Part shown: piece after piece, positions 1-64,000 of the stretch
Numbering within the stretch: the stretch's first letter is position 1
Layout of the letters: every line of letters starts with the position of its first letter
Assembly (NCBI RefSeq): GCF_006740685.1
Contig: NZ_CP035425.1
Location: forward strand, 535,687 to 599,686
Source: Candidatus Nitrosopumilus sp. SW
GTDB taxonomy: Archaea > Thermoproteota > Nitrososphaeria > Nitrososphaerales > Nitrosopumilaceae
Length of the DNA: 64,000 nucleotides
Direction: 5' to 3'
Translations under genes and position numbers: made by a program
Notes under the pieces: generated by a model
What the model was told of the DNA's origin: nothing
The model's input: only the letters and a program-made list of their open reading frames with translations
Database searches by the model: none

Positions 1-591
1 ACCTGTCAAATCTTTTCGTTTTGGAATTCCTTGTTTCATTTTGTGAAATGTTACAGTCATATTACATTTTGTGAAAATGTTTGCAGTTTCGCCTGTCTGA
101 GGATCCAATCCAGATGGGACATCAACAGCAAATTTGTAACAATCAGTTTGATTGATATAATTAATTGCAGATGCATATGGTTCTCGTATTTCTCCAGAAA
201 TACCAGTACCTAAAATCCCATCAACGATTACATCAGGTTTAAAATTAAAATCAGTAGAACCACCGGTCATTAGTTTTACAGAAGGCATTTTTTTCAAAAT
301 AGACCAATTCCAATTACTCTCCTCAGTTTTGATATTTTCAGGATTTCCAAGAAGCATTACAGTAACTTTTGCACCATATCCAGCAAGATGTCTTGCCATA
401 ACTAATCCATCACCACCATTATTTCCCATTCCAGCAAAAATCAAGATATTTTTTGAATCTACGTTTCCAAGTTTTCCAACTAATCTTTTGACTGCAGCAG
501 CACCTGCATTTTCCATCATGAATTTTTTTAAAAATCCCATATCATGACCTTTATTTTCAATATTGTACATTTGTTCAACAGTAATTTCCAT
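1..591 (-). CDS. nnr: NAD(P)H-hydrate epimerase (YjeF N-terminal family), 3' end outside the window
   Basis: Repairs hydrated NAD(P)H by epimerising the R form to the S form. Reading from the ATG at 591, 197 codons stay open to the window edge. The glycine-rich GMGNNGGDG motif lies at residues 54-62 and VDVPSGLD at about 156-163, both characteristic of the YjeF N-terminal Rossmann domain. The frame runs off base 1, so it cannot be seen whether a C-terminal dehydratase domain is fused to it, as in many archaea and bacteria. It is transcribed away from the HxlR gene region on the same strand, about 100 bp downstream of that gene's stop. Confidence 0.88.
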   Translation of the reverse strand, partial: MEITVEQMYNIENKGHDMGFLKKFMMENAGAAAVKRLVGKLGNVDSKNILIFAGMGNNGGDGLVMARHLAGYGAKVTVMLLGNPENIKTEESNWNWSILKKMPSVKLMTGGSTDFNFKPDVIVDGILGTGISGEIREPYASAINYINQTDCYKFAVDVPSGLDPQTGETANIFTKCNMTVTFHKMKQGIPKRKDLTG

Positions 592-691
592 AATTTACCT
601 GAGAATCATATCCAAAATAAGAGCTTTGAAAATACGAAATATGGCTAAAATAGGCTAATTTTTGTAAATTTTCCTAATCTCATTCTAAGGG

Positions 692-1090
692 TTACTGGAG
701 TACAGTTACAGGTTTTTTGAATACTTGTTTGTAATTTCTCTTTTGGCCATCTTTGAAAACAGTTTTTGGATAATGTTTCATGGAAAATGCAGCCATTTGA
801 TCTATAATTCCTTGGAGATCTTTTCCTTTTTTTGTTAATGTATACTCTATTCGTATAGGGGTTTCATCATAGACAGTTCTTTCAATAAGATTTGTTTCTT
901 CTAATTCCTTTAATCTCAAAGAAAGTGTTTTAGGATTGATATTTTCTATTCCCAAAAATTCATTGAATCTAGTTTGATTTCTCATGGCCATATTTCTAAT
1001 AATATGAAATGTGAATTTTTTTCCAATTATTTTAAAAGTATTATCCACTGGACAGTTTTTTATCATGTGTTCTAAAGTGGCATTAGTCAT
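692..1090 (-). CDS. HxlR-family winged-helix transcriptional regulator
   Basis: A 132-residue single-domain DNA-binding protein. An N-terminal CPVD motif (about residues 14-17) precedes a winged helix-turn-helix: the FNEFLGIENINPKTLSLRLKEL-type recognition region (about residues 42-63) followed by a wing ending in EYTLTKKG, typical of HxlR/DUF24. The CPVD cysteine is conserved in the family and is a redox sensor in some members; that role here is inference. It is divergent from a two-gene operon starting at 1237, and the intervening 146 bp hold repeated half-sites that look like its own operator. Confidence 0.85.
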   Translation of the reverse strand: MTNATLEHMIKNCPVDNTFKIIGKKFTFHIIRNMAMRNQTRFNEFLGIENINPKTLSLRLKELEETNLIERTVYDETPIRIEYTLTKKGKDLQGIIDQMAAFSMKHYPKTVFKDGQKRNYKQVFKKPVTVLQ

Positions 1091-1120
1091 GATTATGAAA
1101 TTATCAAAAGTGTATTAATA

Positions 1121-1232
1121 CTTACCTTAGTATAGTTACTAATAAAGAGTAACTAACCTTATAGTAATCAAGTATAGAGTTGTTCCCTTTCTGCTATAAA
1201 TATAGTATTGATAGTAACTAACCTTAGGTAAG
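1121..1232. promoter_or_regulatory. Repeated operator-like elements between HxlR gene and divergent operon
   Basis: The 14-mer AGTAACTAACCTTA occurs directly repeated at 1148-1161 and 1213-1226. TAGTTACT (1133-1140) and AGTAACTA (1148-1155) form a perfect 8-bp inverted repeat. The 20-mer at 1213-1232 (AGTAACTAACCTTAGGTAAG) matches the reverse complement of 1121-1140 at most positions. Three related sites in one divergent intergenic region are best explained as binding sites for the adjacent HxlR dimer; the assignment is inferred from position. Confidence 0.6.
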
Positions 1233-1236
1233 TAAG

Positions 1237-1395
1237 GTGAGAACAACTCAAACAAAAATTGCAGAAAAATCATTTGATGAATTGATTGAAATTTGTAAAG
1301 AATATTCATCAATGGTCGAAGTTATCACAAAAACGTCCCCTACATCAGTTGTTCAAAATCTAACTTCCTTTGAAAATATAGGAGGTGAAACATAG
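1237..1395 (+). CDS. 52-residue small protein of unknown function
   Basis: GTG-initiated ORF of 52 residues beginning MRTTQTKIAEK and ending ENIGGET. It starts 5 bp after the last operator-like repeat. Its final codons contain the GGAGGTG (1381-1387) that serves as ribosome binding site for the next gene, whose ATG (1397) lies 1 base past this stop. It is predicted largely helical with no transmembrane segment, cysteine pair or recognised domain. The tight coupling to the next gene and position immediately behind a putative HxlR operator support it being real. No family recognised. Confidence 0.5.
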   Translation: MRTTQTKIAEKSFDELIEICKEYSSMVEVITKTSPTSVVQNLTSFENIGGET

Positions 1396-1396
1396 T

Positions 1397-1714
1397 ATGG
1401 CATTATTTGGAATATACGGAAGACATGAAATTGACGCTTGCCCAATCAACAACTCCAAAAATAGAGAGATGATGGTAAAAATTGGAAAACGAGATATGAA
1501 AGCAGTCTGCTCTAATTACAAAATCAACAAGATAATTGGCAGATTCCATTCTGCACTAGAACACACATTCTTGTGGATAGTTGATGCAGAAGATCCTCAT
1601 TTAATTCAAAAACTAGCAATGGAAGGAGGAGTTGCAAGCTTCAATGAAGTCAAAATCGTACCACTAATCGAATTTGAAAACGTGGTAGAAATGTTAGAAA
1701 AAATGGACAAATAG
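1397..1714 (+). CDS. Small alpha/beta protein, possibly DUF3303-like, unknown function
   Basis: A 105-residue protein starting MALFGIYGRHEIDACP. I chose the ATG at 1397 rather than an in-frame GTG at 1385 because GGAGGTG at 1381-1387 is a strong ribosome binding site at the right distance. The central FLWIVDAEDPHLIQKL followed by a VKIVPLIEFE strand resembles the ferredoxin-like fold of DUF3303 and related dimeric alpha/beta barrel proteins, but the similarity is loose. It has a cysteine at residue 14. It forms an operon with the 52-residue ORF and is probably under HxlR control. Confidence 0.7.
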   Translation: MALFGIYGRHEIDACPINNSKNREMMVKIGKRDMKAVCSNYKINKIIGRFHSALEHTFLWIVDAEDPHLIQKLAMEGGVASFNEVKIVPLIEFENVVEMLEKMDK

Positions 1715-1720
1715 ACAGGA

Positions 1721-1745
1721 TTTTTTTCCTTCTTTTTCTTTTTTT
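1721..1745 (+). terminator. Pyrimidine-rich terminator after the HxlR-linked operon
   Basis: Within 7 bases of the stop codon at 1714 the plus strand has a run of T with a few interspersed C. Such U-rich tracts without a needed hairpin are the usual archaeal transcription termination signal. Confidence 0.6.
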
Positions 1746-1898
1746 AGATTTGAATCAGTTGAGGTTAAAAATACAATTTTAGGAATAGAGTGTATAGTAT
1801 TCCTAAGAGCTTTGAAAGTAGTAATTATGGCTAAAATATCAATTTCAGACTTGCAAATCAGATACAGAATTTTATGGTAAAAATCATTATTGTGTATA

Positions 1899-3110
1899 AT
1901 GGCCTTTGAATTTGATGTTGTTCCTACAATTATAGGAGTATTGTTTTTGGTCTTACCTGCACTTCTTTTAGGAAGACTATGCGCTCGTTTTAGAATATCC
2001 GAAGTGATCGGATTCGTATTTGCAGGAATTATTTTAGGTCCTACTGCATTAGGAGGAGTAATTCCAATTTTTGAAAAACCCATTGTAGAACTGAACGAAG
2101 TGATGTTAGGATTATGGCAGATTTCTGGAATCATAATTTTGTTTTCTGCGGGATTACACTTTACATTTCATGATCTAATTAAAGCAGGGCCAAAAGCTGC
2201 AATAATTGGGATATTTGGAGTCATTGTTCCTCTAGTGTCAGGATACTTTGTTGTTTTATTGATGGGATATGATTGGACTGTTGCTGTATTGATTGGTGCA
2301 ACACTTAGTGCTACAAGCATTGCAGTGTCTGTTGTAATTTTAGAAGAACTTGGAAAAGAAAAAACCAAAGAAGGAAATATTTTGGTAAATTCTGCCGTAT
2401 TAGATGATGTACTAGGACTTGCGATACTTTCAGCAGTAATTTCTATTGTTGTGATGAAGACAATTCCAACCATAGAATCAGTTGTAATAACTACAATTAC
2501 TGAAATTGGATTTTGGGTATTGATATTGTTAGGGGCAGTATATCTATTACCTAAGATAGTACATGTGGTTTCAAAAACACATCCATCAACGTTAGAAGAT
2601 AGAGGAACAAGACAAGGAGTTGCTTTGGGTTCAGCATTTGGTTTAGCTGCAATTGCAGCTAGTGTTGGATTGAATCCTATTGTTGGAGCATTTGCAGCTG
2701 GAATGGGTTTGGCAGATTCTAAACTAGCAATTCAGGTTCGTGAGTTTGTTGGAAGATTAAAGGTGATTGTAGCTCCTTTATTTTTTGCAGTAATTGGGGC
2801 ACATGTAGATATTACACAGATTTCTTTAATCAATTGGTTTTTGTTCATAGTGATTTTAGTTGTTGCAATATTTTCCAAAGTTCTAGGATGTGGAATTCCT
2901 GCATCAATTTTACTAAAAAGCAAGAAAAGCGGTTTTCTAATTGGATATGGAATGATATCTAGGGGAGAAGTTGCGTTTATTGTTGCAGGAATTGGATTAG
3001 CATTTCAGGTTCTTTCAGATGAGATTTACTCTACAATTATCTTTGTGATTTTAGCAACAATTTTCATTGCGCCAATATTGCTTAGAAAGTCATTCAAATC
3101 AATTGAATAA
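1899..3110 (+). CDS. Kef-type cation:proton antiporter (CPA2 family membrane domain)
   Basis: A 403-residue polytopic membrane protein made almost entirely of hydrophobic helices, ending a few residues after the last one, so there is no cytosolic TrkA-N regulatory domain as in full KefB/C. Visible family features include the N-terminal LCARFRISEVIGFVFAG helix, the LSATSIAVSV segment and GLADSKLAIQVREFVGRLK. It likely exchanges Na+ or K+ for H+. The ATG at 1899 is preferred over an in-frame TTG at 1890. It is flanked on both sides by a similar CCTAAGAG-containing element (see findings). Confidence 0.88.
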   Translation: MAFEFDVVPTIIGVLFLVLPALLLGRLCARFRISEVIGFVFAGIILGPTALGGVIPIFEKPIVELNEVMLGLWQISGIIILFSAGLHFTFHDLIKAGPKAAIIGIFGVIVPLVSGYFVVLLMGYDWTVAVLIGATLSATSIAVSVVILEELGKEKTKEGNILVNSAVLDDVLGLAILSAVISIVVMKTIPTIESVVITTITEIGFWVLILLGAVYLLPKIVHVVSKTHPSTLEDRGTRQGVALGSAFGLAAIAASVGLNPIVGAFAAGMGLADSKLAIQVREFVGRLKVIVAPLFFAVIGAHVDITQISLINWFLFIVILVVAIFSKVLGCGIPASILLKSKKSGFLIGYGMISRGEVAFIVAGIGLAFQVLSDEIYSTIIFVILATIFIAPILLRKSFKSIE

Positions 3111-3111
3111 T

Positions 3112-3133
3112 TTTCTGAACTGTTTTTCAGAAA
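3112..3133. terminator. Hairpin after the antiporter gene
   Basis: TTTCTGA at 3112-3118 and TCAGAAA at 3127-3133 form a perfect 7-bp stem around an 8-base T-rich loop, starting 2 bases after the antiporter stop codon. Confidence 0.45.
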
Positions 3134-3198
3134 TAGAACAAACATTCTTCCTAAGAGTTTAGAAAACGGCTTTATCCGGGTTATTACAAACATCAGAT

Positions 3199-3813
3199 AT
3201 GACATTAAAAAATGTAAAACCATCACTTAACAAAATTGCAAAGTCTTTAGGCGATGTTCAAGATTCAAGAGAATTTTTATTAAAAAATACCAGAGAAATT
3301 ATTGTTCTTTGTAGCAGATCAATAATTGCAGTTCATAAAAATGACACAAAGACAGGAAAAAGTAATCTAAAAAAAGCAGACATATTATTAAAAAAATACA
3401 AGAAAAAAGCAACAGGAGATCTTAGAAGATATATCATTACATCTGAACAGGAATTTGTAGAGGCAGCATGTCTAATTGCAGTTGTAGAGAAAAAAGAAAT
3501 CCCATCAGATAAAAAATTAGATGTCATGCCAGAATCATACGTTTTAGGATTACTGGATTGTGTTGGAGAGCTAAAGAGAATGACATTTGACAAGATAAGA
3601 ATTGGTGAAATTGAAGAAGCCACAAGAATTTTTGAAATAATGGAAAACTTGTATCTTCAACTTTACACTTTCTCAATGTACGATAAAGTTGTAAAAGAAG
3701 CTAGAAGAAAAATTGATGTGAATAGGATTTTAGTCGAGGATGTTAGATCTGCAATTACTGAAGAAAAGAGAAGAACAGAATTAATCAAAACATTACAAAA
3801 ATTTCAAAAATAG
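3199..3813 (+). CDS. Archaeal translin-family protein
   Basis: A 204-residue all-helical protein. The pattern of an N-terminal helix with REFLLKNTREIIVLCSRSI, mid-protein RRYIITSEQEFVEAACL and a late YVLGLLDCVGELKR helix matches archaeal translin, a relative of eukaryotic translin/TRAX that forms ring oligomers and binds or cleaves RNA. The EFVEA motif supplies acidic residues of the type used by catalytic TRAX-like subunits. A CTTTATCC TATA-like box lies about 30 bp upstream of the ATG. The precise substrate is unknown. Confidence 0.78.
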   Translation: MTLKNVKPSLNKIAKSLGDVQDSREFLLKNTREIIVLCSRSIIAVHKNDTKTGKSNLKKADILLKKYKKKATGDLRRYIITSEQEFVEAACLIAVVEKKEIPSDKKLDVMPESYVLGLLDCVGELKRMTFDKIRIGEIEEATRIFEIMENLYLQLYTFSMYDKVVKEARRKIDVNRILVEDVRSAITEEKRRTELIKTLQKFQK

Positions 3814-3827
3814 TTTTCAAATTTGTA

Positions 3828-3912
3828 TGCGGGCGATGGGATTTGAACCCACGAACTCCTGAGAGACTAGCCCCTCAAGCTAGCGCCTTTGGCCAGGCTG
3901 GGCGACGCCCGC
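3828..3912 (-). tRNA. tRNA-Leu (anticodon GAG)
   Basis: The minus strand folds into a class II tRNA: a 7-bp acceptor stem GCGGGCG (3912-3906) with CGCCCGC (3835-3829), anticodon stem CTAGC/GCTAG around TTGAGGG (anticodon GAG), a long variable arm and the T loop TTCAAAT. Discriminator A is at 3828; CCA is not encoded and there is no intron. Its TATA box (3933-3942) is shared with rpoN. Confidence 0.95.
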
Positions 3913-3932
3913 AAAGAAATTTCCATGTATGG

Positions 3933-3942
3933 TTTTTATAAT
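3933..3942. promoter_or_regulatory. Shared bidirectional TATA element for tRNA-Leu and rpoN
   Basis: TTTTTATAAT is AT-symmetric. Its centre is about 26 bp from the tRNA-Leu 5' end (3912, minus strand) and about 27 bp from the rpoN ATG (3965, plus strand). Both distances match the archaeal TATA-to-start spacing, so one element may serve both directions, with rpoN leaderless. Confidence 0.55.
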
Positions 3943-3964
3943 CCTTGATTACTTTTTCGTTCGT

Positions 3965-4201
3965 ATGTTAATTCCTGTTAGATGTTTTACGTGTGGAAAT
4001 CTGATTGCTGACAAATATGATGATTATCAAAATAAAATCAAAGCTGGAGAAGATCCAGAGAAAACTCTAGATTCCGTTGGAGTTGAGAGATATTGTTGTA
4101 GAAGGATGTTACTAACTACTGTTGAAACAATTCAACAAGTAATTCCATTCTATGAAGCAATTCAGAGAAGAAAGCAAGAAGTTCAATCTGAGTTAGAATA
4201 A
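3965..4201 (+). CDS. rpoN: DNA-directed RNA polymerase subunit N (Rpb10 homologue)
   Basis: A 78-residue small zinc subunit of archaeal RNA polymerase. It begins MLIPVRCFTCG, the invariant start of the family, and has the second zinc pair in RYCCRRM (about residues 43-49). The ATG at 3965 is chosen because the family always begins with this sequence; upstream in-frame codons would place non-homologous residues in front. It opens a run of rpoN, enolase and S2 genes, an arrangement common in archaea. The enolase start lies one base past its stop. Confidence 0.96.
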   Translation: MLIPVRCFTCGNLIADKYDDYQNKIKAGEDPEKTLDSVGVERYCCRRMLLTTVETIQQVIPFYEAIQRRKQEVQSELE

Positions 4202-4202
4202 C

Positions 4203-5441
4203 TTGGCCAAGATCACTTCAATTGAAGGACGTATTCTATACAATAGTAGAGGAAGTAAAACAATAGAAGTAGATGTTGAATCTGATGGAAAATACTTGGG
4301 AAGAGTTTGCGCTCCATCAGGTGCAAGCGTTGGAAAATATGAGGCAGTAAGTTTTCGTAATGGAAAACCTGAAGAGAGCCTTCAAATCTTAAAAGAAAAT
4401 TCTCAAAAATTTATTGGTTTAGAGTCATCAGATCTAAAAGGAATCCACGATACTCTGAAAAGTTTTGATAATTCATCAAACTATTCTGAAATCGGAGGAG
4501 CACTTGCTTTTGCAGTAACAATTGCATCCATGGAATCAGCCTCAAAAGCACTCGAACAGCCACTATTCAAAACACTATCAAATGAATCATCATTCAAATT
4601 TCCATTTCCTTTAGGAAACATCTTAGGAGGAGGAGCTCATGCAGGACCAGGTACACCAGATATTCAAGAAATTTTGATTTGTGCAACAGGTGCAAAAAAT
4701 ATTGAAGAGGCAATTGAAACAAACTTAGCAGTACATAAAGAATTACGTAGTGTTTTAGAAAAAGAGGATCCTAACTTTACAAATGGAAGAGGAGATGAAG
4801 GAGGATGGGCACCGAAATTAGAAAATCAAAAAGCATTAGAAGTTTCGGCAAAAGCTTGCGAAAACTTGGGATTTACTTTAGGAAAAGAAGTATCATTAGG
4901 AGTTGATTTTGCATCATCAACACAATGGAATGAAGAAAAATCAAAATATGTTTATGATAGAGCAGGTTTTGAAAATACAACATCAGAACAAATTGATTTT
5001 GCAGCAGACATTATTGAAAAATTCAAATTAATTTATGCAGAAGATGCAGTTCATGAAGAAGCATTTGAAGACATGTCAGAATTAACAGCTAAATTTCCAA
5101 ATACTTTGATTACAGGAGATGACCTGACAGTTACAAACAAAGGTATTCTTTCAAAAGCCATTGAGATGAAATCATGTAATGCTGCAATTTTAAAAGTTAA
5201 TCAAGCAGGAAGTCTTTTTGATGCTCTAGAATTTGCAAATCTAGCAAATGAGAACAATATCAGATTAATCACATCACACAGATCAGGCGAATCTACAGAT
5301 TCACAAATTTCCCATATTGGTCTTGCAACAAAGTCAAAAATGCTCAAAGTTGGCGTTGTAGGAGGGGAAAGAGTGGCAAAATTAAACGAATTATTACGCC
5401 TATCAGAGCATGATTTAATACGCGGTATGGCAGAGATTTAA
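4203..5441 (+). CDS. eno: Enolase
   Basis: Interconverts 2-phosphoglycerate and phosphoenolpyruvate in gluconeogenesis/glycolysis. The 412-residue protein has the N-terminal RILYNSRGSKTIEVDV, loop motif PSGASVGKYEA, Mg-binding acidic residues in LGVDFASS, YAEDAVHEEA and TGDDLTVTN, the catalytic lysine region AAILKVNQAGS and the SHRSGESTD signature. Initiation is at TTG (4203), giving MAKITSIEGR, one base after rpoN, so translation is probably coupled. Length is normal for archaeal enolase. Confidence 0.97.
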   Translation: MAKITSIEGRILYNSRGSKTIEVDVESDGKYLGRVCAPSGASVGKYEAVSFRNGKPEESLQILKENSQKFIGLESSDLKGIHDTLKSFDNSSNYSEIGGALAFAVTIASMESASKALEQPLFKTLSNESSFKFPFPLGNILGGGAHAGPGTPDIQEILICATGAKNIEEAIETNLAVHKELRSVLEKEDPNFTNGRGDEGGWAPKLENQKALEVSAKACENLGFTLGKEVSLGVDFASSTQWNEEKSKYVYDRAGFENTTSEQIDFAADIIEKFKLIYAEDAVHEEAFEDMSELTAKFPNTLITGDDLTVTNKGILSKAIEMKSCNAAILKVNQAGSLFDALEFANLANENNIRLITSHRSGESTDSQISHIGLATKSKMLKVGVVGGERVAKLNELLRLSEHDLIRGMAEI

Positions 5442-5448
5442 AATCGCT

Positions 5449-6072
5449 ATGAGTCAACAAGCAGAAACAACAGACATCAAGAAGAAGATCCTATCTACAG
5501 GAATCAGAGTAGGTACTCAAGTTAAAACAAAATTCATGAAACCATTCATCACCAAGGCCAGTCCAGAGGGACTCTACATGCTTGATTTAGATATTACACT
5601 AGACAAGATTAAGACTGCAGCCAAATTCATCAACAGATTAGGGGTAGAAAATCTCATTGTTTGTTCAGGCAGACAATATGCAGAAACACCAATTGAAAAA
5701 TTCTGTGAAACATTAGGTTCTAAAAAATTACTGGGAAGATTTATGCCAGGAACCTTGACAAATCCATCACTGCCATATTACATTGAACCAAAATTAGTTT
5801 TAATTTCAGATCCTCAAGTTGACGAACAAGCAATAACTGAGGCAACTAATGCAGGCATTCCAGTAATTGGAATTGCAAATACAGACAACATAACATCAAA
5901 TATCGATGTAATCATTCCAGCAAATAACAGAGGAAGAAAAGCATTAGCTACAGTTTATTGGTTATTGGTACGTCAAATTCTCATTGAAAAAGGAGAATTA
6001 AAAGAAGATGATCCAATGAACATTGAAATTGATGATTTTGAAACAAAGATTACCGAAGAGGAAATCGAATAA
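5449..6072 (+). CDS. rpsB: 30S ribosomal protein uS2
   Basis: A 207-residue small-subunit ribosomal protein with the archaeal/eukaryotic S2 pattern: GLYMLDLDITLDKIKTAAKF, then RFMPGTLTNP (about residues 95-104) and the late ISDPQVDEQAITEA and IPVIGIANTDN strands. The C-terminus is acidic (EEEIE). It follows enolase by 7 bases, consistent with one transcript starting before rpoN. Confidence 0.96.
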   Translation: MSQQAETTDIKKKILSTGIRVGTQVKTKFMKPFITKASPEGLYMLDLDITLDKIKTAAKFINRLGVENLIVCSGRQYAETPIEKFCETLGSKKLLGRFMPGTLTNPSLPYYIEPKLVLISDPQVDEQAITEATNAGIPVIGIANTDNITSNIDVIIPANNRGRKALATVYWLLVRQILIEKGELKEDDPMNIEIDDFETKITEEEIE

Positions 6073-6098
6073 ATAAATCAAAAACTTAAAGTGTTTAG

Positions 6099-7040
6099 TT
6101 GAAATCAAAAGCATCTGCTCCAGGAAAAGTTATTCTTTTTGGAGAACATTTTGTTGTGTATGGAGTAAAAGCAATTCTTTGTGCAATTAACAAAAGAATT
6201 ACAGTTACTGCAGAAGAGATTAGTGAAAGAAAAATTTCAATCAAATCCAATATAGGTGAACTTGAATTAGAACCAAACAAAGAAATTTTAGAAATTGATT
6301 CACCACTAAAACCATTTTATTATTTAGCAGATAAAATAATTCAGAATAAAAATTCTGGAATCAAGATAGAGGTAGAATCAGATATTCCATTAGGAGTTGG
6401 CTTAGGTTCATCATCTGCTTGTTGTGTAGCAGGGGCAGCCGCAATTTCAAAATTGTTTAAAGATATTTCAAGGGAAGAGATTTTAAAACTTGCAATAGAG
6501 GCTGAAAAAACAATTTTTCAAAACACTTCAGGTGCAGATTGTACCGTTTGTACTTTTGGAGGATTAATGGAATATGACAAGAAAAATGGATTTTCCAAAA
6601 TTGAATCTGAGGCTAATTTTCATCTAGTTATTGCAAATTCAAATGTTGAACACTCAACAGAAAGTGTTGTGGCAGAAGTAAGAAAATTCAAAGAGAATAA
6701 TGAAAATGAATTTTCAAAATTATGTGAAGATGAATCAGATCTAATAGAAGATGTATTAGGATTGCTCAAAGAGAATAATGTTAAAGATTTAGGTCAAAAA
6801 GCAATTCAAAATCAAGAATATCTGGAGAGAATTGGAGTTTCAAATGATAAACTCAGAAACATGATTCAGATTGGACAAAAAGCATCATTTGGAGCAAAAA
6901 TCACAGGGGCTGGTGGAGGAGGTTGTATTTTTGCCCTCACGGATGAATCAAATTTAGAAAACACCATAAAAGAATTCAATGAAAAAAAATACGAATGTTT
7001 TTCTGTAAAAATTGATTTCAAAGGACTGGATACTTTTTAA
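6099..7040 (+). CDS. mvk: Mevalonate kinase
   Basis: Phosphorylates mevalonate to mevalonate 5-phosphate for isoprenoid lipid synthesis. It is a 313-residue GHMP kinase with PGKVILFGEHFVVYG (about residues 8-22), the ATP-binding GLGSSSA (101-107) and the C-terminal KITGAGGGGC motif. Translation starts at TTG (6099); the sequence immediately becomes homologous (KSKASAPGKV). It begins the run mevalonate kinase, isopentenyl phosphate kinase, IDI, prenyl synthase, which supports the modified archaeal mevalonate pathway. Confidence 0.95.
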   Translation: MKSKASAPGKVILFGEHFVVYGVKAILCAINKRITVTAEEISERKISIKSNIGELELEPNKEILEIDSPLKPFYYLADKIIQNKNSGIKIEVESDIPLGVGLGSSSACCVAGAAAISKLFKDISREEILKLAIEAEKTIFQNTSGADCTVCTFGGLMEYDKKNGFSKIESEANFHLVIANSNVEHSTESVVAEVRKFKENNENEFSKLCEDESDLIEDVLGLLKENNVKDLGQKAIQNQEYLERIGVSNDKLRNMIQIGQKASFGAKITGAGGGGCIFALTDESNLENTIKEFNEKKYECFSVKIDFKGLDTF

Positions 7041-7063
7041 TTATATAGATAATTTGGAACAAC

Positions 7064-7807
7064 ATGATTCTCATAAAATTAGGCGGCTCAATTATTACAA
7101 ATAAAGAAAAACCACTATCTGCAAGAAGAAAAACAATAGACAGTCTGGCAAAGAGCCTCAAAAAGATCAATGAGTCAATAGCAATAGTTCACGGCGGAGG
7201 GTCTTATGGACATTATTGGTCTGTCAAATACGACATGCATACTAAAGAAAGAAAATATGATTTGAGAGGAGTTTCAATTGTAAAAAATTCCATGATAGAA
7301 CTAAATAAAATAATTCTAGATTCATTTCTAAAAAATAAATTAAATCCATATTGTCTACCACCTACAGATTTTATGACAGGAAACAAACCAATAACAAAAA
7401 AAGTAAAAGAAGTCGAAAAAATTTCAAAATCAGGCTTGATTCCAGTGACTTTTGGAGATGCATTATGGTATGGACAAAATAAGACATTCATTTTATCAGG
7501 AGATAAAATAATGACTCATTTTGCGAAAATCCTAAAACCCAAACTTTGTATTTTTGCTTTAAATGAAGATGGGGTATATTCTGATCTTAAATCAAAAAAA
7601 CTAATTTACGAATTAAAAGGAGAACTCCCATTGATTTCTGAAAATAAAATGGATGTGACAGGAGGAATGACAAGAAAAATTGAAGAAGCATCAAAAATTT
7701 CAAGGATGGGAATGAATGTATTTTTTGTAAATGGAAACAAACCTGAAAGAATCGTGAAAGCGATTAAAAATAGGAAATTCGAAGGAACACTGTTTAGAGG
7801 AAAATAA
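7064..7807 (+). CDS. Isopentenyl phosphate kinase
   Basis: Phosphorylates isopentenyl phosphate to isopentenyl diphosphate, the last step of the archaeal modified mevalonate pathway. The 247-residue amino-acid-kinase fold protein has LGGSIIT near the N-terminus and VHGGGSYGHYW (about residues 43-53), where the histidine after GGGS/YG is the family's catalytic and diagnostic residue. LSGDKIMTHFA and the C-terminal DVTGGMTRKIEEA motifs also fit. Its last base overlaps the ATG of idi, so the two are translationally coupled. Confidence 0.93.
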   Translation: MILIKLGGSIITNKEKPLSARRKTIDSLAKSLKKINESIAIVHGGGSYGHYWSVKYDMHTKERKYDLRGVSIVKNSMIELNKIILDSFLKNKLNPYCLPPTDFMTGNKPITKKVKEVEKISKSGLIPVTFGDALWYGQNKTFILSGDKIMTHFAKILKPKLCIFALNEDGVYSDLKSKKLIYELKGELPLISENKMDVTGGMTRKIEEASKISRMGMNVFFVNGNKPERIVKAIKNRKFEGTLFRGK

Positions 7808-8457
7808 TGACTGAAGAATTTGTTATATTGGTTGATGAAAATGACAATCCGATTGGAAAAGAAGAAAAAGTGAAATGTCATTTACCTAACGGAAAACTCC
7901 ATAGAGCATTTACTGCATTATTGTTTGATGAAAGTGGAAGATTGGTTTTAACAAGAAGAGCAAAAGAAAAAATGTTGTGGCCAGGAGATTGGGATGGCAC
8001 ATTTGCAAGTCATCCCAGAGAATCAGAAACTTATGTTTCATCAGGGGAAAGAAGAATGCCTGAAGAATTAGGAATTAAAGGAAAGTTGGATTATTTACAT
8101 AAATTTGAATATCATGTACCCTACAAAGATGTAGGTTCAGAAAATGAAATTTGTGGGACGCTAATTGGAGTCATTGACAAATCTACAGAGTTAAAAGAGA
8201 TCGAAGGAGAAATAGATGAAATTAAATGGATTTCAGCCAATGAATTGATTTCAGAAATCAAAACAAACCCTCAGATCTATTGTCCATGGATGCTAATTGC
8301 ATTAGAACTACTAGATAAATCAGAAAAGTCCATGTTAGAAAAACATGCAAATATCTTATCTACATGGATGACCAGTGAGATTCATGAAGGATTGCAAAAT
8401 GCAATCAAAACACATTTGCCACAAGAAAAATGGAGATTAGTAAATGAAAAAAACTAA
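7807..8457 (+). CDS. idi: Isopentenyl-diphosphate delta-isomerase type I, without the usual cysteine
   Basis: Converts isopentenyl diphosphate to dimethylallyl diphosphate. It is a 216-residue Nudix-fold protein with KLHRAFTALLFD, a Nudix box remnant around SSGERRMPEELGI and the catalytic-glutamate region SENEICGTL. In the E. coli and human enzymes the residue before (G/S)HP is the catalytic cysteine (VCGHP, CCSHP); here the motif is FASHP, with alanine in that place. I recall similar ASHP motifs in some haloarchaeal IDIs, so this may be a functional subclass. It overlaps the next gene by 14 bases. Confidence 0.88.
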   Translation: MTEEFVILVDENDNPIGKEEKVKCHLPNGKLHRAFTALLFDESGRLVLTRRAKEKMLWPGDWDGTFASHPRESETYVSSGERRMPEELGIKGKLDYLHKFEYHVPYKDVGSENEICGTLIGVIDKSTELKEIEGEIDEIKWISANELISEIKTNPQIYCPWMLIALELLDKSEKSMLEKHANILSTWMTSEIHEGLQNAIKTHLPQEKWRLVNEKN

Positions 8458-9424
8458 ACAAATTGAAAAAAATGCAAAAATTGTAAACAAGTATCTTAAA
8501 TCAAAATTAAAAGGGAATCCAAAAAAACTCTATGATGCTGCCGGTCATCTTATCGTTCACGGAGGAAAAAGACTTAGACCATATATGGTGATTAGAAGTT
8601 GTCAAATTTTAGATGGGAAGGTTTCCAATGCAATGCCAGCTGCAAGTGCAGTTGAAATGGTTCATAATTTTACTTTAGTCCATGATGACATCATGGATAA
8701 TGATGAGATGCGTCACGGAGTTCCAACTACACATAGGAAATATGGCATGCCAATTGCAATTCTTGCAGGAGACGTATTATTTTCAAAAGCATATCAAGTA
8801 ATTTCAGATACTAAATTATCACCAACTGCAACAACACATCTTATTTCAAGACTTGCAAAAGCATGTGTAGATGTTTGTGAAGGACAATTATTGGATGTCA
8901 AAATGGCAGAAGAGAAGAAAATTCCAACACAATCACAATACATTACAATGATTGGAAAGAAAACTGCAGCGTTATTTGATGTATCATGCGCAATGGGAGC
9001 TATATGTGCAACAAACAAGACCAAAGACATTTCAAATCTTTCTTCATTTGGAAGAAATCTAGGAATTGCATTTCAAATTACTGATGATTTGATCGGAGTA
9101 ATGGGAGATCCTAAAATTACAAAAAAACCAGTGGGTAATGATCTTCGAGAAGGTAAAAAATCACTTCCAATTTTAATGGCAATAAAGCTCGCAAAAGGTA
9201 AAGACAAAAAAATTATTTTGAAGGCATTTGGAAATCCAAAAATTTCAAGAGGTGAACTAAACAAAGCAGTAGGTGTAATTCGTTCCTTAGGCATAGAAGA
9301 CAGTGTTAGAAAACAGGCACTAAAATATGCTGAAAAAGCTGAAAAATCACTCTCAAAATATTCAGGCTCGGCAAAAACCGAACTTATTGCATTATTAGAT
9401 TTTGTAGTTAAGAGAAGTGTCTAG
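8444..9424 (+). CDS. Geranylgeranyl diphosphate synthase (short-chain trans-prenyltransferase)
   Basis: Chain-elongates allylic diphosphates to make the C20 precursor of archaeal lipids. The 326-residue protein has the first aspartate-rich motif DDIMDND (81-87) and the second at DDLIG (about 203-207), plus GGKRLRP for isopentenyl diphosphate binding. Phenylalanine is at the fifth position before the first motif, a chain-length determinant typical of archaeal GGPP synthases. It sits at the end of the mevalonate-pathway run and overlaps idi. A second paralogue is at 30158-31009. Confidence 0.92.
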   Translation: MKKTKQIEKNAKIVNKYLKSKLKGNPKKLYDAAGHLIVHGGKRLRPYMVIRSCQILDGKVSNAMPAASAVEMVHNFTLVHDDIMDNDEMRHGVPTTHRKYGMPIAILAGDVLFSKAYQVISDTKLSPTATTHLISRLAKACVDVCEGQLLDVKMAEEKKIPTQSQYITMIGKKTAALFDVSCAMGAICATNKTKDISNLSSFGRNLGIAFQITDDLIGVMGDPKITKKPVGNDLREGKKSLPILMAIKLAKGKDKKIILKAFGNPKISRGELNKAVGVIRSLGIEDSVRKQALKYAEKAEKSLSKYSGSAKTELIALLDFVVKRSV

Positions 9425-9444
9425 ATATCACCAGGTAAATCATA

Positions 9445-11154
9445 ATGGATGAAGAAATAAAAAAAGAAATTAGAAAAATGGCTCTTCAAAATGCTTTTGA
9501 GCATGGAGGCCAAACTCAAGATAAAATTATTTTAGGAAAAATTCTTGGAACAAAACCAGAATTTAGAACAAAAGTAAAAGAAATCTCAGGAGAAATTTCA
9601 GAAATTGTTGCATCAGTAAATCAGTTATCGTTAGAAGAACAACAAAAAGAAATGGAAGAGAAATTTCCCGAAGCATTAGCTCCTAAAGAAAAGATTGAAG
9701 AAAGAGAAGGGTTACCAGAATTAAAAAATGCAGAGCATGGAAAAGTTGTTACACGATTTCCCCCAGAACCAAACGGTTATCCGCATATAGGACATGCAAA
9801 AGCTGCAATAATTAATTCAGAATATGCAAAGATGTATGGAGGGAAATTCATACTTAGAATGGATGATACAAATCCGGAAGCTGAAAGAATGGAGTATCAT
9901 GCTGCAATCAAAGTAGGACTAGAGTGGTTAGGAATAGAATTTGATCTAGTAAAAAATACTTCAGACGATATGGAATTATTTTATGAAAAAGGAATGGAAT
10001 TAATTAATTCTGGAAAAGCATACATTTGTACTTGTAAAAGAGAAGACATCAGCAAGAACAGAAGAGAAAGAAAATCTTGCAAATGCAGCATGGAAGATAT
10101 TGAAAAAAATAATAAAAATTGGGAAAAGATGCAAAATAAATTCAAACCAGGAGAAGCAATAGTTAGATTTCGAGGAGATATGAAAGCAGATAATGCAGTT
10201 ATGAGGGATCCTGTGTTATTACGAATTATAGATGAAAAGCATTACACTGTAGGGGACAAATATAGAATTTGGCCTAGTTATGATTTTGCAGTAGCGATTG
10301 AAGATAGTATAGATGGCGTAACACACGCATTTCGTTCAAAAGAATTTGAATTGAGAAAAGAGCTTATCGATGCAATTTTAGATGCACTAGGCATGAGGAA
10401 ACCTCAACAGGGCTTTTTCTCTAGGCTTGAATTCAAAGGAATGCCCATATCAAAGAGAGTGATCAAGCCTTTGATTGAGGAGGGAAAAGTTTCATGGTAT
10501 GATGATCCCAGACTCCCAACTTTAGAGGCACTGAGACGAAGAGGAATAAAGCCCGAGGCAATTAGAAAGTTCATCATGTCTTTAGGATTAACTAAAGCAA
10601 ATACACTTGCCCCATTTGATGCACTTGAAGCATTTAATCGAAAATTCGTGGATGCAGATAGTATGAGATTATTCATGGTAAAAAATGCTAGAAAATTAAA
10701 AATAAAAAATTTACCAACATCAGTAGTTGAGATTCCTAATCATCCAGTAAATGATATGGGAAAAAGAAAAATCGAGATTACTGAAGATTTTTACATTTCT
10801 GGAGATGATGCAGAATTAATTAAAGAACAATCATCAATTAGACTTCTAGGATTAGGCAATGTCAAGATTACAAAAGTTAGTGATGAGTTTGAGGGGGAAT
10901 TTATAGAAGAAGGAGAGTCATCCAACATACCAAAAATTCAGTGGGTACCTCAAAAAACAGCTCATGAAATCAAAATGATTATTCCAAATATTTTGTTCAA
11001 TGGTGAAGAATTTAATGAAAATAGTCTAGAAGAATTAGACGTTTATACAGAACCCCAATATTTACAATTAAAAGAAGGAGAAGAGATTCAGTTTGTTAGG
11101 TTTGGATATTGTAGAAAAGATTCACAAAATCAAGCAATTTTTACACACAAGTGA
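9445..11154 (+). CDS. gltX: Glutamyl-tRNA synthetase, archaeal type
   Basis: Charges tRNA-Glu (and, in archaea of this type, often tRNA-Gln for later amidation). The 569-residue class I synthetase has an N-terminal helical archaeal extension, then RFPPEPNGYPHIGHAKAA with the HIGH motif at about residues 114-117, a cysteine-rich zinc insertion (ICTCKREDI with CKC) and a KMSKS-like PISKRVIKPL. The C-terminal beta-barrel anticodon domain places it in the archaeal/eukaryotic GlxRS group. It starts 21 bp after the prenyl synthase. A tRNA-Glu gene lies at 30018. Confidence 0.95.
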   Translation: MDEEIKKEIRKMALQNAFEHGGQTQDKIILGKILGTKPEFRTKVKEISGEISEIVASVNQLSLEEQQKEMEEKFPEALAPKEKIEEREGLPELKNAEHGKVVTRFPPEPNGYPHIGHAKAAIINSEYAKMYGGKFILRMDDTNPEAERMEYHAAIKVGLEWLGIEFDLVKNTSDDMELFYEKGMELINSGKAYICTCKREDISKNRRERKSCKCSMEDIEKNNKNWEKMQNKFKPGEAIVRFRGDMKADNAVMRDPVLLRIIDEKHYTVGDKYRIWPSYDFAVAIEDSIDGVTHAFRSKEFELRKELIDAILDALGMRKPQQGFFSRLEFKGMPISKRVIKPLIEEGKVSWYDDPRLPTLEALRRRGIKPEAIRKFIMSLGLTKANTLAPFDALEAFNRKFVDADSMRLFMVKNARKLKIKNLPTSVVEIPNHPVNDMGKRKIEITEDFYISGDDAELIKEQSSIRLLGLGNVKITKVSDEFEGEFIEEGESSNIPKIQWVPQKTAHEIKMIIPNILFNGEEFNENSLEELDVYTEPQYLQLKEGEEIQFVRFGYCRKDSQNQAIFTHK

Positions 11155-11159
11155 TTGAT

Positions 11160-12029
11160 ATGAAAATTGCACGATTATCATATGAAAATAATGAAACGTA
11201 TGGATTTGTTAAAGGAGATAAAGTTGCAACAAAAGATGAAATAACTTATCTTACTGGAGTTCCAATCCCATACAATGTAAAAGATTTTCTTTTTGATGGG
11301 TGGTTTGATGAAATCAAAAATAAAATACAAGATTTACCTTATGAAAAAAATCTCTCCGAGTTCAAACTACTAGCACCAATCCCAAATCCAAACAAAATAA
11401 TTTGTTTGGCATTCAACTATGTAGATCATGCAAAAGAGCAAGGATTAACAGCACCCGAAGATCCTGCAATTGTTATTAAACCCAGAACAGCTCTTAATGG
11501 AAATAATTCTAATATTGAATGCCCAGATTTTGTCACACAATTGGATTATGAGGTTGAATTAGCCTTGATTATTGGAAAAAATTGTAAAAATATCAGTCCC
11601 GATGAAGCCAAAAATGTAATTTTTGGATATATGGTATTCAATGATGTTTCAGCCAGAGACATTCAGTTTAAAGATAAACAATTCACAAGAGGGAAAAGTT
11701 TTGATTCATTTGCTCCATGTGGGCCATGGATCACAACTGCAGATGAAATTCAAGATGCACAGAATCTAAAATTGACAACTAAAATCAACGGAGAGATTAG
11801 ACAAAACTCTTCCACTAGTAACATGTTTATCAAAATACCTGAAATAATCTCAAAAATTTCCAAAGTTATGACATTAGAAAAGGGAGATGTTATTTCAACA
11901 GGTACACCTGCAGGAGTTATGTTAAACAAACCAAATGCAGTGTTCTTAAAAGATGGAGATAAAGTTGAAATGGAGATTGAAGGTCTAGGAATTTTAAACA
12001 ACACAATAAAAGTTGTAAAATCAACATAG
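11160..12029 (+). CDS. Fumarylacetoacetate hydrolase family protein
   Basis: A 289-residue protein of the FAH/2-hydroxyhepta-2,4-diene-1,7-dioate isomerase family. The N-terminal small domain is followed by PNPNKIICLAFNYVDHAKEQG, an acidic metal site around QLDYEVELALIIGK (ExE pattern), GYMVFNDVSARDIQ, KSFDSFAPCGPW and TGTPAGV, which are diagnostic. Family members act on acylpyruvates or decarboxylate oxaloacetate; the exact substrate cannot be read from sequence. The ATG at 1160 of this 11-kb segment (11160) is favoured; an in-frame GTG at 11151 would overlap gltX. The 3' end overlaps the convergent GNAT gene by 9 bases. Confidence 0.88.
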   Translation: MKIARLSYENNETYGFVKGDKVATKDEITYLTGVPIPYNVKDFLFDGWFDEIKNKIQDLPYEKNLSEFKLLAPIPNPNKIICLAFNYVDHAKEQGLTAPEDPAIVIKPRTALNGNNSNIECPDFVTQLDYEVELALIIGKNCKNISPDEAKNVIFGYMVFNDVSARDIQFKDKQFTRGKSFDSFAPCGPWITTADEIQDAQNLKLTTKINGEIRQNSSTSNMFIKIPEIISKISKVMTLEKGDVISTGTPAGVMLNKPNAVFLKDGDKVEMEIEGLGILNNTIKVVKST

Positions 12030-12797
12030 ATTTTTTCTTAACAAGTGAAAGGAAAGTTTATGCTCTAAAAGATCTGAATTCTGTAATTTTTCTTTAGTTA
12101 AAATTTGAATGCGAGTATAATTATTTTGTATAGCATGATTCTGTAAAAACAACATTATTTGCGAGGTAGTTTTGTGAGAACTTGAAAACAATGTTACAAT
12201 TAGAGTTTTTTCAAAATGTTCAGAATCAGAAAGAATTGCAGTAGAAGTTACATTATTAATTTTTGATTGAATTATTTTGTTTTGTTGAATAAATTCAGAT
12301 ATGATTGTATCATCTATTGGAAGCCATCTCCAAGATTTGACATAATGAGTACAAGTAGGATCATCTAAGAAGTTTGCAAAAGTAATATGAAAGTTTGAGT
12401 TTTTTTTAGGCTCAAGAGAATAAAAATTCCAGGTTTGAAAAATTTCATAGTTTAATGATTTTGCCATAGAAAGAGAAATAGAATTTTCAACATCAATTAG
12501 CATAAATGAAAATAATGCACCATCTCTTTTTCCTAATAATTCAATATGGTTAACTAACTCAGATGCAATTTTTTGTTTACGAAAATTTGAGTCCACCCTA
12601 ATTCCCTCAATCCATATTTGGTTTTCTGAAAAAAATGCATGACAAAGTCCAACAGGAAATTGTTTCTCGTAAACAAATAACAAATCTTCATTTAGCCAAA
12701 AATCCCAAACATGTTCAACATAATCACCCCAGGAAAAAGTATTTTGACAAAATTTTAAAACTTGAAGTTTATCAGAAGGTTTTGCATTTCTAATCAT
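12021..12797 (-). CDS. GNAT-family N-acetyltransferase
   Basis: A 258-residue protein whose first half is a GNAT domain: MIRNAKPSDKLQVLKFC, then IEGIRVDSNFRKQKIASELVNHIE (about residues 68-91), the acetyl-CoA pyrophosphate-binding motif A in the R-K-Q-K-I-A form. The C-terminal half (after about 140) resembles a degenerate second GNAT-like domain of unclear role. Substrate unknown. It is convergent with the FAH-family gene and divergent from the Rieske gene. Confidence 0.78.
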   Translation of the reverse strand: MIRNAKPSDKLQVLKFCQNTFSWGDYVEHVWDFWLNEDLLFVYEKQFPVGLCHAFFSENQIWIEGIRVDSNFRKQKIASELVNHIELLGKRDGALFSFMLIDVENSISLSMAKSLNYEIFQTWNFYSLEPKKNSNFHITFANFLDDPTCTHYVKSWRWLPIDDTIISEFIQQNKIIQSKINNVTSTAILSDSEHFEKTLIVTLFSSSHKTTSQIMLFLQNHAIQNNYTRIQILTKEKLQNSDLLEHKLSFHLLRKNLC

Positions 12798-12838
12798 ATA
12801 TACGAAAAAATATTAAGTCTTGTAAGATAAAAACTTCG

Positions 12839-13147
12839 ATGGGGAAAATTATTGCAGGAAAAACATCAGATATTCCTCCTGGAAAAATGATCAAAGTATC
12901 CATTGATGGAAGAGACATACTAGTTGCAAATGTTGATGGAGAATATTGTGCAACAGATGATTCATGCACTCATTCTGGTGCAAGTCTTTCAGAAGGAAAA
13001 TTAGATGGATGTGTTGTCACATGTGGGTGGCATGCAGCAGAATTTGATTGCAAAACAGGAAAACTAGTAAAATTCCCAGCAAAAATTAGAGATTTAACAT
13101 CATACAACGTTACAGTTGAATCTGATAGTGTATTTGTAGAGATGTAA
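12839..13147 (+). CDS. Rieske-type [2Fe-2S] ferredoxin
   Basis: A 102-residue soluble Rieske protein. The cluster ligands are in CTHSGASLSEG (about residues 44-54) and CGWHAAEFDCKTG (about 63-75), the two C-x-H / C-x-x-H boxes of the family. There is no membrane anchor, so it is a cytosolic electron carrier resembling the ferredoxin component of aromatic dioxygenases and nitrite reductase small subunits. AT-rich TATATA at about 12798 precedes it. The electron partner is not evident from neighbours. Confidence 0.92.
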   Translation: MGKIIAGKTSDIPPGKMIKVSIDGRDILVANVDGEYCATDDSCTHSGASLSEGKLDGCVVTCGWHAAEFDCKTGKLVKFPAKIRDLTSYNVTVESDSVFVEM

Positions 13148-13182
13148 CTATATACTTCTAATTTTTAATAAAAGGTGGAAAA

Positions 13183-13452
13183 ATGGCTGACGAACAACAA
13201 AACAAAGAATCAATGAAAGAAGCAATTGAAACATTAAATCAGATTGTGGGTAGCAGTTCAACCCCAAAAACCATAAAAAAATCCATTACAGATTTGATTG
13301 CAGATTTGAATAATGATGAATATTCATTGTCAGTAAGAGCTGCAAACACAATCAGTTTGCTTGATGATGTAACACAAGATCCCAATATGCCATCATATGT
13401 CAGAACCCAATTATGGCAGGCAGTTTCCAAATTAGAAAGCATAAGAGAATAA
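13183..13452 (+). CDS. UPF0147 family protein
   Basis: An 89-residue, conserved archaeal helical protein of unknown function. The sequence ETLNQIVGSSSTPKTIKK and the C-terminal DPNMPSYVRTQLWQAVSKLE match the UPF0147 pattern. An AGGTGG ribosome binding site lies at the usual distance before the ATG, and TATATACTT about 25-30 bp further up is a plausible promoter, suggesting its own transcript. Confidence 0.88.
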   Translation: MADEQQNKESMKEAIETLNQIVGSSSTPKTIKKSITDLIADLNNDEYSLSVRAANTISLLDDVTQDPNMPSYVRTQLWQAVSKLESIRE

Positions 13453-13477
13453 ATTCTCGTTTTTAAAACAATGAGTA

Positions 13478-14239
13478 TTGAAAATTGATGAATATCTAGA
13501 TACTCTTCCTGAAAATCTACTAAGCGGAGAAGATGTACAATTATCAGAAAAATCCCTAAGAGATATTTTCAAATTTGTAGGACTAAAGAAAGGGGATGTT
13601 TTTTATCATTTAGGATGTGGGAATGAAAAAGGAATTGAGATTGCAGTAAAGGAATTCCATGTAGAAAAAGCTGTAGGAATAGATAATAATTGTGAAAAAA
13701 TTGAAACCGCCAAAAAAAATCTTGAAGAAAAACAAATTCTATCTGAATTAAGATGTCAGGATGTGTTAGATTCAGAAATTTCTGATGCCACAGTTATTTT
13801 GTTTTGGTTTACAGATGAAAATATTACAAATCAGATGTTTAAAAAATTTGAATCTCTAAAGCCAGATACAAGAATAGTTACTATTTGGGGACCATTACCA
13901 GATTGTATTCCAAGTGAAGTAGACTTTCCATACATCATTAACAAAGTACCATTTACAAAAGCAAAAAGCATGCAAGAGCAATTACTAACAATATTTGGCG
14001 TAAAATGTGTGGATTTTGTTACGGCTTGGGAGTTTGCAGAGAGATATACAAAAGCGATAGGATCACCTGAGATCAAAAATGATCGATTTCTTACAATTAT
14101 TCAGACATTAGTAATATGGATCAATGCAAAAAAGTTGGGAGTTGCTTGTGGAGAGGATATTCCGGAATCGATTCAGACATACATTAAACTCATGAAAATG
14201 AATTTTGACATAGATTTTGAACCCATGTTAAAGGAATAA
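13478..14239 (+). CDS. SAM-dependent methyltransferase-like protein
   Basis: A 253-residue protein starting at TTG. A Rossmann-like half at residues 35-115 contains the degenerate SAM-binding motif I (VFYHLGCGNEKGIEIAV), motif II acidic residue in AVGIDNNCEKIE and a VILFWFTDE strand. This resembles class I methyltransferases, including DOT1-like folds where GCGNG precedes the acidic end of strand 2. The C-terminal 120 residues are not recognised. The target is unknown; it follows UPF0147 by 25 bp. Confidence 0.65.
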   Translation: MKIDEYLDTLPENLLSGEDVQLSEKSLRDIFKFVGLKKGDVFYHLGCGNEKGIEIAVKEFHVEKAVGIDNNCEKIETAKKNLEEKQILSELRCQDVLDSEISDATVILFWFTDENITNQMFKKFESLKPDTRIVTIWGPLPDCIPSEVDFPYIINKVPFTKAKSMQEQLLTIFGVKCVDFVTAWEFAERYTKAIGSPEIKNDRFLTIIQTLVIWINAKKLGVACGEDIPESIQTYIKLMKMNFDIDFEPMLKE

Positions 14240-14279
14240 TTCGTGTAATCCTTTTATTTTGTTTTTACTTAAACCATTC

Positions 14280-14627
14280 ATGGATGAAAGAATGCACATT
14301 AATGTATCAGCAGTAGATTATGACAAAACAAGTAAAGCATTAACCAGACAATTATCATTATTAGAAGAGATGGTTCATGGTGAGGAAGATTTTGTTATGA
14401 CAGATTCGGAATTTGCCTTTGGATGGCATTTTTTTGTTCTAAGTGTGAACAAATCACTCATTCAGAAATTAGTAGATATGATGGGGCCTGACTTTGAAAA
14501 ATTAAGGGGTAAAGGTACCGAAAAGAAATTTCTAACCTGGTTAACCAATAATTTAGAGAATAAGTCGCCCAGATTCAAGCTTGCTATAAAAGAAGAAATG
14601 GAATCAAGCAAATTTGGAATATTTTAA
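14280..14627 (+). CDS. Uncharacterised 115-residue protein
   Basis: A soluble helical protein beginning MDERMHINVSAVDYDK, with a central FAFGWHFFVLSVNK segment and a basic C-terminus. I chose the ATG at 14280: CTTTTATTT, centred about 26 bp upstream, is a good TATA box for a leaderless transcript. No domain recognised. The sequence looks constrained rather than random, with clean coding composition and no cysteines. Confidence 0.7.
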   Translation: MDERMHINVSAVDYDKTSKALTRQLSLLEEMVHGEEDFVMTDSEFAFGWHFFVLSVNKSLIQKLVDMMGPDFEKLRGKGTEKKFLTWLTNNLENKSPRFKLAIKEEMESSKFGIF

Positions 14628-14756
14628 AAAAGATTAGAGTTAAAATTCTAATAAACGTTGAGAGGACATTTCACAGTAATTTCTTCTAGAAACAAAAGAG
14701 CAGTTCAATTTTAGAGAAATCGGTTTAGAAATAACATAAATCATAAAATGAAAGGA

Positions 14757-14830
14757 GGGCCCTCGAGGGGAATCGAACTCCTGTCCGAGGATCCACAATC
14801 CTCTATACTAACCACTGTACTACGAAGGCC
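14757..14830 (-). tRNA. tRNA-His (anticodon GTG)
   Basis: The minus strand folds with acceptor GGCCTTC (14830-14824) against GAGGGCC (14764-14758, one G-U pair), anticodon stem GAGGA/TCCTC around TTGTGGA (anticodon GTG) and T loop TTCGATT. The discriminator is C (14757), as expected for tRNA-His. The base before position 1 is T in the DNA, so the extra 5' G of tRNA-His would have to be added after transcription. CCA is not encoded; no intron. Confidence 0.95.
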
Positions 14831-14923
14831 ACAAATTAGAAAAAGAGATTATCCAGTAATAATCTTTGATTTTTTATGAAAATCAGACTGTAGATTTATT
14901 ATTAACTAGGTGAAATTTCTATT

Positions 14924-15004
14924 ATGAGATTTTGGTGGGTTGCAATGGCCATTACAATCGGACTAACATATTACGGCGGAATGTACTTACTTCCATACAA
15001 GTAG
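14924..15004 (+). CDS. 26-residue single-pass membrane microprotein
   Basis: The ORF encodes MRFWWVAMAITIGLTYYGGM plus six more residues ending LPYK. One hydrophobic helix spans about residues 3-23, with a positive residue at each end. AGGTGAA at about 14909-14915 is a good ribosome binding site 9 bases ahead of the ATG. Such a composition is typical of accessory subunits of respiratory or transporter complexes. It precedes corA by about 107 bp. Partner unknown. Confidence 0.5.
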   Translation: MRFWWVAMAITIGLTYYGGMYLLPYK

Positions 15005-15111
15005 AGAGAGCCTAAAATTTTAGTAATATTCTTTATTTCATTATCAATCACGGATTTTGTCTAGGCTCTTAACGATCGCTTTAAATTTGTTGTATCAGGG
15101 TATTTTTCGAC

Positions 15112-16134
15112 ATGAAAAAAGGATTCATATCCAATAGATTACGTTCAGGTAGAAAACCACTAGAGAGTTCTATTGAGAAGAAAATTGAAACCATACATGC
15201 AGAGAAATTTGTATGGATTGACTTACAGAATCCAGATAGAAATGATGTTGAAGATCTTGCTAAAAAGTACAATTTCAATGATTTGAACATCGAAGACTGT
15301 GTGACAAAATTTGAGCTTCCAAAATTAGATAGTTATGACGATCATTTCTTTGTAATTCTTCATTTTCCGCCACTTACTCAGAAGGTAGGGATTTCAAAAA
15401 ATAGTCAGCTGTCCATATTCATGGGTAAAGATTTCTTAGTAACAGTTCATCAGGGAGATCTTAAACCACTAGTAGAATTAGTAAACATATGCAAATCAAA
15501 TTCAGATGAACAGAGAAAAAACAAAATATTACAAAAATCTTCAGGATTATTGCTTCACGAGATCATAGATGTGTTAGTAGATGACCTTTTACATACTTCA
15601 AGAAAAATTATTGCAAATTTAGATGAAATAGAAGATAGGGTGTTTGATGAAACAAAACCAGTAGCAAGAAGTATTGCATTACTTAGAAGAGAAATTAACA
15701 GACTAAGAAGAATAGCCACTCCATTAAAGAGATTTGTTTTAGAAATTACAAAAAATGTTAAGAAATTCTCTGAAAGAGATGAAGAAGATCTTTCATTATA
15801 TTTTGATGACGTAATTGACCATATTGACAAGGTAATTGAAACATTGGAAGAGTCAAGAGAGACAATGGAAATTTACAAAGATACAGATTTTGTGCTAAGT
15901 ACAGAAAAAACAAACAAGGTGCTTGCAGTTTTGACGATCATATTTACATTAGCTATTCCAGCAACAGTAATTGGGACATTTTATGGAATGAATGTAAATT
16001 TGCCAGGAGGTGTTGGGGAAAATCCAACTTTCTTAGGACCATTCACAACTTTCATAGTTGTGATTCTTGCATCAGCAATTCCAGCAATTATGATGTTTAC
16101 GTATTTCAAAAAATTAGGCTGGATAAATAACTAA
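15112..16134 (+). CDS. corA: CorA-type Mg2+/divalent cation channel
   Basis: A 340-residue protein: an N-terminal cytosolic alpha/beta domain, a long acidic/basic helical stalk (about residues 150-270) and two C-terminal transmembrane helices. The first helix ends in the signature YGMNVNLPGG (GMN at about 296-298), which forms the periplasmic selectivity loop. The final FKKLGWI matches the conserved cytosolic tail. CTTTAAAT about 35 bp before the ATG may be the promoter. AGAGCCTA (15007-15014) and TAGGCTCT (15062-15069) bracket the leader as inverted repeats. Confidence 0.93.
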   Translation: MKKGFISNRLRSGRKPLESSIEKKIETIHAEKFVWIDLQNPDRNDVEDLAKKYNFNDLNIEDCVTKFELPKLDSYDDHFFVILHFPPLTQKVGISKNSQLSIFMGKDFLVTVHQGDLKPLVELVNICKSNSDEQRKNKILQKSSGLLLHEIIDVLVDDLLHTSRKIIANLDEIEDRVFDETKPVARSIALLRREINRLRRIATPLKRFVLEITKNVKKFSERDEEDLSLYFDDVIDHIDKVIETLEESRETMEIYKDTDFVLSTEKTNKVLAVLTIIFTLAIPATVIGTFYGMNVNLPGGVGENPTFLGPFTTFIVVILASAIPAIMMFTYFKKLGWINN

Positions 16135-16200
16135 AGATACAAAAATCTGATCTTATTCAAAAAGGAGATTAGATAAATACCAGATAATTTAACTAATTTT

Positions 16201-16473
16201 ATGGGCAAAATCAGAATACGAACTGGAAGAGGAACAGGAACCATTGAAGTTGACGATGATCCCAAAAAATGGTCAGGAGATGAATTTAGAAAAATTCAAG
16301 AGGCAAGGAAAAAAGCTGCCGCAAATAGGATGGTACATACAGGTAGAGGAACAGGCTCTAGAAAACTTGGAGATATGCCAGATCCAAAATCAAGACCATC
16401 AACAGAAGGAATGACCAGAATTACAGGTAGAGGAACAGGTTCTAGAAAAAGCAAGAACAAAGGTTCATCATAA
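16201..16473 (+). CDS. GRGTG-repeat basic protein, unknown function
   Basis: A 90-residue very basic protein containing three copies of a TGRGTG core: IRTGRGTGTIEV near residue 5, VHTGRGTGSRKLG near 47 and ITGRGTGSRKSK near 75. The last two copies are near identical at DNA level over 27 bases (16339-16365 and 16423-16449). The middle is a charged helix (SGDEFRKIQEARKKAAANR). Gly/Arg repeats separated by charged segments suggest nucleic-acid binding, but no family is recognised. GATAAATACC about 28 bp upstream is a plausible promoter. Confidence 0.72.
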   Translation: MGKIRIRTGRGTGTIEVDDDPKKWSGDEFRKIQEARKKAAANRMVHTGRGTGSRKLGDMPDPKSRPSTEGMTRITGRGTGSRKSKNKGSS

Positions 16474-16514
16474 TATTTTTCCTCAAAATTTCATTTTTAT
16501 GATTTTATTCTTTG

Positions 16515-17183
16515 TTAGATTTTTACATCAGGATTTTCAGCTTTAACCTTTTCCCAATCTTTTAGGAAATTTTCTAAACCAATTTTTGTCAAAGGGTGCT
16601 GTAGCATTTTATCTAATACACCAGGGGGCAAAGTCACCACATCTGCTCCAATCTTTGCAGCTTCTACCACATGCATTGGATGACGTACACTAGCAACTAG
16701 AATTTCAGTTTTTAGATGAGGGTAATTTTTGAAAATTTCTTTAATATCTTGAATTAAATTCATACCATCTTGACCAATATCATCTAATCGCCCAATAAAT
16801 GGACTAACATATTTTGCGCCAGATTTTGCAGCAAGTAGAGCTTGATTTGGAGAGAAAACCAGTGTAACATTTACTGGGATTCCTTCTGAAGAAAGTGACT
16901 TACAGGCTTTTAATCCATCAGGAGTCATAGGAACTTTAACGACAACATTTTTTCCATATTCACGTAGTCGTTTTCCTTCTTCAACCATTCCAGAAAATTC
17001 AGTACTAACAACTTCTAGACTTACATCACCTTTGATAATTTTGGTAATCTCTTCCATTGCATCTTTAGGATTACCTTTTTCTTTTGACATAAGAGATGGA
17101 TTTGTGGTAATTCCATCAAGTAATCCCATATCATTAAATTTTTTTATAGATTCTAAATTGGCAGTGTCAAGAAAGATTTTCAT
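16515..17183 (-). CDS. tal: Transaldolase / fructose-6-phosphate aldolase family
   Basis: A 222-residue short-form transaldolase. MKIFLDTANLESIKKF and GITTNPSLMSKE at the N-terminus, NVVVKVPMTPDGL with the Schiff-base lysine (about residue 86) and the VSPFIGRLDDIG strand are family signatures. It exchanges dihydroxyacetone units between C4, C6 and C7 sugar phosphates, or acts as the related aldolase. It is last in a three-gene operon, overlapping the transketolase C-terminal subunit by 4 bases, which supports a pentose-phosphate role. Confidence 0.92.
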   Translation of the reverse strand: MKIFLDTANLESIKKFNDMGLLDGITTNPSLMSKEKGNPKDAMEEITKIIKGDVSLEVVSTEFSGMVEEGKRLREYGKNVVVKVPMTPDGLKACKSLSSEGIPVNVTLVFSPNQALLAAKSGAKYVSPFIGRLDDIGQDGMNLIQDIKEIFKNYPHLKTEILVASVRHPMHVVEAAKIGADVVTLPPGVLDKMLQHPLTKIGLENFLKDWEKVKAENPDVKI

Positions 17184-18154
17184 AATTTTTTACTCCTAAT
17201 TTCTTTGACTTGTTTTACCATATTAAAAGATGTTATTCCGTGCTTTTCTAAAAGTAGAGGAATCTCGTCATCTCTAGCAGATTCACCAAACATGTCTTGA
17301 GCACCAATTCTCTTAATGGGCACAGGGTATGATTCTGAAACAGATTCAGCAACTGCAGAACCCATTCCACCGATAATATTATGTTCTTCAGTAGTAACAA
17401 TACATCCAGTTTCACGAGCTGCTTTTTCTAAAATTTCATCATCAATTGGTTTTATAGAAAACATATCCAAGACTCTACAAGAAATTCCTTCTTGCTGGAG
17501 TGTTTCAGCAGCTTCTAATGCCATTCGTACAGTAATTCCACAGGCTGCAATTGTACAATCAGAACCATCTCTCAGAGTAATTGCTTTTCCAGTTTCAAAA
17601 TTTTGAGAATCTGAATGAACCAAAGGTGTTTTAGATCTTGCCATTCGCATGTAAAATGGGCCATACTCGTTTGCCATTAAAGAGGTCAATTTAGAAACTG
17701 CTACAGTGTCTGCAGGAATAAAAACTCGGAAATTTGGAATCACTCTCATTATTGCAATATCTTCAATCTGCTGATGTGAACCACCATCAGGTCCAACTGA
17801 AAGCCCACCATGTGAAACTACAAATTTTACATTAAGACCTTTTTTGCCAGGTGGAGATGGATAAGCTACATTATTTCTTATTTGATCAACTGCTCTTCCA
17901 GGTAAAAATATTGCATAAGTACTTGCAAAAGGAATTTTTCCAGATACTGCTAATCCAGCAGAAGTTGTAACGAGGTTGGCCTCTGCAATTCCAACATTGA
18001 AAAATCTATTTGGGAATTCTTTTCCAAAACTAGATGTTTTTAGAGAATCAGTAGTATCAGCTCCCAAAACAACAACATTTGGGTTTTCTCTCCCAAGTCG
18101 AATTAAAGACTTTGAATATTCTGAACGCATGTCAGTCATTACGGGTTCATTCAA
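17180..18154 (-). CDS. Transketolase, C-terminal subunit
   Basis: A 324-residue protein with the pyrimidine-binding and C-terminal domains of a split transketolase. It shows VVLGADTTDSLKTS, RFFNVGIAEANLVTTSAGLA with the TPP-activating glutamate, a SVGPDGGSHQ segment, and the C-terminal EEHNIIGGMGSAVAE. It forms the active enzyme with the N-terminal half encoded immediately upstream; the start overlaps that stop by 4 bases. Together they move two-carbon ketol units in the non-oxidative pentose phosphate pathway. Confidence 0.94.
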   Translation of the reverse strand: MNEPVMTDMRSEYSKSLIRLGRENPNVVVLGADTTDSLKTSSFGKEFPNRFFNVGIAEANLVTTSAGLAVSGKIPFASTYAIFLPGRAVDQIRNNVAYPSPPGKKGLNVKFVVSHGGLSVGPDGGSHQQIEDIAIMRVIPNFRVFIPADTVAVSKLTSLMANEYGPFYMRMARSKTPLVHSDSQNFETGKAITLRDGSDCTIAACGITVRMALEAAETLQQEGISCRVLDMFSIKPIDDEILEKAARETGCIVTTEEHNIIGGMGSAVAESVSESYPVPIKRIGAQDMFGESARDDEIPLLLEKHGITSFNMVKQVKEIRSKKL

Positions 18155-19818
18155 AGATATCCTCTCTCCTGTGCAATTTTTTTAATTTGTTCTTGTTTTT
18201 CACCAACAACATGCAACCCAATCCATTTGTTCACTAATTCTGTTCCACCTAGTTCATTTGCTTTATCAAGTAAAAGTTGTCTTCTAGAAGTTAATACTTC
18301 ATTTCTGAAATCTCTAATTGCAGCGCGTACATCTTGTTGTCCAATAATAGCTCCTCCGCCAACAAATGCGCGAGCACCATCTGCAAAAACTGATCCAATG
18401 TTTTCAAGATTCACACCTCCATCAGCCTCAATATATCCTGAAAAATCATGTTCTTTTAGGATAGTATTCAATCTAGCCATTTTTGCATGTGTCTCTTCAA
18501 TGTATTTTTGACCAGATTTTCCAGGAACCACAGACATTACAATAAGTTGATCAAGAGTAGACAAGAATTTGTAAGACCATTCAGGTAATTCAGTGTCAGG
18601 ATTTATTGCAAAACCAACACCAACCTGATTTTGTCTTAATACATCATGAATTTCTCCAAAACTAGATTCGTCAGTTACTTCTGCATGCACAGTGACAATA
18701 TCACTTCCTGCTTCAATGTAATCTCGAACATGTTTTACAGGATCATTAATCATTAAATGAGAATCAAAGGGGATTACAGTAAGTGGTCGTAATTCTTTGA
18801 TTTTAACATGATCAAATGTTTTGTTTGGAACAAATTGACCATCCATTACATCTAGATGAATGTAATCAGCTCTACCAGAAACACATCTTTTAACTTCATT
18901 TTCAAGATTTGTCATATCACCTGCAATTATCGATGGCGCAATCATAAATTGAGAATCTAATTCCATATTGATAATCGGAACAACGTCAGAGTCAGGTGCT
19001 TTTCCATGCCAAGCAGGATTGTCTTCCATGTGTTCAACAGATTTTCCTTTGATTGTTCTTGAGATAATTATTGTTGGTACACCTTTGGTGGCATTTGCTT
19101 TTGCAATAGCTGAATCAATCTGTTCAACTCGATGACCATCAATTTCAATAACATTCCAACCAAAAGATCTCCATTTGTCACCAGTTTTCCATCTAGATGC
19201 ATCTTTCCACATTTCAGAAAGATTGTCACTCTCCAGTTTTTTGTCAAGAGGCATAATTTTTTCAGTGTAAGAGTCCTGTTGGATAAAATTCCTATCAAGA
19301 AAAACAGTAAGATTATCAACCTTGTATTTTGCTGCAGTCATAGCAGCTTCCCAAACTTGCCCTTCATCAGATTCACCATCTCCAATAATTGTATAAACAT
19401 GATAATCTTTAGAGTCAATTTTTCCTGCAAGTGCAATTCCAACAGAATAGGATAAACCAGTACCTAAAGAGCCACCACAAAATTCAACGCCAGGACATTT
19501 CAAGTCGGGATGACCTTGTAATTTACTTCCAAATTTTCTCAAAGTTTCAAGTTCAGATTCTGGGAAATATCCTGCAACAGCCATATTTGAAAACAAACCT
19601 GGTGCAGCGTGACCTTTTGACAACACTAATCGATCTCTATCTTCCCATTGAGGGTTTTTAGGATCAAATTTCAGATGTTTGTTAAACAAACAACCCAAAA
19701 TCTCGGCCATTGAAAATGAACCACCAGGATGTCCCGAACCAGCAGTATTTGTGGCTTTGATAACTAATTTTCGAGCTCTTAGAACATTCTTTTTAATTTG
19801 ATAATAATTGAGCCCCAT
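18151..19818 (-). CDS. Fusion: transketolase N-terminal subunit + ribulose-phosphate 3-epimerase
   Basis: A 555-residue two-enzyme polypeptide. Residues 1 to about 280 are the TPP-binding half of a split transketolase: GSGHPGGSFS (27-36), KGHAAPGL, and the GDGESDEGQVWEA cofactor motif. From about residue 290 the sequence is a ribulose-phosphate 3-epimerase: APSIIAGD, HLDVMDGQFVPN, SHLMI, MSVVPGKSGQ and EADGGVN, all catalytic or phosphate-binding motifs of the TIM-barrel family. Both halves keep their key residues. Methionines at 285 and 292 could in principle allow internal initiation of the epimerase. A C-terminal helical tail of about 50 residues is extra. First gene of the tkt-tal operon. 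Confidence 0.93.
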   Translation of the reverse strand: MGLNYYQIKKNVLRARKLVIKATNTAGSGHPGGSFSMAEILGCLFNKHLKFDPKNPQWEDRDRLVLSKGHAAPGLFSNMAVAGYFPESELETLRKFGSKLQGHPDLKCPGVEFCGGSLGTGLSYSVGIALAGKIDSKDYHVYTIIGDGESDEGQVWEAAMTAAKYKVDNLTVFLDRNFIQQDSYTEKIMPLDKKLESDNLSEMWKDASRWKTGDKWRSFGWNVIEIDGHRVEQIDSAIAKANATKGVPTIIISRTIKGKSVEHMEDNPAWHGKAPDSDVVPIINMELDSQFMIAPSIIAGDMTNLENEVKRCVSGRADYIHLDVMDGQFVPNKTFDHVKIKELRPLTVIPFDSHLMINDPVKHVRDYIEAGSDIVTVHAEVTDESSFGEIHDVLRQNQVGVGFAINPDTELPEWSYKFLSTLDQLIVMSVVPGKSGQKYIEETHAKMARLNTILKEHDFSGYIEADGGVNLENIGSVFADGARAFVGGGAIIGQQDVRAAIRDFRNEVLTSRRQLLLDKANELGGTELVNKWIGLHVVGEKQEQIKKIAQERGYL

Positions 19819-19965
19819 ATCGATCGTTTTGACTTCAAATTTAATAAAAATCTACTTCTAAAACACATTTACAAAAAATTCTAGAGAATCGAAAATTAGA
19901 AAAGATTACAAAATCTGATTTACAATGGTTTAATTACAGTATAATCTTTCAAAATTTTGATAGAT

Positions 19966-20277
19966 ATGTCCTTTGGTGAAGAAAGAGAGATGCACACAGC
20001 AACATGCGGTGATTGCGGAAATGAATGTCAAGTACCATTCAAACCTAAAGAGGACAGACCCGTTTATTGTAGAGAATGTTTCCCAAACCACAGACCTGAA
20101 AGACGTAGTGGGGATAGATTTGGAGGAAGATCAAGATTCAATAGACAAAGAGAGATGCATACAGCAACATGCGGTGATTGCGGAAATGAATGTCAAGTAC
20201 CATTCAAACCTAAAGAGGACAGACCCGTTTATTGTAGAGAATGTTTCCCAAACCACAGACAAACCCCTAGTGTTTAG
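19966..20277 (+). CDS. Tandemly duplicated CxxC zinc-ribbon protein
   Basis: A 103-residue protein made of two identical zinc-ribbon units joined by an Arg/Gly-rich linker (PERRSGDRFGGRSRFNRQ). Each unit reads MHTATCGDCGNECQVPFKP followed by RPVYCRECFPNH, i.e. CxxC...C...CxxC, like the probable zinc-ribbon proteins (zf-trcl type) of archaea and Chloroflexi. The two units are identical in protein and differ by one silent base in 114 bp of DNA. ATG at 19966 is preferred over TTG at 19957. It may bind RNA or DNA; function unknown. Confidence 0.8.
   Translation: MSFGEEREMHTATCGDCGNECQVPFKPKEDRPVYCRECFPNHRPERRSGDRFGGRSRFNRQREMHTATCGDCGNECQVPFKPKEDRPVYCRECFPNHRQTPSV
19982..20095 (+). repeat. 114-bp direct repeat, copy 1
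   Basis: This segment is repeated at 20147-20260 with an offset of 165 bp (55 codons). The only difference is C at 19995 against T at 20160, a silent change. It encodes the first zinc ribbon. Confidence 0.95.
20147..20260 (+). repeat. 114-bp direct repeat, copy 2
   Basis: This is the second copy of 19982-20095, in frame, encoding the second zinc ribbon. Confidence 0.95.
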
Positions 20278-20319
20278 AATTAGGAAGTATTTTTTAATTA
20301 AATTCAATGTAAATACAAT

Positions 20320-20703
20320 ATGAGAAATGATATTGATTTTCCATTAGTTGTTTTTGATAATCAATGTTATTTGTGCGTAAAATTTGCAAAATTTGTAGAT
20401 TTTTTTGCTAGAGGAAAAATGAGGATGGTAGGACATTATACAAAAGAAGGTGAAAGTATTCGAGAAAAAATTCTGGATGAATCTGCATTAGAGATGTTTT
20501 GGGTTATTGATGAAAAAAAAGCATACGGCGGGAGATCTGCATTACTGCCATTAATAAAAACAATTTTTTCAAACAAATCAAAAAAATTCCCGACAATGGG
20601 AATTGATGAACAATGTTCACAAGATTGTAAATCAGTTAAAGCAGTTTTTGTTAGATCAACTAGTTTGATTTCAAATAGTAAAATTATCAAAATTAGTGAT
20701 TAA
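20320..20703 (+). CDS. DUF393 / DCC-family thiol-disulfide oxidoreductase-like protein
   Basis: A 127-residue thioredoxin-like-fold protein. LVVFDNQCYLCVKFAKF near the N-terminus corresponds to the FDGxCxxC signature of the DUF393 (DCC) family, here FDNQCYLC with an intact CxxC. The YGGRSALLPLIKTI segment matches the family's second half. The substrate is unknown. It is followed by a small RHH regulator gene, about 57 bp downstream. Confidence 0.75.
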   Translation: MRNDIDFPLVVFDNQCYLCVKFAKFVDFFARGKMRMVGHYTKEGESIREKILDESALEMFWVIDEKKAYGGRSALLPLIKTIFSNKSKKFPTMGIDEQCSQDCKSVKAVFVRSTSLISNSKIIKISD

Positions 20704-20760
20704 GTTCACATTTGATTACTAAAAATAGGTTTTAATAATTAAAAAAAATATTTCAAACAA

Positions 20761-20907
20761 ATGGCAGAAAGAAGAACTATAATGATTGATGATGATGTAG
20801 CTAAAAAAGTTAGAAATATTCAAGCAAAGAAAATTAAAGAAACTGCTGGAACAGTAAGTTTTTCTTCAGTAATTAATGAAATGCTTAGAGAATGTAATAA
20901 ATCATAA
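20761..20907 (+). CDS. 48-residue ribbon-helix-helix protein
   Basis: The ORF encodes MAERRTIMIDDDVAKKVRNI and continues to ...SFSSVINEMLRECNKS. The pattern RTIMIDDDVAKKV (beta strand then helix A), a turn, then a second helix with VSFSSVINEMLRE is the ribbon-helix-helix DNA-binding fold of CopG/Arc type. Length of 48 is normal for a minimal RHH dimer. A TTTTAATAA box lies about 28 bp before the ATG. Target unknown. Confidence 0.75.
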   Translation: MAERRTIMIDDDVAKKVRNIQAKKIKETAGTVSFSSVINEMLRECNKS

Positions 20908-20940
20908 ATCTAAATAATACTATGAAAATCATACATACGT

Positions 20941-22407
20941 ATGAAGATCAAAATACAAAATACTCCAAAGAAAACACAACTTCTTTGTGGATTTGCATTA
21001 GAGAAATCAGATAAAGTTTTAGGATTACCAAAATTAGATGCCAAAACATCCTTTGCAGTAAATCAGTCACTCAAAGATATGGAAGGAAAGTTTGGCAAAT
21101 TAACAATTATTCCAACTACAGGAAAAAATCAATTTCAAAGAATCCTAATTGCAGGTATAGGAAAAAAAGAAGCCATTACAAAAGATACTTTTAGACAGAT
21201 TTCAGGTAAAATTGCTCAAAAATCGCGTGAATTAAAATTAAAAGAATTTTCAATTATCACACCCCCCACATTTGTTATTGATCAAATTTCTTCAACATCA
21301 CAAATTGTGGAAGGAGTAAAAATGGCATTATACAAATTTGAAAAATTCAAGGCTGAAAAAGAAGAAAAATCTCCAGATATGACAATAATTGTTTCAAAAT
21401 CAAACAAGGTTTTACAAGCAATAAAGACAGCAGAAATTGTTGCAGATGGAGCTATATTTACAAAAAGTATTGCTAATTTACCTCCAAACGAGTGTACGCC
21501 ATCAACATTAGCAAATTTTGCAAAAACTATTTCCAAAAATAAAATGAAATGTAAAATTATTTCAAAACAAGAACTGAAAAAGAAAGGTTTTGGAGGGATT
21601 TCGGCAGTAGGGCAAGGAAGTAAGAATGAACCAAAACTAATCATCATGGAACACAGTAGGGGTTCAAGAAATGAAAAACCAATAGTACTTGTTGGAAAAG
21701 CTGTCACATTTGATACTGGAGGAATTTCATTGAAACCCGGAGCAAATATGGATGAAATGAAATTTGATAAATGTGGAGGTTGCACAGTGTTAGGAATTAT
21801 GAAAGCAGTTTCAGAATTAAAATTACCAATTAATGTAATTGGAATTGTTCCATCTGTGGAAAATATGCCAGGTGGAGAATCATATAGACCAGGAGACATA
21901 ATTAAACTATACAATGGAAAAACAGCAGAAATTCTCAATACAGATGCAGAAGGACGATTAATTTTAGCTGATGCATTAGCATATGGAGAAAAATATTATT
22001 CGCCAAAAGCAATTATTGATTTTGCTACATTAACAGGAGCTTGTATTATAGCATTAGGAACTAATGTAGCAGGAATGGTTTCAAATAATGAAAAATTATC
22101 AAAGAAAATTTTTGAATCATCAAAAAATACTACAGAACAAATTTGGGAGCTTCCATTAAATCAGGAATTCATGGACATGATAAAATCAGATGTAGCAGAC
22201 ATGAAAAATATTGGCATAGGAAGAGCAGCTGGAACAATAACTGCTGCTGCATTTTTGAGAAATGCAATAGAAGATACACCATGGACACATTTGGATATTG
22301 CAGGTGTAGCTTGGACACAAATTGCCACAAAAGAAAAATCATACAATCCAAAAGGAGCAACAGGTTTTGGAGTTAGATTGATTTTAGATTATTTACAAAA
22401 ATTGTAA
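20941..22407 (+). CDS. pepA: Leucyl aminopeptidase (M17 family)
   Basis: A 488-residue cytosolic dizinc aminopeptidase. The N-terminal domain (about 1-160) is followed by the catalytic domain with LVGKAVTFDTGGISLKPG, MKFDKCGGCTV and the signature NTDAEGRLILADALAYG (around residue 336), which carries metal and bicarbonate ligands. The C-terminal HLDIAGVAWT also fits. Length is typical. It probably trims peptides from proteasomal degradation. Confidence 0.95.
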   Translation: MKIKIQNTPKKTQLLCGFALEKSDKVLGLPKLDAKTSFAVNQSLKDMEGKFGKLTIIPTTGKNQFQRILIAGIGKKEAITKDTFRQISGKIAQKSRELKLKEFSIITPPTFVIDQISSTSQIVEGVKMALYKFEKFKAEKEEKSPDMTIIVSKSNKVLQAIKTAEIVADGAIFTKSIANLPPNECTPSTLANFAKTISKNKMKCKIISKQELKKKGFGGISAVGQGSKNEPKLIIMEHSRGSRNEKPIVLVGKAVTFDTGGISLKPGANMDEMKFDKCGGCTVLGIMKAVSELKLPINVIGIVPSVENMPGGESYRPGDIIKLYNGKTAEILNTDAEGRLILADALAYGEKYYSPKAIIDFATLTGACIIALGTNVAGMVSNNEKLSKKIFESSKNTTEQIWELPLNQEFMDMIKSDVADMKNIGIGRAAGTITAAAFLRNAIEDTPWTHLDIAGVAWTQIATKEKSYNPKGATGFGVRLILDYLQKL

Positions 22408-22408
22408 A

Positions 22409-22537
22409 TCAGTAACCTCTGCTGTTTCTATCAGGTTTTCCAACATTGGGATTTCTCCAACCATGTTTTTCCATCATGTGATTCATCAATCGGATGTCAT
22501 TATCACATATTTCTCCACAAACAGAACAATTTGGCAT
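22409..22537 (-). CDS. 42-residue C2H2-type zinc finger microprotein
   Basis: The minus-strand ORF starts MPNCSVCGEICDNDIRLMNH and continues MMEKHGWRNPNVGK. The spacing C-x2-C-x12-H-x4-H is that of a classical C2H2 zinc finger, followed by a basic tail ending NSRGY. The ORF is convergent with pepA (1 bp apart) and lies directly downstream of the 5S rRNA on the same strand. Single-finger proteins of this size recur in archaeal genomes; role unknown. Confidence 0.65.
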   Translation of the reverse strand: MPNCSVCGEICDNDIRLMNHMMEKHGWRNPNVGKPDRNSRGY

Positions 22538-22584
22538 GTAATGTTTTGATAAATTTCATTATTAATAGATTGTAAATTAGAAAA

Positions 22585-22699
22585 TGCCAGCACTGTTGCT
22601 TCCCAAGGGCTCTCGCATCTTAGTAGCACAACAGCGACGTCAGGTTTGACTTCCAAGTTCGGAAAGGGATTGGGTCGCACCCTAACGCTATGGCCGGCT
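22585..22699 (-). rRNA. rrf: 5S ribosomal RNA
   Basis: The minus strand runs from GCCGGCCATAGCG (5' end, about 22698) through CCGAACTTGGAAGTCAAACC, the conserved loop B/C region, to AACAGTGCTGGC (3' end, about 22586). GCCGGC and GCTGGC close helix I. No 16S or 23S gene is near, so the 5S gene is stand-alone, as is usual in thaumarchaea. Exact ends are estimated to within a few bases. Confidence 0.93.
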
Positions 22700-22793
22700 T
22701 GAAAATTTGTATTAAAATCTCAATTATTAACGTAACGAAACCAGATAATCACTCCAAAATAGGTATAAAACAAAGAGATTACCGCTCTAGCAC

Positions 22794-24581
22794 ATGACGC
22801 ATAGAGTCGGAGTTTTAGATCATGAGCTCTGTCAGCCTAAAAAATGCGGTTTAGAGTGCATAAAGTACTGTCCAGTTAACAAATCAGGCGCAGATTGTAT
22901 TGTACTCAATGAGGAATCAAAAAAGGCCCAGATTGATGAGGATATTTGTAATGGGTGTGGAATATGTGTCAAGGTATGTCCATTTGATGCAATTACAATA
23001 GTAAATTTAGCAAGCGAGTTAGCTACTGATAAAATTCACCAATATGGTCCAAATTCATTTCGATTATACAAATTGCCAACTCCAAAGAAAGGAGAGGTAG
23101 TAGGTTTACTTGGAAGAAACGGTATGGGGAAAAGTACTGTTGTAAACATTCTATCAGGAAATCTAAAACCAAATCTTGGAAGATATGAAGACCCTCCTGA
23201 ATGGGACGAGATTTTAAAATATTATAGTGGAACGGAATTAAAACAACATTTTGATAAAATTAAACAAAATCAAATACGTGCATCAATTAAACCACAACAA
23301 GTACACCATATCGCACAAGCATTTGATGGAACTGGAAAAGAGCTTATTGAAAAATATGATGAGAGAGGAGTATCTAGAGAGTTGATCAAAGAATTAGGAT
23401 TACAAAATTCTGTTGATCAAAGCTTAAAGGAATTAAGTGGTGGAGAATTACAAAGAATTGCAGTAGCTGCTGCAGCTTCTAAGGATACAGAATTTTACTT
23501 TTTTGACGAACCATCATCTTACAATGATGTTTTTCAAAGAACAGGTGTTGCACGAGTAATTCAAAGTCTTGCAAAAATTGGGAAAAGCGTAATGGTTGTA
23601 GAACACGACTTGACATTACTTGATTTTCTTAGTGATTATATCGAAGTACTTTATGGGGAACCATCAGCTTATGGTATTGTATCAAATATTCTTTCAACCA
23701 AAGTCGGAATCAATGTTTTCCTTGATGGATATCTACCAAATGAAAATGTAAGATTTAGAGATAAAGCATTTTCATTTGATGTTTCATCTACATCTACAGA
23801 TGAATTTCAAGAAGGAAGTGAAATTGTAAGCTATCCAAAATTAATAAGAAAATACCCTTCATTTTCAGTTGAAATCGAGCCTGGTCGGGTAAGGAAAGGA
23901 GAGGTCTTGGGAATTATGGGAGCAAATGCACTTGGAAAGACCACTATGATGAAGATGATTGCAGGTGTTGAAAAACCAGATTCCGGTGAAATTGATAAAA
24001 AAATTAAGATAGCATACAAACCACAATATCTTCAAAATGATATTGATGTAGAAGTTGTTGCATTACTTGACAAAGCAAATGGAAGTCCAGTTGAAGGAAG
24101 TCTTGAAGAAGAACAGATTCTTGATCCATTAAAGATCAAGAAACTCTACAACAAATCAGTAAAGAATCTCTCAGGAGGAGAACTACAAAAAGTAGCAGTG
24201 GCATCATGTCTTTTGCAAAAAGTAGATTTGTATGCACTTGATGAACCATCAGCATTTTTAGATGTTGAAGATAGAATTGCTGTTGCAAAATTTTTACAGA
24301 AATTTGTTCGCTCTTTTGGAAAGTCAGCGATTGTAATTGATCATGATTTACAGTTAATGGATTTAATTTCAGATACCATGGTAATCTTTGAAGGAGAATC
24401 AGGAGCTGCAGGAAAAGCTACATCACCATTACCAAAAGCAGATGCAATGAATAAATTCCTAAGATCATTGGACATGTCATTTAGACGAGATGAAAAGAGT
24501 CTTAGACCAAGAGTAAACAAATTAGAAAGCAGATTAGATAAAGACCAGAAATCATCTGGGAATTTCTATTACAAGAATTGA
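22794..24581 (+). CDS. Ribosome recycling ATPase ABCE1 (Rli1)
   Basis: A 595-residue essential iron-sulfur ABC protein that splits ribosomes after termination. An N-terminal ferredoxin-like region with two cysteine clusters (CQPKKCGLECIKYCPV and CNGCGICVKVCPF) precedes two ABC domains. Their Walker A motifs are GRNGMGKST (about 105-113) and GANALGKTT (about 378-386), and their signatures are LSGGELQR and LSGGELQK. TATAAAAC lies about 32 bp before the ATG. The next gene (Trm5) overlaps by 4 bases, linking two translation factors. Confidence 0.97.
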   Translation: MTHRVGVLDHELCQPKKCGLECIKYCPVNKSGADCIVLNEESKKAQIDEDICNGCGICVKVCPFDAITIVNLASELATDKIHQYGPNSFRLYKLPTPKKGEVVGLLGRNGMGKSTVVNILSGNLKPNLGRYEDPPEWDEILKYYSGTELKQHFDKIKQNQIRASIKPQQVHHIAQAFDGTGKELIEKYDERGVSRELIKELGLQNSVDQSLKELSGGELQRIAVAAAASKDTEFYFFDEPSSYNDVFQRTGVARVIQSLAKIGKSVMVVEHDLTLLDFLSDYIEVLYGEPSAYGIVSNILSTKVGINVFLDGYLPNENVRFRDKAFSFDVSSTSTDEFQEGSEIVSYPKLIRKYPSFSVEIEPGRVRKGEVLGIMGANALGKTTMMKMIAGVEKPDSGEIDKKIKIAYKPQYLQNDIDVEVVALLDKANGSPVEGSLEEEQILDPLKIKKLYNKSVKNLSGGELQKVAVASCLLQKVDLYALDEPSAFLDVEDRIAVAKFLQKFVRSFGKSAIVIDHDLQLMDLISDTMVIFEGESGAAGKATSPLPKADAMNKFLRSLDMSFRRDEKSLRPRVNKLESRLDKDQKSSGNFYYKN

Positions 24582-25414
24582 CTCGAATGCTAAAAAAATC
24601 ACTTGAAAGTATACTTTCTCCAGAAGAGAGCGAAGAATTAATTTCGGCATTCGATCAAATTGGAGAAATCATTATTGTAAGAATCCCAGATTCTCTCTTA
24701 TCTAAGAAAAAGATTATTGGTGAAGCCCTATTGAATGATGTAAAGATTGTAAGGAGTGTCTTTTATCAAGCATCAGCTGTAGAAGGAGACTTTCGTACAC
24801 GAAATCTAGAGATTATTGCAGGAGAGGACAATACAGAAACAGAATACAAGGAATTTGGATGTAAATTTATCGTAGATGTAGAAAATGCATTTTTTTCACC
24901 CAGATTATCTACTGAACGAGATAGAATCTCAAATCTGATTCAAGAAGGTGAGGTAATGACCAATATGTTTGCAGGAGTAGGAATGTTTTCAATAATAGCT
25001 GCAAAAAAGAAAAAATGTACAGTTTACAGTCTTGACATCAATCCAATTGCATCAGAATTATGTGAGAGAAATATCAAACTAAACAAACTTGCAGGAGAAG
25101 TCATTTCAATTAATGGGGATGCAACACAGATTATCAATGAGCAGTTGATAGATAAATCAGATAGAACACTAATGTTACTACCTGAAAGATCTGATGAATT
25201 TTTAGAATCTGCAATTAAAACAACTAAAGATGGAGGAGTGATTCATTACTATTCACATATACATGCAGATAAAAAATCAGATGCAGGGAAACTTTCAGAA
25301 GAACATTATTTGCAAGTTTCTCCAATAAAATCAGAAATATTGGGTTCAAAAATTGTTAGACCAGTTGGTCCAAGATATTATCAAACAGTTGTAGATGTTA
25401 AAATTTCCAAGTAA
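24578..25414 (+). CDS. tRNA (guanine-N1-)-methyltransferase Trm5-like
   Basis: A 278-residue class I SAM methyltransferase of the Met-10+/Trm5 family, which modifies G37 of tRNAs. It has FKVENAFFSPR-type (here VDVENAFFSPRLSTERDRI), the SAM site MTNMFAGVGMFSIIAAKK (about 127-144), VYSLDINPIASEL and LMLLPERSDEFLE in place of the NPP/NLP loop motif. The D1 domain seems shortened compared with M. jannaschii Trm5. TTG at 24578 overlaps the ABCE1 stop; ATG at 24587 is an alternative. Confidence 0.85.
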   Translation: MTRMLKKSLESILSPEESEELISAFDQIGEIIIVRIPDSLLSKKKIIGEALLNDVKIVRSVFYQASAVEGDFRTRNLEIIAGEDNTETEYKEFGCKFIVDVENAFFSPRLSTERDRISNLIQEGEVMTNMFAGVGMFSIIAAKKKKCTVYSLDINPIASELCERNIKLNKLAGEVISINGDATQIINEQLIDKSDRTLMLLPERSDEFLESAIKTTKDGGVIHYYSHIHADKKSDAGKLSEEHYLQVSPIKSEILGSKIVRPVGPRYYQTVVDVKISK

Positions 25415-25415
25415 A

Positions 25416-25634
25416 TTAATCATCTGAAGTAATTGATGCAGGTGAAGGTTTGGTTGTTGCCATGACATATCCTATCCATGCAACAACTCCAAGAATTCCA
25501 CCTGCAATCATTAATACAGATAATTGTAAAACAATTGGACTCCATTCAGATAACATTAACAAATATGCATATAGAAAAAAACCACCAATACAAAGAACAA
25601 AAATTGTAATTCCCATTCCTTTACGTTTGTCCAT
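25416..25634 (-). CDS. Two-helix small membrane protein
   Basis: A 72-residue protein with two transmembrane helices (about 9-27 and 35-58), positively charged N-terminus MDKRKGMG and hydrophilic C-terminal tail TTKPSPASITSDD. It is convergent with Trm5 with one base between the stops. No family recognised; its clean topology and charge distribution support a real gene. Confidence 0.75.
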   Translation of the reverse strand: MDKRKGMGITIFVLCIGGFFLYAYLLMLSEWSPIVLQLSVLMIAGGILGVVAWIGYVMATTKPSPASITSDD

Positions 25635-25671
25635 GGCGAGAAACTTTTTGCGAGTTATTTATTGGTTTTAT

Positions 25672-26169
25672 CTAAGTAAATTCAATGGCCATAAGATATG
25701 CATCTTCACCATCACGATAATAGGCGTTAAGCTGTTGTCTAATTACAAATCCGAGTTTTTCATACAATCGTACAGCCTCATTATTACTACATCTTACTTC
25801 CAAATAGAATTCATCACATTTTCTGGATTGTACTCCTTTTACAGATTCTTCAACTAGTGCTTTTCCAATTCCTTTCTTTCTATAATCATCAAGGACTGCA
25901 ATTGATACAACATGACCCTTCTTGACAAAACCTAATTTCTTAAAATTTGAAAATCCATATTCAGTTTTGCACATTATGTATCCAACATGTTTTCCGCCTA
26001 TCTCTGCTACAATGAATGCCTCTGGAAGGTCTGCAAGTAAACTTTCATAGAAATAATCAGAATAATGTTCTGGCAGGGTTTTTAGATTAATTTCCATTAC
26101 AGGAATGAGATCGCTGGGTTCAGCACGTCGGATATTACAATCACCTAATTGTCTTAGAATTACTTGCAT
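25672..26169 (-). CDS. RimI-like protein N-alpha-acetyltransferase
   Basis: A 165-residue GNAT protein. NIRRAEPSDLIPVMEIN at the N-terminus, VSIAVLDDYRKKGIGKALVEE (acetyl-CoA motif A with the Q/R-x-x-G-x-G/A pattern, about 93-113) and YLEVRCSNNEAVRLYEKLGF match archaeal RimI/Ard1, which acetylates protein N-termini. ATG at 26169 is used; an in-frame upstream codon would add 7 unconserved residues. Confidence 0.88.
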   Translation of the reverse strand: MQVILRQLGDCNIRRAEPSDLIPVMEINLKTLPEHYSDYFYESLLADLPEAFIVAEIGGKHVGYIMCKTEYGFSNFKKLGFVKKGHVVSIAVLDDYRKKGIGKALVEESVKGVQSRKCDEFYLEVRCSNNEAVRLYEKLGFVIRQQLNAYYRDGEDAYLMAIEFT

Positions 26170-26242
26170 ACTTAGAGATAAGACTATCAATATTTAATTT
26201 TAAACCAAAAGACCATTTAATGGAAAGAATGAATCATAAAGA

Positions 26243-27349
26243 ATGGAAGAGCATTCTCAAGAAGACATTATTTCTTTAGTAAATTCCATATTTGATGTAA
26301 GTGATTTTATAAAAACAGAATTTTCCATGGAATTTAGAATTGAAGATTTAGAGTTCAAATCAAAATTTGAGCAGTTAGCAAGAAAATTAGAGGGTATGAG
26401 CTTTGTATGTAAGTTAGAACAAAAAGATGGTGGAAAATTTGTCATTATTCAAAAATTTGCAATAAAAAAACAAAGAAGATGGATGAAAACCGCATGGACT
26501 CCTAGAGCTTTATTTGGAATTGTAATTGCATTTGTTATGATTGACGGATACTACAGAACATCTGGAACAAATTCAATTGTAGAGATTGGAGAACCTCTTG
26601 AAATGGCAGCAGTCTACACATTATCGCTGCTGGGAATTTTAGGAATTCATGAATTAGGACACATCATTGCAGCAAAAACCCACAAACTAAAAACAACTTG
26701 GCCATACTTTATTCCAGGTTTACCAGTCATAGGGATTCCAACGTTTGGAGCATTTATTCAGTCTAGAGGATTAACCATCAATAGAGAAATTTTATTTGAT
26801 GTTGCTATAGCAGGGCCTATTGCAGGATTAGTTATTGCAGTTATTGTTTCAATTTATGGAGCATATACAGCACCCATTTTAGATTCTGAAATGGCAGCAG
26901 GATTATTTGAAGAATCAAGATTGATGGAGTGGGAACAAGGAGAACCACTACTAATGACTGCAAGTCTTGCGATGTTTGGTAAAGGAGGTCCCGGACAGGA
27001 GGTAATCATGACTCCAATAATGTTTGCAGCGTGGATTGGATTTCTAATCACATTTTTGAATTTACTTCCAGCATGGCAATTAGACGGAGGCCACATGGCT
27101 AGAACATTACTTGGTCCAAAATTACACAGATATGCAACTTTTGGCAGTATGGCAATTCTAGTTTTGTTAAATTATTGGTTAATGGCAATTTTAATTCTAA
27201 TAATGAGTTCAAGGAATCCTAGTGCAATGCCTTTGGATGATATTTCACCGCTTTCAAGAAATAGAAAATTAGCATACATTGGAATTATTGGATTGGCAAT
27301 TTTATGCGCACCATTGCCATCAGGTTTTTTGCCTAATTTTCTACCTTAG
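26243..27349 (+). CDS. Site-2 protease-type membrane metalloprotease (M50)
   Basis: A 368-residue intramembrane zinc protease. A cytosolic N-terminal domain of about 90 residues is followed by transmembrane helices. The zinc-binding HELGH is at about residues 135-139, and the third ligand is in LLPAWQLDGGHMAR (about 279-292). It resembles the archaeal/plant EGY1-like S2P subgroup with a soluble N-terminal domain. Likely substrates are membrane-anchored regulators, but none is linked here. It overlaps the convergent LarA-like gene by 9 bases. Confidence 0.9.
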   Translation: MEEHSQEDIISLVNSIFDVSDFIKTEFSMEFRIEDLEFKSKFEQLARKLEGMSFVCKLEQKDGGKFVIIQKFAIKKQRRWMKTAWTPRALFGIVIAFVMIDGYYRTSGTNSIVEIGEPLEMAAVYTLSLLGILGIHELGHIIAAKTHKLKTTWPYFIPGLPVIGIPTFGAFIQSRGLTINREILFDVAIAGPIAGLVIAVIVSIYGAYTAPILDSEMAAGLFEESRLMEWEQGEPLLMTASLAMFGKGGPGQEVIMTPIMFAAWIGFLITFLNLLPAWQLDGGHMARTLLGPKLHRYATFGSMAILVLLNYWLMAILILIMSSRNPSAMPLDDISPLSRNRKLAYIGIIGLAILCAPLPSGFLPNFLP

Positions 27350-28423
27350 TAATAGTCTAGCACCATCTGCAACTACAGCAACCTTTTGTCTTGCACCTTG
27401 AGTCTTTAAGATATAATCCATAGAATATTTTATTCCAGGTAATGAAATCATGTTTAGTTTCTTTGCATAGAATTCAGGTAAAATGGAAACAAGCCCAATT
27501 TGAAAATTCTTTTGCACCTCTGAAAGGAATAGAAGATCTTCCATACCGCTAATGTATTTTGTAGGATTTCGCAATTGTTCCAAAGTCAATCGATCTTCAA
27601 TATACTGTTGAATTGCATCAGAACCTAATCCCCCTTTACATTCAGCAACTAAAATTGCAAGACCATCTTTTTTGATTGCATTAGAACAATTCCATAAAGA
27701 TGAAAAAGATTTTCCAAGATTATCATTACTTGCATCTTTACCAGTACTGATTATCATTGTTTTATGCTGACCAACATCTTTGATTGAGTTTGACTCCAGA
27801 ATCTTTGTGTTAGAGATAGTTTCTGATGGATGTCCAACTGAAAAATCAATTATACCATGAGAATTTGCAACAATTTCAATTCCTTGAATTTCAAAGTTAT
27901 CAGAAAATTTCTTTGCTTCTTGAAAACTTTCAGGATATTGGCCAGGAACGGGTAGATTCCCTTGTCTTTTGGCATATGCTGAAAGCATAGATTCTAGACC
28001 AAATTTTTTGAGAAGGCGTGTAGAAATAGTTTCATAACCAAAGAGACCATCAAATTCCATTTCACCCATAAATACAAGATTCGAGGTTGGGTTTTCCATA
28101 TTATCAAACTCATTAATTGAGCTACCTTCTGGAAGTCCAGCTTTAACTTGATTTAGGATTTTTTTATCAGTAAGAATTTTTGGAAAGGGTTTTGATTTTT
28201 GTTCGCATAATGTAAACAAGGATGAAATTATTTTCTGAATAGATTTTGAGTTATGTAAAACCACCAGTTCCATAGGTTTTGACAAATCTAAGGTACTCAA
28301 TTTTTCATTGATCGCTGAGTCATCTAAAACTTTACCATCAGAATCGATTTTTTGCTCTAAATTTTCGGCTCTTATATCCAAAACAACGTCTGTAATACCA
28401 TAATTTAACCAAATTTCAGGCAT
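27341..28423 (-). CDS. LarA/DUF2088-like protein (lactate-racemase family, divergent)
   Basis: A 360-residue protein. The start MPEIWLNYGITDVVLDIRAEN and the late segments HKTMIISTGKDASNDNLGKS and GLAILVAECKGGLGSD recall the LarA fold, where a phosphate-binding strand is followed by VKxGGxIILVAECxEGLG. The histidine/lysine cluster that binds the nickel-pincer cofactor in LarA is not obvious: the middle region lacks the HxxxH pattern seen in true racemases. Probably a structural homologue with another reaction. Confidence 0.5.
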   Translation of the reverse strand: MPEIWLNYGITDVVLDIRAENLEQKIDSDGKVLDDSAINEKLSTLDLSKPMELVVLHNSKSIQKIISSLFTLCEQKSKPFPKILTDKKILNQVKAGLPEGSSINEFDNMENPTSNLVFMGEMEFDGLFGYETISTRLLKKFGLESMLSAYAKRQGNLPVPGQYPESFQEAKKFSDNFEIQGIEIVANSHGIIDFSVGHPSETISNTKILESNSIKDVGQHKTMIISTGKDASNDNLGKSFSSLWNCSNAIKKDGLAILVAECKGGLGSDAIQQYIEDRLTLEQLRNPTKYISGMEDLLFLSEVQKNFQIGLVSILPEFYAKKLNMISLPGIKYSMDYILKTQGARQKVAVVADGARLLLR

Positions 28424-28473
28424 AATTCATTCATAATACAAACCAAAATAAATCCAGTGTAGTTAATTTTGGT

Positions 28474-29079
28474 ATGGAATTTGTAAAAGAGTTTGCAACC
28501 TTTTTGCATCAAAAAGGCATCATAAAATTTGGAGATTTTACACTAGCCAGTGGAAAAAAGAGTTCGTACTATGTAGATTTAAGACTAGTTCCAAGTTATC
28601 CCCATGAATTTAGAAAGATGGTAAAATATCTAGAAAATGAAATTGCTCAAGATATAGGATTAGACAAGTTTGATTCAATTGTTTCAGTGCCCACAGGAGG
28701 CTTGGTAATTGCGTCAGCATTAGCAATTGAAACGGTAAAACCGTTAATCTATGTTAGAAGCAAACCTAAAGACTATGGAACTTCAAAATCAGTTGAAGGT
28801 AAAATTCATGATGGCATGCAAGTAGTAATGATAGATGATGTTGCAACAACTGGAGGTTCTGTTGTAAATGCAATCAAGTCATTAAAAGAAGTTAACATAT
28901 CGATAAAAGATGCATATGTGATTGTTAATAGAATGGAAGGAGCTGAAGAAGCATTAGAAGAATTAGGAGTTAAAATGCACTCAATTCTAGACATTTTACA
29001 AATTACAAAATCTTTAAACGAACAAAATCTAGTAGATAATGAAATTTTAGAAAAAGTGAAAAATCAAATTGGCAAATGA
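28474..29079 (+). CDS. pyrE: Orotate phosphoribosyltransferase
   Basis: Converts orotate and PRPP to OMP in pyrimidine synthesis. A 201-residue type I phosphoribosyltransferase with GDFTLASGKKSSYYVDLR (about 24-41), IVSVPTGGLVIASALA and the PRPP-binding MIDDVATTGGSVVNAI (about 122-137). GTVSG-type loop residues are in KDYGTSKSVEG. Archaeal length. Own promoter likely upstream at 28440-28460. Confidence 0.95.
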   Translation: MEFVKEFATFLHQKGIIKFGDFTLASGKKSSYYVDLRLVPSYPHEFRKMVKYLENEIAQDIGLDKFDSIVSVPTGGLVIASALAIETVKPLIYVRSKPKDYGTSKSVEGKIHDGMQVVMIDDVATTGGSVVNAIKSLKEVNISIKDAYVIVNRMEGAEEALEELGVKMHSILDILQITKSLNEQNLVDNEILEKVKNQIGK

Positions 29080-29082
29080 GTT

Positions 29083-29147
29083 TGGCAGCTCAGACAAATG
29101 CCTTCCAATCATCATTCAGATATAACTCTGATTCTTCATTGCAGCCA
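29083..29147 (-). ncRNA. Candidate C/D box small RNA downstream of tRNA-Met
   Basis: On the minus strand the order is C box ATGAAGA (29139-29133, one mismatch to RUGAUGA), 13-nt guide (29132-29120), D' CTGA (29119-29116), C' ATGATGA (29115-29109), 15-nt guide (29108-29094) and D CTGA (29093-29090). The ends TGGCTGC (29147-29141) and GCTGCCA (29089-29083) pair with one mismatch, as a kink-turn terminal stem would. D' and C' directly abut, which is unusual. It lies 43 bp downstream of tRNA-Met on the same strand, so it may be co-transcribed. Confidence 0.45.
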
Positions 29148-29189
29148 GTAAAATTTGATTGTGCTTATTTTAAAACTAACTGAAAATAA

Positions 29190-29263
29190 TGGGCCCGAAG
29201 GGCTTCGATCCCTTGGCTCACCGGTTATGAGCCGGTTACTCTACCAAGCTGAGTTACGGGCCC
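29190..29263 (-). tRNA. tRNA with CAT anticodon (tRNA-Met, or tRNA-Ile2)
   Basis: The minus strand folds with acceptor GGGCCCG/CGGGCCC, anticodon stem ACCGG/CCGGT around CTCATAA (anticodon CAT) and T loop TTCGAAG. Discriminator A at 29190; no CCA, no intron. Sequence alone does not fully separate elongator tRNA-Met from tRNA-Ile2 (agmatidine at C34). The promoter GGTATAAAA is at 29286-29294, centred 27 bp upstream. Confidence 0.9.
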
Positions 29264-29285
29264 TAAGCAGATGAATTTTTTCTCA

Positions 29286-29294
29286 GGTATAAAA
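29286..29294 (-). promoter_or_regulatory. TATA box for the CAT-anticodon tRNA
   Basis: On the minus strand this reads TTTTATACC, centred 27 bp from the tRNA 5' end at 29263. The same promoter would transcribe the candidate C/D sRNA downstream. Confidence 0.55.
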
Positions 29295-29304
29295 TGTTAT
29301 GAGA

Positions 29305-29937
29305 TTAACAGTATTCTTCAAAGCAACTGTCCAATAACAAATTTTGTGCAGAAATAGATTTTTCAGCAACCTCAATTAATTTGTCATAATCAGTTGAAGA
29401 CTTTTCCAGAATATTTCTCCATGAAGCTGCATGTCTAATGTCAGCTTCTGTGTGTAGTTTGAAGTATTCAGTTGCTTCTTCACTAGTCATACCATAGAAT
29501 TCTGCTAAACCATCAAGTTTTGTTTGGCTGATTTTTGGAATTTCTTTTTCAAATGCATACATTGCACATGCACCACTTTCAAAAGTATTCATTAACTCAT
29601 TCAAATCAGATACAGCTTTTCTTGTTTTTGGTAGACCTGAATAAGACAATAATTCTTCTTCAGAAATTCCAAGTTCGCCTGCAAAAGCAATCCATGGTTT
29701 AATATGATCAGATTCTTCTTGTTGATTTTCAACCAATTCTTTAACAACAGATTCTGGGGCTTTGTCTATAATTGGAGCCATGAAGGATGGGACCTCTTTT
29801 ACTAATTGGAAATATTCCTTTGAATATCCTGCTAGAGATTCTTTAGTTAATTTTCCATCAGACCATGCTTGGTAAAATGGATGTTTTAGTAAACTTCTTT
29901 CTTCAATCATTTCATCGATTTTTTGAATTATGTTCAT
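29305..29937 (-). CDS. CADD/PqqC/TenA-fold metal oxygenase, possible pABA synthase
   Basis: A 210-residue helical protein of the iron-containing redox enzyme (TenA/PqqC/CADD) superfamily: LLKHPFYQAWSDGKL near residue 17, ENQQEESDH (70-78), FEKEIPKISQTK (129-140) and LHTEADIRHAASW (161-173). Against the C. trachomatis CADD residues I recall, spacing matches for the ligands E142, H174, D178, H181 (here E130, H162, D166, H169) and Lys152 (here K140). CADD makes para-aminobenzoate by sacrificing its own Tyr and Lys. ATG at 29937 is chosen because upstream sequence is tRNA-Glu promoter. Function remains inferred. Confidence 0.75.
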   Translation of the reverse strand: MNIIQKIDEMIEERSLLKHPFYQAWSDGKLTKESLAGYSKEYFQLVKEVPSFMAPIIDKAPESVVKELVENQQEESDHIKPWIAFAGELGISEEELLSYSGLPKTRKAVSDLNELMNTFESGACAMYAFEKEIPKISQTKLDGLAEFYGMTSEEATEYFKLHTEADIRHAASWRNILEKSSTDYDKLIEVAEKSISAQNLLLDSCFEEYC

Positions 29938-30017
29938 GGTTTGACTCCAAATCTGCCAATAAAAAAATCTTTGTGGTTTACAAAAGATTTTATGGTCAAA
30001 ATACAGAATTTTCTTGG

Positions 30018-30111
30018 GTTCCAGTGGTGTAGACCGGTCAAGCATACTGCCCTTTCAAGGCAGTGATCCCGGGTTCAAAATCAATCGATGAAAATCCCGG
30101 CTGGAGCACCA
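30018..30111 (+). tRNA. tRNA-Glu (anticodon TTC) with a T-loop intron
   Basis: Acceptor GTTCCAG (30018-30024) pairs with CTGGAGC (30101-30107); discriminator A is at 30108 and CCA is encoded at 30109-30111. The anticodon stem CTGCC/GGCAG encloses CTTTCAA (anticodon TTC). The T stem CCGGG (30069-30073) / CCCGG (30096-30100) encloses 22 bases instead of 7. Removing 30080-30094 restores the standard T loop TTCAAAT. TTTTATGG about 28 bp upstream is a plausible TATA box. Confidence 0.93.
30080..30094 (+). other. Non-canonical 15-nt tRNA intron with bulge-helix-bulge
   Basis: The exon bases TTCA (30074-30077) pair with intron bases TGAA (30089-30092), giving a 4-bp central helix. It is flanked by 3-nt bulges AAA (30078-30080) and AAT (30093-30095), with TC/GA closing a small loop inside. 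Cutting each bulge after its second base excises exactly 15 nt and leaves TTCAAAT. This is the archaeal splicing endonuclease substrate at tRNA position 59/60. Confidence 0.85.
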
Positions 30112-30157
30112 AGATTTAATTAACAATGGGAAATTTTTTTTAATAGAGGCCAGCATC

Positions 30158-31009
30158 TTGGACAGAAAAAATATCGAGATTAATCCTTTACTTGAAACAT
30201 ATGGGGAATATATCAAAAAAATTGATCAGGCATTAGATAAAGAACTGGATCTTTATTCAGAATCAGAATTCATTGAACCTTTGAAATATTCATTAGAAGG
30301 AGGAAAACGTATCAGGCCAATTATCCTCACATTATCAGCTGAAAGTATAGGTAAAATTGACGAAAATACATTTGCAGCATCTTGTGCAGTTGAATTTTTA
30401 CACATGGAATCCATAATTCATGATGATATTATTGATAATGAAACCATGAGAAGACAAAAAGATCCATTCCATATTAAATATGGATACAATACAAGTGTAC
30501 TTACAGGAGATTTTGTTTTAGGATTAATTTTAGCAATATGTTCTAGATTGGATAATCCTAGAGTGACAAAAGACTTGGCAACTACTGCCATGTTAATGAG
30601 TGAAGGTGAAATGATTGAAAGTAGGCTGGAGACAAGTGAAGATGTTACATTTGATGATTATCTCAAAGTAATTGAATACAAAACTGCAACTGCGTTTGAA
30701 GTAGCAGCCAGAACAGGTGCAATTATTGCAAACGGAACAGAAGAACAAATTGAAGGATTAACTGAATACGGAAAAAATATTGGAATTGCTTATCAAATTA
30801 GAGATGATCTTTTAGATTGGAAAAATGAAGACAAGTTGTTTAACACGTTAATTAAGAAAAGTTCAGATCCAAGAGATGTTTTTAACAAAATGGAAGAATT
30901 GTTAAAAGAATATTCTGAAAAAGCAAGAACTAGTTTAAGAAAAATTCCAGACAACGATGCAAAAGTAAATCTAGATAATTTGATAAAATTTACTTCGTTT
31001 AAGGCATAA
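30158..31009 (+). CDS. Second trans-prenyl diphosphate synthase
   Basis: A 283-residue polyprenyl synthase with EGGKRIRPI, the first aspartate-rich motif HDDIIDNE (about residue 88) and a second, DDLLDWKNED. Unlike the enzyme at 8444, the fifth residue before the first motif is glutamate rather than phenylalanine, so the product pocket may be deeper and the product longer, for example a quinone side chain; this is inference. Translation starts at TTG (30158). It is convergent with nuoN, overlapping it by 11 bases. Confidence 0.88.
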   Translation: MDRKNIEINPLLETYGEYIKKIDQALDKELDLYSESEFIEPLKYSLEGGKRIRPIILTLSAESIGKIDENTFAASCAVEFLHMESIIHDDIIDNETMRRQKDPFHIKYGYNTSVLTGDFVLGLILAICSRLDNPRVTKDLATTAMLMSEGEMIESRLETSEDVTFDDYLKVIEYKTATAFEVAARTGAIIANGTEEQIEGLTEYGKNIGIAYQIRDDLLDWKNEDKLFNTLIKKSSDPRDVFNKMEELLKEYSEKARTSLRKIPDNDAKVNLDNLIKFTSFKA

Positions 31010-32483
31010 GTCCCATACTAACTACGGGGGTTGCAAATTCTACAAATTTGAGGAGGGGTTCTGGATAAACACCAAATCCTACTAAGAAGATTATAGAGAA
31101 TATCATTACTGCTACAATGGATTTTGGTTCTGAAACTCTCTTTTCTGTTTCACCTTCAAAGTACATCTTTCGAGTAATCCAACCATAGTAAGCAAGTGAT
31201 AATGCACTGTTAAGAACTCCTGCTATTGCAAGCCATGGAGCCCACCACAATGCAGAACTAGCATCTAATGCACTTCCAAATAGCATCAATTTACTCCAAA
31301 ATCCTGAAAGTGGAGGAACACCTGCAAGTGCAAATAATGAAATTACCATACCTAAAGCAGTAATAGGCATTCTTCTTCCAAGTCCTTTCAATTTATCAAT
31401 ATGAGTGACTGCAAGAGTTGTTACAATTCCTGCAATTGCAATAAAGGCAGCACCTTTCATCACTGCATGATTAAATATTTGATACAAAGAACCTTGTAAA
31501 CCAAGAGAGCTGTATGGAGCAACTGCCAATCCAATCAAAATGTATCCAGCATGTGCAATACTAGAATAAGCCAACATTCTTGAAAGATTCTTTTGCATAA
31601 TTGCTGCAACGTTACCAATTGTCATGGTCATTACTGCGATAATTCCGAGAGCCAAAGTCCAATCAAGGTTAAGAGCAACCATTCCAAGTACTATAACCCT
31701 AATTGCAGCAGCAAATCCTGCTTTTTTGGTTGCAGCAGCAAGAAGTGCAGTTACTGGAGATGGTGCACCTTCATAGGTATCTGGAAGCCATTGATGGAAT
31801 GGAACAAGTCCCATCTTGAATCCAAATCCTGCGATAAACATTCCGACTGAAAGTAATGCTAATGGTAATAGTGAAGGATCAAGTGTGGAATAGCCTTCAA
31901 TAACTTCTCCAATGTTTGTAGAACCAGTTAATCCATAAGATATAGCAATTCCGTAAACGATTATTGCAGAAGATAATGCACCAAATAAGAAGTACTTTAG
32001 GGCAGCTTCATTTGAACTTGGATTCTTTTTCATAAATCCAACTAAGATGTAAGTTGGAATACTCATGAGTTCCCAAGCAACAAACAGCATTACAAGATCA
32101 GTAGAGTATGCAACAAGGATCATACCAATTGTTGCAAGTAAGATTAGTGAATAGTAAACAGCAGGAGAGTTGTGTTTTCTCATATAGTTGAAAGAGCCAA
32201 CTGTTGTGAACAATGCAACAATTAACATTGCAATTGCAAAGAATCCACCAAATGCATCATCTACAAGTACATCATCAGAGAAGAGAGCAGATGCGGCAAC
32301 ATTCTCATTGATGAACTCATAACCAACATATGCCATAGAGACAATTAGGGCAGCAAATGCAATTACAGCATAAAATGAGTTAGAACCTTTTTCTTTTCTA
32401 GCAATACTGATTATTGGAAGAATAACTCCAACAGTTCCTAAAATTGCAATTAGTATTAATGGCGTGGAAGTAATTTCTAACAT
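30999..32483 (-). CDS. nuoN: Complex I subunit N
   Basis: A 494-residue antiporter-like membrane subunit with about 14 helices. LVAWELMSIPTYILVGFMK, the LGLVPFHQWLPDTYEGAPSPVTALL signature of the Mrp/Nuo proton-translocation module with a conserved lysine, and LARMLAYSSIAHAGYILIG are visible. It is the last gene of the minus-strand nuoABCDHIJKMLN operon. Confidence 0.95.
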   Translation of the reverse strand: MLEITSTPLILIAILGTVGVILPIISIARKEKGSNSFYAVIAFAALIVSMAYVGYEFINENVAASALFSDDVLVDDAFGGFFAIAMLIVALFTTVGSFNYMRKHNSPAVYYSLILLATIGMILVAYSTDLVMLFVAWELMSIPTYILVGFMKKNPSSNEAALKYFLFGALSSAIIVYGIAISYGLTGSTNIGEVIEGYSTLDPSLLPLALLSVGMFIAGFGFKMGLVPFHQWLPDTYEGAPSPVTALLAAATKKAGFAAAIRVIVLGMVALNLDWTLALGIIAVMTMTIGNVAAIMQKNLSRMLAYSSIAHAGYILIGLAVAPYSSLGLQGSLYQIFNHAVMKGAAFIAIAGIVTTLAVTHIDKLKGLGRRMPITALGMVISLFALAGVPPLSGFWSKLMLFGSALDASSALWWAPWLAIAGVLNSALSLAYYGWITRKMYFEGETEKRVSEPKSIVAVMIFSIIFLVGFGVYPEPLLKFVEFATPVVSMGLMP

Positions 32484-32495
32484 TTCATATCTCTC

Positions 32496-34574
32496 CTACA
32501 TCAACAATATCAGAACTACGAATAGTAATCCTGCTCCAAATACGAATAGATATGATTGAGAAACACCAGTTTGAGTTCCTTGGACGACTTTTGCACCCCA
32601 TCCAACTGCTTTCTGGAATCCATCATTCATACCGTAATCGATAGCTGTCTTTTCAAAGTATCTGAATACACCTCTTGCTAACCATAATGGGGCCACTACA
32701 AAGCACCAATACACTATTGCGTTGAGATACCATCTGCTTAAGATGACTTTGTGAATTGCGTAAAAGAAAATGTTAGAGTTTACAAATTTGACAGGATCAA
32801 CCCATCTACCAATATAGAATATGTATCCCAATCCAATACCAATTGCAAATGCAACAAGTGATGAACCAAGTGCTACAGGGTTAAGACCTTGTAAGAATTC
32901 TGGCAATATTGATGATTCAGCTTTTGCATGTTCACTGTGAATACCAAATGAATCCTCAAGATATACTTCAAACATATGATGCAATCCTTGTTCAGTAGAT
33001 AATCCAATTAATCCAATTCCGATTGTTAATACTGCTAAAATTCCATATGGAACCCACATTGATAATGATGCTTCATGAATATGATGTCCTTCTTCTTCCA
33101 TTTTTTGGATGTGTTTGCTCTTGTTTCCAAAGAAAACCATTCCAATCATTCTTGTAGTATAGAATGCTGTAATTATTGCAGTCAATACTGCGATTGCATA
33201 TAGAGGTAGTGCCCATTCATTTCCAGATGTGTAAACTGCTGCAAAGATTGCATCTTTACTCCAGAAACCTGTTGTGATGAATGGTGCGCCCATTAAACCA
33301 AGACCTGCGGCCCACATGAAAGCATATGTCTTTTTCATATGTTTTCTTAGACCACCCATATCAGTCATAAATCGAGAGCCAACAATATGCAATAAAGATC
33401 CTGCTGCCATGAATAATGATGCCTTGAACATAGCGTGAGAGATTAAGTGGAAGAATCCAGCAGTGTAACCATCAACATATTGATGAGACAGTCCTGCAAC
33501 ACCTAATGCCATCATCATGTAACCAATTTGTGAACCAGTAGAATATGCAAGAACTTTCTTAATTTCTGGATTAACCATACCTTGTGTTGCAAGTAATAAT
33601 GCAGTTATTGCACCAACCCATGCAACGATCTCAAAGAATTGATCTGCCATAATTCCTGCAGCACCTAATGCAAAGACAATTGGTCCTATTCTTGCAACCA
33701 AGAATACACCAGCTTTAACCATTGTTGCGGCGTGAATCAATGCAGAAACTGCAGTTGGACCAGTCATTGCTTCTAAGAGCCATTCGTTTAATGGGAATTG
33801 TGCAGATTTACCTACTGCACCGCCAAATAACAATACAAAGGCAGGAACCAAGAGACCTTGAGCATTCATAGCAATAGCCCATCCATGATCTCCCATGAGT
33901 TCTTTGAAGCCAAATGTTCCAGCAAACAGGAATATCAAAAGCATACCAGCAATCATCATTACATCGCCGACTTTGGTCATGATGAATGCCTTCATACCAG
34001 CATGTGTTGGTGCATAGTAATCTAGCAGACCAAGAACAGTACGTCCTTCTTGTCCAACATGATCCTTCTTTTTATCACGATACCAGAAACTGATCAATGC
34101 ATAGGATGCAAGACCCACACCTTCCCAACCAAAGAAGACTTGGAGTAAGTTATCAGATAGAACAATTATTTGCATTGAACCAATAAAGAACATCATCCAG
34201 AACCAGAATCTTGTGATGTCTTTATCACCTTTCATGTAACCTGTACTGTAAATCATAATGAGAAATGAAATCCAGCCAACAACGTTTGCCATAATTACAG
34301 ATAACGGATCAGCAAGGACACCTCCTTTCAGACCAATTGCTTCAATCCACATAATCTGATGGTGAATTTCGGATCCTTCAACTGCGAGAGGTAACAGAGA
34401 TGCTGCAGATAATGCACTCATCAATGCAAATCCGACTGCGACATAACCTGTTGCTCTTTTTGAAATCTTGCCAACACCAGGCATGATCATTGCAGCTGCA
34501 AATGGTAAAATCCAAACGAGCCATGCTGCAGCAGATGTTGCTTCAAATGGTAAACCAATTGCTTCAGTTGCCAT
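32496..34574 (-). CDS. nuoL: Complex I subunit L
   Basis: A 692-residue membrane subunit, the largest antiporter-like unit. GWEGVGLASYALISFWY, QFPLNEWLLEAMTGPTAVSALIHAATMVKAG and KVLAYSTGSQIGYMMMALG are the family motifs. The long C-terminal part would include the lateral helix that braces the membrane arm. In this operon nuoM precedes nuoL, as in many archaeal complex I operons. One base separates it from nuoM. Confidence 0.96.
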   Translation of the reverse strand: MATEAIGLPFEATSAAAWLVWILPFAAAMIMPGVGKISKRATGYVAVGFALMSALSAASLLPLAVEGSEIHHQIMWIEAIGLKGGVLADPLSVIMANVVGWISFLIMIYSTGYMKGDKDITRFWFWMMFFIGSMQIIVLSDNLLQVFFGWEGVGLASYALISFWYRDKKKDHVGQEGRTVLGLLDYYAPTHAGMKAFIMTKVGDVMMIAGMLLIFLFAGTFGFKELMGDHGWAIAMNAQGLLVPAFVLLFGGAVGKSAQFPLNEWLLEAMTGPTAVSALIHAATMVKAGVFLVARIGPIVFALGAAGIMADQFFEIVAWVGAITALLLATQGMVNPEIKKVLAYSTGSQIGYMMMALGVAGLSHQYVDGYTAGFFHLISHAMFKASLFMAAGSLLHIVGSRFMTDMGGLRKHMKKTYAFMWAAGLGLMGAPFITTGFWSKDAIFAAVYTSGNEWALPLYAIAVLTAIITAFYTTRMIGMVFFGNKSKHIQKMEEEGHHIHEASLSMWVPYGILAVLTIGIGLIGLSTEQGLHHMFEVYLEDSFGIHSEHAKAESSILPEFLQGLNPVALGSSLVAFAIGIGLGYIFYIGRWVDPVKFVNSNIFFYAIHKVILSRWYLNAIVYWCFVVAPLWLARGVFRYFEKTAIDYGMNDGFQKAVGWGAKVVQGTQTGVSQSYLFVFGAGLLFVVLILLM

Positions 34575-34575
34575 A

Positions 34576-36129
34576 TTAGATTCCCAACACTCCGTTCATG
34601 TAAGGCAAAATTGTTTTCAAGAAGATATCTGGGTAGATTCCAAGTACAACAGTAAATCCAGCTAGAACCATCATGGGTGCTGTCATATACCAACTTCCTT
34701 CTTTGACATTTTCTAGGTGTTCTGGAGTCTTTCCAAAGAACACTCGTTTTAGCATCCATAACATGTAAGACATGGTAAGAGCAGTTGCAATTAGTCCGAG
34801 ACCAAATGTTACTGCTCTAATTGTAGAACCTTCTTCAATTGCAGTTTCTAATGCTCCATAAAATAGAATCCATTCACCCATAAATCCACTAGTTGGAGGC
34901 ACACCCATAATTGTAAGTGCACCAATGACTGCACATACAGCAGTGATTGGCATTTTTCCTGCTAATCCACCAAGTTTAGAAATACTACGTGTACCTACTT
35001 TAACAATAATAATTCCAGCCATCATGAAGAGAATACCTTTTCCAAGTCCGTGAGTGACATACATCATCTCGGCACCAGCAAGACCCATTGCAGACATTGA
35101 GCCTATACCAAACAACAAGTATCCCATCTGACTTATACTAGAATACGCAAGTAGTCGTTTCAGATCATCTTGCATTAAGGCCATTGCACCACCATAAATC
35201 ATTGTAACAAGACCCCAGATGTGGAACCAAATTGAGAGTTCTGCAAATGTAGATGGTAAGAATTCAACAATTAATCTAAAAATACCATATGCACCAATTC
35301 CGATCATTGCAGGAGACAAAAGTGCACTAATTGGTGTAGGTGCCGAACCGTGAACATAAGGTAACCAGACGTGGAACATAAAGACGGCTAATTTTACTCC
35401 GAGACCAATCGCAATTGCAATCGCCGAGATCATTACAATATCTTGAGGAATTTCAGATTCTTTGATATCAGCAAAGTCAAAGCTACCAATGGTCAACCCA
35501 ATCATCAAGAATCCCAATAGTAAAACAACTGCACCAGCGTGAGTCCAAAAGAGGAACATTAAACCAATCTTTCTTCTTGGACCATCACCCCAAAGAGCAA
35601 CTAAGAAGAAACCAGGAATCAACATTACTTCGAAGAATATGTAAAATTCTATCAGATTTGTTGAAAGAACTGTTCCAAGCATTCCCATTGCAAATACAAG
35701 ATAAAGTGCAAAGTAAAGACCAGATTTTGCATTAACATAGTTAGAAAGAGAGGATGATTCAACAACAGAACTTTGTCCACTTGAAGAAGAATTGATTTTT
35801 TGTTCTTCTTCAAATTGTTCATGGAATTTGTGAATCATGTATGGTTTTGAATAAAGTACCAAAATTGTGGACAGTACATAGATGATTATTGCAAATGGAG
35901 ATGCTAAACCATCAAGTAAGAAACCGAATTCACCAAATTGTTCAGTCCATGGATAGTGTTCTTCAACAGTTCCAGATAATGCGGCATTAATTACAAGAAT
36001 GGTGGTATAAAGTAAGATTGCAAATGTAAACCACATAGCAGGAGTTGGTCCTACTTTTCTTCCTAAAATGTAGGCTATTGGAGATAAGAGTAGTGGCAAG
36101 AAAACTGCCTGTAACAATGCGTATTCCAT
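34576..36129 (-). CDS. nuoM: Complex I subunit M with a Ser-rich insertion
   Basis: A 517-residue antiporter-like subunit. FFEVMLIPGFFLVALWG, FHVWLPYVHGSAPTPISALLS and LKRLLAYSSISQMGYLLFG are diagnostic. Residues about 103-135, between two N-terminal helices, hold a hydrophilic, serine-rich stretch (QKINSSSSGQSSVVESSS) that is not typical of NuoM. The start overlaps the nuoK stop by one base. Confidence 0.96.
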   Translation of the reverse strand: MEYALLQAVFLPLLLSPIAYILGRKVGPTPAMWFTFAILLYTTILVINAALSGTVEEHYPWTEQFGEFGFLLDGLASPFAIIIYVLSTILVLYSKPYMIHKFHEQFEEEQKINSSSSGQSSVVESSSLSNYVNAKSGLYFALYLVFAMGMLGTVLSTNLIEFYIFFEVMLIPGFFLVALWGDGPRRKIGLMFLFWTHAGAVVLLLGFLMIGLTIGSFDFADIKESEIPQDIVMISAIAIAIGLGVKLAVFMFHVWLPYVHGSAPTPISALLSPAMIGIGAYGIFRLIVEFLPSTFAELSIWFHIWGLVTMIYGGAMALMQDDLKRLLAYSSISQMGYLLFGIGSMSAMGLAGAEMMYVTHGLGKGILFMMAGIIIVKVGTRSISKLGGLAGKMPITAVCAVIGALTIMGVPPTSGFMGEWILFYGALETAIEEGSTIRAVTFGLGLIATALTMSYMLWMLKRVFFGKTPEHLENVKEGSWYMTAPMMVLAGFTVVLGIYPDIFLKTILPYMNGVLGI

Positions 36130-36434
36130 TATCCTTTCAAACTCCTGAAGTCTGCAATGTCGACATTTTGATACATACGATATGCTACAATAATTAACGA
36201 TAATCCAACTGCTACTTCAGCAGCAGCAATTGCTATAGAGAACAATGCTAATGTTTGTCCACCGCTATGTGGTAAGAATCTGCCAAAGGCAACTAAACTA
36301 AGATTAGCAGCATTAATGATGATTTCAACTGCAAATAACATTCTGATAAAATTACGTTTTACAGCAAGGCCATAGATTCCTATTCCTAATAGGGCTACAG
36401 ATACAAGTGTAAAATCAATTAGTTCGTTGGTCAT
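36129..36434 (-). CDS. nuoK: Complex I subunit K
   Basis: A 101-residue three-helix subunit. It contains glutamates in membrane helices (AVEIIINAANLSLV and AAAEVAVGLSLIIV), essential for proton translocation in the family. ATG at 36434 is used, overlapping nuoJ by 20 bases. Confidence 0.94.
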   Translation of the reverse strand: MTNELIDFTLVSVALLGIGIYGLAVKRNFIRMLFAVEIIINAANLSLVAFGRFLPHSGGQTLALFSIAIAAAEVAVGLSLIIVAYRMYQNVDIADFRSLKG

Positions 36435-36927
36435 TCTCCACATCCTCTCGTTTTGCTAATACAAGTGCACCAGTTACAGAACCAGCTAAAATCAATCCCA
36501 TCAAAATTAATGCAGGCCAATAATAGGTTACAAAGTCTGTACCAATATCTCTAAAGTCAACAGGTGGCTCATCAGTTGTAATTGTTTTAATTCCAGAATC
36601 TAAAAAGACAGCACCTAATCCAACCATTACAACCATCATCAAACCGATTCCGGCAAACTTTCTTCTTTTATCTTCAATTTTTTTGAAGATAAGTTCTCTT
36701 TTTACCAACATCACAGTAAACAAAATTAAAACTGCAATTGAACCAACATAAACTGCAAGTTGGAACAATGCAACAAATGGAGCATCTAGTAAAAAGAAGA
36801 ATCCAGCAATACCACCAAGAGTCCCCATTAATGCAATGGAGCCATAAATTAATGACCTTAACTCAAGTGCTGCGATTGCAGAACCAATTGTAATTACCGT
36901 AAGAGCTAAGAATGCAGCATCAGCCAT
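36415..36927 (-). CDS. nuoJ: Complex I subunit J
   Basis: A 170-residue membrane subunit with five predicted helices; FQLAVYVGSIAVLILFTVMLV carries the conserved pi-bulge helix segment YVGxIAVLxLF. ATG at 36927 lies inside the end of nuoI (8-base overlap); a GTG at 36960 would add 11 unconserved residues. Confidence 0.94.
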   Translation of the reverse strand: MADAAFLALTVITIGSAIAALELRSLIYGSIALMGTLGGIAGFFFLLDAPFVALFQLAVYVGSIAVLILFTVMLVKRELIFKKIEDKRRKFAGIGLMMVVMVGLGAVFLDSGIKTITTDEPPVDFRDIGTDFVTYYWPALILMGLILAGSVTGALVLAKREDVENDQRTN

Positions 36928-37417
36928 GAGTTGCACCTCTATCAGTGATTTGGATTTCACTATCTTGTGTAAGATAGGGTTTTACTGCAAGTTGTGCAGG
37001 AGTGTAAATTAGACCTTCTTTAGTAAATGAAGATAATTCATAATCATTTGTCATGTAGAGTGCATAAAATGGACATGCATCAACACAAAGACCACAGAAA
37101 ACACATTTTCCATAATCAATTTGTGGCATGATGGATTTTTTATTTTGTTTTTGCTCTTCAGGAACTTTTACCATTGCTATTGCTTCAGCAACACCTTCAC
37201 AAGCAATTGAACATAATTGGCATCCAGTACAGTGATCATGAAATAGCATATGTCTTCCTTTTAATCCAGCTATACCAACACCAGTTGAAGGATCAAATTG
37301 ATATCCATCACCTACAAACTTTAGTTTCTCTTCAGGATAACGAAGTGTAAATCGTTTAATTGCAATGTGTTTTATTCCTGAGTTTAATGCACGAATAATT
37401 CCAGTTGCAGTTCCCAT
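36920..37417 (-). CDS. nuoI: Complex I subunit I (2x[4Fe-4S])
   Basis: A 165-residue peripheral iron-sulfur subunit that delivers electrons toward NuoB. Two ferredoxin motifs, CTGCQLCSIAC and CVFCGLCVDACP, coordinate clusters N6a/N6b. The N-terminus has no long helix. With no NuoEFG in the operon, this subunit is the probable electron entry point, likely from ferredoxin or another donor. Confidence 0.96.
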   Translation of the reverse strand: MGTATGIIRALNSGIKHIAIKRFTLRYPEEKLKFVGDGYQFDPSTGVGIAGLKGRHMLFHDHCTGCQLCSIACEGVAEAIAMVKVPEEQKQNKKSIMPQIDYGKCVFCGLCVDACPFYALYMTNDYELSSFTKEGLIYTPAQLAVKPYLTQDSEIQITDRGATHG

Positions 37418-38715
37418 TATTGTAATCCTCCAGGTCCCAAGACTCCAGCGTAAAGCAAGCCTAGTGCAATAAAGATGTTAACGAATGCCAATCCAATTAA
37501 TTTAGTCCAACCAAGACTCAACAACATATCAATTCTGATTCTTGGGAAGACTCCTCTAGGTAACAGTATGAAGAAAATCACACCAACTGTTTTTAGAACA
37601 AACCAGAGAGTTCCATTTAGCATTTCTTGATCAAATAATGGCAATCCAGGGAATGGACCTACAGTAAGAGGACCCATTTCAACTCCAGTGAGTAATTCTT
37701 CTGGGAATGGAGGAACAATCATGGGGCCATTCCAACCACCTAAGAACAAAACAACAAACAATCCTGCAAATGCATAAAGTTTCAGATAGGTTCCTAATTG
37801 GACTAGGCCATACATCATTCCAGAAAATTCAGTCAACCAACCAGCAACAATTTCACTCTCTGCTTCCGGTAAGTCGAATGGAATTCTTTCTAATTCGGCT
37901 AGCATTGTGATGAAGAATACAATTGCTCCTACAGGCAAAAAGATAATCCATGGGAAGTTAGATTGACTTGCTGCAATTTCAGATAAGTTAAGAGTACCAG
38001 TAAGAATCACAACTCCTAACAAAGACAAAATTAACGGAATTTCAAATGAAACCATTTGGAATAGAGCTCTAATTCCACCAATGAATGGGAATTTACTGTT
38101 AGCAGACCATGCTGAAAGAATTGTTATGATTGGGAAGAATCCAATTACTGCAAAAACACCAAGTAATCCCAAGTCTACATCTGCAACTACCCAACCAGGA
38201 GCTACCGGAATTAATGCAACAAATGCAGCAGCTGTTGCAACAAATATCACAGGAGCTGCCCAAAATATTGGCTTGTCAGCTTTTGCGGGAATAATAATTT
38301 CTTTAGAAATTAATTTGAGACCATCACCCATTAATTGCAGAATACCTTCAATTTTTCCACAATAGAAAGGACCAACTCTTAACTGTAATTTAGCAAGCAT
38401 CTTTCTTTCAACAAAAATAGTTCCAGCTGCAATTAGTGCAGCAAATCCAAATCCGGGAAATGCCATCACTCTAAAAATGTCTGTTGCCATGAATGCTTTG
38501 AGAATTGGAAGACTTCGTGAAGGATCTGCCAACCAAGTCATTGCAAGGAATGGTGTAAGTAATTCACCATTAATTACAGGCATTTCGATATAGAACAAAA
38601 TTACCTGAATTGCAGGTAATCCAATTAGAGCCACAAGAAGTATTATCCAAAATATATTATCAAGAAGTGATTTGATGAATTCACTTAGTTTGAATTTTGG
38701 TGCTATAGCTGACAT
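37417..38715 (-). CDS. nuoH: Complex I subunit H
   Basis: A 432-residue membrane subunit that helps form the quinone site. ERKMLAKLQLRVGPFYCGKIEG, SKEIIIPAKADKPIFW, and FDLPEAESEIVAGWLTEFSGMMYG are signatures; the glutamates in the last one line the quinone channel. It is about 100 residues longer than bacterial NuoH owing to an N-terminal loop (about 28-70) and an insertion rich in Pro/Gly (about 320-360). The start overlaps the nuoD side by one base spacing. Confidence 0.95.
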   Translation of the reverse strand: MSAIAPKFKLSEFIKSLLDNIFWIILLVALIGLPAIQVILFYIEMPVINGELLTPFLAMTWLADPSRSLPILKAFMATDIFRVMAFPGFGFAALIAAGTIFVERKMLAKLQLRVGPFYCGKIEGILQLMGDGLKLISKEIIIPAKADKPIFWAAPVIFVATAAAFVALIPVAPGWVVADVDLGLLGVFAVIGFFPIITILSAWSANSKFPFIGGIRALFQMVSFEIPLILSLLGVVILTGTLNLSEIAASQSNFPWIIFLPVGAIVFFITMLAELERIPFDLPEAESEIVAGWLTEFSGMMYGLVQLGTYLKLYAFAGLFVVLFLGGWNGPMIVPPFPEELLTGVEMGPLTVGPFPGLPLFDQEMLNGTLWFVLKTVGVIFFILLPRGVFPRIRIDMLLSLGWTKLIGLAFVNIFIALGLLYAGVLGPGGLQ

Positions 38716-39858
38716 TTATCTATCTGCCTCCACTGGCCAGTAATTGAGACTCCAATAAACAGAAGGCATGTTTCCAAGTTTTTCACCAATCAGAAGATTA
38801 GGTAATGCAAGTAAGTTTCTAAATGAAGGAACACTCATCTTTACTCTATAAGGTTCAGTTTTACCATCAGATACAATATAACAACCAAGAGAACCTCTTC
38901 CAGATTCAACTCGTTTGTATACAGTAGCAGGACCTTTTGTCTTAGGATTTGGCTTTAGTTTTGTTCTGACAGAACCAGACTTTGGCATTTTCTGTAATGC
39001 TTGTCTAATGATATTGCAACTTTCCATCATGTCAAGCCATGGTACTTTAGATCTTGCGTAAGAATCTCCTTCTTTCATTACGTTAGTATGAACATCTAGT
39101 TCATCATAGACATCATATGGTGCTTTTACCCTTAAGTCATAATCTACACCACTTGCTCTAAGTACAGAACCAGTTGTTCCATATCTAATTGCATTTTCAC
39201 GTGACAATACACCAGTATCTTGTGTTCTTGAAATCAAGATAGGATTATCATAAAATACTGCAGCATATTCTTTGATACGTTTTTCAAAGTAATTCACTTG
39301 ACGCAAGCATACATCCTCAAAGTTTGCAGGTAAATCATTTCGTACTCCACCCGGAATAAAGTGTGCATGTGTTACTCTAGCTCCAGATACTTTTTCCATA
39401 AGATCAATCAAGAGTTCTCTGTCACCTGCTGGCCACATGAACATTGTAGAATGACCTAAGAAAATACCATAAATTGCAAGCCAATACATGGTATAGATAC
39501 AACGGTTTAATTCTGAACAAATTACTCTAACATATTTTGCACGTTCTGGAACTTCGATTCCAAGAATTTCTTCTGCACCTAAAACGTATGGGTAAAGAAC
39601 ATTACAAGAATCATGAATTACTGGTCTTTCCAAGTGAGGAACGTTTGTGATGTAGTTTCTATATTCTGCCATCTTTTCTTCTCCACGATGCACATATCCT
39701 GGATCAGGATCACATGCAACAATATAATCACCATCAATTTGAACAACAATTCTCATGTGTCCAGAACCGGGATGCTGTGGTCCTACATTGAGAGTCATAA
39801 TTCTCTCATCTACTTTTTTGAGTGCTAATCCAGGGGGCATTATATCAGTCATTATCAT
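38716..39858 (-). CDS. nuoD: Complex I subunit D (49-kDa homologue)
   Basis: A 380-residue hydrogenase-like subunit at the quinone site. LNVGPQHPGSGHMRIVVQ, GYVHRGEEKMAEYRNY and ERGSLGCYIVSDG-type segments (here ESGRGSLGCYIVSD) are typical. It lacks the [NiFe]-coordinating cysteines, as expected for complex I. ATG at 39858 overlaps the nuoC stop (ATGA). Confidence 0.96.
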   Translation of the reverse strand: MIMTDIMPPGLALKKVDERIMTLNVGPQHPGSGHMRIVVQIDGDYIVACDPDPGYVHRGEEKMAEYRNYITNVPHLERPVIHDSCNVLYPYVLGAEEILGIEVPERAKYVRVICSELNRCIYTMYWLAIYGIFLGHSTMFMWPAGDRELLIDLMEKVSGARVTHAHFIPGGVRNDLPANFEDVCLRQVNYFEKRIKEYAAVFYDNPILISRTQDTGVLSRENAIRYGTTGSVLRASGVDYDLRVKAPYDVYDELDVHTNVMKEGDSYARSKVPWLDMMESCNIIRQALQKMPKSGSVRTKLKPNPKTKGPATVYKRVESGRGSLGCYIVSDGKTEPYRVKMSVPSFRNLLALPNLLIGEKLGNMPSVYWSLNYWPVEADR

Positions 39859-40457
39859 CTACCTTTTATTGCAAAGTCCTTTCGAAGTGGTGGCAAGTCT
39901 GCCCAATCTTCAGGCAAAAGTAATCGTCTATTATCTGGATGACCATCAAAGTAAACACCTAACATTTCAAAAACTTCTCTTTCACCAAATTCTACACTGT
40001 AGAATACATCTCTAAGAGTAGGAAGTTTTGTGGAATCTTGTCCAGGAATTGGGTTTGATTCTCTAGGAGCACGTGTTGCCAGTGTCAGAACTTGTCTTGC
40101 AAGAGACGATTCAGTGTAAGAGCCAAGATGGTAGACTACTTCAATTTCATTGTCTGCAGGGTAATCTACGCCTGAAACAGATTCAGCATGATCATAATGC
40201 AAGTCATCGCGAATGAATTGGGCCACATCATGAACATTTTCCTTACTTGTTTTAATTCCAATTCTGTCTTCTTTTACAAAATCTACTTCTACTTTATCTC
40301 CAAATTTTTCAACTAGTTTATCTGAAATACTTTTTTCAAATGCTGGAAGTTCTGCGGGTTTTTCTTCAGTTTTTGCTGCGGGTTTTGGTGCAGGTTTAGG
40401 AGGAGTTGATTTCTCTTCAGGTGTTGCGACTGCTGGTTTTTCAGAATCACTACTCAT
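39855..40457 (-). CDS. nuoC: Complex I subunit C with Pro/Ala-rich N-terminal tail
   Basis: A 200-residue subunit. The first 35 or so residues (ATPEEKSTPPKPAPKPAAK...) are low-complexity and probably disordered. The 30-kDa domain follows, with ESNPIPGQDSTKLPTLRDVF, ERE(V)FEMLGVYFDGHPDNRRLLLPEDW, the family signature. It is separate from nuoD, unlike fused bacterial NuoCD. Confidence 0.95.
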   Translation of the reverse strand: MSSDSEKPAVATPEEKSTPPKPAPKPAAKTEEKPAELPAFEKSISDKLVEKFGDKVEVDFVKEDRIGIKTSKENVHDVAQFIRDDLHYDHAESVSGVDYPADNEIEVVYHLGSYTESSLARQVLTLATRAPRESNPIPGQDSTKLPTLRDVFYSVEFGEREVFEMLGVYFDGHPDNRRLLLPEDWADLPPLRKDFAIKGR

Positions 40458-40981
40458 TATACAAACTTCCTAGCCTTCATTCTCTTAATTTTTTCTTGTA
40501 ACAAAATACATCCTTGTATGAGAGTTTCAGGTCTAGGTGGACAACCTGGAACATAGACATCAACTGGAATTACTCCGTCAATTCCTGGAAGTACATTGTA
40601 TGAATCAAAATACAATCCTCCAGTAATTGCACAAGCTCCCATAGCAATTACATACTTTGGTTCTGGCATTTGATCATAAACTAATCTGAGACGTGGTGCC
40701 ATCTTTCTTGTAATAGTTCCTTGAACAACAACTAGATCACATTGTCTAAGTGATCCAAATGCTTCGATGATACCAAATCTTTCAACATCATATCTTGGAC
40801 TTGATGCTGCACCAAATTCTACACTGCAACAAGCTGTTTCAATGTGTACAGGCCAGAGTGACCAAATTCTACCCCAATTGATGGCGTAGCCCAATGGTTT
40901 GTCGATTGCTTTTTCTAAAATATCCCCAAGTTTTCCTACAAAAACATTTGCGTTTTCTGGTGTTACTAAGTCTTTAAGCAA
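40457..40981 (-). CDS. nuoB: Complex I subunit B (N2 cluster)
   Basis: A 174-residue subunit carrying cluster N2, the last electron carrier before quinone. ETACCSVEFGAASSPRYDVERFG has the tandem cysteines; GACAITGG and VYVPGCPPRPE provide the other ligands. It uses the usual VVQGTITRKMAPRLR segment. Confidence 0.97.
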   Translation of the reverse strand: MLKDLVTPENANVFVGKLGDILEKAIDKPLGYAINWGRIWSLWPVHIETACCSVEFGAASSPRYDVERFGIIEAFGSLRQCDLVVVQGTITRKMAPRLRLVYDQMPEPKYVIAMGACAITGGLYFDSYNVLPGIDGVIPVDVYVPGCPPRPETLIQGCILLQEKIKRMKARKFV

Positions 40982-41021
40982 TCTTATCTCCTATCCCCGT
41001 TAATTTGATTTGTATAAAAAA

Positions 41022-41396
41022 CTACCATATTCTTCGTCTCCCTGATTGATACAATGCAAACGCCATTGCACCAAACATAATAGCTAAAAATCCCATCATT
41101 GGTAAGGTTGCACTTTTTGGAAGTTCTAAAAGAGCACTTCCCCATGCATACAAGAAAATTGCCATTACATCAAATACTACAAACATGAGAATGTACGGAT
41201 AATATTGCATCATAAAATGCGTTCGTCCTTCTCCAGATGGAACTTGACCACATTCCATTGGCAAAAATTTTACAGGATTACTACGTTTTCGGGGAGAAAC
41301 CATTCGTGAAATTATCAATGCAGGTGCCATTGCTGCTATACCAAAGGCAAACATCAATACCACAGTACTGTAATTGCCCGCTAATTCCCCGACCAA
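41022..41396 (-). CDS. nuoA: Complex I subunit A
   Basis: A 124-residue three-helix subunit, first gene of the operon. FLPMECGQVPSGEGRTHFMMQYYPYILMFVVFDVMAIFLYAW is the typical loop-helix region, with the ND3-like cysteine loop and acidic residues. The start is TTG (41396). On the minus strand, CTTTTTATAC at about 41419-41428 is a TATA box about 27 bp upstream, so the transcript may be leaderless. Confidence 0.93.
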   Translation of the reverse strand: MVGELAGNYSTVVLMFAFGIAAMAPALIISRMVSPRKRSNPVKFLPMECGQVPSGEGRTHFMMQYYPYILMFVVFDVMAIFLYAWGSALLELPKSATLPMMGFLAIMFGAMAFALYQSGRRRIW

Positions 41397-41480
41397 TTTA
41401 GCTTTTCACCCTGATTTTTGTATAAAAAGGTATGTTTCAGATTTTGAGACTTTGATCAAAAAAAATATTTTTTTCTAAAC

Positions 41481-41488
41481 TACTTTAT
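41481..41488 (+). promoter_or_regulatory. TATA box for the peroxiredoxin gene
   Basis: CTTTATAG is centred about 26 bp ahead of the ATG at 41511, suggesting a leaderless transcript. Confidence 0.45.
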
Positions 41489-41510
41489 AGAACATTGGCA
41501 AAATGCGATC

Positions 41511-41975
41511 ATGTCATTGAATATCGGAGATACTGCTCCAAATTTTGAGCTTCCAGATACAGAACTAAAATTGCGGACTTTGGATGAATTCAAAGGAAAA
41601 AAGATCGTTCTTACATTCATTGTTGCAGCAAGTTCTCCTGTATGTGAGACAGAACTATGCACACTTAGGGATTCTTGGCAAGAAATTGCAGATACGGGTG
41701 CACAAATAGTCGCAATTAGTAATGATGGTCCTTTTGCAAATAAAGCATTTGCAGAAAAACATAACTTCAATTTTCCATTATTGGGAGATTACAATAGCAA
41801 AACAATTAGTGATTATGATGTTTTGATGAAAGACTTGCTTCATATTAAAGACTACAACGCAGCAAAACGTTCTGTATTCATAATTATGGAAGACGGAAAA
41901 ATTGGTTACAAATGGGTTTCAGAAGATCCATTAAAAGAGCCAAACTACGAAGAGATTAAAAATTTCCTCAAGTAG
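41511..41975 (+). CDS. Peroxiredoxin (thioredoxin-fold, Bcp/AhpC type)
   Basis: A 154-residue peroxidase. DTAPNFELPDTELKLRTLDEF starts the fold. ASSPVCETELCTLRD (about 43-57) contains the peroxidatic cysteine in the PVCE context, normally PVCT; a second cysteine 5 residues later fits the atypical intramolecular BCP arrangement. It probably reduces peroxides formed by aerobic respiration. It is divergent from nuoA with about 114 bp between. Confidence 0.92.
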   Translation: MSLNIGDTAPNFELPDTELKLRTLDEFKGKKIVLTFIVAASSPVCETELCTLRDSWQEIADTGAQIVAISNDGPFANKAFAEKHNFNFPLLGDYNSKTISDYDVLMKDLLHIKDYNAAKRSVFIIMEDGKIGYKWVSEDPLKEPNYEEIKNFLK

Positions 41976-41989
41976 GAAAATTTTCTTTT

Positions 41990-42502
41990 TTATTCTAAAT
42001 CTGCAATAACGTCGCCTTTTGCGACAGTTGCACCGTCTTTAATTTTGAGATTTTTAACAGCACCGTCTTTGTGAGCCTTTACGGCAACCTGCATCTTCAT
42101 TGATTCTAGAGTACATACAACGTCACCTTTCTTAACTGAATCACCTTCAGTTACTGCAATGGATACAACTTTTCCTGGAATTTGACTTTTGAGTGCTAAT
42201 TGAGCACCACCGCCACCACCGCCACCAGAGTTTTTGAAAACAATTTCATCAAAGTGAGTGTTCATGTTTAGTGTGATTGGAACATTATCAATAACGAGAT
42301 TCATTTCATTGGTTGCAGTTTCAAGGTATTTTGCTTTATGATATTGTTGATCTAAAATGAATTCAATTCCTTTTGCATCCATAGTGAGAATTCTTAGTTG
42401 GTGCTCTTTGTCATTTATCTTAATTACATAATCATTATTGCCCAAGTTTTCAACAATTTTTCCTTCAAATGATTTTTCAATATCAGATATCTTATAGTCC
42501 AT
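41990..42502 (-). CDS. accB: Biotin carboxyl carrier protein of acetyl/propionyl-CoA carboxylase
   Basis: A 170-residue protein ending in a biotinyl domain. The biotin-accepting ESMKMQV motif is at about residue 130, preceded by a Gly-rich linker (SGGGGGGGAQL) and an N-terminal 85-residue domain that contacts the enzyme core. It is the last of three genes encoding the biotin-dependent carboxylase that fixes bicarbonate onto acetyl-CoA and propionyl-CoA in the thaumarchaeal 3-hydroxypropionate/4-hydroxybutyrate cycle. Confidence 0.95.
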   Translation of the reverse strand: MDYKISDIEKSFEGKIVENLGNNDYVIKINDKEHQLRILTMDAKGIEFILDQQYHKAKYLETATNEMNLVIDNVPITLNMNTHFDEIVFKNSGGGGGGGAQLALKSQIPGKVVSIAVTEGDSVKKGDVVCTLESMKMQVAVKAHKDGAVKNLKIKDGATVAKGDVIADLE

Positions 42503-42508
42503 TAATCA

Positions 42509-43996
42509 TCAATCCAATTTATTTTTCCAAGTTGCGCTGGTTGTGCTATTGTTTTGAACTCTGTTCTTAAAGTATTCAGAATGAATGATAGCTGCAGCTA
42601 AAGCTGCTTCGCTCTTGTTTTCTTTTTCTTTCTTAAGATCTTCAGTTAATTTATCAATCATACCATAACGTTTCAAAAAGTCAGTGGATAGTTCTCCTTT
42701 TTTGTATTCTTCAGAATTTAGAATTGTTTTGTATAGTGGAATTGATGTTTCTACACCTTGAACATACATATCATTTAATGCAGTAAGCATTCTAGTTCTA
42801 GATTCTTCAAATGTTGGTCCCCAAGTACAAAGCTTTGCCATTAATGAATCATAAAATGGAGATACTGTACATCCAGGATAAAGATAGGTATCACATCTAA
42901 CATTAGGTCCTGCAGGAATTGTTACATCTGGAACAGGACCAGTTGAAGGTGCAAAGTCCAAAAATGTATCTTCAGCATTAATTCTACATTCAATAGCATA
43001 ACCATTCATCTTCAGATCTTTTTGTTTGAATGGAAGTGGTTCTCCATTTGCAATATCAATTTGCAGTTTAACAAAGTCTAATCCTGAAACCATTTCGCTG
43101 ATAGGATGTTCTACTTGAAGTCTTGCGTTAATCTCAATAAAATAAAATTCACCATTATCAGCTCTTAGAAATTCTGCTGTACCAAGATTAGTGTAATCAA
43201 CAGCTTCTGCTGCTTTAACAACTAATTCACCAATTTCTTCTCTTTTTGCATCATCTACAACAGGAGAAGGGGTTTGTTCAATTAGTTTTTGATTTCTTCT
43301 TTGAATAGAACATTCTCTTTCAAAGAGATGTACTGCATTACCATGATGATCTCTACACATCTGGTATTCAATGTGTCTGGTTTTTTCTAGGAATTTTTCA
43401 ACAATAATTGCAGATTTTCCAACTGCTGAAATAGATTCGGAGGTTACTGTTTCAAAACCTTCACGTAATTCTTTATCATTAGTAACTAATCTAATTCCAC
43501 GACCTCCACCACCATAAACTGATTTCAAAAGTACAGGGTATCCAATTTCGTTTGCAATTTTTTCTGCTTCATTTGCATCAGATACTAATCCTGGACTTCC
43601 AGGTACTGTTGGAACTTTAGCTTTTAGCATTGCAGCTTTGCATTCCATCTTATCACCACATAGGTTCATGGAATCAGCAGATGGTCCAATGAAAGTAATT
43701 TTATTTTTTTCACATAATCTTGCGAAGTCATCATTTTCAGAAAGGAATCCATAACCAGGATGTACAGCATCTGCACCTGAAGACAACATCACTTCAAGGA
43801 TTTTTTCTTGATTAAGATATGATTTTGCAGGAGCTGCTTCTCCAATATGATAGGATTCATCAGCTTTCTTTACATGTAAAGAATTGTAATCTTCATCAGA
43901 ATATACTGCAACAGTCTTTATGCCTAATGCATTACATGTTCTGATTACTCTAAGAGCAATTTCTCCTCTGTTAGCAATTAGTACTTTCTTAATCAT
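42509..43996 (-). CDS. accC: Biotin carboxylase subunit
   Basis: A 495-residue ATP-grasp enzyme that carboxylates biotin. KKVLIANRGEIALRVIRTC, SVYGGGGRGIRLV (nucleotide-binding glycine-rich loop), HLFERECSIQRRNQKLIE and FIEINARLQVEHPISE are the classical motifs. ATG at 43996 is used; the GTG at 44005 overlaps the upstream stop. The C-terminal region extends about 40 residues past the bacterial AccC end with a charged helix. Confidence 0.95.
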   Translation of the reverse strand: MIKKVLIANRGEIALRVIRTCNALGIKTVAVYSDEDYNSLHVKKADESYHIGEAAPAKSYLNQEKILEVMLSSGADAVHPGYGFLSENDDFARLCEKNKITFIGPSADSMNLCGDKMECKAAMLKAKVPTVPGSPGLVSDANEAEKIANEIGYPVLLKSVYGGGGRGIRLVTNDKELREGFETVTSESISAVGKSAIIVEKFLEKTRHIEYQMCRDHHGNAVHLFERECSIQRRNQKLIEQTPSPVVDDAKREEIGELVVKAAEAVDYTNLGTAEFLRADNGEFYFIEINARLQVEHPISEMVSGLDFVKLQIDIANGEPLPFKQKDLKMNGYAIECRINAEDTFLDFAPSTGPVPDVTIPAGPNVRCDTYLYPGCTVSPFYDSLMAKLCTWGPTFEESRTRMLTALNDMYVQGVETSIPLYKTILNSEEYKKGELSTDFLKRYGMIDKLTEDLKKEKENKSEAALAAAIIHSEYFKNRVQNNSTTSATWKNKLD

Positions 43997-44001
43997 TTTA
44001 A

Positions 44002-45549
44002 TCACAAATTGATGTTTCCATGTTTTCTTGGAAGTTGTTTTTCTCTTTTGTTTGCAAGCATTTTGAGGGCTTTAATCAACATAGGTCTTGTTTCTGCAGG
44101 ATCAATCACATTATCAACAGTTCCATGGGATGCAGCAACATATGGATTTTCAAATTTTTCTGTAAATTCATGGATTAATTCTTTCTTTAGAACTTCAGGA
44201 TCTTTTGCTTCTGCCAATTCTTTTCTATTCATGATTTTTACAGCAGCTTCACCACCTAAAACAGCACAACGTGCAGTTGGCCATGCATAATTAATATCAG
44301 TTCTAAGATTTTTGCTTCCCATTGCAATGTATGCACCACCATATGCCTTTCCAATCACAAGTGTAATTCTTGGAACAGTTGCCTCACAATATGCATAAAG
44401 TAATTTACTTCCATGTCTAATGATACCGTTATGTTCTTGGTTAGAACCTGGCATGTAACCTGGTGTATCCACTAGTGTGATAATTGGAATGTTAAATGCA
44501 TCACAGAACCTAATGAAACGTGCAGATTTGTTTGATGAATCAATATCAAGTGCACCTGCAAGATGCATTGGATTATTTGCAATAATTCCAACTACTTGTC
44601 CATCCATTCTACCATAGCCTACTACGATGTTTGGTGCAAATAACTCATGAACTTCAAAGAACTCATGGTTATCTACAATAGAGTTGATAATTTCTTTCAT
44701 ATCATAAGGTTGTAATGGATTTTCAGGGATTACATTAATGAGATTATGATCTAATCTGTTTGGATCATCATCAGTTTTTATTTTTGGAGGTTCTTCAGAA
44801 TTATTTTGTGGAATGTAAGAGATTAATTTCTTGATATAATCCATACATTCGTATTCGTTTTGTGCAACAAAATGTGCAACTCCACTTTTTGAACCATGTG
44901 TCATAGCTCCACCAAGATCATCCATTGAAATTTCTTCACCTAATACTGTCTTAACAACATCAGGACCAGTGACAAACATTGATCCTGCCTTTTCTACCAT
45001 TACGACAAAGTCTGTCATAGCTGGTGAATATACTGAACCTCCAGCAGAGGGACCAATACTTGCTGTGATTTGAGGAACAACTCCTGAAGCTAATTGATTA
45101 TGATAAAAGATATCTGCAAATCCATCAAGACTCATTATTCCTTCTTGAATTCTTGCACCACCAGAATCCATGATTCCAATAACTGGACATCCAGTTCTAA
45201 CTGCATGATCCATTAGTTTAGTAATTTTTTTGGCACCCATTTGACTAAGTGTACCACCAAGAACTGTGAAATCATAAGCAAATACGAAGATTTGTCTACC
45301 GTTAACATTTCCATAACCTCCAACTACACCATCAGTAAAGAACTTCTTTTTCTGCATATCATATTCATGATAATGATGAGTTACCATTGGATCTATTTCG
45401 GTAAAGCTTCCCTCATCTAACAGAAGATCGATTCTTTCTCGTGCAGTTAATTTACCTTTATCATGCTGTGCTTTGATTCTATCCTGACCGCCACCTTGTT
45501 GAGAAGTTTTATGTTTATTGTGATAGTTTTCGAGTTTTTCTGAATGCAT
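44002..45549 (-). CDS. pccB: Carboxyltransferase subunit of acetyl/propionyl-CoA carboxylase
   Basis: A 515-residue crotonase-fold subunit. GKLTARERIDLLLDEGSFTEID, DSGGARIQEGI, SIGPSAGGSVYSPAM, VDTPGYMPGSNQEHNGIIRHGSKLLYAY and GKAYGGAYIAMGSK are PccB/AccD-type motifs. It transfers carboxybiotin CO2 to acyl-CoA and is the first gene of the three. No biotin ligase is nearby. Confidence 0.95.
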   Translation of the reverse strand: MHSEKLENYHNKHKTSQQGGGQDRIKAQHDKGKLTARERIDLLLDEGSFTEIDPMVTHHYHEYDMQKKKFFTDGVVGGYGNVNGRQIFVFAYDFTVLGGTLSQMGAKKITKLMDHAVRTGCPVIGIMDSGGARIQEGIMSLDGFADIFYHNQLASGVVPQITASIGPSAGGSVYSPAMTDFVVMVEKAGSMFVTGPDVVKTVLGEEISMDDLGGAMTHGSKSGVAHFVAQNEYECMDYIKKLISYIPQNNSEEPPKIKTDDDPNRLDHNLINVIPENPLQPYDMKEIINSIVDNHEFFEVHELFAPNIVVGYGRMDGQVVGIIANNPMHLAGALDIDSSNKSARFIRFCDAFNIPIITLVDTPGYMPGSNQEHNGIIRHGSKLLYAYCEATVPRITLVIGKAYGGAYIAMGSKNLRTDINYAWPTARCAVLGGEAAVKIMNRKELAEAKDPEVLKKELIHEFTEKFENPYVAASHGTVDNVIDPAETRPMLIKALKMLANKREKQLPRKHGNINL

Positions 45550-45654
45550 GGCGTGATCTAATGCAAAACGGTTTCCTATATTAATTTAGTTTACAGGAAT
45601 TTGTTTTGAAATTTTTTAGAAAATAACATACAGATTTGGGGGAAAAATTGAAAA

Positions 45655-45966
45655 TTATGAGTTAATAATTGGGAATTTTTTGTTAGTTGATTTTTGATAG
45701 GAATCAAAGACATTTTTTTGTTCACTGCAATTTTTACACACACAAAATTGAGATACATTTGCAATATCGCAGACATCCTGAAACTCACATTCTAAACACC
45801 CAGCAGGGCCACCACATACGATACACTGTAATTCATTAACTTCAGCACATTTTTCATGTTTGACCCCAAGGCCTTTTGCCCAAAGGCCAATTTCATTGAT
45901 CTCTATTTTTTCATTACATACAATACAAGTTCCTGGAAATTTCATTGGGATTTTTCTCCAACTCAT
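45655..45966 (-). CDS. Cysteine-rich zinc-binding protein in the rfcL operon
   Basis: A 103-residue protein with three CxxC-type knuckles: CIVCNEKIEINEIG (about 14-27), CIVCGGPAGCLECEFQDVCD (about 48-67) and CVCKNC (about 75-80). The first knuckle plus HEKC forms a treble-clef-like set also seen in small archaeal zinc proteins with poly(ADP-ribose)-polymerase-like fingers. Its start overlaps the rfcL stop by 4 bases. Function unknown; a role near replication is suggested only by position. Confidence 0.72.
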   Translation of the reverse strand: MSWRKIPMKFPGTCIVCNEKIEINEIGLWAKGLGVKHEKCAEVNELQCIVCGGPAGCLECEFQDVCDIANVSQFCVCKNCSEQKNVFDSYQKSTNKKFPIINS

Positions 45967-47120
45967 TGTATCAATTCAATCTCCTTATCAATAATATCTC
46001 CAAAAGTTTCTTCTAATTCTAATTCTAGCGTTTTATTTTTTATACAGAATAAAACAAAAGGCAAACCAAATGTAACAAATGCACTAGAAGACAAATGTAA
46101 TTTTTTTGCCATAACAGAGGCAAGTGATTTTATTTTTGCACCATCCCAACGGATTCTATTAAGTAAAGGCCACGAGAGATTGTATTGTGCATACCTAATT
46201 CTATCATCATTTTGATATAGTTTAATCAAAATATCATTAAGATATCTCAATAATCGCCAATTTTGTGTTCTGACAATTTTTCCATAAAGCATGTCAGCCT
46301 CAGAAATTACTTCTAAATACTTTGCAAATGAATCAGCATCTAAATTACTTGTAACAATACTTGAATAAAATGCATTGATTTTTTCTCTAGGATCAATTTG
46401 CATAGAATACAAAACACTTCTGGCTTCTTCAACAGATTTTGATTTAAAAAATGCATTGACTCCATTTTCAACATCAATGTTTTCAAAGCTAGTTTCTGTT
46501 TGTGGATTAAATCCAGTAACCAAAGATTGTGTTAAGTTAATCATTGAACGGATGTCACCTCTAGATTTATCGATTACTTTGATTATTGAACCAGGACTAA
46601 GTTTTGCGCTTTCTTTTTTTAAAATATTTTCTAAATAAACTCGAAGAAGTCGTGGAGGAATTTTTTTAAAAGATATAATTTTTACAACTTTTTTGATACT
46701 TTTCATTTTATCAGATGAATCATCATTTGCAGCAAGTATAATCGGGACAGTTGGTTCTTTCAAGATATCAACAAGTGCTGCAACACCACCATAATCTCCG
46801 CGACCATGAATTCCATCTACTTCATCAACAAATATCATCGGAGTTCCAAGAACGCTTACGTTTCCCAATACAGGAGTAAGGATCTCATTAATTCTTGATT
46901 TACTTCTAACATCACTTGCATTAAGTCCAATCATATCATAACCAAATTGTTTGGCTACCAGAAACGCCATAGTAGTTTTTCCGATTCCAGGAGGACCAAC
47001 CAAAAGTAGAGGTTTTGTGCCTTTTTTCCATTTTGCAAACCATTCCATTATTGCAGCACGAGAATCTTCATTTCCAACCATATCAGAAATATTCTGAGGT
47101 CGATATTTTTCAGACCACAT
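45963..47120 (-). CDS. rfcL: Replication factor C large subunit
   Basis: A 385-residue clamp-loader AAA+ ATPase. MWSEKYRPQNISDMVGNEDS at the N-terminus, Walker A GPPGIGKTT (about 42-50), MIFVDEVDGIHGRGD (Walker B) and SGDIRS-like KSRGDIRSMINLTQSL (sensor 2 region) are typical. It is on the short side for RfcL and lacks a long basic PIP-box tail; the C-terminus is acidic. ATG at 47120 preferred; GTG at 47132 would overlap the upstream gene (GTGA). Confidence 0.94.
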   Translation of the reverse strand: MWSEKYRPQNISDMVGNEDSRAAIMEWFAKWKKGTKPLLLVGPPGIGKTTMAFLVAKQFGYDMIGLNASDVRSKSRINEILTPVLGNVSVLGTPMIFVDEVDGIHGRGDYGGVAALVDILKEPTVPIILAANDDSSDKMKSIKKVVKIISFKKIPPRLLRVYLENILKKESAKLSPGSIIKVIDKSRGDIRSMINLTQSLVTGFNPQTETSFENIDVENGVNAFFKSKSVEEARSVLYSMQIDPREKINAFYSSIVTSNLDADSFAKYLEVISEADMLYGKIVRTQNWRLLRYLNDILIKLYQNDDRIRYAQYNLSWPLLNRIRWDGAKIKSLASVMAKKLHLSSSAFVTFGLPFVLFCIKNKTLELELEETFGDIIDKEIELIQ

Positions 47121-47128
47121 CAATGTAA

Positions 47129-48244
47129 TCACTTAGGGAGTTTTGATTCAAATTCAGACCATTTATTGGCCTTTTGTAATTGATTATACCAATATTGGTT
47201 GTAATGATCTACAGTCAAAAATAAAAATTCCAGGAATTCTTTATGAGAAAAGCCATCAGGGAGTAGTTCTATTGCAAGTCTTGCGTCTTGAAGATACAAA
47301 TTACTTTTTTCTAAAGTTATTTCAAATCCTTTTTTCACATCATTTGCCAATAATGAATAATATAATGGCCATGAAGGAATTTTTACAAATCCGTTTTTTA
47401 TAGAATCTTCAATTTCATTTCCACAACCAACACCTTCAGCAGCTCTTGCCATTCCCAAATAGAAAATTTCTCCAAGAGGTCTTTCAGCTAATGCCATGTT
47501 TCTTCCTGCAGTACCCATTACTGCACGATATTTTTTGTAAGAAAGTGTCATTTCTTCTTCAGTAATTTTTGTGGGTTTTGATTTTAATTTCTCATCAAGA
47601 TATTGTCCAATTCTTGCATCTTTGAAACCTTCTTCAAATTCTTTGAGAACTTCATCTCCGCCTTTAGAAATTTTATCGCGAGCTAATTTCAAAATATAGG
47701 GATTCATCAATTTGTAATCATCAAGATATTCTAAATCTTCATCTTTGTCTACAATTCTGTCCATAGGTTCACTAAGATCAATTGCCAAAATATGACCTTC
47801 AACCATATCTTGTCTCAGTTGAGGATCATTTCTACCAGAATATTCTGCAGCTCCATCAAAAAGTGCATTGAAAACAGGAAAGGTCATTTTAACAAAATTT
47901 GAATTCAAGATTCGAAGTACTCTATCTTTTAAGATATCAGGACTTTCTAATTTTGATTTTATAGGCTCAATTTCAGAAGCATTTAGAATAATTTCAGTCG
48001 AACCAACTTCATCAGCAAATGCTTGTTGTGTAGAATTAGGATTATTATCAGATTTGATTTCATTAAGAAGGCCTTTTGCAAATCTCTCTGCAAAGTTAGG
48101 AAATTCGTTTTCTGTTTCTTCTTTGTATTTGTTAAATAATTTGTAACCTTTTGACTTAAACAAACCTTGCTTCATAATTTGTTTGCCAGGTTTAGTGCTC
48201 ATCAAAGCTTCTTTACTTACAACAGACTGATCTTTACCACTCAC
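47129..48244 (-). CDS. Uncharacterised protein upstream of rfcL
   Basis: A 371-residue soluble, mostly helical, charged protein. No known domain recognised. Features are an N-terminal basic segment (KQGLFKSKGYKLFNKYKE), a conserved-looking GTAGRNMALAERPLGEIFYLGMARAAEG core (about 250-277) and a YNQYWYNQLQKANKW aromatic C-terminus. It ends at the start of rfcL and its product is expressed in the same transcript, so it might be a replication-linked factor; inference from context only. Confidence 0.8.
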   Translation of the reverse strand: MSGKDQSVVSKEALMSTKPGKQIMKQGLFKSKGYKLFNKYKEETENEFPNFAERFAKGLLNEIKSDNNPNSTQQAFADEVGSTEIILNASEIEPIKSKLESPDILKDRVLRILNSNFVKMTFPVFNALFDGAAEYSGRNDPQLRQDMVEGHILAIDLSEPMDRIVDKDEDLEYLDDYKLMNPYILKLARDKISKGGDEVLKEFEEGFKDARIGQYLDEKLKSKPTKITEEEMTLSYKKYRAVMGTAGRNMALAERPLGEIFYLGMARAAEGVGCGNEIEDSIKNGFVKIPSWPLYYSLLANDVKKGFEITLEKSNLYLQDARLAIELLPDGFSHKEFLEFLFLTVDHYNQYWYNQLQKANKWSEFESKLPK

Positions 48245-48326
48245 AAACTTTAGCTCCTGTATTGTTATTTATGCTTTCAAGACAAATATTTTCTTCACTT
48301 AAATTACGAATCAAGTATATTTTGTT

Positions 48327-49127
48327 ATGGAAGTAATTGAAATTCTTCGTGAAGTTTCAAACAAAATTTACGAAAACGTAAAAGATGTTGCAGGAACAGA
48401 ACACGCTGCAGGAGATTTTGGAAGAGGGGCAGGCGGAGATATTTCAAGAAACATAGACATTATTGCTGAAAAAACAGTTCTTGATTATCTAAAAGAAATT
48501 AATTTTCCATGTGTTGTTTTAGGTGAAGAGTGTGGAAGAGTAGAATTATCAAAAGATCCAAAAGGCTTTGTGATCATGGATGCAATTGATGGTTCTGCAA
48601 ATGCAGTAAGAGGGGTACCTTTCTTTTGCAGTTCATTGGCCTTTGCAACAGAAAATAAACTTAGTTCCATAACAGATGGAGTTATCACAAATCTTGACAA
48701 TGGAGAAATGTATTGGGCATCAAAAAACAGAGGTTCATTTTTCAATCAAGAACAAATGAAAGTACACAATGAAGATCCAGTTTACAAAATTGTGGGAATA
48801 AACACATCTGGAGCATCAACAGAACTAATGAAGAAACTTCATCCAATATTTGAAAATTATAATCATACAAGACATTTTGGCGCTAATGCTCTTGAGATGG
48901 CATTGTTTGCAAGAGGGTTAATGGATATTTTTATTGATTTACGAGATAAAATTAGGATTCAAGATATTGCAGCAGGTTATTTGATTGTCAAAGAAGCTGG
49001 TGGATTGTTGTTAGATGCAAATTTGAATCCACTGGATGCGGATCTAAGCTATGATACAAGAGTTTCTTTTATTGCAGCTGCAAATCAGAAAATTCTTGAT
49101 GAAATAATATCACAGATCAATGAATAA
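48327..49127 (+). CDS. Inositol monophosphatase-family phosphatase
   Basis: A 266-residue metal-dependent sugar-phosphatase fold protein. VLGEECG (Mg ligand glutamate), MDAIDGSANAVRG (about 89-101; the family DPxDGT motif, here DAIDGS) and IQDIAAGYLIVKEAGG (the WD-equivalent) are the three metal-binding motifs. Archaeal members have both inositol monophosphatase and fructose-1,6-bisphosphatase activity. An AAGTATATTTTG box lies about 20 bp before the ATG. Substrate cannot be fixed. Confidence 0.88.
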   Translation: MEVIEILREVSNKIYENVKDVAGTEHAAGDFGRGAGGDISRNIDIIAEKTVLDYLKEINFPCVVLGEECGRVELSKDPKGFVIMDAIDGSANAVRGVPFFCSSLAFATENKLSSITDGVITNLDNGEMYWASKNRGSFFNQEQMKVHNEDPVYKIVGINTSGASTELMKKLHPIFENYNHTRHFGANALEMALFARGLMDIFIDLRDKIRIQDIAAGYLIVKEAGGLLLDANLNPLDADLSYDTRVSFIAAANQKILDEIISQINE

Positions 49128-49175
49128 AATTTCAAATTTTCGTTAAGAAATTAATTTTTTATCAGATATAACAGA

Positions 49176-49186
49176 AATATATTTAT
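49176..49186 (+). promoter_or_regulatory. TATA box of the first reductase paralogue
   Basis: AATATATTTAT is centred about 31 bp ahead of the ATG at 49212. The other paralogue at 60496 has ATATATTTAA at nearly the same distance. Confidence 0.4.
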
Positions 49187-49211
49187 CCAAAGTAGCGAAA
49201 AAACTTGTGGT

Positions 49212-50054
49212 ATGGTTAGTGAGACAAAGGCTAAGATCATTTATAGAGAATTATTAAAAGAAGATCTTGTAATCATCAGACTACTTCCAGAAGGAGGAAT
49301 GCCAGAATACAAAACAGGTCAATTTTTGACAATAGGGGTTCCAATACCAGCAGAAAAAAAGATTGTTAGAAGAGCATATTCAATTGCATCACATGCAGAA
49401 AACAGAGATTATTTTGAATTTGTAATTAGATGGGTAAGAAAACCACTTCCAGGTAGGGTCACTACAGAGTTATTCTATGCAAGTGTTGGTGATGAAGTTT
49501 GGTTAGGAGATCCTAGTGGAACTGCATTACAAATTAGTGATGTGCTTCCAAATGGACAAGAAGATAAAAGAAGAGTAATTTGTGTTGGTGGAGGTACAGG
49601 TATTGCACCATTTGTTGCATTTGCAAAACATTTTCACGATACAAATGACAAAAGAGAAGTTGTTGTCTTACATGGTGCAAGTTATGTCGATGAGTTAAGC
49701 TACAAACGTCTCTTTACAGATTTAGAGTTAGAAAGTGAAAAAAGAGGAAGAGATCAATGGAATTTTAGATATAGAGCAGCTATTAGTAGACCAAAAGAAT
49801 TTTTCAACAGATCATGGAATGGTCATGTAGGCAGGGTTGAATCATTCTTTGCACCGGATAAAAAAACAGGATTATCACCAGTAGAAGAAATGGTGGGTGA
49901 AAAGATTACCCCTGAAAACACAATCATCTACATTTGTGGTTATCAAGGAACGATTGACGGAGTAATTGAGTCACTAGGTCCTCAAGGCTTTGTTACAGAA
50001 CATGAAAAGAAACCAGACGGAAGTTTTGGTATCAAATTTGAATCCTACGGATAA
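49212..50054 (+). CDS. Ferredoxin/flavodoxin-NADP reductase-like protein, paralogue 1
   Basis: A 280-residue FAD/NAD(P) reductase. YKTGQFLTIGVP then RRAYSIASHAENRDYFEFVIR (FAD binding R-x-Y-S motif, about 55-75), VCVGGGTGIAPFVAF (NADP phosphate-binding GGGTGxAPF, about 122-136) and IYICGYQGTIDGVIESL (C-G motif) are visible. The final residue is glycine after tyrosine, so an aromatic (SYG) may stack on the flavin. It is highly similar along its whole length to the gene at 60496. Electron donor/acceptor in ammonia-oxidiser metabolism unknown. Confidence 0.92.
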   Translation: MVSETKAKIIYRELLKEDLVIIRLLPEGGMPEYKTGQFLTIGVPIPAEKKIVRRAYSIASHAENRDYFEFVIRWVRKPLPGRVTTELFYASVGDEVWLGDPSGTALQISDVLPNGQEDKRRVICVGGGTGIAPFVAFAKHFHDTNDKREVVVLHGASYVDELSYKRLFTDLELESEKRGRDQWNFRYRAAISRPKEFFNRSWNGHVGRVESFFAPDKKTGLSPVEEMVGEKITPENTIIYICGYQGTIDGVIESLGPQGFVTEHEKKPDGSFGIKFESYG

Positions 50055-50141
50055 AAGTATTCAAGTTTCATTTTTAGGATCTACTATCCATATATGATTA
50101 CTACCTGTGGATTTTTATAGTGAGACTTTTTTTTCAAAAGC

Positions 50142-50309
50142 ATGGCAGAATTAAAGTGTCGAGATTACGGATTTGAATGTGATTTTGTAGCTAGTGGAGA
50201 TATGGAAGAAGTTATTGAAAATTTTAGAAACCATACAGAAGAAGAACATGGGATTGACTACTCTAAAGAAGCCATTATGCAGTTTCTATTAAGAAAACAA
50301 GGTCTTTAA
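50142..50309 (+). CDS. DUF1059 small protein
   Basis: A 55-residue protein beginning MAELKCRDYGFECDFVASGD, matching DUF1059 (KCRDxGxDCxFxxxGxxEEEV..H...H). The H-x-x-E-E-H in FRNHTEEEHG is also typical. TTTTATAGTG about 26 bp upstream of the ATG is its TATA box. Function unknown. Confidence 0.85.
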   Translation: MAELKCRDYGFECDFVASGDMEEVIENFRNHTEEEHGIDYSKEAIMQFLLRKQGL

Positions 50310-50314
50310 GAAAA

Positions 50315-51391
50315 TTAATTTTCTAATTTTTGCATTCTAATTGATAATACAGGTAATTCTTTTTCTATAATTTTTTCAACTGCAGGAATAATGCCTTTTC
50401 TAGATTTTACACTTTCATCATAGATTTCTGCGATTTGATCTCTAAACAATAATTTAATTCCCGGAAGAGATGTGATATCTTCATTTACAGCTCTTGGTTC
50501 TGAAATATCCATGATAAGAGTACCTTTCTTCTTTTCTTCCATAACTAATCGAATTCTTTCATGTGTGATAATGAAATAGTCTGCAGTAGTTGCAACAAAT
50601 ACAATATCATATTTGTCTAAACCAGCCAATGCATCTTCAAAGTTTACAGGAGTTCCACCTACCACCATTGAAAAACCAGTAGCTCTATCGAGAGTTCTAC
50701 TTGCAACATCATATGGAATTTCTTTCTTATTGAGAGTCTTTGCAACTTGTGCTGCAGACTCACCAGTTCCCAACAACAATACCTTCTTTTTAGCATCTAA
50801 ACCTGCTTTTTCATCAACTAGTTTCACTGCAATATCACCAAGAGAAACAACATCTTTTTCAATTCCAGTAGCATCTCTCATTTTTGTGGCTAATCGAATA
50901 ACACTATCAAATAATTTGTTCAAAATCTTGCCTGAAGTTCCTGCTTGTTTTGCTTTTTCAAGAGATTGAGTAATTTCATCATACACTTCTCGCTTTCCTA
51001 CAACAAAGGAATCAAGTCCTGCAGCTAAACGTAATAGATTACGATAAACATCATTACCTTTGTAAACCTCGATTGTTTGATCAAAATGATCAATATCTAT
51101 TTGTTCTAAAGAAGATAATGATACCCAGGTGTCTTTAACTTGATTTAGGATGAGGCCTTTTGCTTCGTCTCTTCTAGCATCAGGTGAATCTTCATCTTCA
51201 ACATTACTTACTGTAAAGATTTCAACTCTACTTGCAGTTTGAATAATTACACATTCATCAACACCAGGAATTTTTTTGAATTCCTCACATGCAGCAGATA
51301 CATCTTTGAATTCAAATTTAGATAAAGAATGAATTGGAACATTTTTGAAAGTCACTCGTGCATTCATCACATCAAAACTTACGTTACCCAA
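50315..51391 (-). CDS. hemA: Glutamyl-tRNA reductase
   Basis: First step of tetrapyrrole synthesis from Glu-tRNA. A 358-residue protein with the N-terminal catalytic domain: DECVIIQTASRVEIF, where the catalytic Cys of the usual T-C-N-R-x-E motif appears as T-A-S-R, then GLDSFVVGKREVYDEI, LLGTGESAAQVAKTL (NADPH-binding) and a dimerisation helix at the C-terminus. The typical motif around the catalytic cysteine is STCNRTE; here QTASRVEI lacks the cysteine. I take TTG (51391) as start because GAGG at 51401-51404 is a good ribosome binding site; ATG at 51367 is an alternative. Confidence 0.9.
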   Translation of the reverse strand: MGNVSFDVMNARVTFKNVPIHSLSKFEFKDVSAACEEFKKIPGVDECVIIQTASRVEIFTVSNVEDEDSPDARRDEAKGLILNQVKDTWVSLSSLEQIDIDHFDQTIEVYKGNDVYRNLLRLAAGLDSFVVGKREVYDEITQSLEKAKQAGTSGKILNKLFDSVIRLATKMRDATGIEKDVVSLGDIAVKLVDEKAGLDAKKKVLLLGTGESAAQVAKTLNKKEIPYDVASRTLDRATGFSMVVGGTPVNFEDALAGLDKYDIVFVATTADYFIITHERIRLVMEEKKKGTLIMDISEPRAVNEDITSLPGIKLLFRDQIAEIYDESVKSRKGIIPAVEKIIEKELPVLSIRMQKLEN

Positions 51392-51403
51392 ATCACATCA
51401 TCC

Positions 51404-52126
51404 TCATTTAGCTTTTATCTTTTCTCGTCCACCATGAGCTGTTCTAAATACATTCATACCAATAAAATAATTTTCATGCAATGATTCCAAGTAAATAATT
51501 TCATCTTCTGCATCTTTAATTTCTTTTTCAGTTGCATCAGGATCATTCTTTAATGTTTCAAGTTTCAATTTTGCAACTTCTAAAATTTCACCTATACCTC
51601 GCTCATAGTTTGATTTCCCTTCAAATTCTGGACTAAGAACATGTTGAGGAATATATGCAGGGGTTTGATCTTGTGGAGTTTCTGCCTGTCTAGTAAGTGA
51701 ATCTTGTTGTTCTGCAGTAAGAATTGGTCGTGGGAAACGTTCTTCTTTATCTAACCAAAACTCAGGTTCTCCCATTTCACGTCGAAAGATCTCTTCACCT
51801 TGTCGTTTAAACGTATAATCAGGTGCTTTGGCTGCATCTGCTTTTACTTCAGCAGCAATTACTTTGTATTCTTCTTCGGCTGCGGCTTCTGCTTTTGCTT
51901 TAGCAGCTTCAGCTCTCTCGATTGCAGCTTTAGCTGCGGCTTCTGCGGCTTGTGCGGCTTCTGCTGCAAGTTCAGCCTCTTTTATTGCAGATGCAGTAAT
52001 ATTAGAAACATTTACTGAGTTATTTTCATCATTATTTTGAGTATCTTTTTGTTCGTCCACAGAGGTCTCAGTAGTTTTTGCTTCTACTTCAGATTCTTTT
52101 TTCTCTTCAGACAACAAAATAATCAC
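51404..52126 (-). CDS. Ala/Glu-rich coiled-coil protein upstream of hemA
   Basis: A 240-residue hydrophilic protein. Residues about 48-92 are an uninterrupted run of Ala with Glu and Lys that should form a long helix or coiled coil. A conserved-looking segment follows (EIFRREMGEPEFWLDKEERFPRPI), and a helical C-terminus ends NVFRTAHGGREKIKAK. Not recognised. The start could be GTG at 52126 or one of two TTG codons shortly after. It ends 13 bp before hemA starts, so it is co-transcribed with it. Confidence 0.7.
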   Translation of the reverse strand: MIILLSEEKKESEVEAKTTETSVDEQKDTQNNDENNSVNVSNITASAIKEAELAAEAAQAAEAAAKAAIERAEAAKAKAEAAAEEEYKVIAAEVKADAAKAPDYTFKRQGEEIFRREMGEPEFWLDKEERFPRPILTAEQQDSLTRQAETPQDQTPAYIPQHVLSPEFEGKSNYERGIGEILEVAKLKLETLKNDPDATEKEIKDAEDEIIYLESLHENYFIGMNVFRTAHGGREKIKAK

Positions 52127-52254
52127 AAATTTGCCTGAATTTTAATATTCTTGTGATAAAGACTGCAAATTATTAGTTTTAGAACAATAAATTACGAAAA
52201 AACAATTTTGATCGGTTTTAAGATGATATTCAAATGAATAAATGAAAATAATGG

Positions 52255-52329
52255 CGCCCTCGGCGGGATTTGAACACGCGTCTCAGCCGTGACAGGGCCG
52301 AATTCTAGACCGGGCTATACTACAAGGGC
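52255..52329 (-). tRNA. tRNA-Asp (anticodon GTC)
   Basis: The minus strand folds with acceptor GCCCTTG/CGAGGGC, anticodon stem CGGCC/GGCTG around CTGTCAC (anticodon GTC) and T loop TTCAAAT. Discriminator G at 52255 suits tRNA-Asp. The T stem GCGTG/CCCGC has a T-C mismatch. CTTTTAATC about 28 bp upstream (52352-52363) is the likely promoter. No intron, no CCA. Confidence 0.93.
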
Positions 52330-52396
52330 ACAAGTTCAATGAATCAAATTGCCAGATTAAAAGTTTCTGTCATAACAATAAATTTTGTAAAAGACT

Positions 52397-52408
52397 AAAT
52401 TATACACG
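52397..52408 (+). promoter_or_regulatory. TATA box for tRNA-Lys
   Basis: AAATTATACACG, centred about 24 bp ahead of the tRNA-Lys 5' end at 52426. Confidence 0.45.
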
Positions 52409-52425
52409 TAAAGCATTTTTCGTGA

Positions 52426-52499
52426 GGGTCTATGGCGCAGCCAGGTAGCGCACCGGACTTTTAATCCGGTTGTCAAGGGTCCGAATCCCTTTAGACCCG
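52426..52499 (+). tRNA. tRNA-Lys (anticodon TTT)
   Basis: Acceptor GGGTCTA (52426-52432) pairs with TAGACCC (52492-52498), discriminator G at 52499. Anticodon stem CCGGA/TCCGG encloses CTTTTAA (anticodon TTT). T loop TCCGAAT lies in the usual place. No intron or CCA. It is divergent from tRNA-Asp, about 97 bp apart. Confidence 0.95.
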
Positions 52500-52516
52500 C
52501 TACTTTTCTTTTTTCA

Positions 52517-53974
52517 TTAAATTATTTCGTCGATTTGTTTTTTCAAATCTTCAAGGGAAGAAGTGATTTTGTTTTCTCTATGAGTAATATCAGTTCTAAA
52601 ATCATTAATTTTCTTAAGTCTATCAGAAATCATTCGTTTTTGTTCATCGTATCCCGAAGAACCAAAAGATTTCCTCTCTTTCAAAGAGGATACAACAGTT
52701 GTAGAAGAAATAATTTTTGAGACTAATTTAGGATCAACTTTTGTATCAGCCACAGATTTTTTGATGTCAGATGGAGTTAATTTCGAAATGGGTTTTTTTG
52801 AAAAATGTGCGAATTGAACTAGTGAGCCAGCAATCTTATGAGTTACACGGAATGGAATTCCTTCTTGAACTAATTTTTCTGCAATATCTAAAGCAATTAG
52901 ATTACTAGATTCTGTTACTTTTTTCATTTGTTTTTCATTTACTTTCAAAGTAAGAAGCATTGATTTCAAAATTAAGAGTGCATTGATTGAAATTTTTGAT
53001 GTAGACCAGATTGAAGATTTTATCTGTTGTAAATCACGTCCATAACCAGATGCTAGACCTTTAATTGTAGATAAAATTGCAGTAAGATTTCCAATAACTT
53101 CAGCTGTTTTTCCACGAGTCAATTCCAAAATGTCAGGATTTTTCTTTTGTGGCATTACACTTGAAGGAGATGTAAATTCATCAGATAACTCAATAAAAGA
53201 AAATTCAGAGGTAGACCAAATTACAAAATCTTCAGCAATTTTACTTAGATTAGTCATTAAGATTGCAACCATTGATACATACTCTGCTACAAAGTCCCGG
53301 GTACTTGTTGCATCAATTGAATTTTCAACCACATCCTCAAATCCCAACATTTTTGCGGTGCTATGTCTATCAATTGGAATACTTGTTCCACCAACAGGTC
53401 CTGCTCCCAATGGACTTTGGTTTATTCTTTCAAATGTTCCATAGAGTCTTTGAAAATCTCTTGTCAAGACATCGGCATGTGCAAGAAGATAGTGAGAGAA
53501 TAAACCAGCTTGAGCTTGTTGAAGATGAGTATAAAGGGGCATAATCGTTTTTTGGTGATTTTTAGCCACAGAAACTAGTGCTTCAATAGCATCCAAGAGA
53601 CAATTACAGATAATGTTAATGTCATCTCTAATCTTCATTCGTATATCTAAAACAACTTGATCATTTCTTGAACGTGCAGTATGCATTTTCCCTCCACTTT
53701 CCATTCCAGCTCTTTTGATTACTAGTGTCTCGATTAATTCATGAATATCTTCAGCACCTGATGATGAATCAAATGTTTCATCTTTCAAACTCTCCAGAGA
53801 TGAGAGAATTTTTTTTGCATCATTTTTTGTTATGATATTTTGTTGATATAACATCAAAACATGAGCTTGACTTCCCAGAATATCATAAAAAGCAATTGCA
53901 GAGTCATCATCAATAGATGACACATAATCTAAAGTAATATCACTCAAATCATTTCCAAGACGTGAACGATACAT
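52517..53974 (-). CDS. argH: Argininosuccinate lyase
   Basis: Final step of arginine synthesis: argininosuccinate to arginine and fumarate. A 485-residue protein of the fumarase/aspartase superfamily, with HTARSRNDQVVLDIRM (about 96-111), THLQQAQAG, QSPLGAGPVGGT and the catalytic flexible-loop signature SSVMPQKKNPDILEL (about 271-285). The N-terminus (MYRSRLGNDLSDITLDYVSSIDDD) is complete. Confidence 0.95.
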   Translation of the reverse strand: MYRSRLGNDLSDITLDYVSSIDDDSAIAFYDILGSQAHVLMLYQQNIITKNDAKKILSSLESLKDETFDSSSGAEDIHELIETLVIKRAGMESGGKMHTARSRNDQVVLDIRMKIRDDINIICNCLLDAIEALVSVAKNHQKTIMPLYTHLQQAQAGLFSHYLLAHADVLTRDFQRLYGTFERINQSPLGAGPVGGTSIPIDRHSTAKMLGFEDVVENSIDATSTRDFVAEYVSMVAILMTNLSKIAEDFVIWSTSEFSFIELSDEFTSPSSVMPQKKNPDILELTRGKTAEVIGNLTAILSTIKGLASGYGRDLQQIKSSIWSTSKISINALLILKSMLLTLKVNEKQMKKVTESSNLIALDIAEKLVQEGIPFRVTHKIAGSLVQFAHFSKKPISKLTPSDIKKSVADTKVDPKLVSKIISSTTVVSSLKERKSFGSSGYDEQKRMISDRLKKINDFRTDITHRENKITSSLEDLKKQIDEII

Positions 53975-53994
53975 TACCTAAGGTTCTAGAATGG

Positions 53995-54003
53995 TTATAT
54001 ATA
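53995..54003 (+). promoter_or_regulatory. TATA box for the MIP18-family gene
   Basis: TTATATATA, centred about 24 bp ahead of the ATG at 54024, fits a leaderless transcript and supports this start over the ATG at 53991. Confidence 0.5.
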
Positions 54004-54023
54004 GCATCGACGCTTTTGCCCAC

Positions 54024-54347
54024 ATGAGTCAAGATATCAAACAACTTCGGGTAAAACTCTTCGATGAGCTATCAAAGATTGTAGATCCAGAAATCAACAC
54101 ATCAATTGTAGAACTAGAATTAATTGATGAAGTTGATATCAACGATAGTAATGTCAAAGTTGATTTGCATTTAACAAGTCCATTCTGTCCAGCAGTATTT
54201 GGTTTTAAGATTTGTCAAGACATACATGACAATCTTTTGAAAGTGGATGGAGTTAAAGACGTTAAAGTAAATGTCTCAAATCACTTTATGGCAGAGCAGA
54301 TTAACAATCAAGTTAACAATAGCCCAAATCCAAAAAAACTTGGTTAA
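54024..54347 (+). CDS. MIP18/PaaD-like (DUF59) iron-sulfur assembly protein
   Basis: A 107-residue protein with LFDELSKIVDPEINTSIVELELI (DPE-x-x-x-S-I-V pattern of DUF59), HLTSPFCPAVFGFKI with the conserved cysteine and a VKDVKVNV strand. Relatives (SufT, MIP18/CIA2) help insert Fe-S clusters. It is divergent from argH and convergent with sdhB, whose Fe-S clusters could be clients; that link is inference. Confidence 0.85.
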   Translation: MSQDIKQLRVKLFDELSKIVDPEINTSIVELELIDEVDINDSNVKVDLHLTSPFCPAVFGFKICQDIHDNLLKVDGVKDVKVNVSNHFMAEQINNQVNNSPNPKKLG

Positions 54348-55093
54348 CTTCTAAAACCAAGCATATATCCTCTAAGAAGTTGAATTCCCATTGCAGGATC
54401 AACACCTTTAGGACATACTTGGCTACAAGAGCCAGCAAAATGACATCTCCAAATACCATGAGAATCATCAATAATTTTTAGTCTAGAGTCTTTTCCTTTA
54501 TCTCTACTATCTGCAACATAGCGATATGCCTGAGCAAGAGCTTGTGGTCCAACAAATGAAGAATCAGTAGCCATAGTAGGACATGCTGAATTACATAATC
54601 CACATTTGATACAATTTGCAAATTGTATGTATTGTTCTAATTCTTCTGGAGATTGCAAGAATTCTTTTGCATCAGATTCTAACTCAGTATCATCTCTATC
54701 CAGATAAGGTTTGATTTTATGATGAGTATCAAACAATCTTTCGAACTTTACTGCTAAATCTCGAATGATTGGGAAATTGTTCATTGGTTCAACAGTTACA
54801 ACATCAGAGTCCAATTCACTAACTTTGGTAAAGCATGCTAATCTTGGTTTTCCATTAATTATCATTCCACATGAGCCACATGTTGCTTGTCTGCATGAAT
54901 AACGAACTCCAACTGAATGATCATGATGTTGCTTGACATCAAGGATTGTTTCTAAAACAGTAGTCCATTTTTCAACCGGAACAGAAAATTCCATGAATTG
55001 CTTTTCATTATCCTTTGTTGGATTGAATCTTGCAATTCGTAGTGTTTTTGTTCGTGGAGGTTGATTGTCTGCAACATCAGAAACTTGTGCCAT
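54344..55093 (-). CDS. sdhB: Succinate dehydrogenase iron-sulfur subunit
   Basis: A 249-residue subunit carrying three clusters. [2Fe-2S]: RYSCRQATCGSCGMIINGKPRLAC. [4Fe-4S]: CIKCGLCNSACP. [3Fe-4S]/third: CHFAGSCSQVCPKGVD. It accepts electrons from FADH2 in SdhA. Last in the order sdhA, sdhC, sdhD, sdhB. Confidence 0.96.
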   Translation of the reverse strand: MAQVSDVADNQPPRTKTLRIARFNPTKDNEKQFMEFSVPVEKWTTVLETILDVKQHHDHSVGVRYSCRQATCGSCGMIINGKPRLACFTKVSELDSDVVTVEPMNNFPIIRDLAVKFERLFDTHHKIKPYLDRDDTELESDAKEFLQSPEELEQYIQFANCIKCGLCNSACPTMATDSSFVGPQALAQAYRYVADSRDKGKDSRLKIIDDSHGIWRCHFAGSCSQVCPKGVDPAMGIQLLRGYMLGFRS

Positions 55094-55095
55094 CT

Positions 55096-55440
55096 CTATA
55101 CCATCCCCATGTTAGTCATAATAATTGTTCGTGAACCATATGCAATTAGAGCAAACATTGCTGCAAGACAGCCATAAGAAACTGCCTTTTCATATGCACG
55201 TCCTTGTTTGAGTTCCAATAAGATCACTCTTAGTCCGTTAAATCCATGTATTGAAAGCAAGACTAGGATTAATTCCAACATTATTGCGTAAGGAATGAAC
55301 TTGTAGTTTGCAAGTACGGTTTCATATTCTAAAGAGTCAGCAAAATTCATTGTCATACGCATCAATATGTGAACAGCTACTAAGGCAACAGCTGCTAAAG
55401 CAGTTCCATAGTGGATTTTCATAATTGTACTTTCTCTCAT
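55096..55440 (-). CDS. sdhD: Succinate dehydrogenase membrane anchor subunit D-like
   Basis: A 114-residue three-helix membrane protein. A histidine in the first helix (AVALVAVHILMRM) may ligate haem; ILVLLSIHGFNGLRVILLELKQG is the second helix-loop. The ATG at 55440 is chosen over TTG at 55452, which would overlap the sdhC stop. C/D assignment is by position only. Confidence 0.82.
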   Translation of the reverse strand: MRESTIMKIHYGTALAAVALVAVHILMRMTMNFADSLEYETVLANYKFIPYAIMLELILVLLSIHGFNGLRVILLELKQGRAYEKAVSYGCLAAMFALIAYGSRTIIMTNMGMV

Positions 55441-55441
55441 T

Positions 55442-55873
55442 TTATTCACCAAACATTACGGCTAATCCGTACATCATAGCAATTGCAGCAAGAATTATTG
55501 CAGAATAGATTCCAATCTTGTGTCTGTAATTTTGAGATGCAGGATCATATGGATAATCAGGTCTTGCAGGTTTTCCAACACCAACTCCACCATGTCCTAA
55601 CATTACTCTAATACCATTAACAGTATGAAATACACACATTGCAATTACAATTGCCAAAACAATGTGTCCTTCAGTAGTTTGAGTTAATTCTAAAAACTCA
55701 TTCCATCCTACTCGTCCTCGTAAAATGTTACTAGTTTCATAAATGTGACCGATAAAATATGCTAATAGTCCTAAGCCACTTAATCGCATTAACCAATAAG
55801 CTACTCTTTCAATTCCATAACGACCAGGATTAGCCATTCCTTTGATGCCTTCTTTGTGTTCGTCTTGAGCCAT
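55442..55873 (-). CDS. sdhC: Succinate dehydrogenase membrane anchor subunit C-like
   Basis: A 143-residue three-helix membrane protein. GRYGIERVAYWLMRLSGLGLLAYFIGHI and VFHTVNGIRVMLGHGG resemble the SdhC family (R-x-S-G...H, and H-x-x-N-G-I-R), which provide haem and quinone ligands. It lies between sdhA and sdhD. Confidence 0.88.
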   Translation of the reverse strand: MAQDEHKEGIKGMANPGRYGIERVAYWLMRLSGLGLLAYFIGHIYETSNILRGRVGWNEFLELTQTTEGHIVLAIVIAMCVFHTVNGIRVMLGHGGVGVGKPARPDYPYDPASQNYRHKIGIYSAIILAAIAMMYGLAVMFGE

Positions 55874-57586
55874 CTAGTATTTTCTCTCCACAGGCTGATA
55901 CTTAGTGATTGTTACTGGGTGTGTTTTCATGATTGGTTCATTTGGATCATAATAGGCAAGTGTGTGATGCAAAAAGTTTGCATCATCTCTTTTAGTGTAA
56001 TCAGTTCTTGCATGTGCACCACGAGATTCTTTTCTATTAATTGCACCAATTAATACAATTTCAGCTACTCGGAACATAGAATCAAGTTCCATAACATTTG
56101 AAAAGTTGGTATTGTATTCTTTTGCTTTATCATCAACGTGTTTCCAAGTTTGTGCTTTTAGTTCACGAATTCTCTTTAGACCTGCAACAAGATCTGTTTC
56201 ATTTCTGTAAACGTATGCTTTCTCATTCATAGTATCAGTTAATTCTTGTCTAATTTCATAGGGATTTGCATCTCCATTTCCTCTAAAGATTCCATCATAG
56301 ATTCTCTTCTCTTCTGCTGCAACTAAGTGATGTGGCCATTGATCTGCAGTAGTGTTTTTCATAGCATATTCTGCTGCCAATTCGCCTGTAATTTTTCCCC
56401 AAACAATACATTCAGAGGTAGAGTTTGCACCAAGTCTGTTTGAACCATGAACACTATTACATGCAGCCTCACCTGCAGCCCAAACGCCTTGGATTTCTGT
56501 TGCACCATCAATATCAGTATGAAGCCCACCCATCATGTAATGGCAAACAGGTCTAATGTCAAGTAATTCTTCAGCAGGATCAATTCCTGAGAATTTGATA
56601 GATATCTCTCTGATTCCACCTAATTTCTCTTTGATCTTTTCATCACCAAGATGTCTCAAATCAAGCTTCATACAATCAACTCCAGTTTCATGTTTGAAAC
56701 CACGACCTTCCTGAATCTCTGTCATGATTGAACGAGAAACAATATCACGTGGAGCTAACTCCATTTTTCCAGCAGCATAAGTCTTCATGAATCGTTCACC
56801 TTTGTTGTTTAGAAGATAACCACCTTCTCCTCTTGCACCTTCAGTAATCAAAATACCAGATGGTAAAATTCCAGTAGGATGAAATTGTACAAATTCCATA
56901 TCTTTGAGTGCCATACCTGCACGCAACCCCATATCCAAACCATCAGGAGTTGAAGATAACGCATAAGTTGAAAAACTATACAGTCTTCCAGCCCCACCAG
57001 TTGCAATGATGAGAGCTTTTCCTTTAATTGTATAAAATGTTCCAGAACCTAATTCAATTGCAGTAAGACCCATGAACTTTTTTCCATCATGAATAATGGA
57101 TGTTGCAAACCATTCGTTAAGATATTCTATATTTTCAAATTTTTGACATGTATCATACAGTGTCTGCATTTCAAAGAAACCAACTTTATCTGATGCATAA
57201 GTTGCTCTTGGAAAACTATAACCACCAAAGTTTCTTTGATCAATCCTTCCATCCTCTTTTCGAGACCAAGGCATTCCCCAATGATCTAACTGATGAATTT
57301 CTTGTGGCATTTCAACACAAAGTCTTTCTGCAACATCTTGGTCTGCAAGAAAGTCACTACCTTTTACAGTGTCATATACATGGGATTCAATTGTATCACC
57401 TGCATCTTCTTGAATTACTGCAGCAGTTCCACCTTCTGCAGAAACAGAGTGAGAACGCATTACTTGTAATTTTGAAACAATACCGATTTTCAGATTAGGG
57501 CCTTTTTTTGCAGCTGCAATTGCGGCTCTAAGACCAGCTAATCCAGAACCACAAATTATCAAATCAAACTCAATTGAATCGACCAT
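55874..57586 (-). CDS. sdhA: Succinate dehydrogenase flavoprotein subunit
   Basis: A 570-residue FAD-dependent subunit. CGSGLAGLRAAIAAAKKG (FAD Rossmann motif), MRSHSVSAEGGTAAV (flavin-attachment histidine region), LITEGARGEGGYLLNNKGERFM and HYMMGGLHTDIDG are diagnostic. ATG at 57586 begins MVDSIEFDLIICGSG; upstream codons would add non-homologous residues. First gene of sdhACDB. Oxidises succinate to fumarate; also usable in the carbon cycle. Confidence 0.96.
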   Translation of the reverse strand: MVDSIEFDLIICGSGLAGLRAAIAAAKKGPNLKIGIVSKLQVMRSHSVSAEGGTAAVIQEDAGDTIESHVYDTVKGSDFLADQDVAERLCVEMPQEIHQLDHWGMPWSRKEDGRIDQRNFGGYSFPRATYASDKVGFFEMQTLYDTCQKFENIEYLNEWFATSIIHDGKKFMGLTAIELGSGTFYTIKGKALIIATGGAGRLYSFSTYALSSTPDGLDMGLRAGMALKDMEFVQFHPTGILPSGILITEGARGEGGYLLNNKGERFMKTYAAGKMELAPRDIVSRSIMTEIQEGRGFKHETGVDCMKLDLRHLGDEKIKEKLGGIREISIKFSGIDPAEELLDIRPVCHYMMGGLHTDIDGATEIQGVWAAGEAACNSVHGSNRLGANSTSECIVWGKITGELAAEYAMKNTTADQWPHHLVAAEEKRIYDGIFRGNGDANPYEIRQELTDTMNEKAYVYRNETDLVAGLKRIRELKAQTWKHVDDKAKEYNTNFSNVMELDSMFRVAEIVLIGAINRKESRGAHARTDYTKRDDANFLHHTLAYYDPNEPIMKTHPVTITKYQPVERKY

Positions 57587-57657
57587 TTTAAGACAAACTT
57601 GCTTAGGGCGGGATAAATATGTAGTAATTGTAGGCATGATCCAAAATATTCATATAT

Positions 57658-57681
57658 ATCACTAGTGATATCACTAGTGAT
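57658..57681. promoter_or_regulatory. Double 12-bp palindrome over the PadR start codon
   Basis: Two adjacent perfect copies of the palindrome ATCACTAGTGAT (57658-57669 and 57670-57681) also make a 24-bp overall palindrome. The second copy overlaps the PadR ATG (57680), and an AT-rich CATATATAT precedes the first. This is the expected layout of an autoregulatory PadR operator. The divergent sdhA start is about 72 bp away. Confidence 0.75.
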
Positions 57682-58189
57682 GATTTCTGAATGGTTCCAA
57701 AGAGTAGGAAGTTCAGTCCCTAGGGGATTTTCAAGATATTTCATCTTAGAATTATTGAAGAAAAAAGAACGAACTGGAAAAGAGATTATCGATTATGCAG
57801 TTGAACAAAGTAACGGGATTTGGAAACCATCACCAGGTTTGATCTATCCTTTGTTAGGAAGACTGCTAGATGAAGGATTAATTCAAGAAACAAAAGATGG
57901 AAAATATCAACTAACAGAAAAAGGTGCAGAAACTGCACAGGATGTAGACAAAGTTAATGATATTGTAAAAAAACAATTAGATGTTCTTTTCAGGTTAGGA
58001 AATGTTGGAAGGTTTGTAGCAATGGATTTGCTTGAAAAAATTTCTTCGATGGGATCAATTTTAAGCTCAAATGTTGCAAATATGACTAACGAGGAAACTG
58101 AAAAATATAGAAAATTTCTTCAAGAAGAACTTAAGAAGATAGATGCAAAAAATGTTGAAAAGAAAGGCAAAGAGATCAAAATAGAATAA
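57680..58189 (+). CDS. PadR-family transcriptional regulator
   Basis: A 169-residue winged-helix regulator: RYFILELLKKKERTGKEIIDYAV (helices 1-2), the PSPGLIYPLLGRLLDEGLIQ recognition region (about 50-69), a wing at KDGKYQLTEKG, then a long C-terminal helix (dimerisation, about 85-169) with charged ends. It is divergent from sdhACDB, with the double palindrome between them, so it could control the sdh operon as well as itself; inferred from context. Confidence 0.88.
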   Translation: MISEWFQRVGSSVPRGFSRYFILELLKKKERTGKEIIDYAVEQSNGIWKPSPGLIYPLLGRLLDEGLIQETKDGKYQLTEKGAETAQDVDKVNDIVKKQLDVLFRLGNVGRFVAMDLLEKISSMGSILSSNVANMTNEETEKYRKFLQEELKKIDAKNVEKKGKEIKIE

Positions 58190-58232
58190 TATTTTTTGAA
58201 AAGTAAAAATTAATCTAATTTTTAGAAAAATT

Positions 58233-58427
58233 ATGACAGGACTTACAAGACAACAAAAGTCTATAGTTTTTGGTTCATGGGCACCATTAATTTCAGTAAC
58301 GATGTAATCAAAAGGTACAGAGTTAATTCCAATTTTACTTGGAGTTAATGTAATAGTTGATTCAATTATCATTTTGATTGGAGCAAAGATTAATCCTGAA
58401 ACAAGAGATGTGGATATCGCTCAATAA
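58233..58427 (+). pseudogene. Small membrane protein ORF interrupted by an in-frame TAA
   Basis: From ATG 58233 the frame reads MTGLTRQQKSIVFGSWAPLI, then SVTM, a TAA stop (58305-58307) and continues in the same frame as SKGTELIPILLGVNVIVDSI to a second stop at 58425-58427. The downstream part is a hydrophobic helix with polar tail (NPETRDVDIAQ). Together the 65 codons look like one two-helix membrane protein with a nonsense change. It may instead be only a 24-residue peptide, or a sequencing error. Confidence 0.45.
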
Positions 58428-58465
58428 TTTTAAAATGATAAATAACTCGTAGAGACAACAAATTT

Positions 58466-59332
58466 ATGAAAAATTTACGTAGTATGCTAAAATCTAACAA
58501 ACCATTAGTTATTCCCGGAGTTTATGATGCAATTGGTGCAAAGATTGCAGAAAAAGTAGGATTTGATGCAATGTTTCAAACTGGGTATGGTACATCAGCT
58601 ACTCTTTTTGGAATGCCAGATTATGGATTCATAGGTGCAACTGAAACAATTGATAATGCAAGAAGGATTTGTAGAGCAGTAAAAGTTCCAGTAATTGTTG
58701 ATTCAGATACAGGTTATGGAAATGCATTAAGTGTCTGGAAGCTTGTAAAAGAATTAGAGTCTGCAGGAGCATCAGGAATTTTTCTAGAAGATCAAAGATG
58801 GCCAAAGAGATGCGGACATATGCAAGGAAAAGAAGTTGTCACGCAAGAAGAGTATACAGAAAAACTTGGTGCAGCAATTGATGCAAGAGAAAGTAAAGAT
58901 TTCATAATTGTTGCAAGAACTGACGCAAGAGCAACCGAAGGATTAGATGCTGCAATAGAAAGAGGATTACAAAATAAAAAAACAGGTGCTGATGCAGTAT
59001 TTGTCGAAGCACCAAGATCAATTGAAGAGATGAAAAAAATTGGAAAATCAATAAAAGCACCACTTGTTGCAAATATGATTGAAGGGGGAGCCACTCCAAT
59101 TAGTTCAGCTAAAGAATTGCATAAAATGGGATTCAAAATTATTTTGTATCCATTATCAGTATTGTTTGCAAATACTTTTGCTACAATGAATATACTTCAA
59201 GAATTAAAGAAAACAGGAACAACTTCCAAATACAAAAACAAAGTAGTTAATTTTGATCAATTCAACGAACTAGTAGAGCTTTCAAAGTTCAGAAAGATGG
59301 AAAAGAAGTATGGATTTTCAAAAAGAGAATAA
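58466..59332 (+). CDS. Isocitrate lyase/PEP mutase superfamily enzyme
   Basis: A 288-residue TIM-barrel enzyme. PGVYDAIGAKIAEKVGFDAMF and VIVDSDTGYGN supply the metal site (D-x-D), and EDQRWPKRCGHMQGK carries the KRCGH signature cysteine of isocitrate/2-methylisocitrate lyases. It is shorter than isocitrate lyase and closest in size to 2-methylisocitrate lyase or oxaloacetate/carboxy-PEP-type members. Substrate uncertain. Confidence 0.85.
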   Translation: MKNLRSMLKSNKPLVIPGVYDAIGAKIAEKVGFDAMFQTGYGTSATLFGMPDYGFIGATETIDNARRICRAVKVPVIVDSDTGYGNALSVWKLVKELESAGASGIFLEDQRWPKRCGHMQGKEVVTQEEYTEKLGAAIDARESKDFIIVARTDARATEGLDAAIERGLQNKKTGADAVFVEAPRSIEEMKKIGKSIKAPLVANMIEGGATPISSAKELHKMGFKIILYPLSVLFANTFATMNILQELKKTGTTSKYKNKVVNFDQFNELVELSKFRKMEKKYGFSKRE

Positions 59333-59357
59333 AATAAAAAATTACAAGTAAAGTCAG

Positions 59358-59645
59358 TTATGCCTGATTTCTCTTTACTTCAATTTCTATTGTTGAAACG
59401 TTTCTTGTTCTACCGTCTTGTGACTCTAAAGATTCTGAGCCTATCTTGATTTCTCCGATAGAGTATCCTGCATTTTCTGTTTTTCGTGCAATGATTTGAG
59501 CTACATCTACAGCACGTCCAATGCTGAGTCCTCTAGCTTTGATGTTGACGGATGGTAAGTTTGCCAATTGAATTAGTGTTGATGTAACATATGCCATCAA
59601 TGGTTTCTTACCAATGAATATGGTGTCTCTTGCTTCGGTCGACAT
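59358..59645 (-). CDS. alba: Alba DNA/RNA-binding chromatin protein
   Basis: A 95-residue basic-fold chromatin protein. TIFIGKKPLMAYVTSTLIQLAN with the paired lysines (K13-K14), the VNIKARGLSIGRAVDVAQI strand-helix and the GxQ-like SIGEIKIGSESLE region match Alba. TTAAATACC on the minus strand about 15-25 bp upstream of the ATG is a plausible promoter. Confidence 0.95.
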   Translation of the reverse strand: MSTEARDTIFIGKKPLMAYVTSTLIQLANLPSVNIKARGLSIGRAVDVAQIIARKTENAGYSIGEIKIGSESLESQDGRTRNVSTIEIEVKRNQA

Positions 59646-59760
59646 GGAAAATTTGGTATTTAAGGATAATTTAAAGCTAAAAGTGTTTTTTCTAGTCTGA
59701 GCAAATTTTTTTGAAAGATTTAAACCATTATTAGCTAGAAATCAAGATTTTATTTAGAAT

Positions 59761-60297
59761 TTGGAAAATATTGTAAAAGTTTTAGAATCAGGAAGTAGTG
59801 AAGAGAAAATCAAAATTTTAGAAACTCTAGACAAAACAGAGAATCCCGAAATTTTAGAAAAAATTATTTCAAAATTAGATGATGAAGATATTCAAGTAAG
59901 AGGAGAAGCATTTAGTTCACTTTTACTAAATAAAAATAAAATTTCAGATTTATTGATTCGAAATTTGAATTCAACTAGTAAAAATGTTAGAGGTTTTGCA
60001 GCACTAGCATTAGCAAATAGAAATGAAACAGATGCAATTCCCAAAATAGCAAAACTTGCAAAAGATGAACGTTCTATGGTAAGATCATGTGCAATTGGTG
60101 CGTTGGGTCATCTAAAAGCAAAAGAGGAAAAAGAAATTTTTCTAGATTCAGTTTTAGATACAAATGTAGAAGTAAGAAAAAGTGCATTACAAGCAATAAT
60201 TAATCTAAAATTTCCAATTTCAGAAGAAAAAATTAAAGAAATTTCTAAAGATGCGGATTCTGAATTATTAAAATTACTTTCTAAATTAAAGAAATAG
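59761..60297 (+). CDS. HEAT-repeat protein
   Basis: A 178-residue helical repeat protein, TTG start. Successive units of about 30 residues have the pattern L-x-D-E-D-x-x-V-R-x-x-A-x-x-A-L: LDDEDIQVRGEAFSSLL, LNSTSKNVRGFAALALA, AKDERSMVRSCAIGALG, LDTNVEVRKSALQAII. It probably forms a protein-interaction scaffold; similar to phycocyanobilin-lyase-like HEAT proteins. tRNA-Ala (minus strand) follows immediately. Confidence 0.82.
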   Translation: MENIVKVLESGSSEEKIKILETLDKTENPEILEKIISKLDDEDIQVRGEAFSSLLLNKNKISDLLIRNLNSTSKNVRGFAALALANRNETDAIPKIAKLAKDERSMVRSCAIGALGHLKAKEEKEIFLDSVLDTNVEVRKSALQAIINLKFPISEEKIKEISKDADSELLKLLSKLKK

Positions 60298-60371
60298 TGG
60301 ACCGGAAGGGATTTGAACCCTTGATCCGATGCATGCCATGCACCTATCCTACCAGACTAGACGACCGGCCC
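60298..60371 (-). tRNA. tRNA-Ala (anticodon GGC)
   Basis: The minus strand folds with acceptor GGGCCGG/CCGGTCC; the third pair is G-T, i.e. the G3:U70 identity element of tRNA-Ala. Anticodon stem GGTGC/GCATC encloses ATGGCAT (anticodon GGC); T loop is TTCAAAT. Discriminator A at 60298, next to the HEAT gene stop. No intron, no CCA. Confidence 0.95.
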
Positions 60372-60460
60372 ATATTCAGAATTCTGAATCAATTACATTT
60401 TTCAAATTGGTTATTAACGTTTAGCGGTCTAATAGAAAATCGATGTATGAAATTAACACA

Positions 60461-60470
60461 ATATATTTAA
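60461..60470 (+). promoter_or_regulatory. TATA box of the second reductase paralogue
   Basis: ATATATTTAA, centred about 30 bp ahead of the ATG at 60496, parallels the box before the paralogue at 49212. Confidence 0.45.
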
Positions 60471-60495
60471 CCGTCAATATTATGATTGAATCGTT

Positions 60496-61341
60496 ATGGT
60501 AGTAGATAACAAAGCAACTATCACATATGTTCAGTTATTAAAAGAGGATCTTGTAATTATTAGATTAGTTCCAAAAGAAGGTCCAGTTCCAGAATACAAA
60601 GCTGGTCAATTCATAACATTAGGATTACCGAATCCTGTTGAAGGAGGAAAAATTGTTAGAAGGGCATACTCAATTGCATCACATCCAGAAAACAGAGATT
60701 ACATTGAGCTTGTAATTAGATGGGTAAGAAAACCACTTCCAGGAAGATTAACTACACAATTGTTTAACGCAAAAGAAGGAGATGAAATTCTTTGGCTCAA
60801 ACCAACTGGAAGAGCATTATTAATCAATGAAGAGCTTCCAAATGGAGAGAAAGATAACAGAAGAATCATCTGTATCGGCGGGGGAACAGGTTTAGCACCT
60901 TTTGTTAGTTTTGCACAACATCTACATGATTCAGGTGATAAACGAGAGATTGTTGTATTACATGGTGCCAGTTACGTAGATGAATTAAGTTACAAAGATC
61001 TGTTAACTGAATTAGAGAATGAAAGTATTCGAAGAGGAAAGAATGAATGGAATTTCAAATATAGAGCAGCAATTAGTAGACCTCAAGAATGGTTTAACAG
61101 ATCATGGGCAGGTCAAATCGGCAGAGTTGAAACATTCCTAAGACCAAGAGATAATGGAATGTCACCATTAGAAGAATTAATTGGAGATAAAATTACTAAA
61201 GAAAATACAATATTCTATGTTTGTGGTTGGCAAGGAACAATAGATGGAGTAATGGATTTCTTAAAACCAAAAGGCTTTGTTACTGAACATGATAAACGTG
61301 AAGACGGAAGTTTTGAAGTCAAATACGAATCATACGGATAG
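60496..61341 (+). CDS. Ferredoxin/flavodoxin-NADP reductase-like protein, paralogue 2
   Basis: A 281-residue reductase with the same motif series as the 49212 gene: YKAGQFITLGLP, RRAYSIASHPENRDYIELVIR, IGGGTGLAPFVSFAQH (NADP-binding, about 124) and YVCGWQGTIDGVMDFL. It ends KYESYG as the other does. A short internal region (about 210-235) differs most. Divergence suggests different electron partners, not redundancy; unproven. Confidence 0.92.
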   Translation: MVVDNKATITYVQLLKEDLVIIRLVPKEGPVPEYKAGQFITLGLPNPVEGGKIVRRAYSIASHPENRDYIELVIRWVRKPLPGRLTTQLFNAKEGDEILWLKPTGRALLINEELPNGEKDNRRIICIGGGTGLAPFVSFAQHLHDSGDKREIVVLHGASYVDELSYKDLLTELENESIRRGKNEWNFKYRAAISRPQEWFNRSWAGQIGRVETFLRPRDNGMSPLEELIGDKITKENTIFYVCGWQGTIDGVMDFLKPKGFVTEHDKREDGSFEVKYESYG

Positions 61342-61392
61342 AATTTTTAAAAAATCAATCATTGAAATATGAGATTTGTTTAGTGAATCTAA

Positions 61393-61995
61393 TTGATTAC
61401 TGCACTATATCTTGCACATCTAAATCCAGTAACAAAAGCTCATGTAGAAATTATTGAGGAGTTAAAAAAAGATGCAGATGTTGTAAAAGTAATGCCTGTT
61501 GTTTTCAAAGATGATGAAAAAGAGATTAACAGCAAGAGCTTTCCATTTAATTTTGAAACTAGAAAAAAAATGTTAGAATCAGTATTTGGAGACTCTATTC
61601 AAATTACTGATGATTATGCATTTTTTGCACCATTTAAGAAATACATGCCACCATTACTCTCACCAAAATCATGGAAATTAAGAAAGCAAATTCTACGTGG
61701 AGTTGAAGGGGATTTTTTCTCATATACAGGAGACAAAGCTGAAGGATACATGCTGAAAATTTACAGATTAAAACCCAAGATAGGTGAAAGAAAGTCACTT
61801 TCTGCAGCGTCTGTTAAAGAAAAATTGTATGATGCAGCACTTGGAAAAGAATCATCATGGAAAGATGATGTTCCTGAAAAAATAGCCAAGGTAATAGAAG
61901 ATGATTGGAAAACGGTTGAAAAATTTGCAGAGTTGGAAGATATGACGACAAGAGTAGCTGGAATGAAATTCCCTAAAGAAGGCTGGTCAAAATAA
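61393..61995 (+). CDS. Nucleotidyltransferase-like (NadD/cytidylyltransferase superfamily) protein
   Basis: A 200-residue protein starting TTG. The N-terminal ALYLAHLNPVTKAHVEII aligns with the F-x-N-P-x-x-x-G-H phosphate-binding motif of the HIGH/NadD fold (here NPVTKAH, with alanine in place of glycine). LSAASVKEKLYDA resembles the C-terminal (I/S)SST-x-(I/V)R helix motif. The base and acceptor are unknown. Confidence 0.7.
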   Translation: MITALYLAHLNPVTKAHVEIIEELKKDADVVKVMPVVFKDDEKEINSKSFPFNFETRKKMLESVFGDSIQITDDYAFFAPFKKYMPPLLSPKSWKLRKQILRGVEGDFFSYTGDKAEGYMLKIYRLKPKIGERKSLSAASVKEKLYDAALGKESSWKDDVPEKIAKVIEDDWKTVEKFAELEDMTTRVAGMKFPKEGWSK

Positions 61996-62029
61996 ATAGA
62001 GATTAATACACTATAGATAAAAATTTTCT

Positions 62030-62947
62030 ATGAAACTTCCACTTTCAAAATATGTTTGGTTTGATGGAAAATATGTTCTGACAGAAAAAGCACAAGTTCC
62101 AATTACAACACATGCAATACATTATGGAACATCTATCTTTGAAGGTATTAGAGCATATTGGAATGGAAAAAATCTACATGTGTTTAGACTAGATGAACAT
62201 GTAAAACGATTTAGAAGATCAGGACAATTTTATAATATTTCATTAAATTTTTCAGATAAAGAGATTACAGATGCAATAACAGGAATATGTAAAAAAAACA
62301 AACTCAAAAAATCATGTTACATTAGGCCATTTTATTTTGTTGGAGATTATGGAATAAACCTACATGTTACTGAGAAAGCTCCAACAAATGTTGCAATCTT
62401 CACATTTCCTTTTGGAGATTTATTTAACAAGAACGGTATTTCAGCAGGAATTGTATCTTGGAGAAAATTCTCAGACATATCAACCCCACCACAAGCAAAG
62501 ATGGGAGGGAACTATCTAAATTCAATCATAGCAACACAAGAAGCAAAAAGAAATGGCTTCGACGAAGCTATTTTACTTGATCACAACGGAAATGTTAGTG
62601 AGGCGCCTGGAGAAAATATTTTTATCGTTAGAGAAGGTCAAATTGCAACACCATCTTTAGCATCAGCCGCATTAGAAGGCATTACTCGTGATGCAATAAT
62701 CAAAATTGCAAAAGATTTGGATATTGAGATAGTTGAAAGGGACATTACAAGAAGTGAACTTGCAATATCTGACGAGATATTTTTAACAGGAACTGCAGCT
62801 GAAATCACTCCCATAATTGCACTTGATGGAAAAAAGATGAGTAATGGAAAACCAGGAGACATTACAAAGAAGATGATGGATGAGTATACAGACATAGTAA
62901 TGAACAAAAATGAGGATTATTCTCATTGGTTGACTGCGGTGTATTAG
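62030..62947 (+). CDS. ilvE: Branched-chain amino acid aminotransferase
   Basis: A 305-residue class IV PLP aminotransferase. VPITTHAIHYGTSIFEGIRAYW at the N-terminus, PPQAKMGGNYLNSIIATQEAKRNGFDEAILLD (PLP lysine precedes NYLN region) and EAPGENIFIV, then LTGTAAEITPI, are typical. Catalyses the final transamination of Ile, Leu, Val. ACTATAGATAAAA about 20 bp before the ATG may be its TATA box. Confidence 0.94.
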   Translation: MKLPLSKYVWFDGKYVLTEKAQVPITTHAIHYGTSIFEGIRAYWNGKNLHVFRLDEHVKRFRRSGQFYNISLNFSDKEITDAITGICKKNKLKKSCYIRPFYFVGDYGINLHVTEKAPTNVAIFTFPFGDLFNKNGISAGIVSWRKFSDISTPPQAKMGGNYLNSIIATQEAKRNGFDEAILLDHNGNVSEAPGENIFIVREGQIATPSLASAALEGITRDAIIKIAKDLDIEIVERDITRSELAISDEIFLTGTAAEITPIIALDGKKMSNGKPGDITKKMMDEYTDIVMNKNEDYSHWLTAVY

Positions 62948-63883
62948 ATGAGAATAGTACAAATTGGCACAGGAGGTTGGGGAAAGAACCATGCTAGAGT
63001 TTTATCAGAATTAGGAGTACTCACTGCAATTTGTGATAATGATTCAGAGCGCAGTAAAGAATATGGAGAAAAATATTTAGTTAATCATTATGAATCAGTT
63101 GAAAATATGATTTCATCTGAAGAGTTTGACGGAGCATTTGTTGTTACGCCAACATCAACTCATGCAAGTATAGCAAAAAAATTACTTGAGGCAAAAAAAC
63201 ATGTATTTGTTGAAAAACCTCTCACATACAAAACTCAAGAAGGGGAAGAACTTGCAAAATTAGCAGAAAAAAACAAGGTAATTCTAACTTGTGGATATAT
63301 TGAGAGATTCAATCCTGCAGTAGAAGTTGTAAAAAAAATTGTTAAAGAAAAAAAATATGGCGACTTGATTATGCTTGAATTTCATCGAGAAAATAGAATG
63401 CCATTACATATCAAAGATGTAGGAATAATTTACGATACATCAGTACACGATATTGATACTGCAAATTGGTTATTTGATGAAATGCCAAATGTTGTATTTG
63501 CAAGATCAGGACAAATCAAGCACGAGCATGAAGATTTTGCAACAATCATGTTAGGATACAAAGATAACAAAGTTGCAATCATTACATCAAATTGGATTAC
63601 ACCTAAAAGAATTAGAAAATTTTATGCAATTTGTAATGATGCAAGAATTTCATCAGACTTTATCACACAAGAGATCAAAATAGAAAAACAAGAAGAGATT
63701 GAAAACATAGAAAATGAAAAACAAGAACCTTTGTTAATAGAAATTCAAAGTTTTCTTGATGCTATTAAAGGTAAAGATGAACATATTGTTAAAGCACAAC
63801 AAGCAGTAAATGTTACAAAGATTGCCGAAGCTGCACTTTTATCTAGTCAGAAAGGAGTTCCAATATACTTAGATCTGAAATGA
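62948..63883 (+). CDS. Gfo/Idh/MocA-family NAD(P)-dependent oxidoreductase
   Basis: A 311-residue protein. The N-terminal Rossmann motif IGTGGWGKNHARVLSELG (about 4-21), FVVTPTSTHASIAKKLLEAKKHVFVEKPLT (the EKP lysine is catalytic) and YDTSVHDIDTANWLF are signatures. Likely acts on sugar or inositol derivatives. It abuts ilvE without spacer and overlaps the Trm112-like gene by 4 bases. Confidence 0.88.
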   Translation: MRIVQIGTGGWGKNHARVLSELGVLTAICDNDSERSKEYGEKYLVNHYESVENMISSEEFDGAFVVTPTSTHASIAKKLLEAKKHVFVEKPLTYKTQEGEELAKLAEKNKVILTCGYIERFNPAVEVVKKIVKEKKYGDLIMLEFHRENRMPLHIKDVGIIYDTSVHDIDTANWLFDEMPNVVFARSGQIKHEHEDFATIMLGYKDNKVAIITSNWITPKRIRKFYAICNDARISSDFITQEIKIEKQEEIENIENEKQEPLLIEIQSFLDAIKGKDEHIVKAQQAVNVTKIAEAALLSSQKGVPIYLDLK

Positions 63884-64000
63884 ACAAAACTATGATGGAC
63901 ATACTAGCATGTCCAATTGATAAAAACCATCCTTTAGAATTGTTCGAGATTAAAGAAAAAGACAATCTAGTATCAGAAGGAGTTTTGTTTTGTACTAAAT
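63880..64000 (+). CDS. Trm112-like protein, 3' end outside the window
   Basis: ATG at 63880 overlaps the previous stop (ATGA). The visible 40 residues (MNKTMMDILACPIDKNHPLE, then LFEIKE and GVLFCTK) match the start of the Trm112/YcaR family: LxxLxCPxxKxPLxL... with GxLxCxxC at the next zinc pair. Trm112 activates methyltransferases for tRNA, rRNA and release factor. Truncated by the window edge. Confidence 0.75.
   Translation, partial: MNKTMMDILACPIDKNHPLELFEIKEKDNLVSEGVLFCTK

Follow-up and report, generated by a model that had tools for sequence, protein, structure and literature searches.

C/D box sRNAs have been described in seven archaeal species (Dennis et al., 2015; PMC4644070), none of which is an ammonia oxidiser according to the account in PMC7994747. 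In the Dennis et al. study, a guide is accepted when at least nine consecutive pairs cover the +5 nucleotide, a double guide has two sites within 100 nt of each other, and helices 68, 69, and 71 are methylation hotspots, predicted sites in hyperthermophiles being densely packed around A1912 (PMC4644070). Archaeal C/D guides are described as evolving fast and having few sites in common (PMC7994747; PMC4644070). A second arrangement of relevance is the tRNA-C/D dicistron, known from N. equitans (sRNA8 after tRNA-Val), I. hospitalis (tRNA-Ser), and T. tenax (tRNA-Pro), as summarised in PMC7994747 and PMC3491384. Here we analyzed a minus-strand locus that shares with the double guides, as outlined in PMC4644070, the C-D'-C'-D box order, two 23S sites within 100 nt, the helix 69/71 hotspot, and the N+5 geometry; in common with the dicistrons outlined in the other two sources, the C/D sRNA follows a tRNA encoded on its own strand. 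The host has a complete 1.50-Mb genome, and the named relatives in its family are Nitrosopumilus, Nitrosarchaeum, and other ammonia-oxidising archaea. The locus is an unannotated member of the archaeal double-guide C/D class, a known kind of RNA of which this member has no Rfam family. It is very probably a free-standing gene for a double-guide sRNP; we infer that the RNA is expressed and that it directs methylation of A1912 and A1938 (E. coli numbering) in 23S rRNA. The features of the window (the whole 64-kb stretch of DNA that was analyzed) to which we refer are the following.

29083..29147, minus strand: C/D box double-guide sRNA, mature ends inferred from the stem boundaries
29141..29147, minus strand: terminal stem, 5' strand TGGCTGC, with a U.U mismatch at position 5 and covariation in relatives
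29133..29139, minus strand: box C, ATGAAGA, invariant in 43 distinct sequences
29120..29132, minus strand: D' guide ATCAGAGTTATAT, 13 nt, pairing with 23S GTAACTCTGA, N+5 = E. coli A1912
29116..29119, minus strand: box D', CTGA, conserved in close relatives
29109..29115, minus strand: box C', ATGATGA, abutting D', with a spacer of 0-2 nt in relatives
29094..29108, minus strand: D guide TTGGAAGGCATTTGT, 15 nt, whose AAGGCATTTG pairs with 23S CAAATGCCTT, N+5 = E. coli A1938
29090..29093, minus strand: box D, CTGA, conserved in relatives
29083..29089, minus strand: terminal stem, 3' strand GCTGCCA, with covariation in relatives
29165..29179, minus strand: TATA-like promoter element TTAGTTTTAAAATAA, centred some 25 nt before the sRNA begins
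29190..29263, minus strand: tRNA-Met (CAT), a neighbour outside the sRNA unit
28474..29079, plus strand: pyrE (orotate phosphoribosyltransferase, as labelled in the sequence-only reading), convergent, stop codon 3 nt from the sRNA

Read on the minus strand, positions 29147..29083 run TGGCTGC-A-ATGAAGA-ATCAGAGTTATAT(13)-CTGA-ATGATGA-TTGGAAGGCATTTGT(15)-CTGA-GCTGCCA, so that boxes C, D', C', and D stand in order around guides of 13 and 15 nt, in a class where about 12 nt or slightly more is the norm. The sequence-only reading had described these boxes and guide lengths, the abutting D' and C' boxes, and the single mismatch in box C, and all are as it gave them. Its pairing terminal stem also pairs, except for one internal U.U mismatch that it had not reported. 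A scan for C-D'-C'-D with generous spacings on both strands of the window returned a single site, the sRNA, and the same scan returned none in 60 dinucleotide-preserving shuffles. Because the boxes are short and box C is mismatched, one might suspect that box-like words have fallen together by chance and that no gene is present; given the empty shuffles and the conservation, covariation, and target matches described below, we regard the probability of this as negligible. The fold of the sRNA was no better than that of shuffled sequences (z -0.45), which is expected of C/D RNAs and uninformative for them. Genes for fibrillarin and Nop5 are present in the same genome, 0.4 kb apart. The gene 5' of tRNA-Met (29305-30045, minus strand) encodes a TENA/THI-4 or haem-oxygenase-like protein (Pfam PF14518, PF03070).

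A comparison of the guides with rRNA, suggested along with the original box assignment, places both in 23S rRNA with correctly positioned nucleotides. We compared each guide with the 16S and 23S rRNA of its own genome and took the best match covering the N+5 nucleotide. For the D' guide this was 23S GTAACTCTGA, with nine Watson-Crick pairs and one G-U pair and N+5 at own position 2008; for the D guide it was 23S CAAATGCCTT, with 10 Watson-Crick pairs and N+5 at own position 2034. The two target nucleotides lie 26 nt apart, and the N+5 nucleotide is paired in both helices. In an alignment to the E. coli 23S gene, own position 2008 corresponds to A1912 (helix 69) and own position 2034 to A1938 (helix 71 region). 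Letter-shuffled guides equalled the observed score somewhere in 16S and 23S in 9.85% (D') and 6.05% (D) of cases, and both reached it in 0.45%, whereas both did so within 100 nt in 0 of 2000; a single guide match is thus unremarkable and the pair is not. The pairing of both guides and the distance between their sites agree with the rules set out in PMC4644070.

We searched 250 genomes of the family with an 80-nt query and found a match in 242 at E<=1 and in 218 at E<=5.5e-7; 24 matches were weak (E>=0.02) and eight genomes had none. Among 43 distinct sequences from close relatives, the D'/C' spacer varies, as do the D guide at its 5' end, the nucleotide adjoining box D, and the mismatched stem position. 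Boxes C, D', and D are constant but for single letters, and the only change in the pairing cores affects an A of the D' guide, in one sequence. The sRNA lies just 3' of pyrE in all 80 pyrE-anchored loci (in L085 it is truncated by the end of the contig). This conserved and convergent neighbourhood, with the sRNA ending 3 nt from the pyrE stop codon, is what one would expect of an antisense or 3'-end regulator of pyrE. The conserved block in relatives stops at the sRNA boundaries 29083..29147, that is, it is the sRNA itself; its guides match 23S rRNA, and distant homologs keep the guides amid unlike flanking sequence, which makes regulation of pyrE highly improbable.

To follow the RNA beyond the family, a covariance model built from the 43 close-relative sequences was searched against the class at E<=0.1, and 343 of 400 genomes matched (207 of 220 among those with completeness of 90% or more and contamination of 5% or less). 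A second model, made from 30 distant members and the window, was searched against the phylum at E<=0.01 and matched 259 of 398 genomes, leaving 139 without a match; split by row count, these matches are 74/74 within the class and 185/324 beyond it. In 30 class homologs that we read, AAGGCATT is present in 28, exact CAGAGTTA in 24, and a CA[GA]AGTT core in 29. The D guide of 30 phylum homologs from outside the class contains AAGGCATT in 26; their D' guides fall into CAGAGTTA (11), CAAAGTTA (4), an AC[TC][TC]CCG type (11), and others (4). These core counts omit the window row and are biased upwards, because the search models contain the guide cores and we picked the homologs among the matching genomes. 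The boxes, guides, and stem proposed from the sequence are kept in relatives phylum-wide, and with covariation.

The terminal stem, which closes the C/D k-turn, shows compensatory change: 47 double-compensatory cells in alignment A2 and 50 in alignment A3, with neither number reached in 500 shuffles, and with at most 5 (A2) and 15 (A3) double-change cells for slid versions of the stem. At stem position 5 (29143 with 29087), Nitrosopumilaceae have U.U, C.U, U.C, A.A, or A.G; by eye, no standard pair occurs there in 43 distinct sequences. Most sequences outside the family have a true pair at this position.

Guide and target co-vary across homologs. We sought 23S genes in 37 homolog genomes and found them in 26 (10 of 15 and 16 of 22), which together with the own genome gives 27 guide-target pairs. 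In 26 of the 27, the helix made by the D guide is 8 bp or longer and occupies the same 23S site; in L222 it has 7 bp. For the D' guide, the target region is uninterrupted in 20 pairs, 19 of which have a helix of at least 8 bp, including L221 with four G-U pairs; no match for the D' guide of L211 was found in its own 23S. The remaining seven pairs have an insertion, probably an intron, between the two target sites, and inspection of the upstream exon by eye gave a match in four and a D' helix with one mismatch in three (L194, L197, and L198). In L199, the helix 69 loop reads GTAATCCTGAC in place of GTAACTCTGAC, and its own D' guide GTCAGGATTAC complements 11 of 11 nucleotides. The AC[TC][TC]CCG-type D' guides have the adjacent 5' strand of helix 69 as target: in L215 and L218, TTACCCCCG pairs with their own 23S CGGGGGTAA (CCCCC with GGGGG), and in L220, TTACTCCCGGC pairs with GCCGGGAGTAA (CTCCC with GGGAG). 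Taken together, the 23S matches, the phylum-wide conservation, the stem covariation, and the guide-target co-variation strongly support the identity as a C/D guide sRNA that the sequence-only reading had put forward as possible. Among individual genomes, L178, a class member, resembles the group outside the class in that its D' guide is directed at the neighbouring 5' strand of helix 69; its A1938 guide is retained. Interrupted 23S genes (7 of the 26 distant genomes) are those of L182, L226, L229, L231, L232, L235, and L237, and three genomes with an interrupted 23S also carry the mismatched D' guide CAAAGTTA.

On the proposed mechanism, RNA polymerase would start at about 29147 from the TATA box, and the RNA of about 65 nt would fold into a C/D k-turn and a C'/D' k-loop and be bound by L7Ae, Nop5, and fibrillarin. 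The resulting sRNP would base-pair simultaneously with helix 69 and the helix 71 region of nascent 23S rRNA, allowing fibrillarin to 2'-O-methylate A1912 via the D' guide and A1938 via the D guide. The double pairing, 26 nt apart, may also keep this 23S region open during assembly. The spacing to the D' box bears on which nucleotide would be modified. In all 42 close relatives counted, 3 nt separate the CAGAGTTA core from CTGA (N+5 = A1912). Class homologs have CTGA 2 nt after the core in 7 of 30 (N+5 = A1913) and 3 nt after it in 3 of 30; 19 of 30 have no CTGA D' box at the expected spacing, and one lacks such a guide. In lineages where the D' guide sits one nucleotide closer to D', A1913 would be methylated instead. 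Since a CTGA D' box is unrecognisable in 19 of the 30 distant class homologs, D'-directed methylation may not hold everywhere, although by eye most of the 19 retain NNGA.

This decay of the D' box can also be read as a sign that the main selected role is that of an RNA chaperone, a double-pairing clamp from helix 69 to helix 71 during assembly, for which methylation at the D' site is optional. D' pairing is retained in many distant homologs that lack a recognisable CTGA box, a group outside the class has its D' guide shifted to the adjacent 5' strand of helix 69 with the D guide unmoved, and such roles have been proposed for some C/D sRNAs (PMC4644070). The perfect CTGA of the close relatives, the NNGA kept in most degenerate boxes, and the paired N+5 nucleotide speak for methylation, and we consider a clamp as the main role unlikely. 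An equally doubtful extension would have the guide date back to the ancestor of the phylum and serve chiefly as a clamp during assembly: selection would maintain its double contact, with the A1938 guide fixed, the D' guide sliding in helix 69, and the D' box decaying. If eukaryotes methylate the same sites, it would correspond to two distinct eukaryotic snoRNAs. Yeast snR13 and snR63 guide 25S Am2281 and Am2256, which would be equivalent to E. coli A1938 and A1913; these are two separate snoRNAs, whereas here a single double guide is found. Methylation of A1912 and A1938 by one sRNP remains our preferred reading.

The sequence-only reading had found no obvious promoter upstream other than that of tRNA-Met and had proposed that the two genes may form a dicistronic transcript, in which the sRNA would be transcribed from the tRNA promoter and freed by tRNA 3' processing. 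The arrangement is suggestive: in a set of 110 Nitrosopumilaceae loci, some of which are one genome in two collections, tRNA-Met lies on the same strand 37-43 nt upstream of the matched start in 90, and tRNA-C/D dicistrons are known from the other archaea named in PMC7994747 and PMC3491384. The first claim fails, because a conserved TATA-like TTTTAAAAT lies at 29175..29167, between tRNA-Met and the sRNA. Its distance of about 25 nt from centre to stem is close to the archaeal TATA distance of 26-27 nt given in PMC3491384. Every locus with sufficient sequence (109 of 109) contains TTTTAAA, among them 19 of the 20 without adjacent tRNA-Met (the twentieth, L085, is partial and was left out of the 19 testable loci). 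Positions -41 to -31 from the T of TGAAGA are 93-100% identical both with and without the tRNA (67 and 15 distinct sequences, respectively), and most of positions -25 to -10 vary.

A similar signal is seen farther away. In the sequence preceding 59 distant homologs, a maximum in AT content of 78-79% falls at -32 to -24, compared with about 50-65% farther upstream, and TATA-like hexamers number 19 in the bin from -30 to -21 and at most five in every other bin. In none of 30 distant class loci does tRNA-Met adjoin the sRNA, and the tRNA neighbourhood is a feature of this family alone. Judged by sequence, the sRNA therefore has its own conserved promoter element, and given the AT peak upstream of distant homologs that lack an adjacent tRNA-Met, this promoter is probably older than the tRNA neighbourhood, so that a dicistron is not needed to explain expression. 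A member of a dicistron would lack a promoter of its own and depend on that of the tRNA; the sequence instead has a predicted promoter that is kept where insertions have displaced the tRNA and in tRNA-less distant homologs. Unlike the known dicistrons, the locus has a spacer of about 40 nt that holds the conserved TATA element and retains it when the tRNA has moved away, and the near-fixed length of the spacer is explained by the promoter sitting in it. A dicistron with tRNA-Met is consequently very improbable in our view, and we reject it as the main mode of expression on account of the intervening promoter element, the insertions, and the tRNA-less distant homologs. Occasional read-through from tRNA-Met into the sRNA may occur.

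The loci without an adjacent tRNA-Met carry traces of its displacement. A remnant of the tRNA-Met 3' end precedes the TATA element in 14 of the 19 testable loci; loci of this type include L145 (16809-18840), L019, L038, L045, L046, L063, L076, L077, L082, L092, L100, and L110. In L145, an intact tRNA-Met lies about 1.9 kb upstream, and a 319-aa ORF between the two has a Phage_integrase match (E 4.4e-6) at 27.0 bits, against a cut-off of 27.1. This insertion looks like an integration at the tRNA 3' end, and in Nitrosopumilaceae integration apparently takes place at the 3' end of tRNA-Met (CAT). In L147 (about 600-9500), roughly 9 kb separate the sRNA from tRNA-Met and include a DUF4143 protein and an integrase N-terminal-like ORF (E 0.0069, below the cut-off); no tRNA remnant was seen. 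These insertions amount to a natural experiment and suggest that the sRNA is independent of the tRNA.

The conservation depth of this double guide is unusual against the accounts in PMC7994747 and PMC4644070. In the seven-species set, about 17% of sites are common to more than one species and partner guides are often unrelated (PMC4644070), whereas here the same two targets are kept across much of the class. With both targets over the class and at least one over the phylum, the sRNA is an exception to the fast-evolving picture and singles out helix 69/71 methylation as important in mesophilic ammonia oxidisers as well. The locus provides two exact nucleotides for testing in culturable Nitrosopumilus, as well as a seed for an RNA family. 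A search of an open-access literature collection returned no report of this sRNA and none pairing Nitrosopumilus with box sRNA; the portion of the Red Sea mdRNA-Seq paper covered (PMC5069720) contained no mention of it. Crenarchaeal relatives of this family may be among the sRNAs of PMC4644070. No Rfam family reached its gathering score on the window sRNA or on the homologous stretch in any of the 20 distant phylum loci (out of 30) that were tested. The archaeal C/D families of Rfam, such as RF01150 (sR11), belong to the same class of RNA. In L215, the homolog (1501-1562) and a match to Rfam sR11 (1559-1617) lie end to end as two tandem C/D sRNAs, with the sR11 match overlapping the last 4 nt of the homolog.

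Follow-up and report, generated by a model that had tools for sequence, protein, structure and literature searches.

What is a T loop of 22 nt doing in an otherwise regular tRNA gene, and how did the extra bases come to be there? The question is raised by a tRNA-Glu(UUC) gene in the window—the whole 64,000-nt stretch of the Candidatus Nitrosopumilus sp. SW genome that was analysed here.

The tRNA-Glu(UUC) gene

Read base by base, the gene has an acceptor stem of GTTCCAG (30018-30024) and CTGGAGC (30101-30107), a T stem of CCGGG (30069-30073) and CCCGG (30096-30100), A73 at 30108, and an encoded CCA at 30109-30111. All stems pair; the sole oddity is the T loop, which spans 30074-30095 and is 22 nt long. 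The gene and its probable signals are as follows.

30018..30111, + strand: tRNA-Glu(UUC) gene with encoded CCA (manual cloverleaf; ARAGORN on the spliced sequence)
30054..30056, + strand: anticodon TTC (UUC) (sequence reading; ARAGORN on the spliced form)
29988..29994, + strand: candidate TATA box TTTTATG, some 24-30 nt before the 5' end of the tRNA (predicted from sequence)
30134..30141, + strand: run of 8 T, candidate terminator (predicted from sequence)

The upstream sequence AAAAGATTTTATG is found again in ten relatives compared; at one locus, L161, the last bases differ. Neither ARAGORN nor the Rfam tRNA model reported a tRNA at 30018-30111. ARAGORN found nothing in the unspliced stretch, and called tRNA-Glu(ttc) once 30080-30094 were removed. 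An intron would explain why both tools overlook the gene, in a genome that would otherwise appear to be without a tRNA-Glu(UUC). The genome (1,499,620 bases in one contig) was covered by sequence searches and by reading of small stretches, and no second Glu(UUC) gene was found among its tRNA matches; the one other Glu gene among these matches has the anticodon CTC.

The insert and its bulge-helix-bulge

The extra bases and the adjoining exon can be arranged into the elements of a bulge-helix-bulge (BHB).

30080..30094, + strand: putative 15-nt intron at position 59/60 (presence or absence across 93 named loci)
30074..30077, + strand: central helix, exon side, TTCA (TCCA in L278, L280 and L281, with a matching intron change)
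30089..30092, + strand: central helix, intron side, TGAA (TGGA where the exon is TCCA)
30078..30080, + strand: 5' bulge AAA, predicted cut 30079/30080 (geometry; cut from the BHB rule)
30093..30095, + strand: 3' bulge AAT, predicted cut 30094/30095 (geometry; cut from the BHB rule)
30081..30088, + strand: inner hairpin of the intron, TC/GA with a 4-nt loop (CC/GG in L105; loop hypervariable)

The inner 2-bp helix joins TC at 30081-30082 to GA at 30087-30088. Among relatives, the third base of the 5' bulge is variable, and the second base of the 3' bulge is A or G. Much of this structure had been proposed in the original prediction, which described a tRNA-Glu(TTC) with a 22-base T loop, a 4-bp helix TTCA/TGAA between two 3-nt bulges, and a restored loop TTCAAAT after excision of 30080-30094; the base-by-base reading gives the same tRNA, helix and bulges at the same positions, and excision leaves TTCAAAT, in which form ARAGORN recognizes the gene. 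By sequence alone, removal of any register from 30077-30091 through 30080-30094 gives the identical product; it is the BHB rule, with its cut after the second bulge base, that would place the intron at 59/60 rather than up to three bases earlier.

The BHB geometry at the T loop exceeds chance, because it is rare in random sequence (416 of 200,000 random AT-rich 15-mers give it in the same register) and is conserved across dozens of genomes. The isolated T arm of the window slightly prefers another, non-BHB fold (-9.9 kcal/mol versus -8.1 kcal/mol for the BHB), and L281 folds as the BHB; the splicing enzyme may select the BHB form of the precursor. A self-splicing group I or group II intron was considered and rejected: the insert is only 15 nt long, and the window has no such Rfam match.

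Presence and absence in relatives

Named genomes were scanned with the tRNA body, using a pattern with most bases fixed up to TTCAAA and none after, so that close relatives were selected and neither intron state was favoured. The scan gave 93 loci, mostly labelled Nitrosopumilus, Nitrosarchaeum, Nitrosomarinus or unnamed thaumarchaea. The insert is exactly 15 nt long in 63 of the 93; it is absent from 30 of the 93, where the T loop is exactly TTCAAAT. Many genomes have the tRNA body unchanged or almost unchanged, and within the insert the 4-nt inner loop is hypervariable and the helix-forming bases are nearly fixed. With or without the insert, most loci with known flanks share a neighbourhood of pyrE, a TenA-like gene, tRNA-Glu, GGPP synthase and complex I genes; the TenA-like gene is more distant or missing in a few (L104, L106, L107, L044). 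Many genera of the family Nitrosopumilaceae carry an intron in tRNA-Glu(UUC)—15-22 nt long in the relatives compared—and it is absent in the three genomes read from genus g22 (L275-L277).

Two loci stand apart. A Nitrosarchaeum-like locus (L147) lies on a contig filed under a Chitinophagaceae bacterium and is likely mis-binned, and in Nitrosarchaeum CoA_2_bin.4 (L136) the T stem of tRNA-Glu runs directly into the GGPP synthase gene, probably by an assembly error.

Covariation of exon and intron

The central helix is invariant in the window's species. In other genera of the family (L278, L280, L281), exon TCCA is matched by intron TGGA, a compensatory change from U-A to C-G, and in L105 the inner helix has changed from TC/GA to CC/GG. 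An alignment of 13 sequences, its rows hand-picked to include variants, has standard pairs in 143 of 143 structure cells, four two-sided changes among them; none of 500 shuffles matched either the paired-cell or the two-sided-change value. Non-Glu tRNAs across the order also have introns in the T loop that contain TGAA and a hairpin to match, and in a set of 30 T-loop introns assembled by hand, 26 form the first two inner pairs (shuffles: mean 4.2, maximum 11).

Other families of the order have Glu tRNA introns at several sites (T loop, D arm), seen at L169 (G038) and at L173 and L174 (G053, G037), with further loci at L176, L180, L182, L186 and L188; the T-loop intron of L169 lies in the CTC isoacceptor of tRNA-Glu. 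A separate peculiarity concerns T-loop position 55, where nearly all elongator tRNAs, to our knowledge, have U: it is C (TCC, not TTC) in L275-L277, L278, L280 and L281, and likewise in the tRNA-Lys of the window (52426-52500).

Splicing machinery and proposed processing

The genome encodes two EndA paralogues of the splicing endonuclease (L073 and L074) and one gene for the RtcB ligase (L250). The nearest known structures to L073 are archaeal EndA chains (3p1z, 2cv8, 3ajv), and L073 retains HAPF and a later RK motif; L074, which lacks the histidine in its alignment, probably serves as the structural partner. Lys35 of L073 aligns gap-free with residue 44 of 3p1z, which we take to be the catalytic chain of Aeropyrum pernix. 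By this alignment, Lys35 appears to correspond to the lysine of the A. pernix Crenarchaea-specific loop, which has been tied to a broad substrate range (PMC6379350). An alpha2-beta2 splicing endonuclease has been assigned to Thaumarchaeota (PMC4090602).

On sequence evidence, the 15 bases are almost certainly a non-canonical BHB intron that interrupts the cell's tRNA-Glu(UUC) at 59/60 and would be spliced by EndA and RtcB. This reading is supported because the insert is precisely present or absent, exon and intron covary, the genome searches turned up no second Glu(UUC) gene, and the EndA and RtcB genes are there. An archaeal BHB intron at 59/60 was the central claim of the original prediction, and the same four points speak for it; the comparison across relatives that it had proposed gave the 63 and 30 loci above, and another intact tRNA-Glu(TTC) gene, which it had held would count against it, was looked for by searches of the genome and not found.

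We infer cleavage, ligation, the exact cut sites and the assembly of subunits as follows. In the precursor, exon TTCA would pair with intron TGAA between the T stem and the 2-bp inner hairpin; an endonuclease of catalytic plus structural subunits would cut each 3-nt bulge behind its second base (30079/30080 and 30094/30095); RtcB would ligate the exons into the loop TTCAAAT; and a 15-nt fragment would be set free. No function for the 15-nt intron was found in this analysis, and it behaves as an inherited, dispensable insertion.

History of the intron

Gain and loss were counted on locus trees, whose long branches leave the deep order unsure. The tree of four flanking proteins asks for at least six changes of intron state over 94 rows, four of them forced by starred branches; with added genera (105 rows) the flanking-protein tree gives eight changes, six forced, and there are six, three of them forced, on a smaller tree of 33 rows that was made with more care. 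We state the count as a range of 6-8, since the placement of L091/L103, L105 and L280 is unstable. With the 105-row tree rooted as it is, parsimony makes the root intron-present. The intron was probably inherited from the family ancestor and then lost exactly several times; transfer of intron-free alleles among lineages is possible.

One intron-free case is of a different sort. G237 (L271), by its flanking genes a very close relative of the window, has an intron-free, divergent Glu(UUC) at the same locus (1500-1580, minus strand); its T arm is like the one that the CTC gene has in L195, L196 and other relatives, and 18-20 nt lie between A73 and the conserved flank. Replacement or conversion is plausible here. 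The fuller scenario—a T-loop intron ancestral to Nitrosopumilaceae that is being erased exactly and time and again, at least once (in G237) through replacement by a tRNA with a CTC-like T arm—is offered tentatively, as we rate it somewhat below an even chance. If true, it would make Nitrosopumilaceae a natural laboratory for the loss of archaeal tRNA introns; the locus is well sampled, has several exact losses, and is useful for asking how and why such introns vanish. Slippage between the AAAATC repeats (30077-30082 and 30091-30096) was rejected as a loss route; it would delete 14 nt and leave an 8-nt loop, and none was seen.

Alternative explanations

The intron could also be kept for disrupting the 3' end of the tRNA gene as an integration target, so that loss exposes the gene to integration; Randau and Soll have reportedly proposed that tRNA introns break up this target for integrating elements. 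Short inserts directly behind the tRNA in intron-free L157, L161, L162 and L271, and the repeated AGCACCA in L157 and L162, fit such a role. We nevertheless consider it improbable: the cases are few and partly related, 10 of 39 thaumarchaeal elements sit in intron-containing tRNA genes (PMC6563490), and no element using the Glu(UUC) target was found in viral contigs, where the scans gave one irrelevant chance match, on a contig that has no tRNA gene, and where nothing matched the intron motif. The inserts of L157 and L162 are about 30-60 nt long and have the second AGCACCA at their end, followed by the usual CAAGATTTAA flank; they look like the footprint of an integrated element.

It is very unlikely that the insert stays unspliced and the mature tRNA functions with a 22-nt T loop. 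There are relatives that lack exactly the insert, the compensatory exon-intron changes maintain a splicing motif that would be superfluous to a mature loop, and splicing genes are present. Less credible still is that the gene is a tRNA pseudogene in decay and the insertion an accident. That would suit a gene that standard tRNA finders do not call, but every stem is paired, many genomes share the body with little or no change, and the complete single-contig genome yielded no other Glu(UUC) gene.

Place among known tRNA introns

As a BHB intron, the insert is of a kind, at a site and in a clade already known, because one review lists 59/60 among non-canonical intron sites and gives the lengths of archaeal tRNA introns as 11-129 nt, with medians mostly of 12-25 (PMC4090602), and thaumarchaeal non-canonical introns have a separate trained model in tRNAscan-SE 2.0, which counted 107 of them (PMC8450103). 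The BHB introns of the review share the 59/60 site, the 4-bp helix and the two 3-nt bulges, and the window intron falls within their length range; the review stresses Crenarchaeota and Nanoarchaeota, whereas the window intron is thaumarchaeal, without a difference in kind. The tRNAscan-SE introns agree with it in clade and class, and the text of that paper names neither this tRNA nor its history. The remark in the original prediction that non-canonical introns are known in thaumarchaea agrees with that count. Two others do not hold: introns at 59/60 in tRNA-Glu are not few in this clade, with many genera of the family carrying one, and 15 nt is not near the lower size limit, given the published range and medians (PMC4090602) and the 15-22 nt of Glu(UUC) relatives.

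Among the texts searched, no paper naming this tRNA-Glu intron was found, and the intron of relatives may already be in tRNA databases. What goes beyond the known is the intron's history, probably ancestral with several precise losses. Caldiarchaeum tRNA-Thr(GGU) likewise differs in intron presence among close archaeal lineages (PMC3293823); its authors tied that heterogeneity to element integration and gene splitting, whereas tRNA-Glu shows a clean difference in mostly stable synteny. Neither the overlooked gene nor the loss-rich locus overturns current knowledge.

Other candidate introns in the same genome

Two further tRNA genes outside the window are of interest for extra bases. The D arm of a tRNA-Arg(CCT) in the region G000:C1:882883 (L072), where ARAGORN found no gene, appears to be longer by about 18 nt, which probably form another non-canonical intron. 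In a tRNA-Val(CAC) at G000:C1:1304736-1304830 (L061) the variable region is longer by about 20 nt, and these, too, probably form a non-canonical intron.
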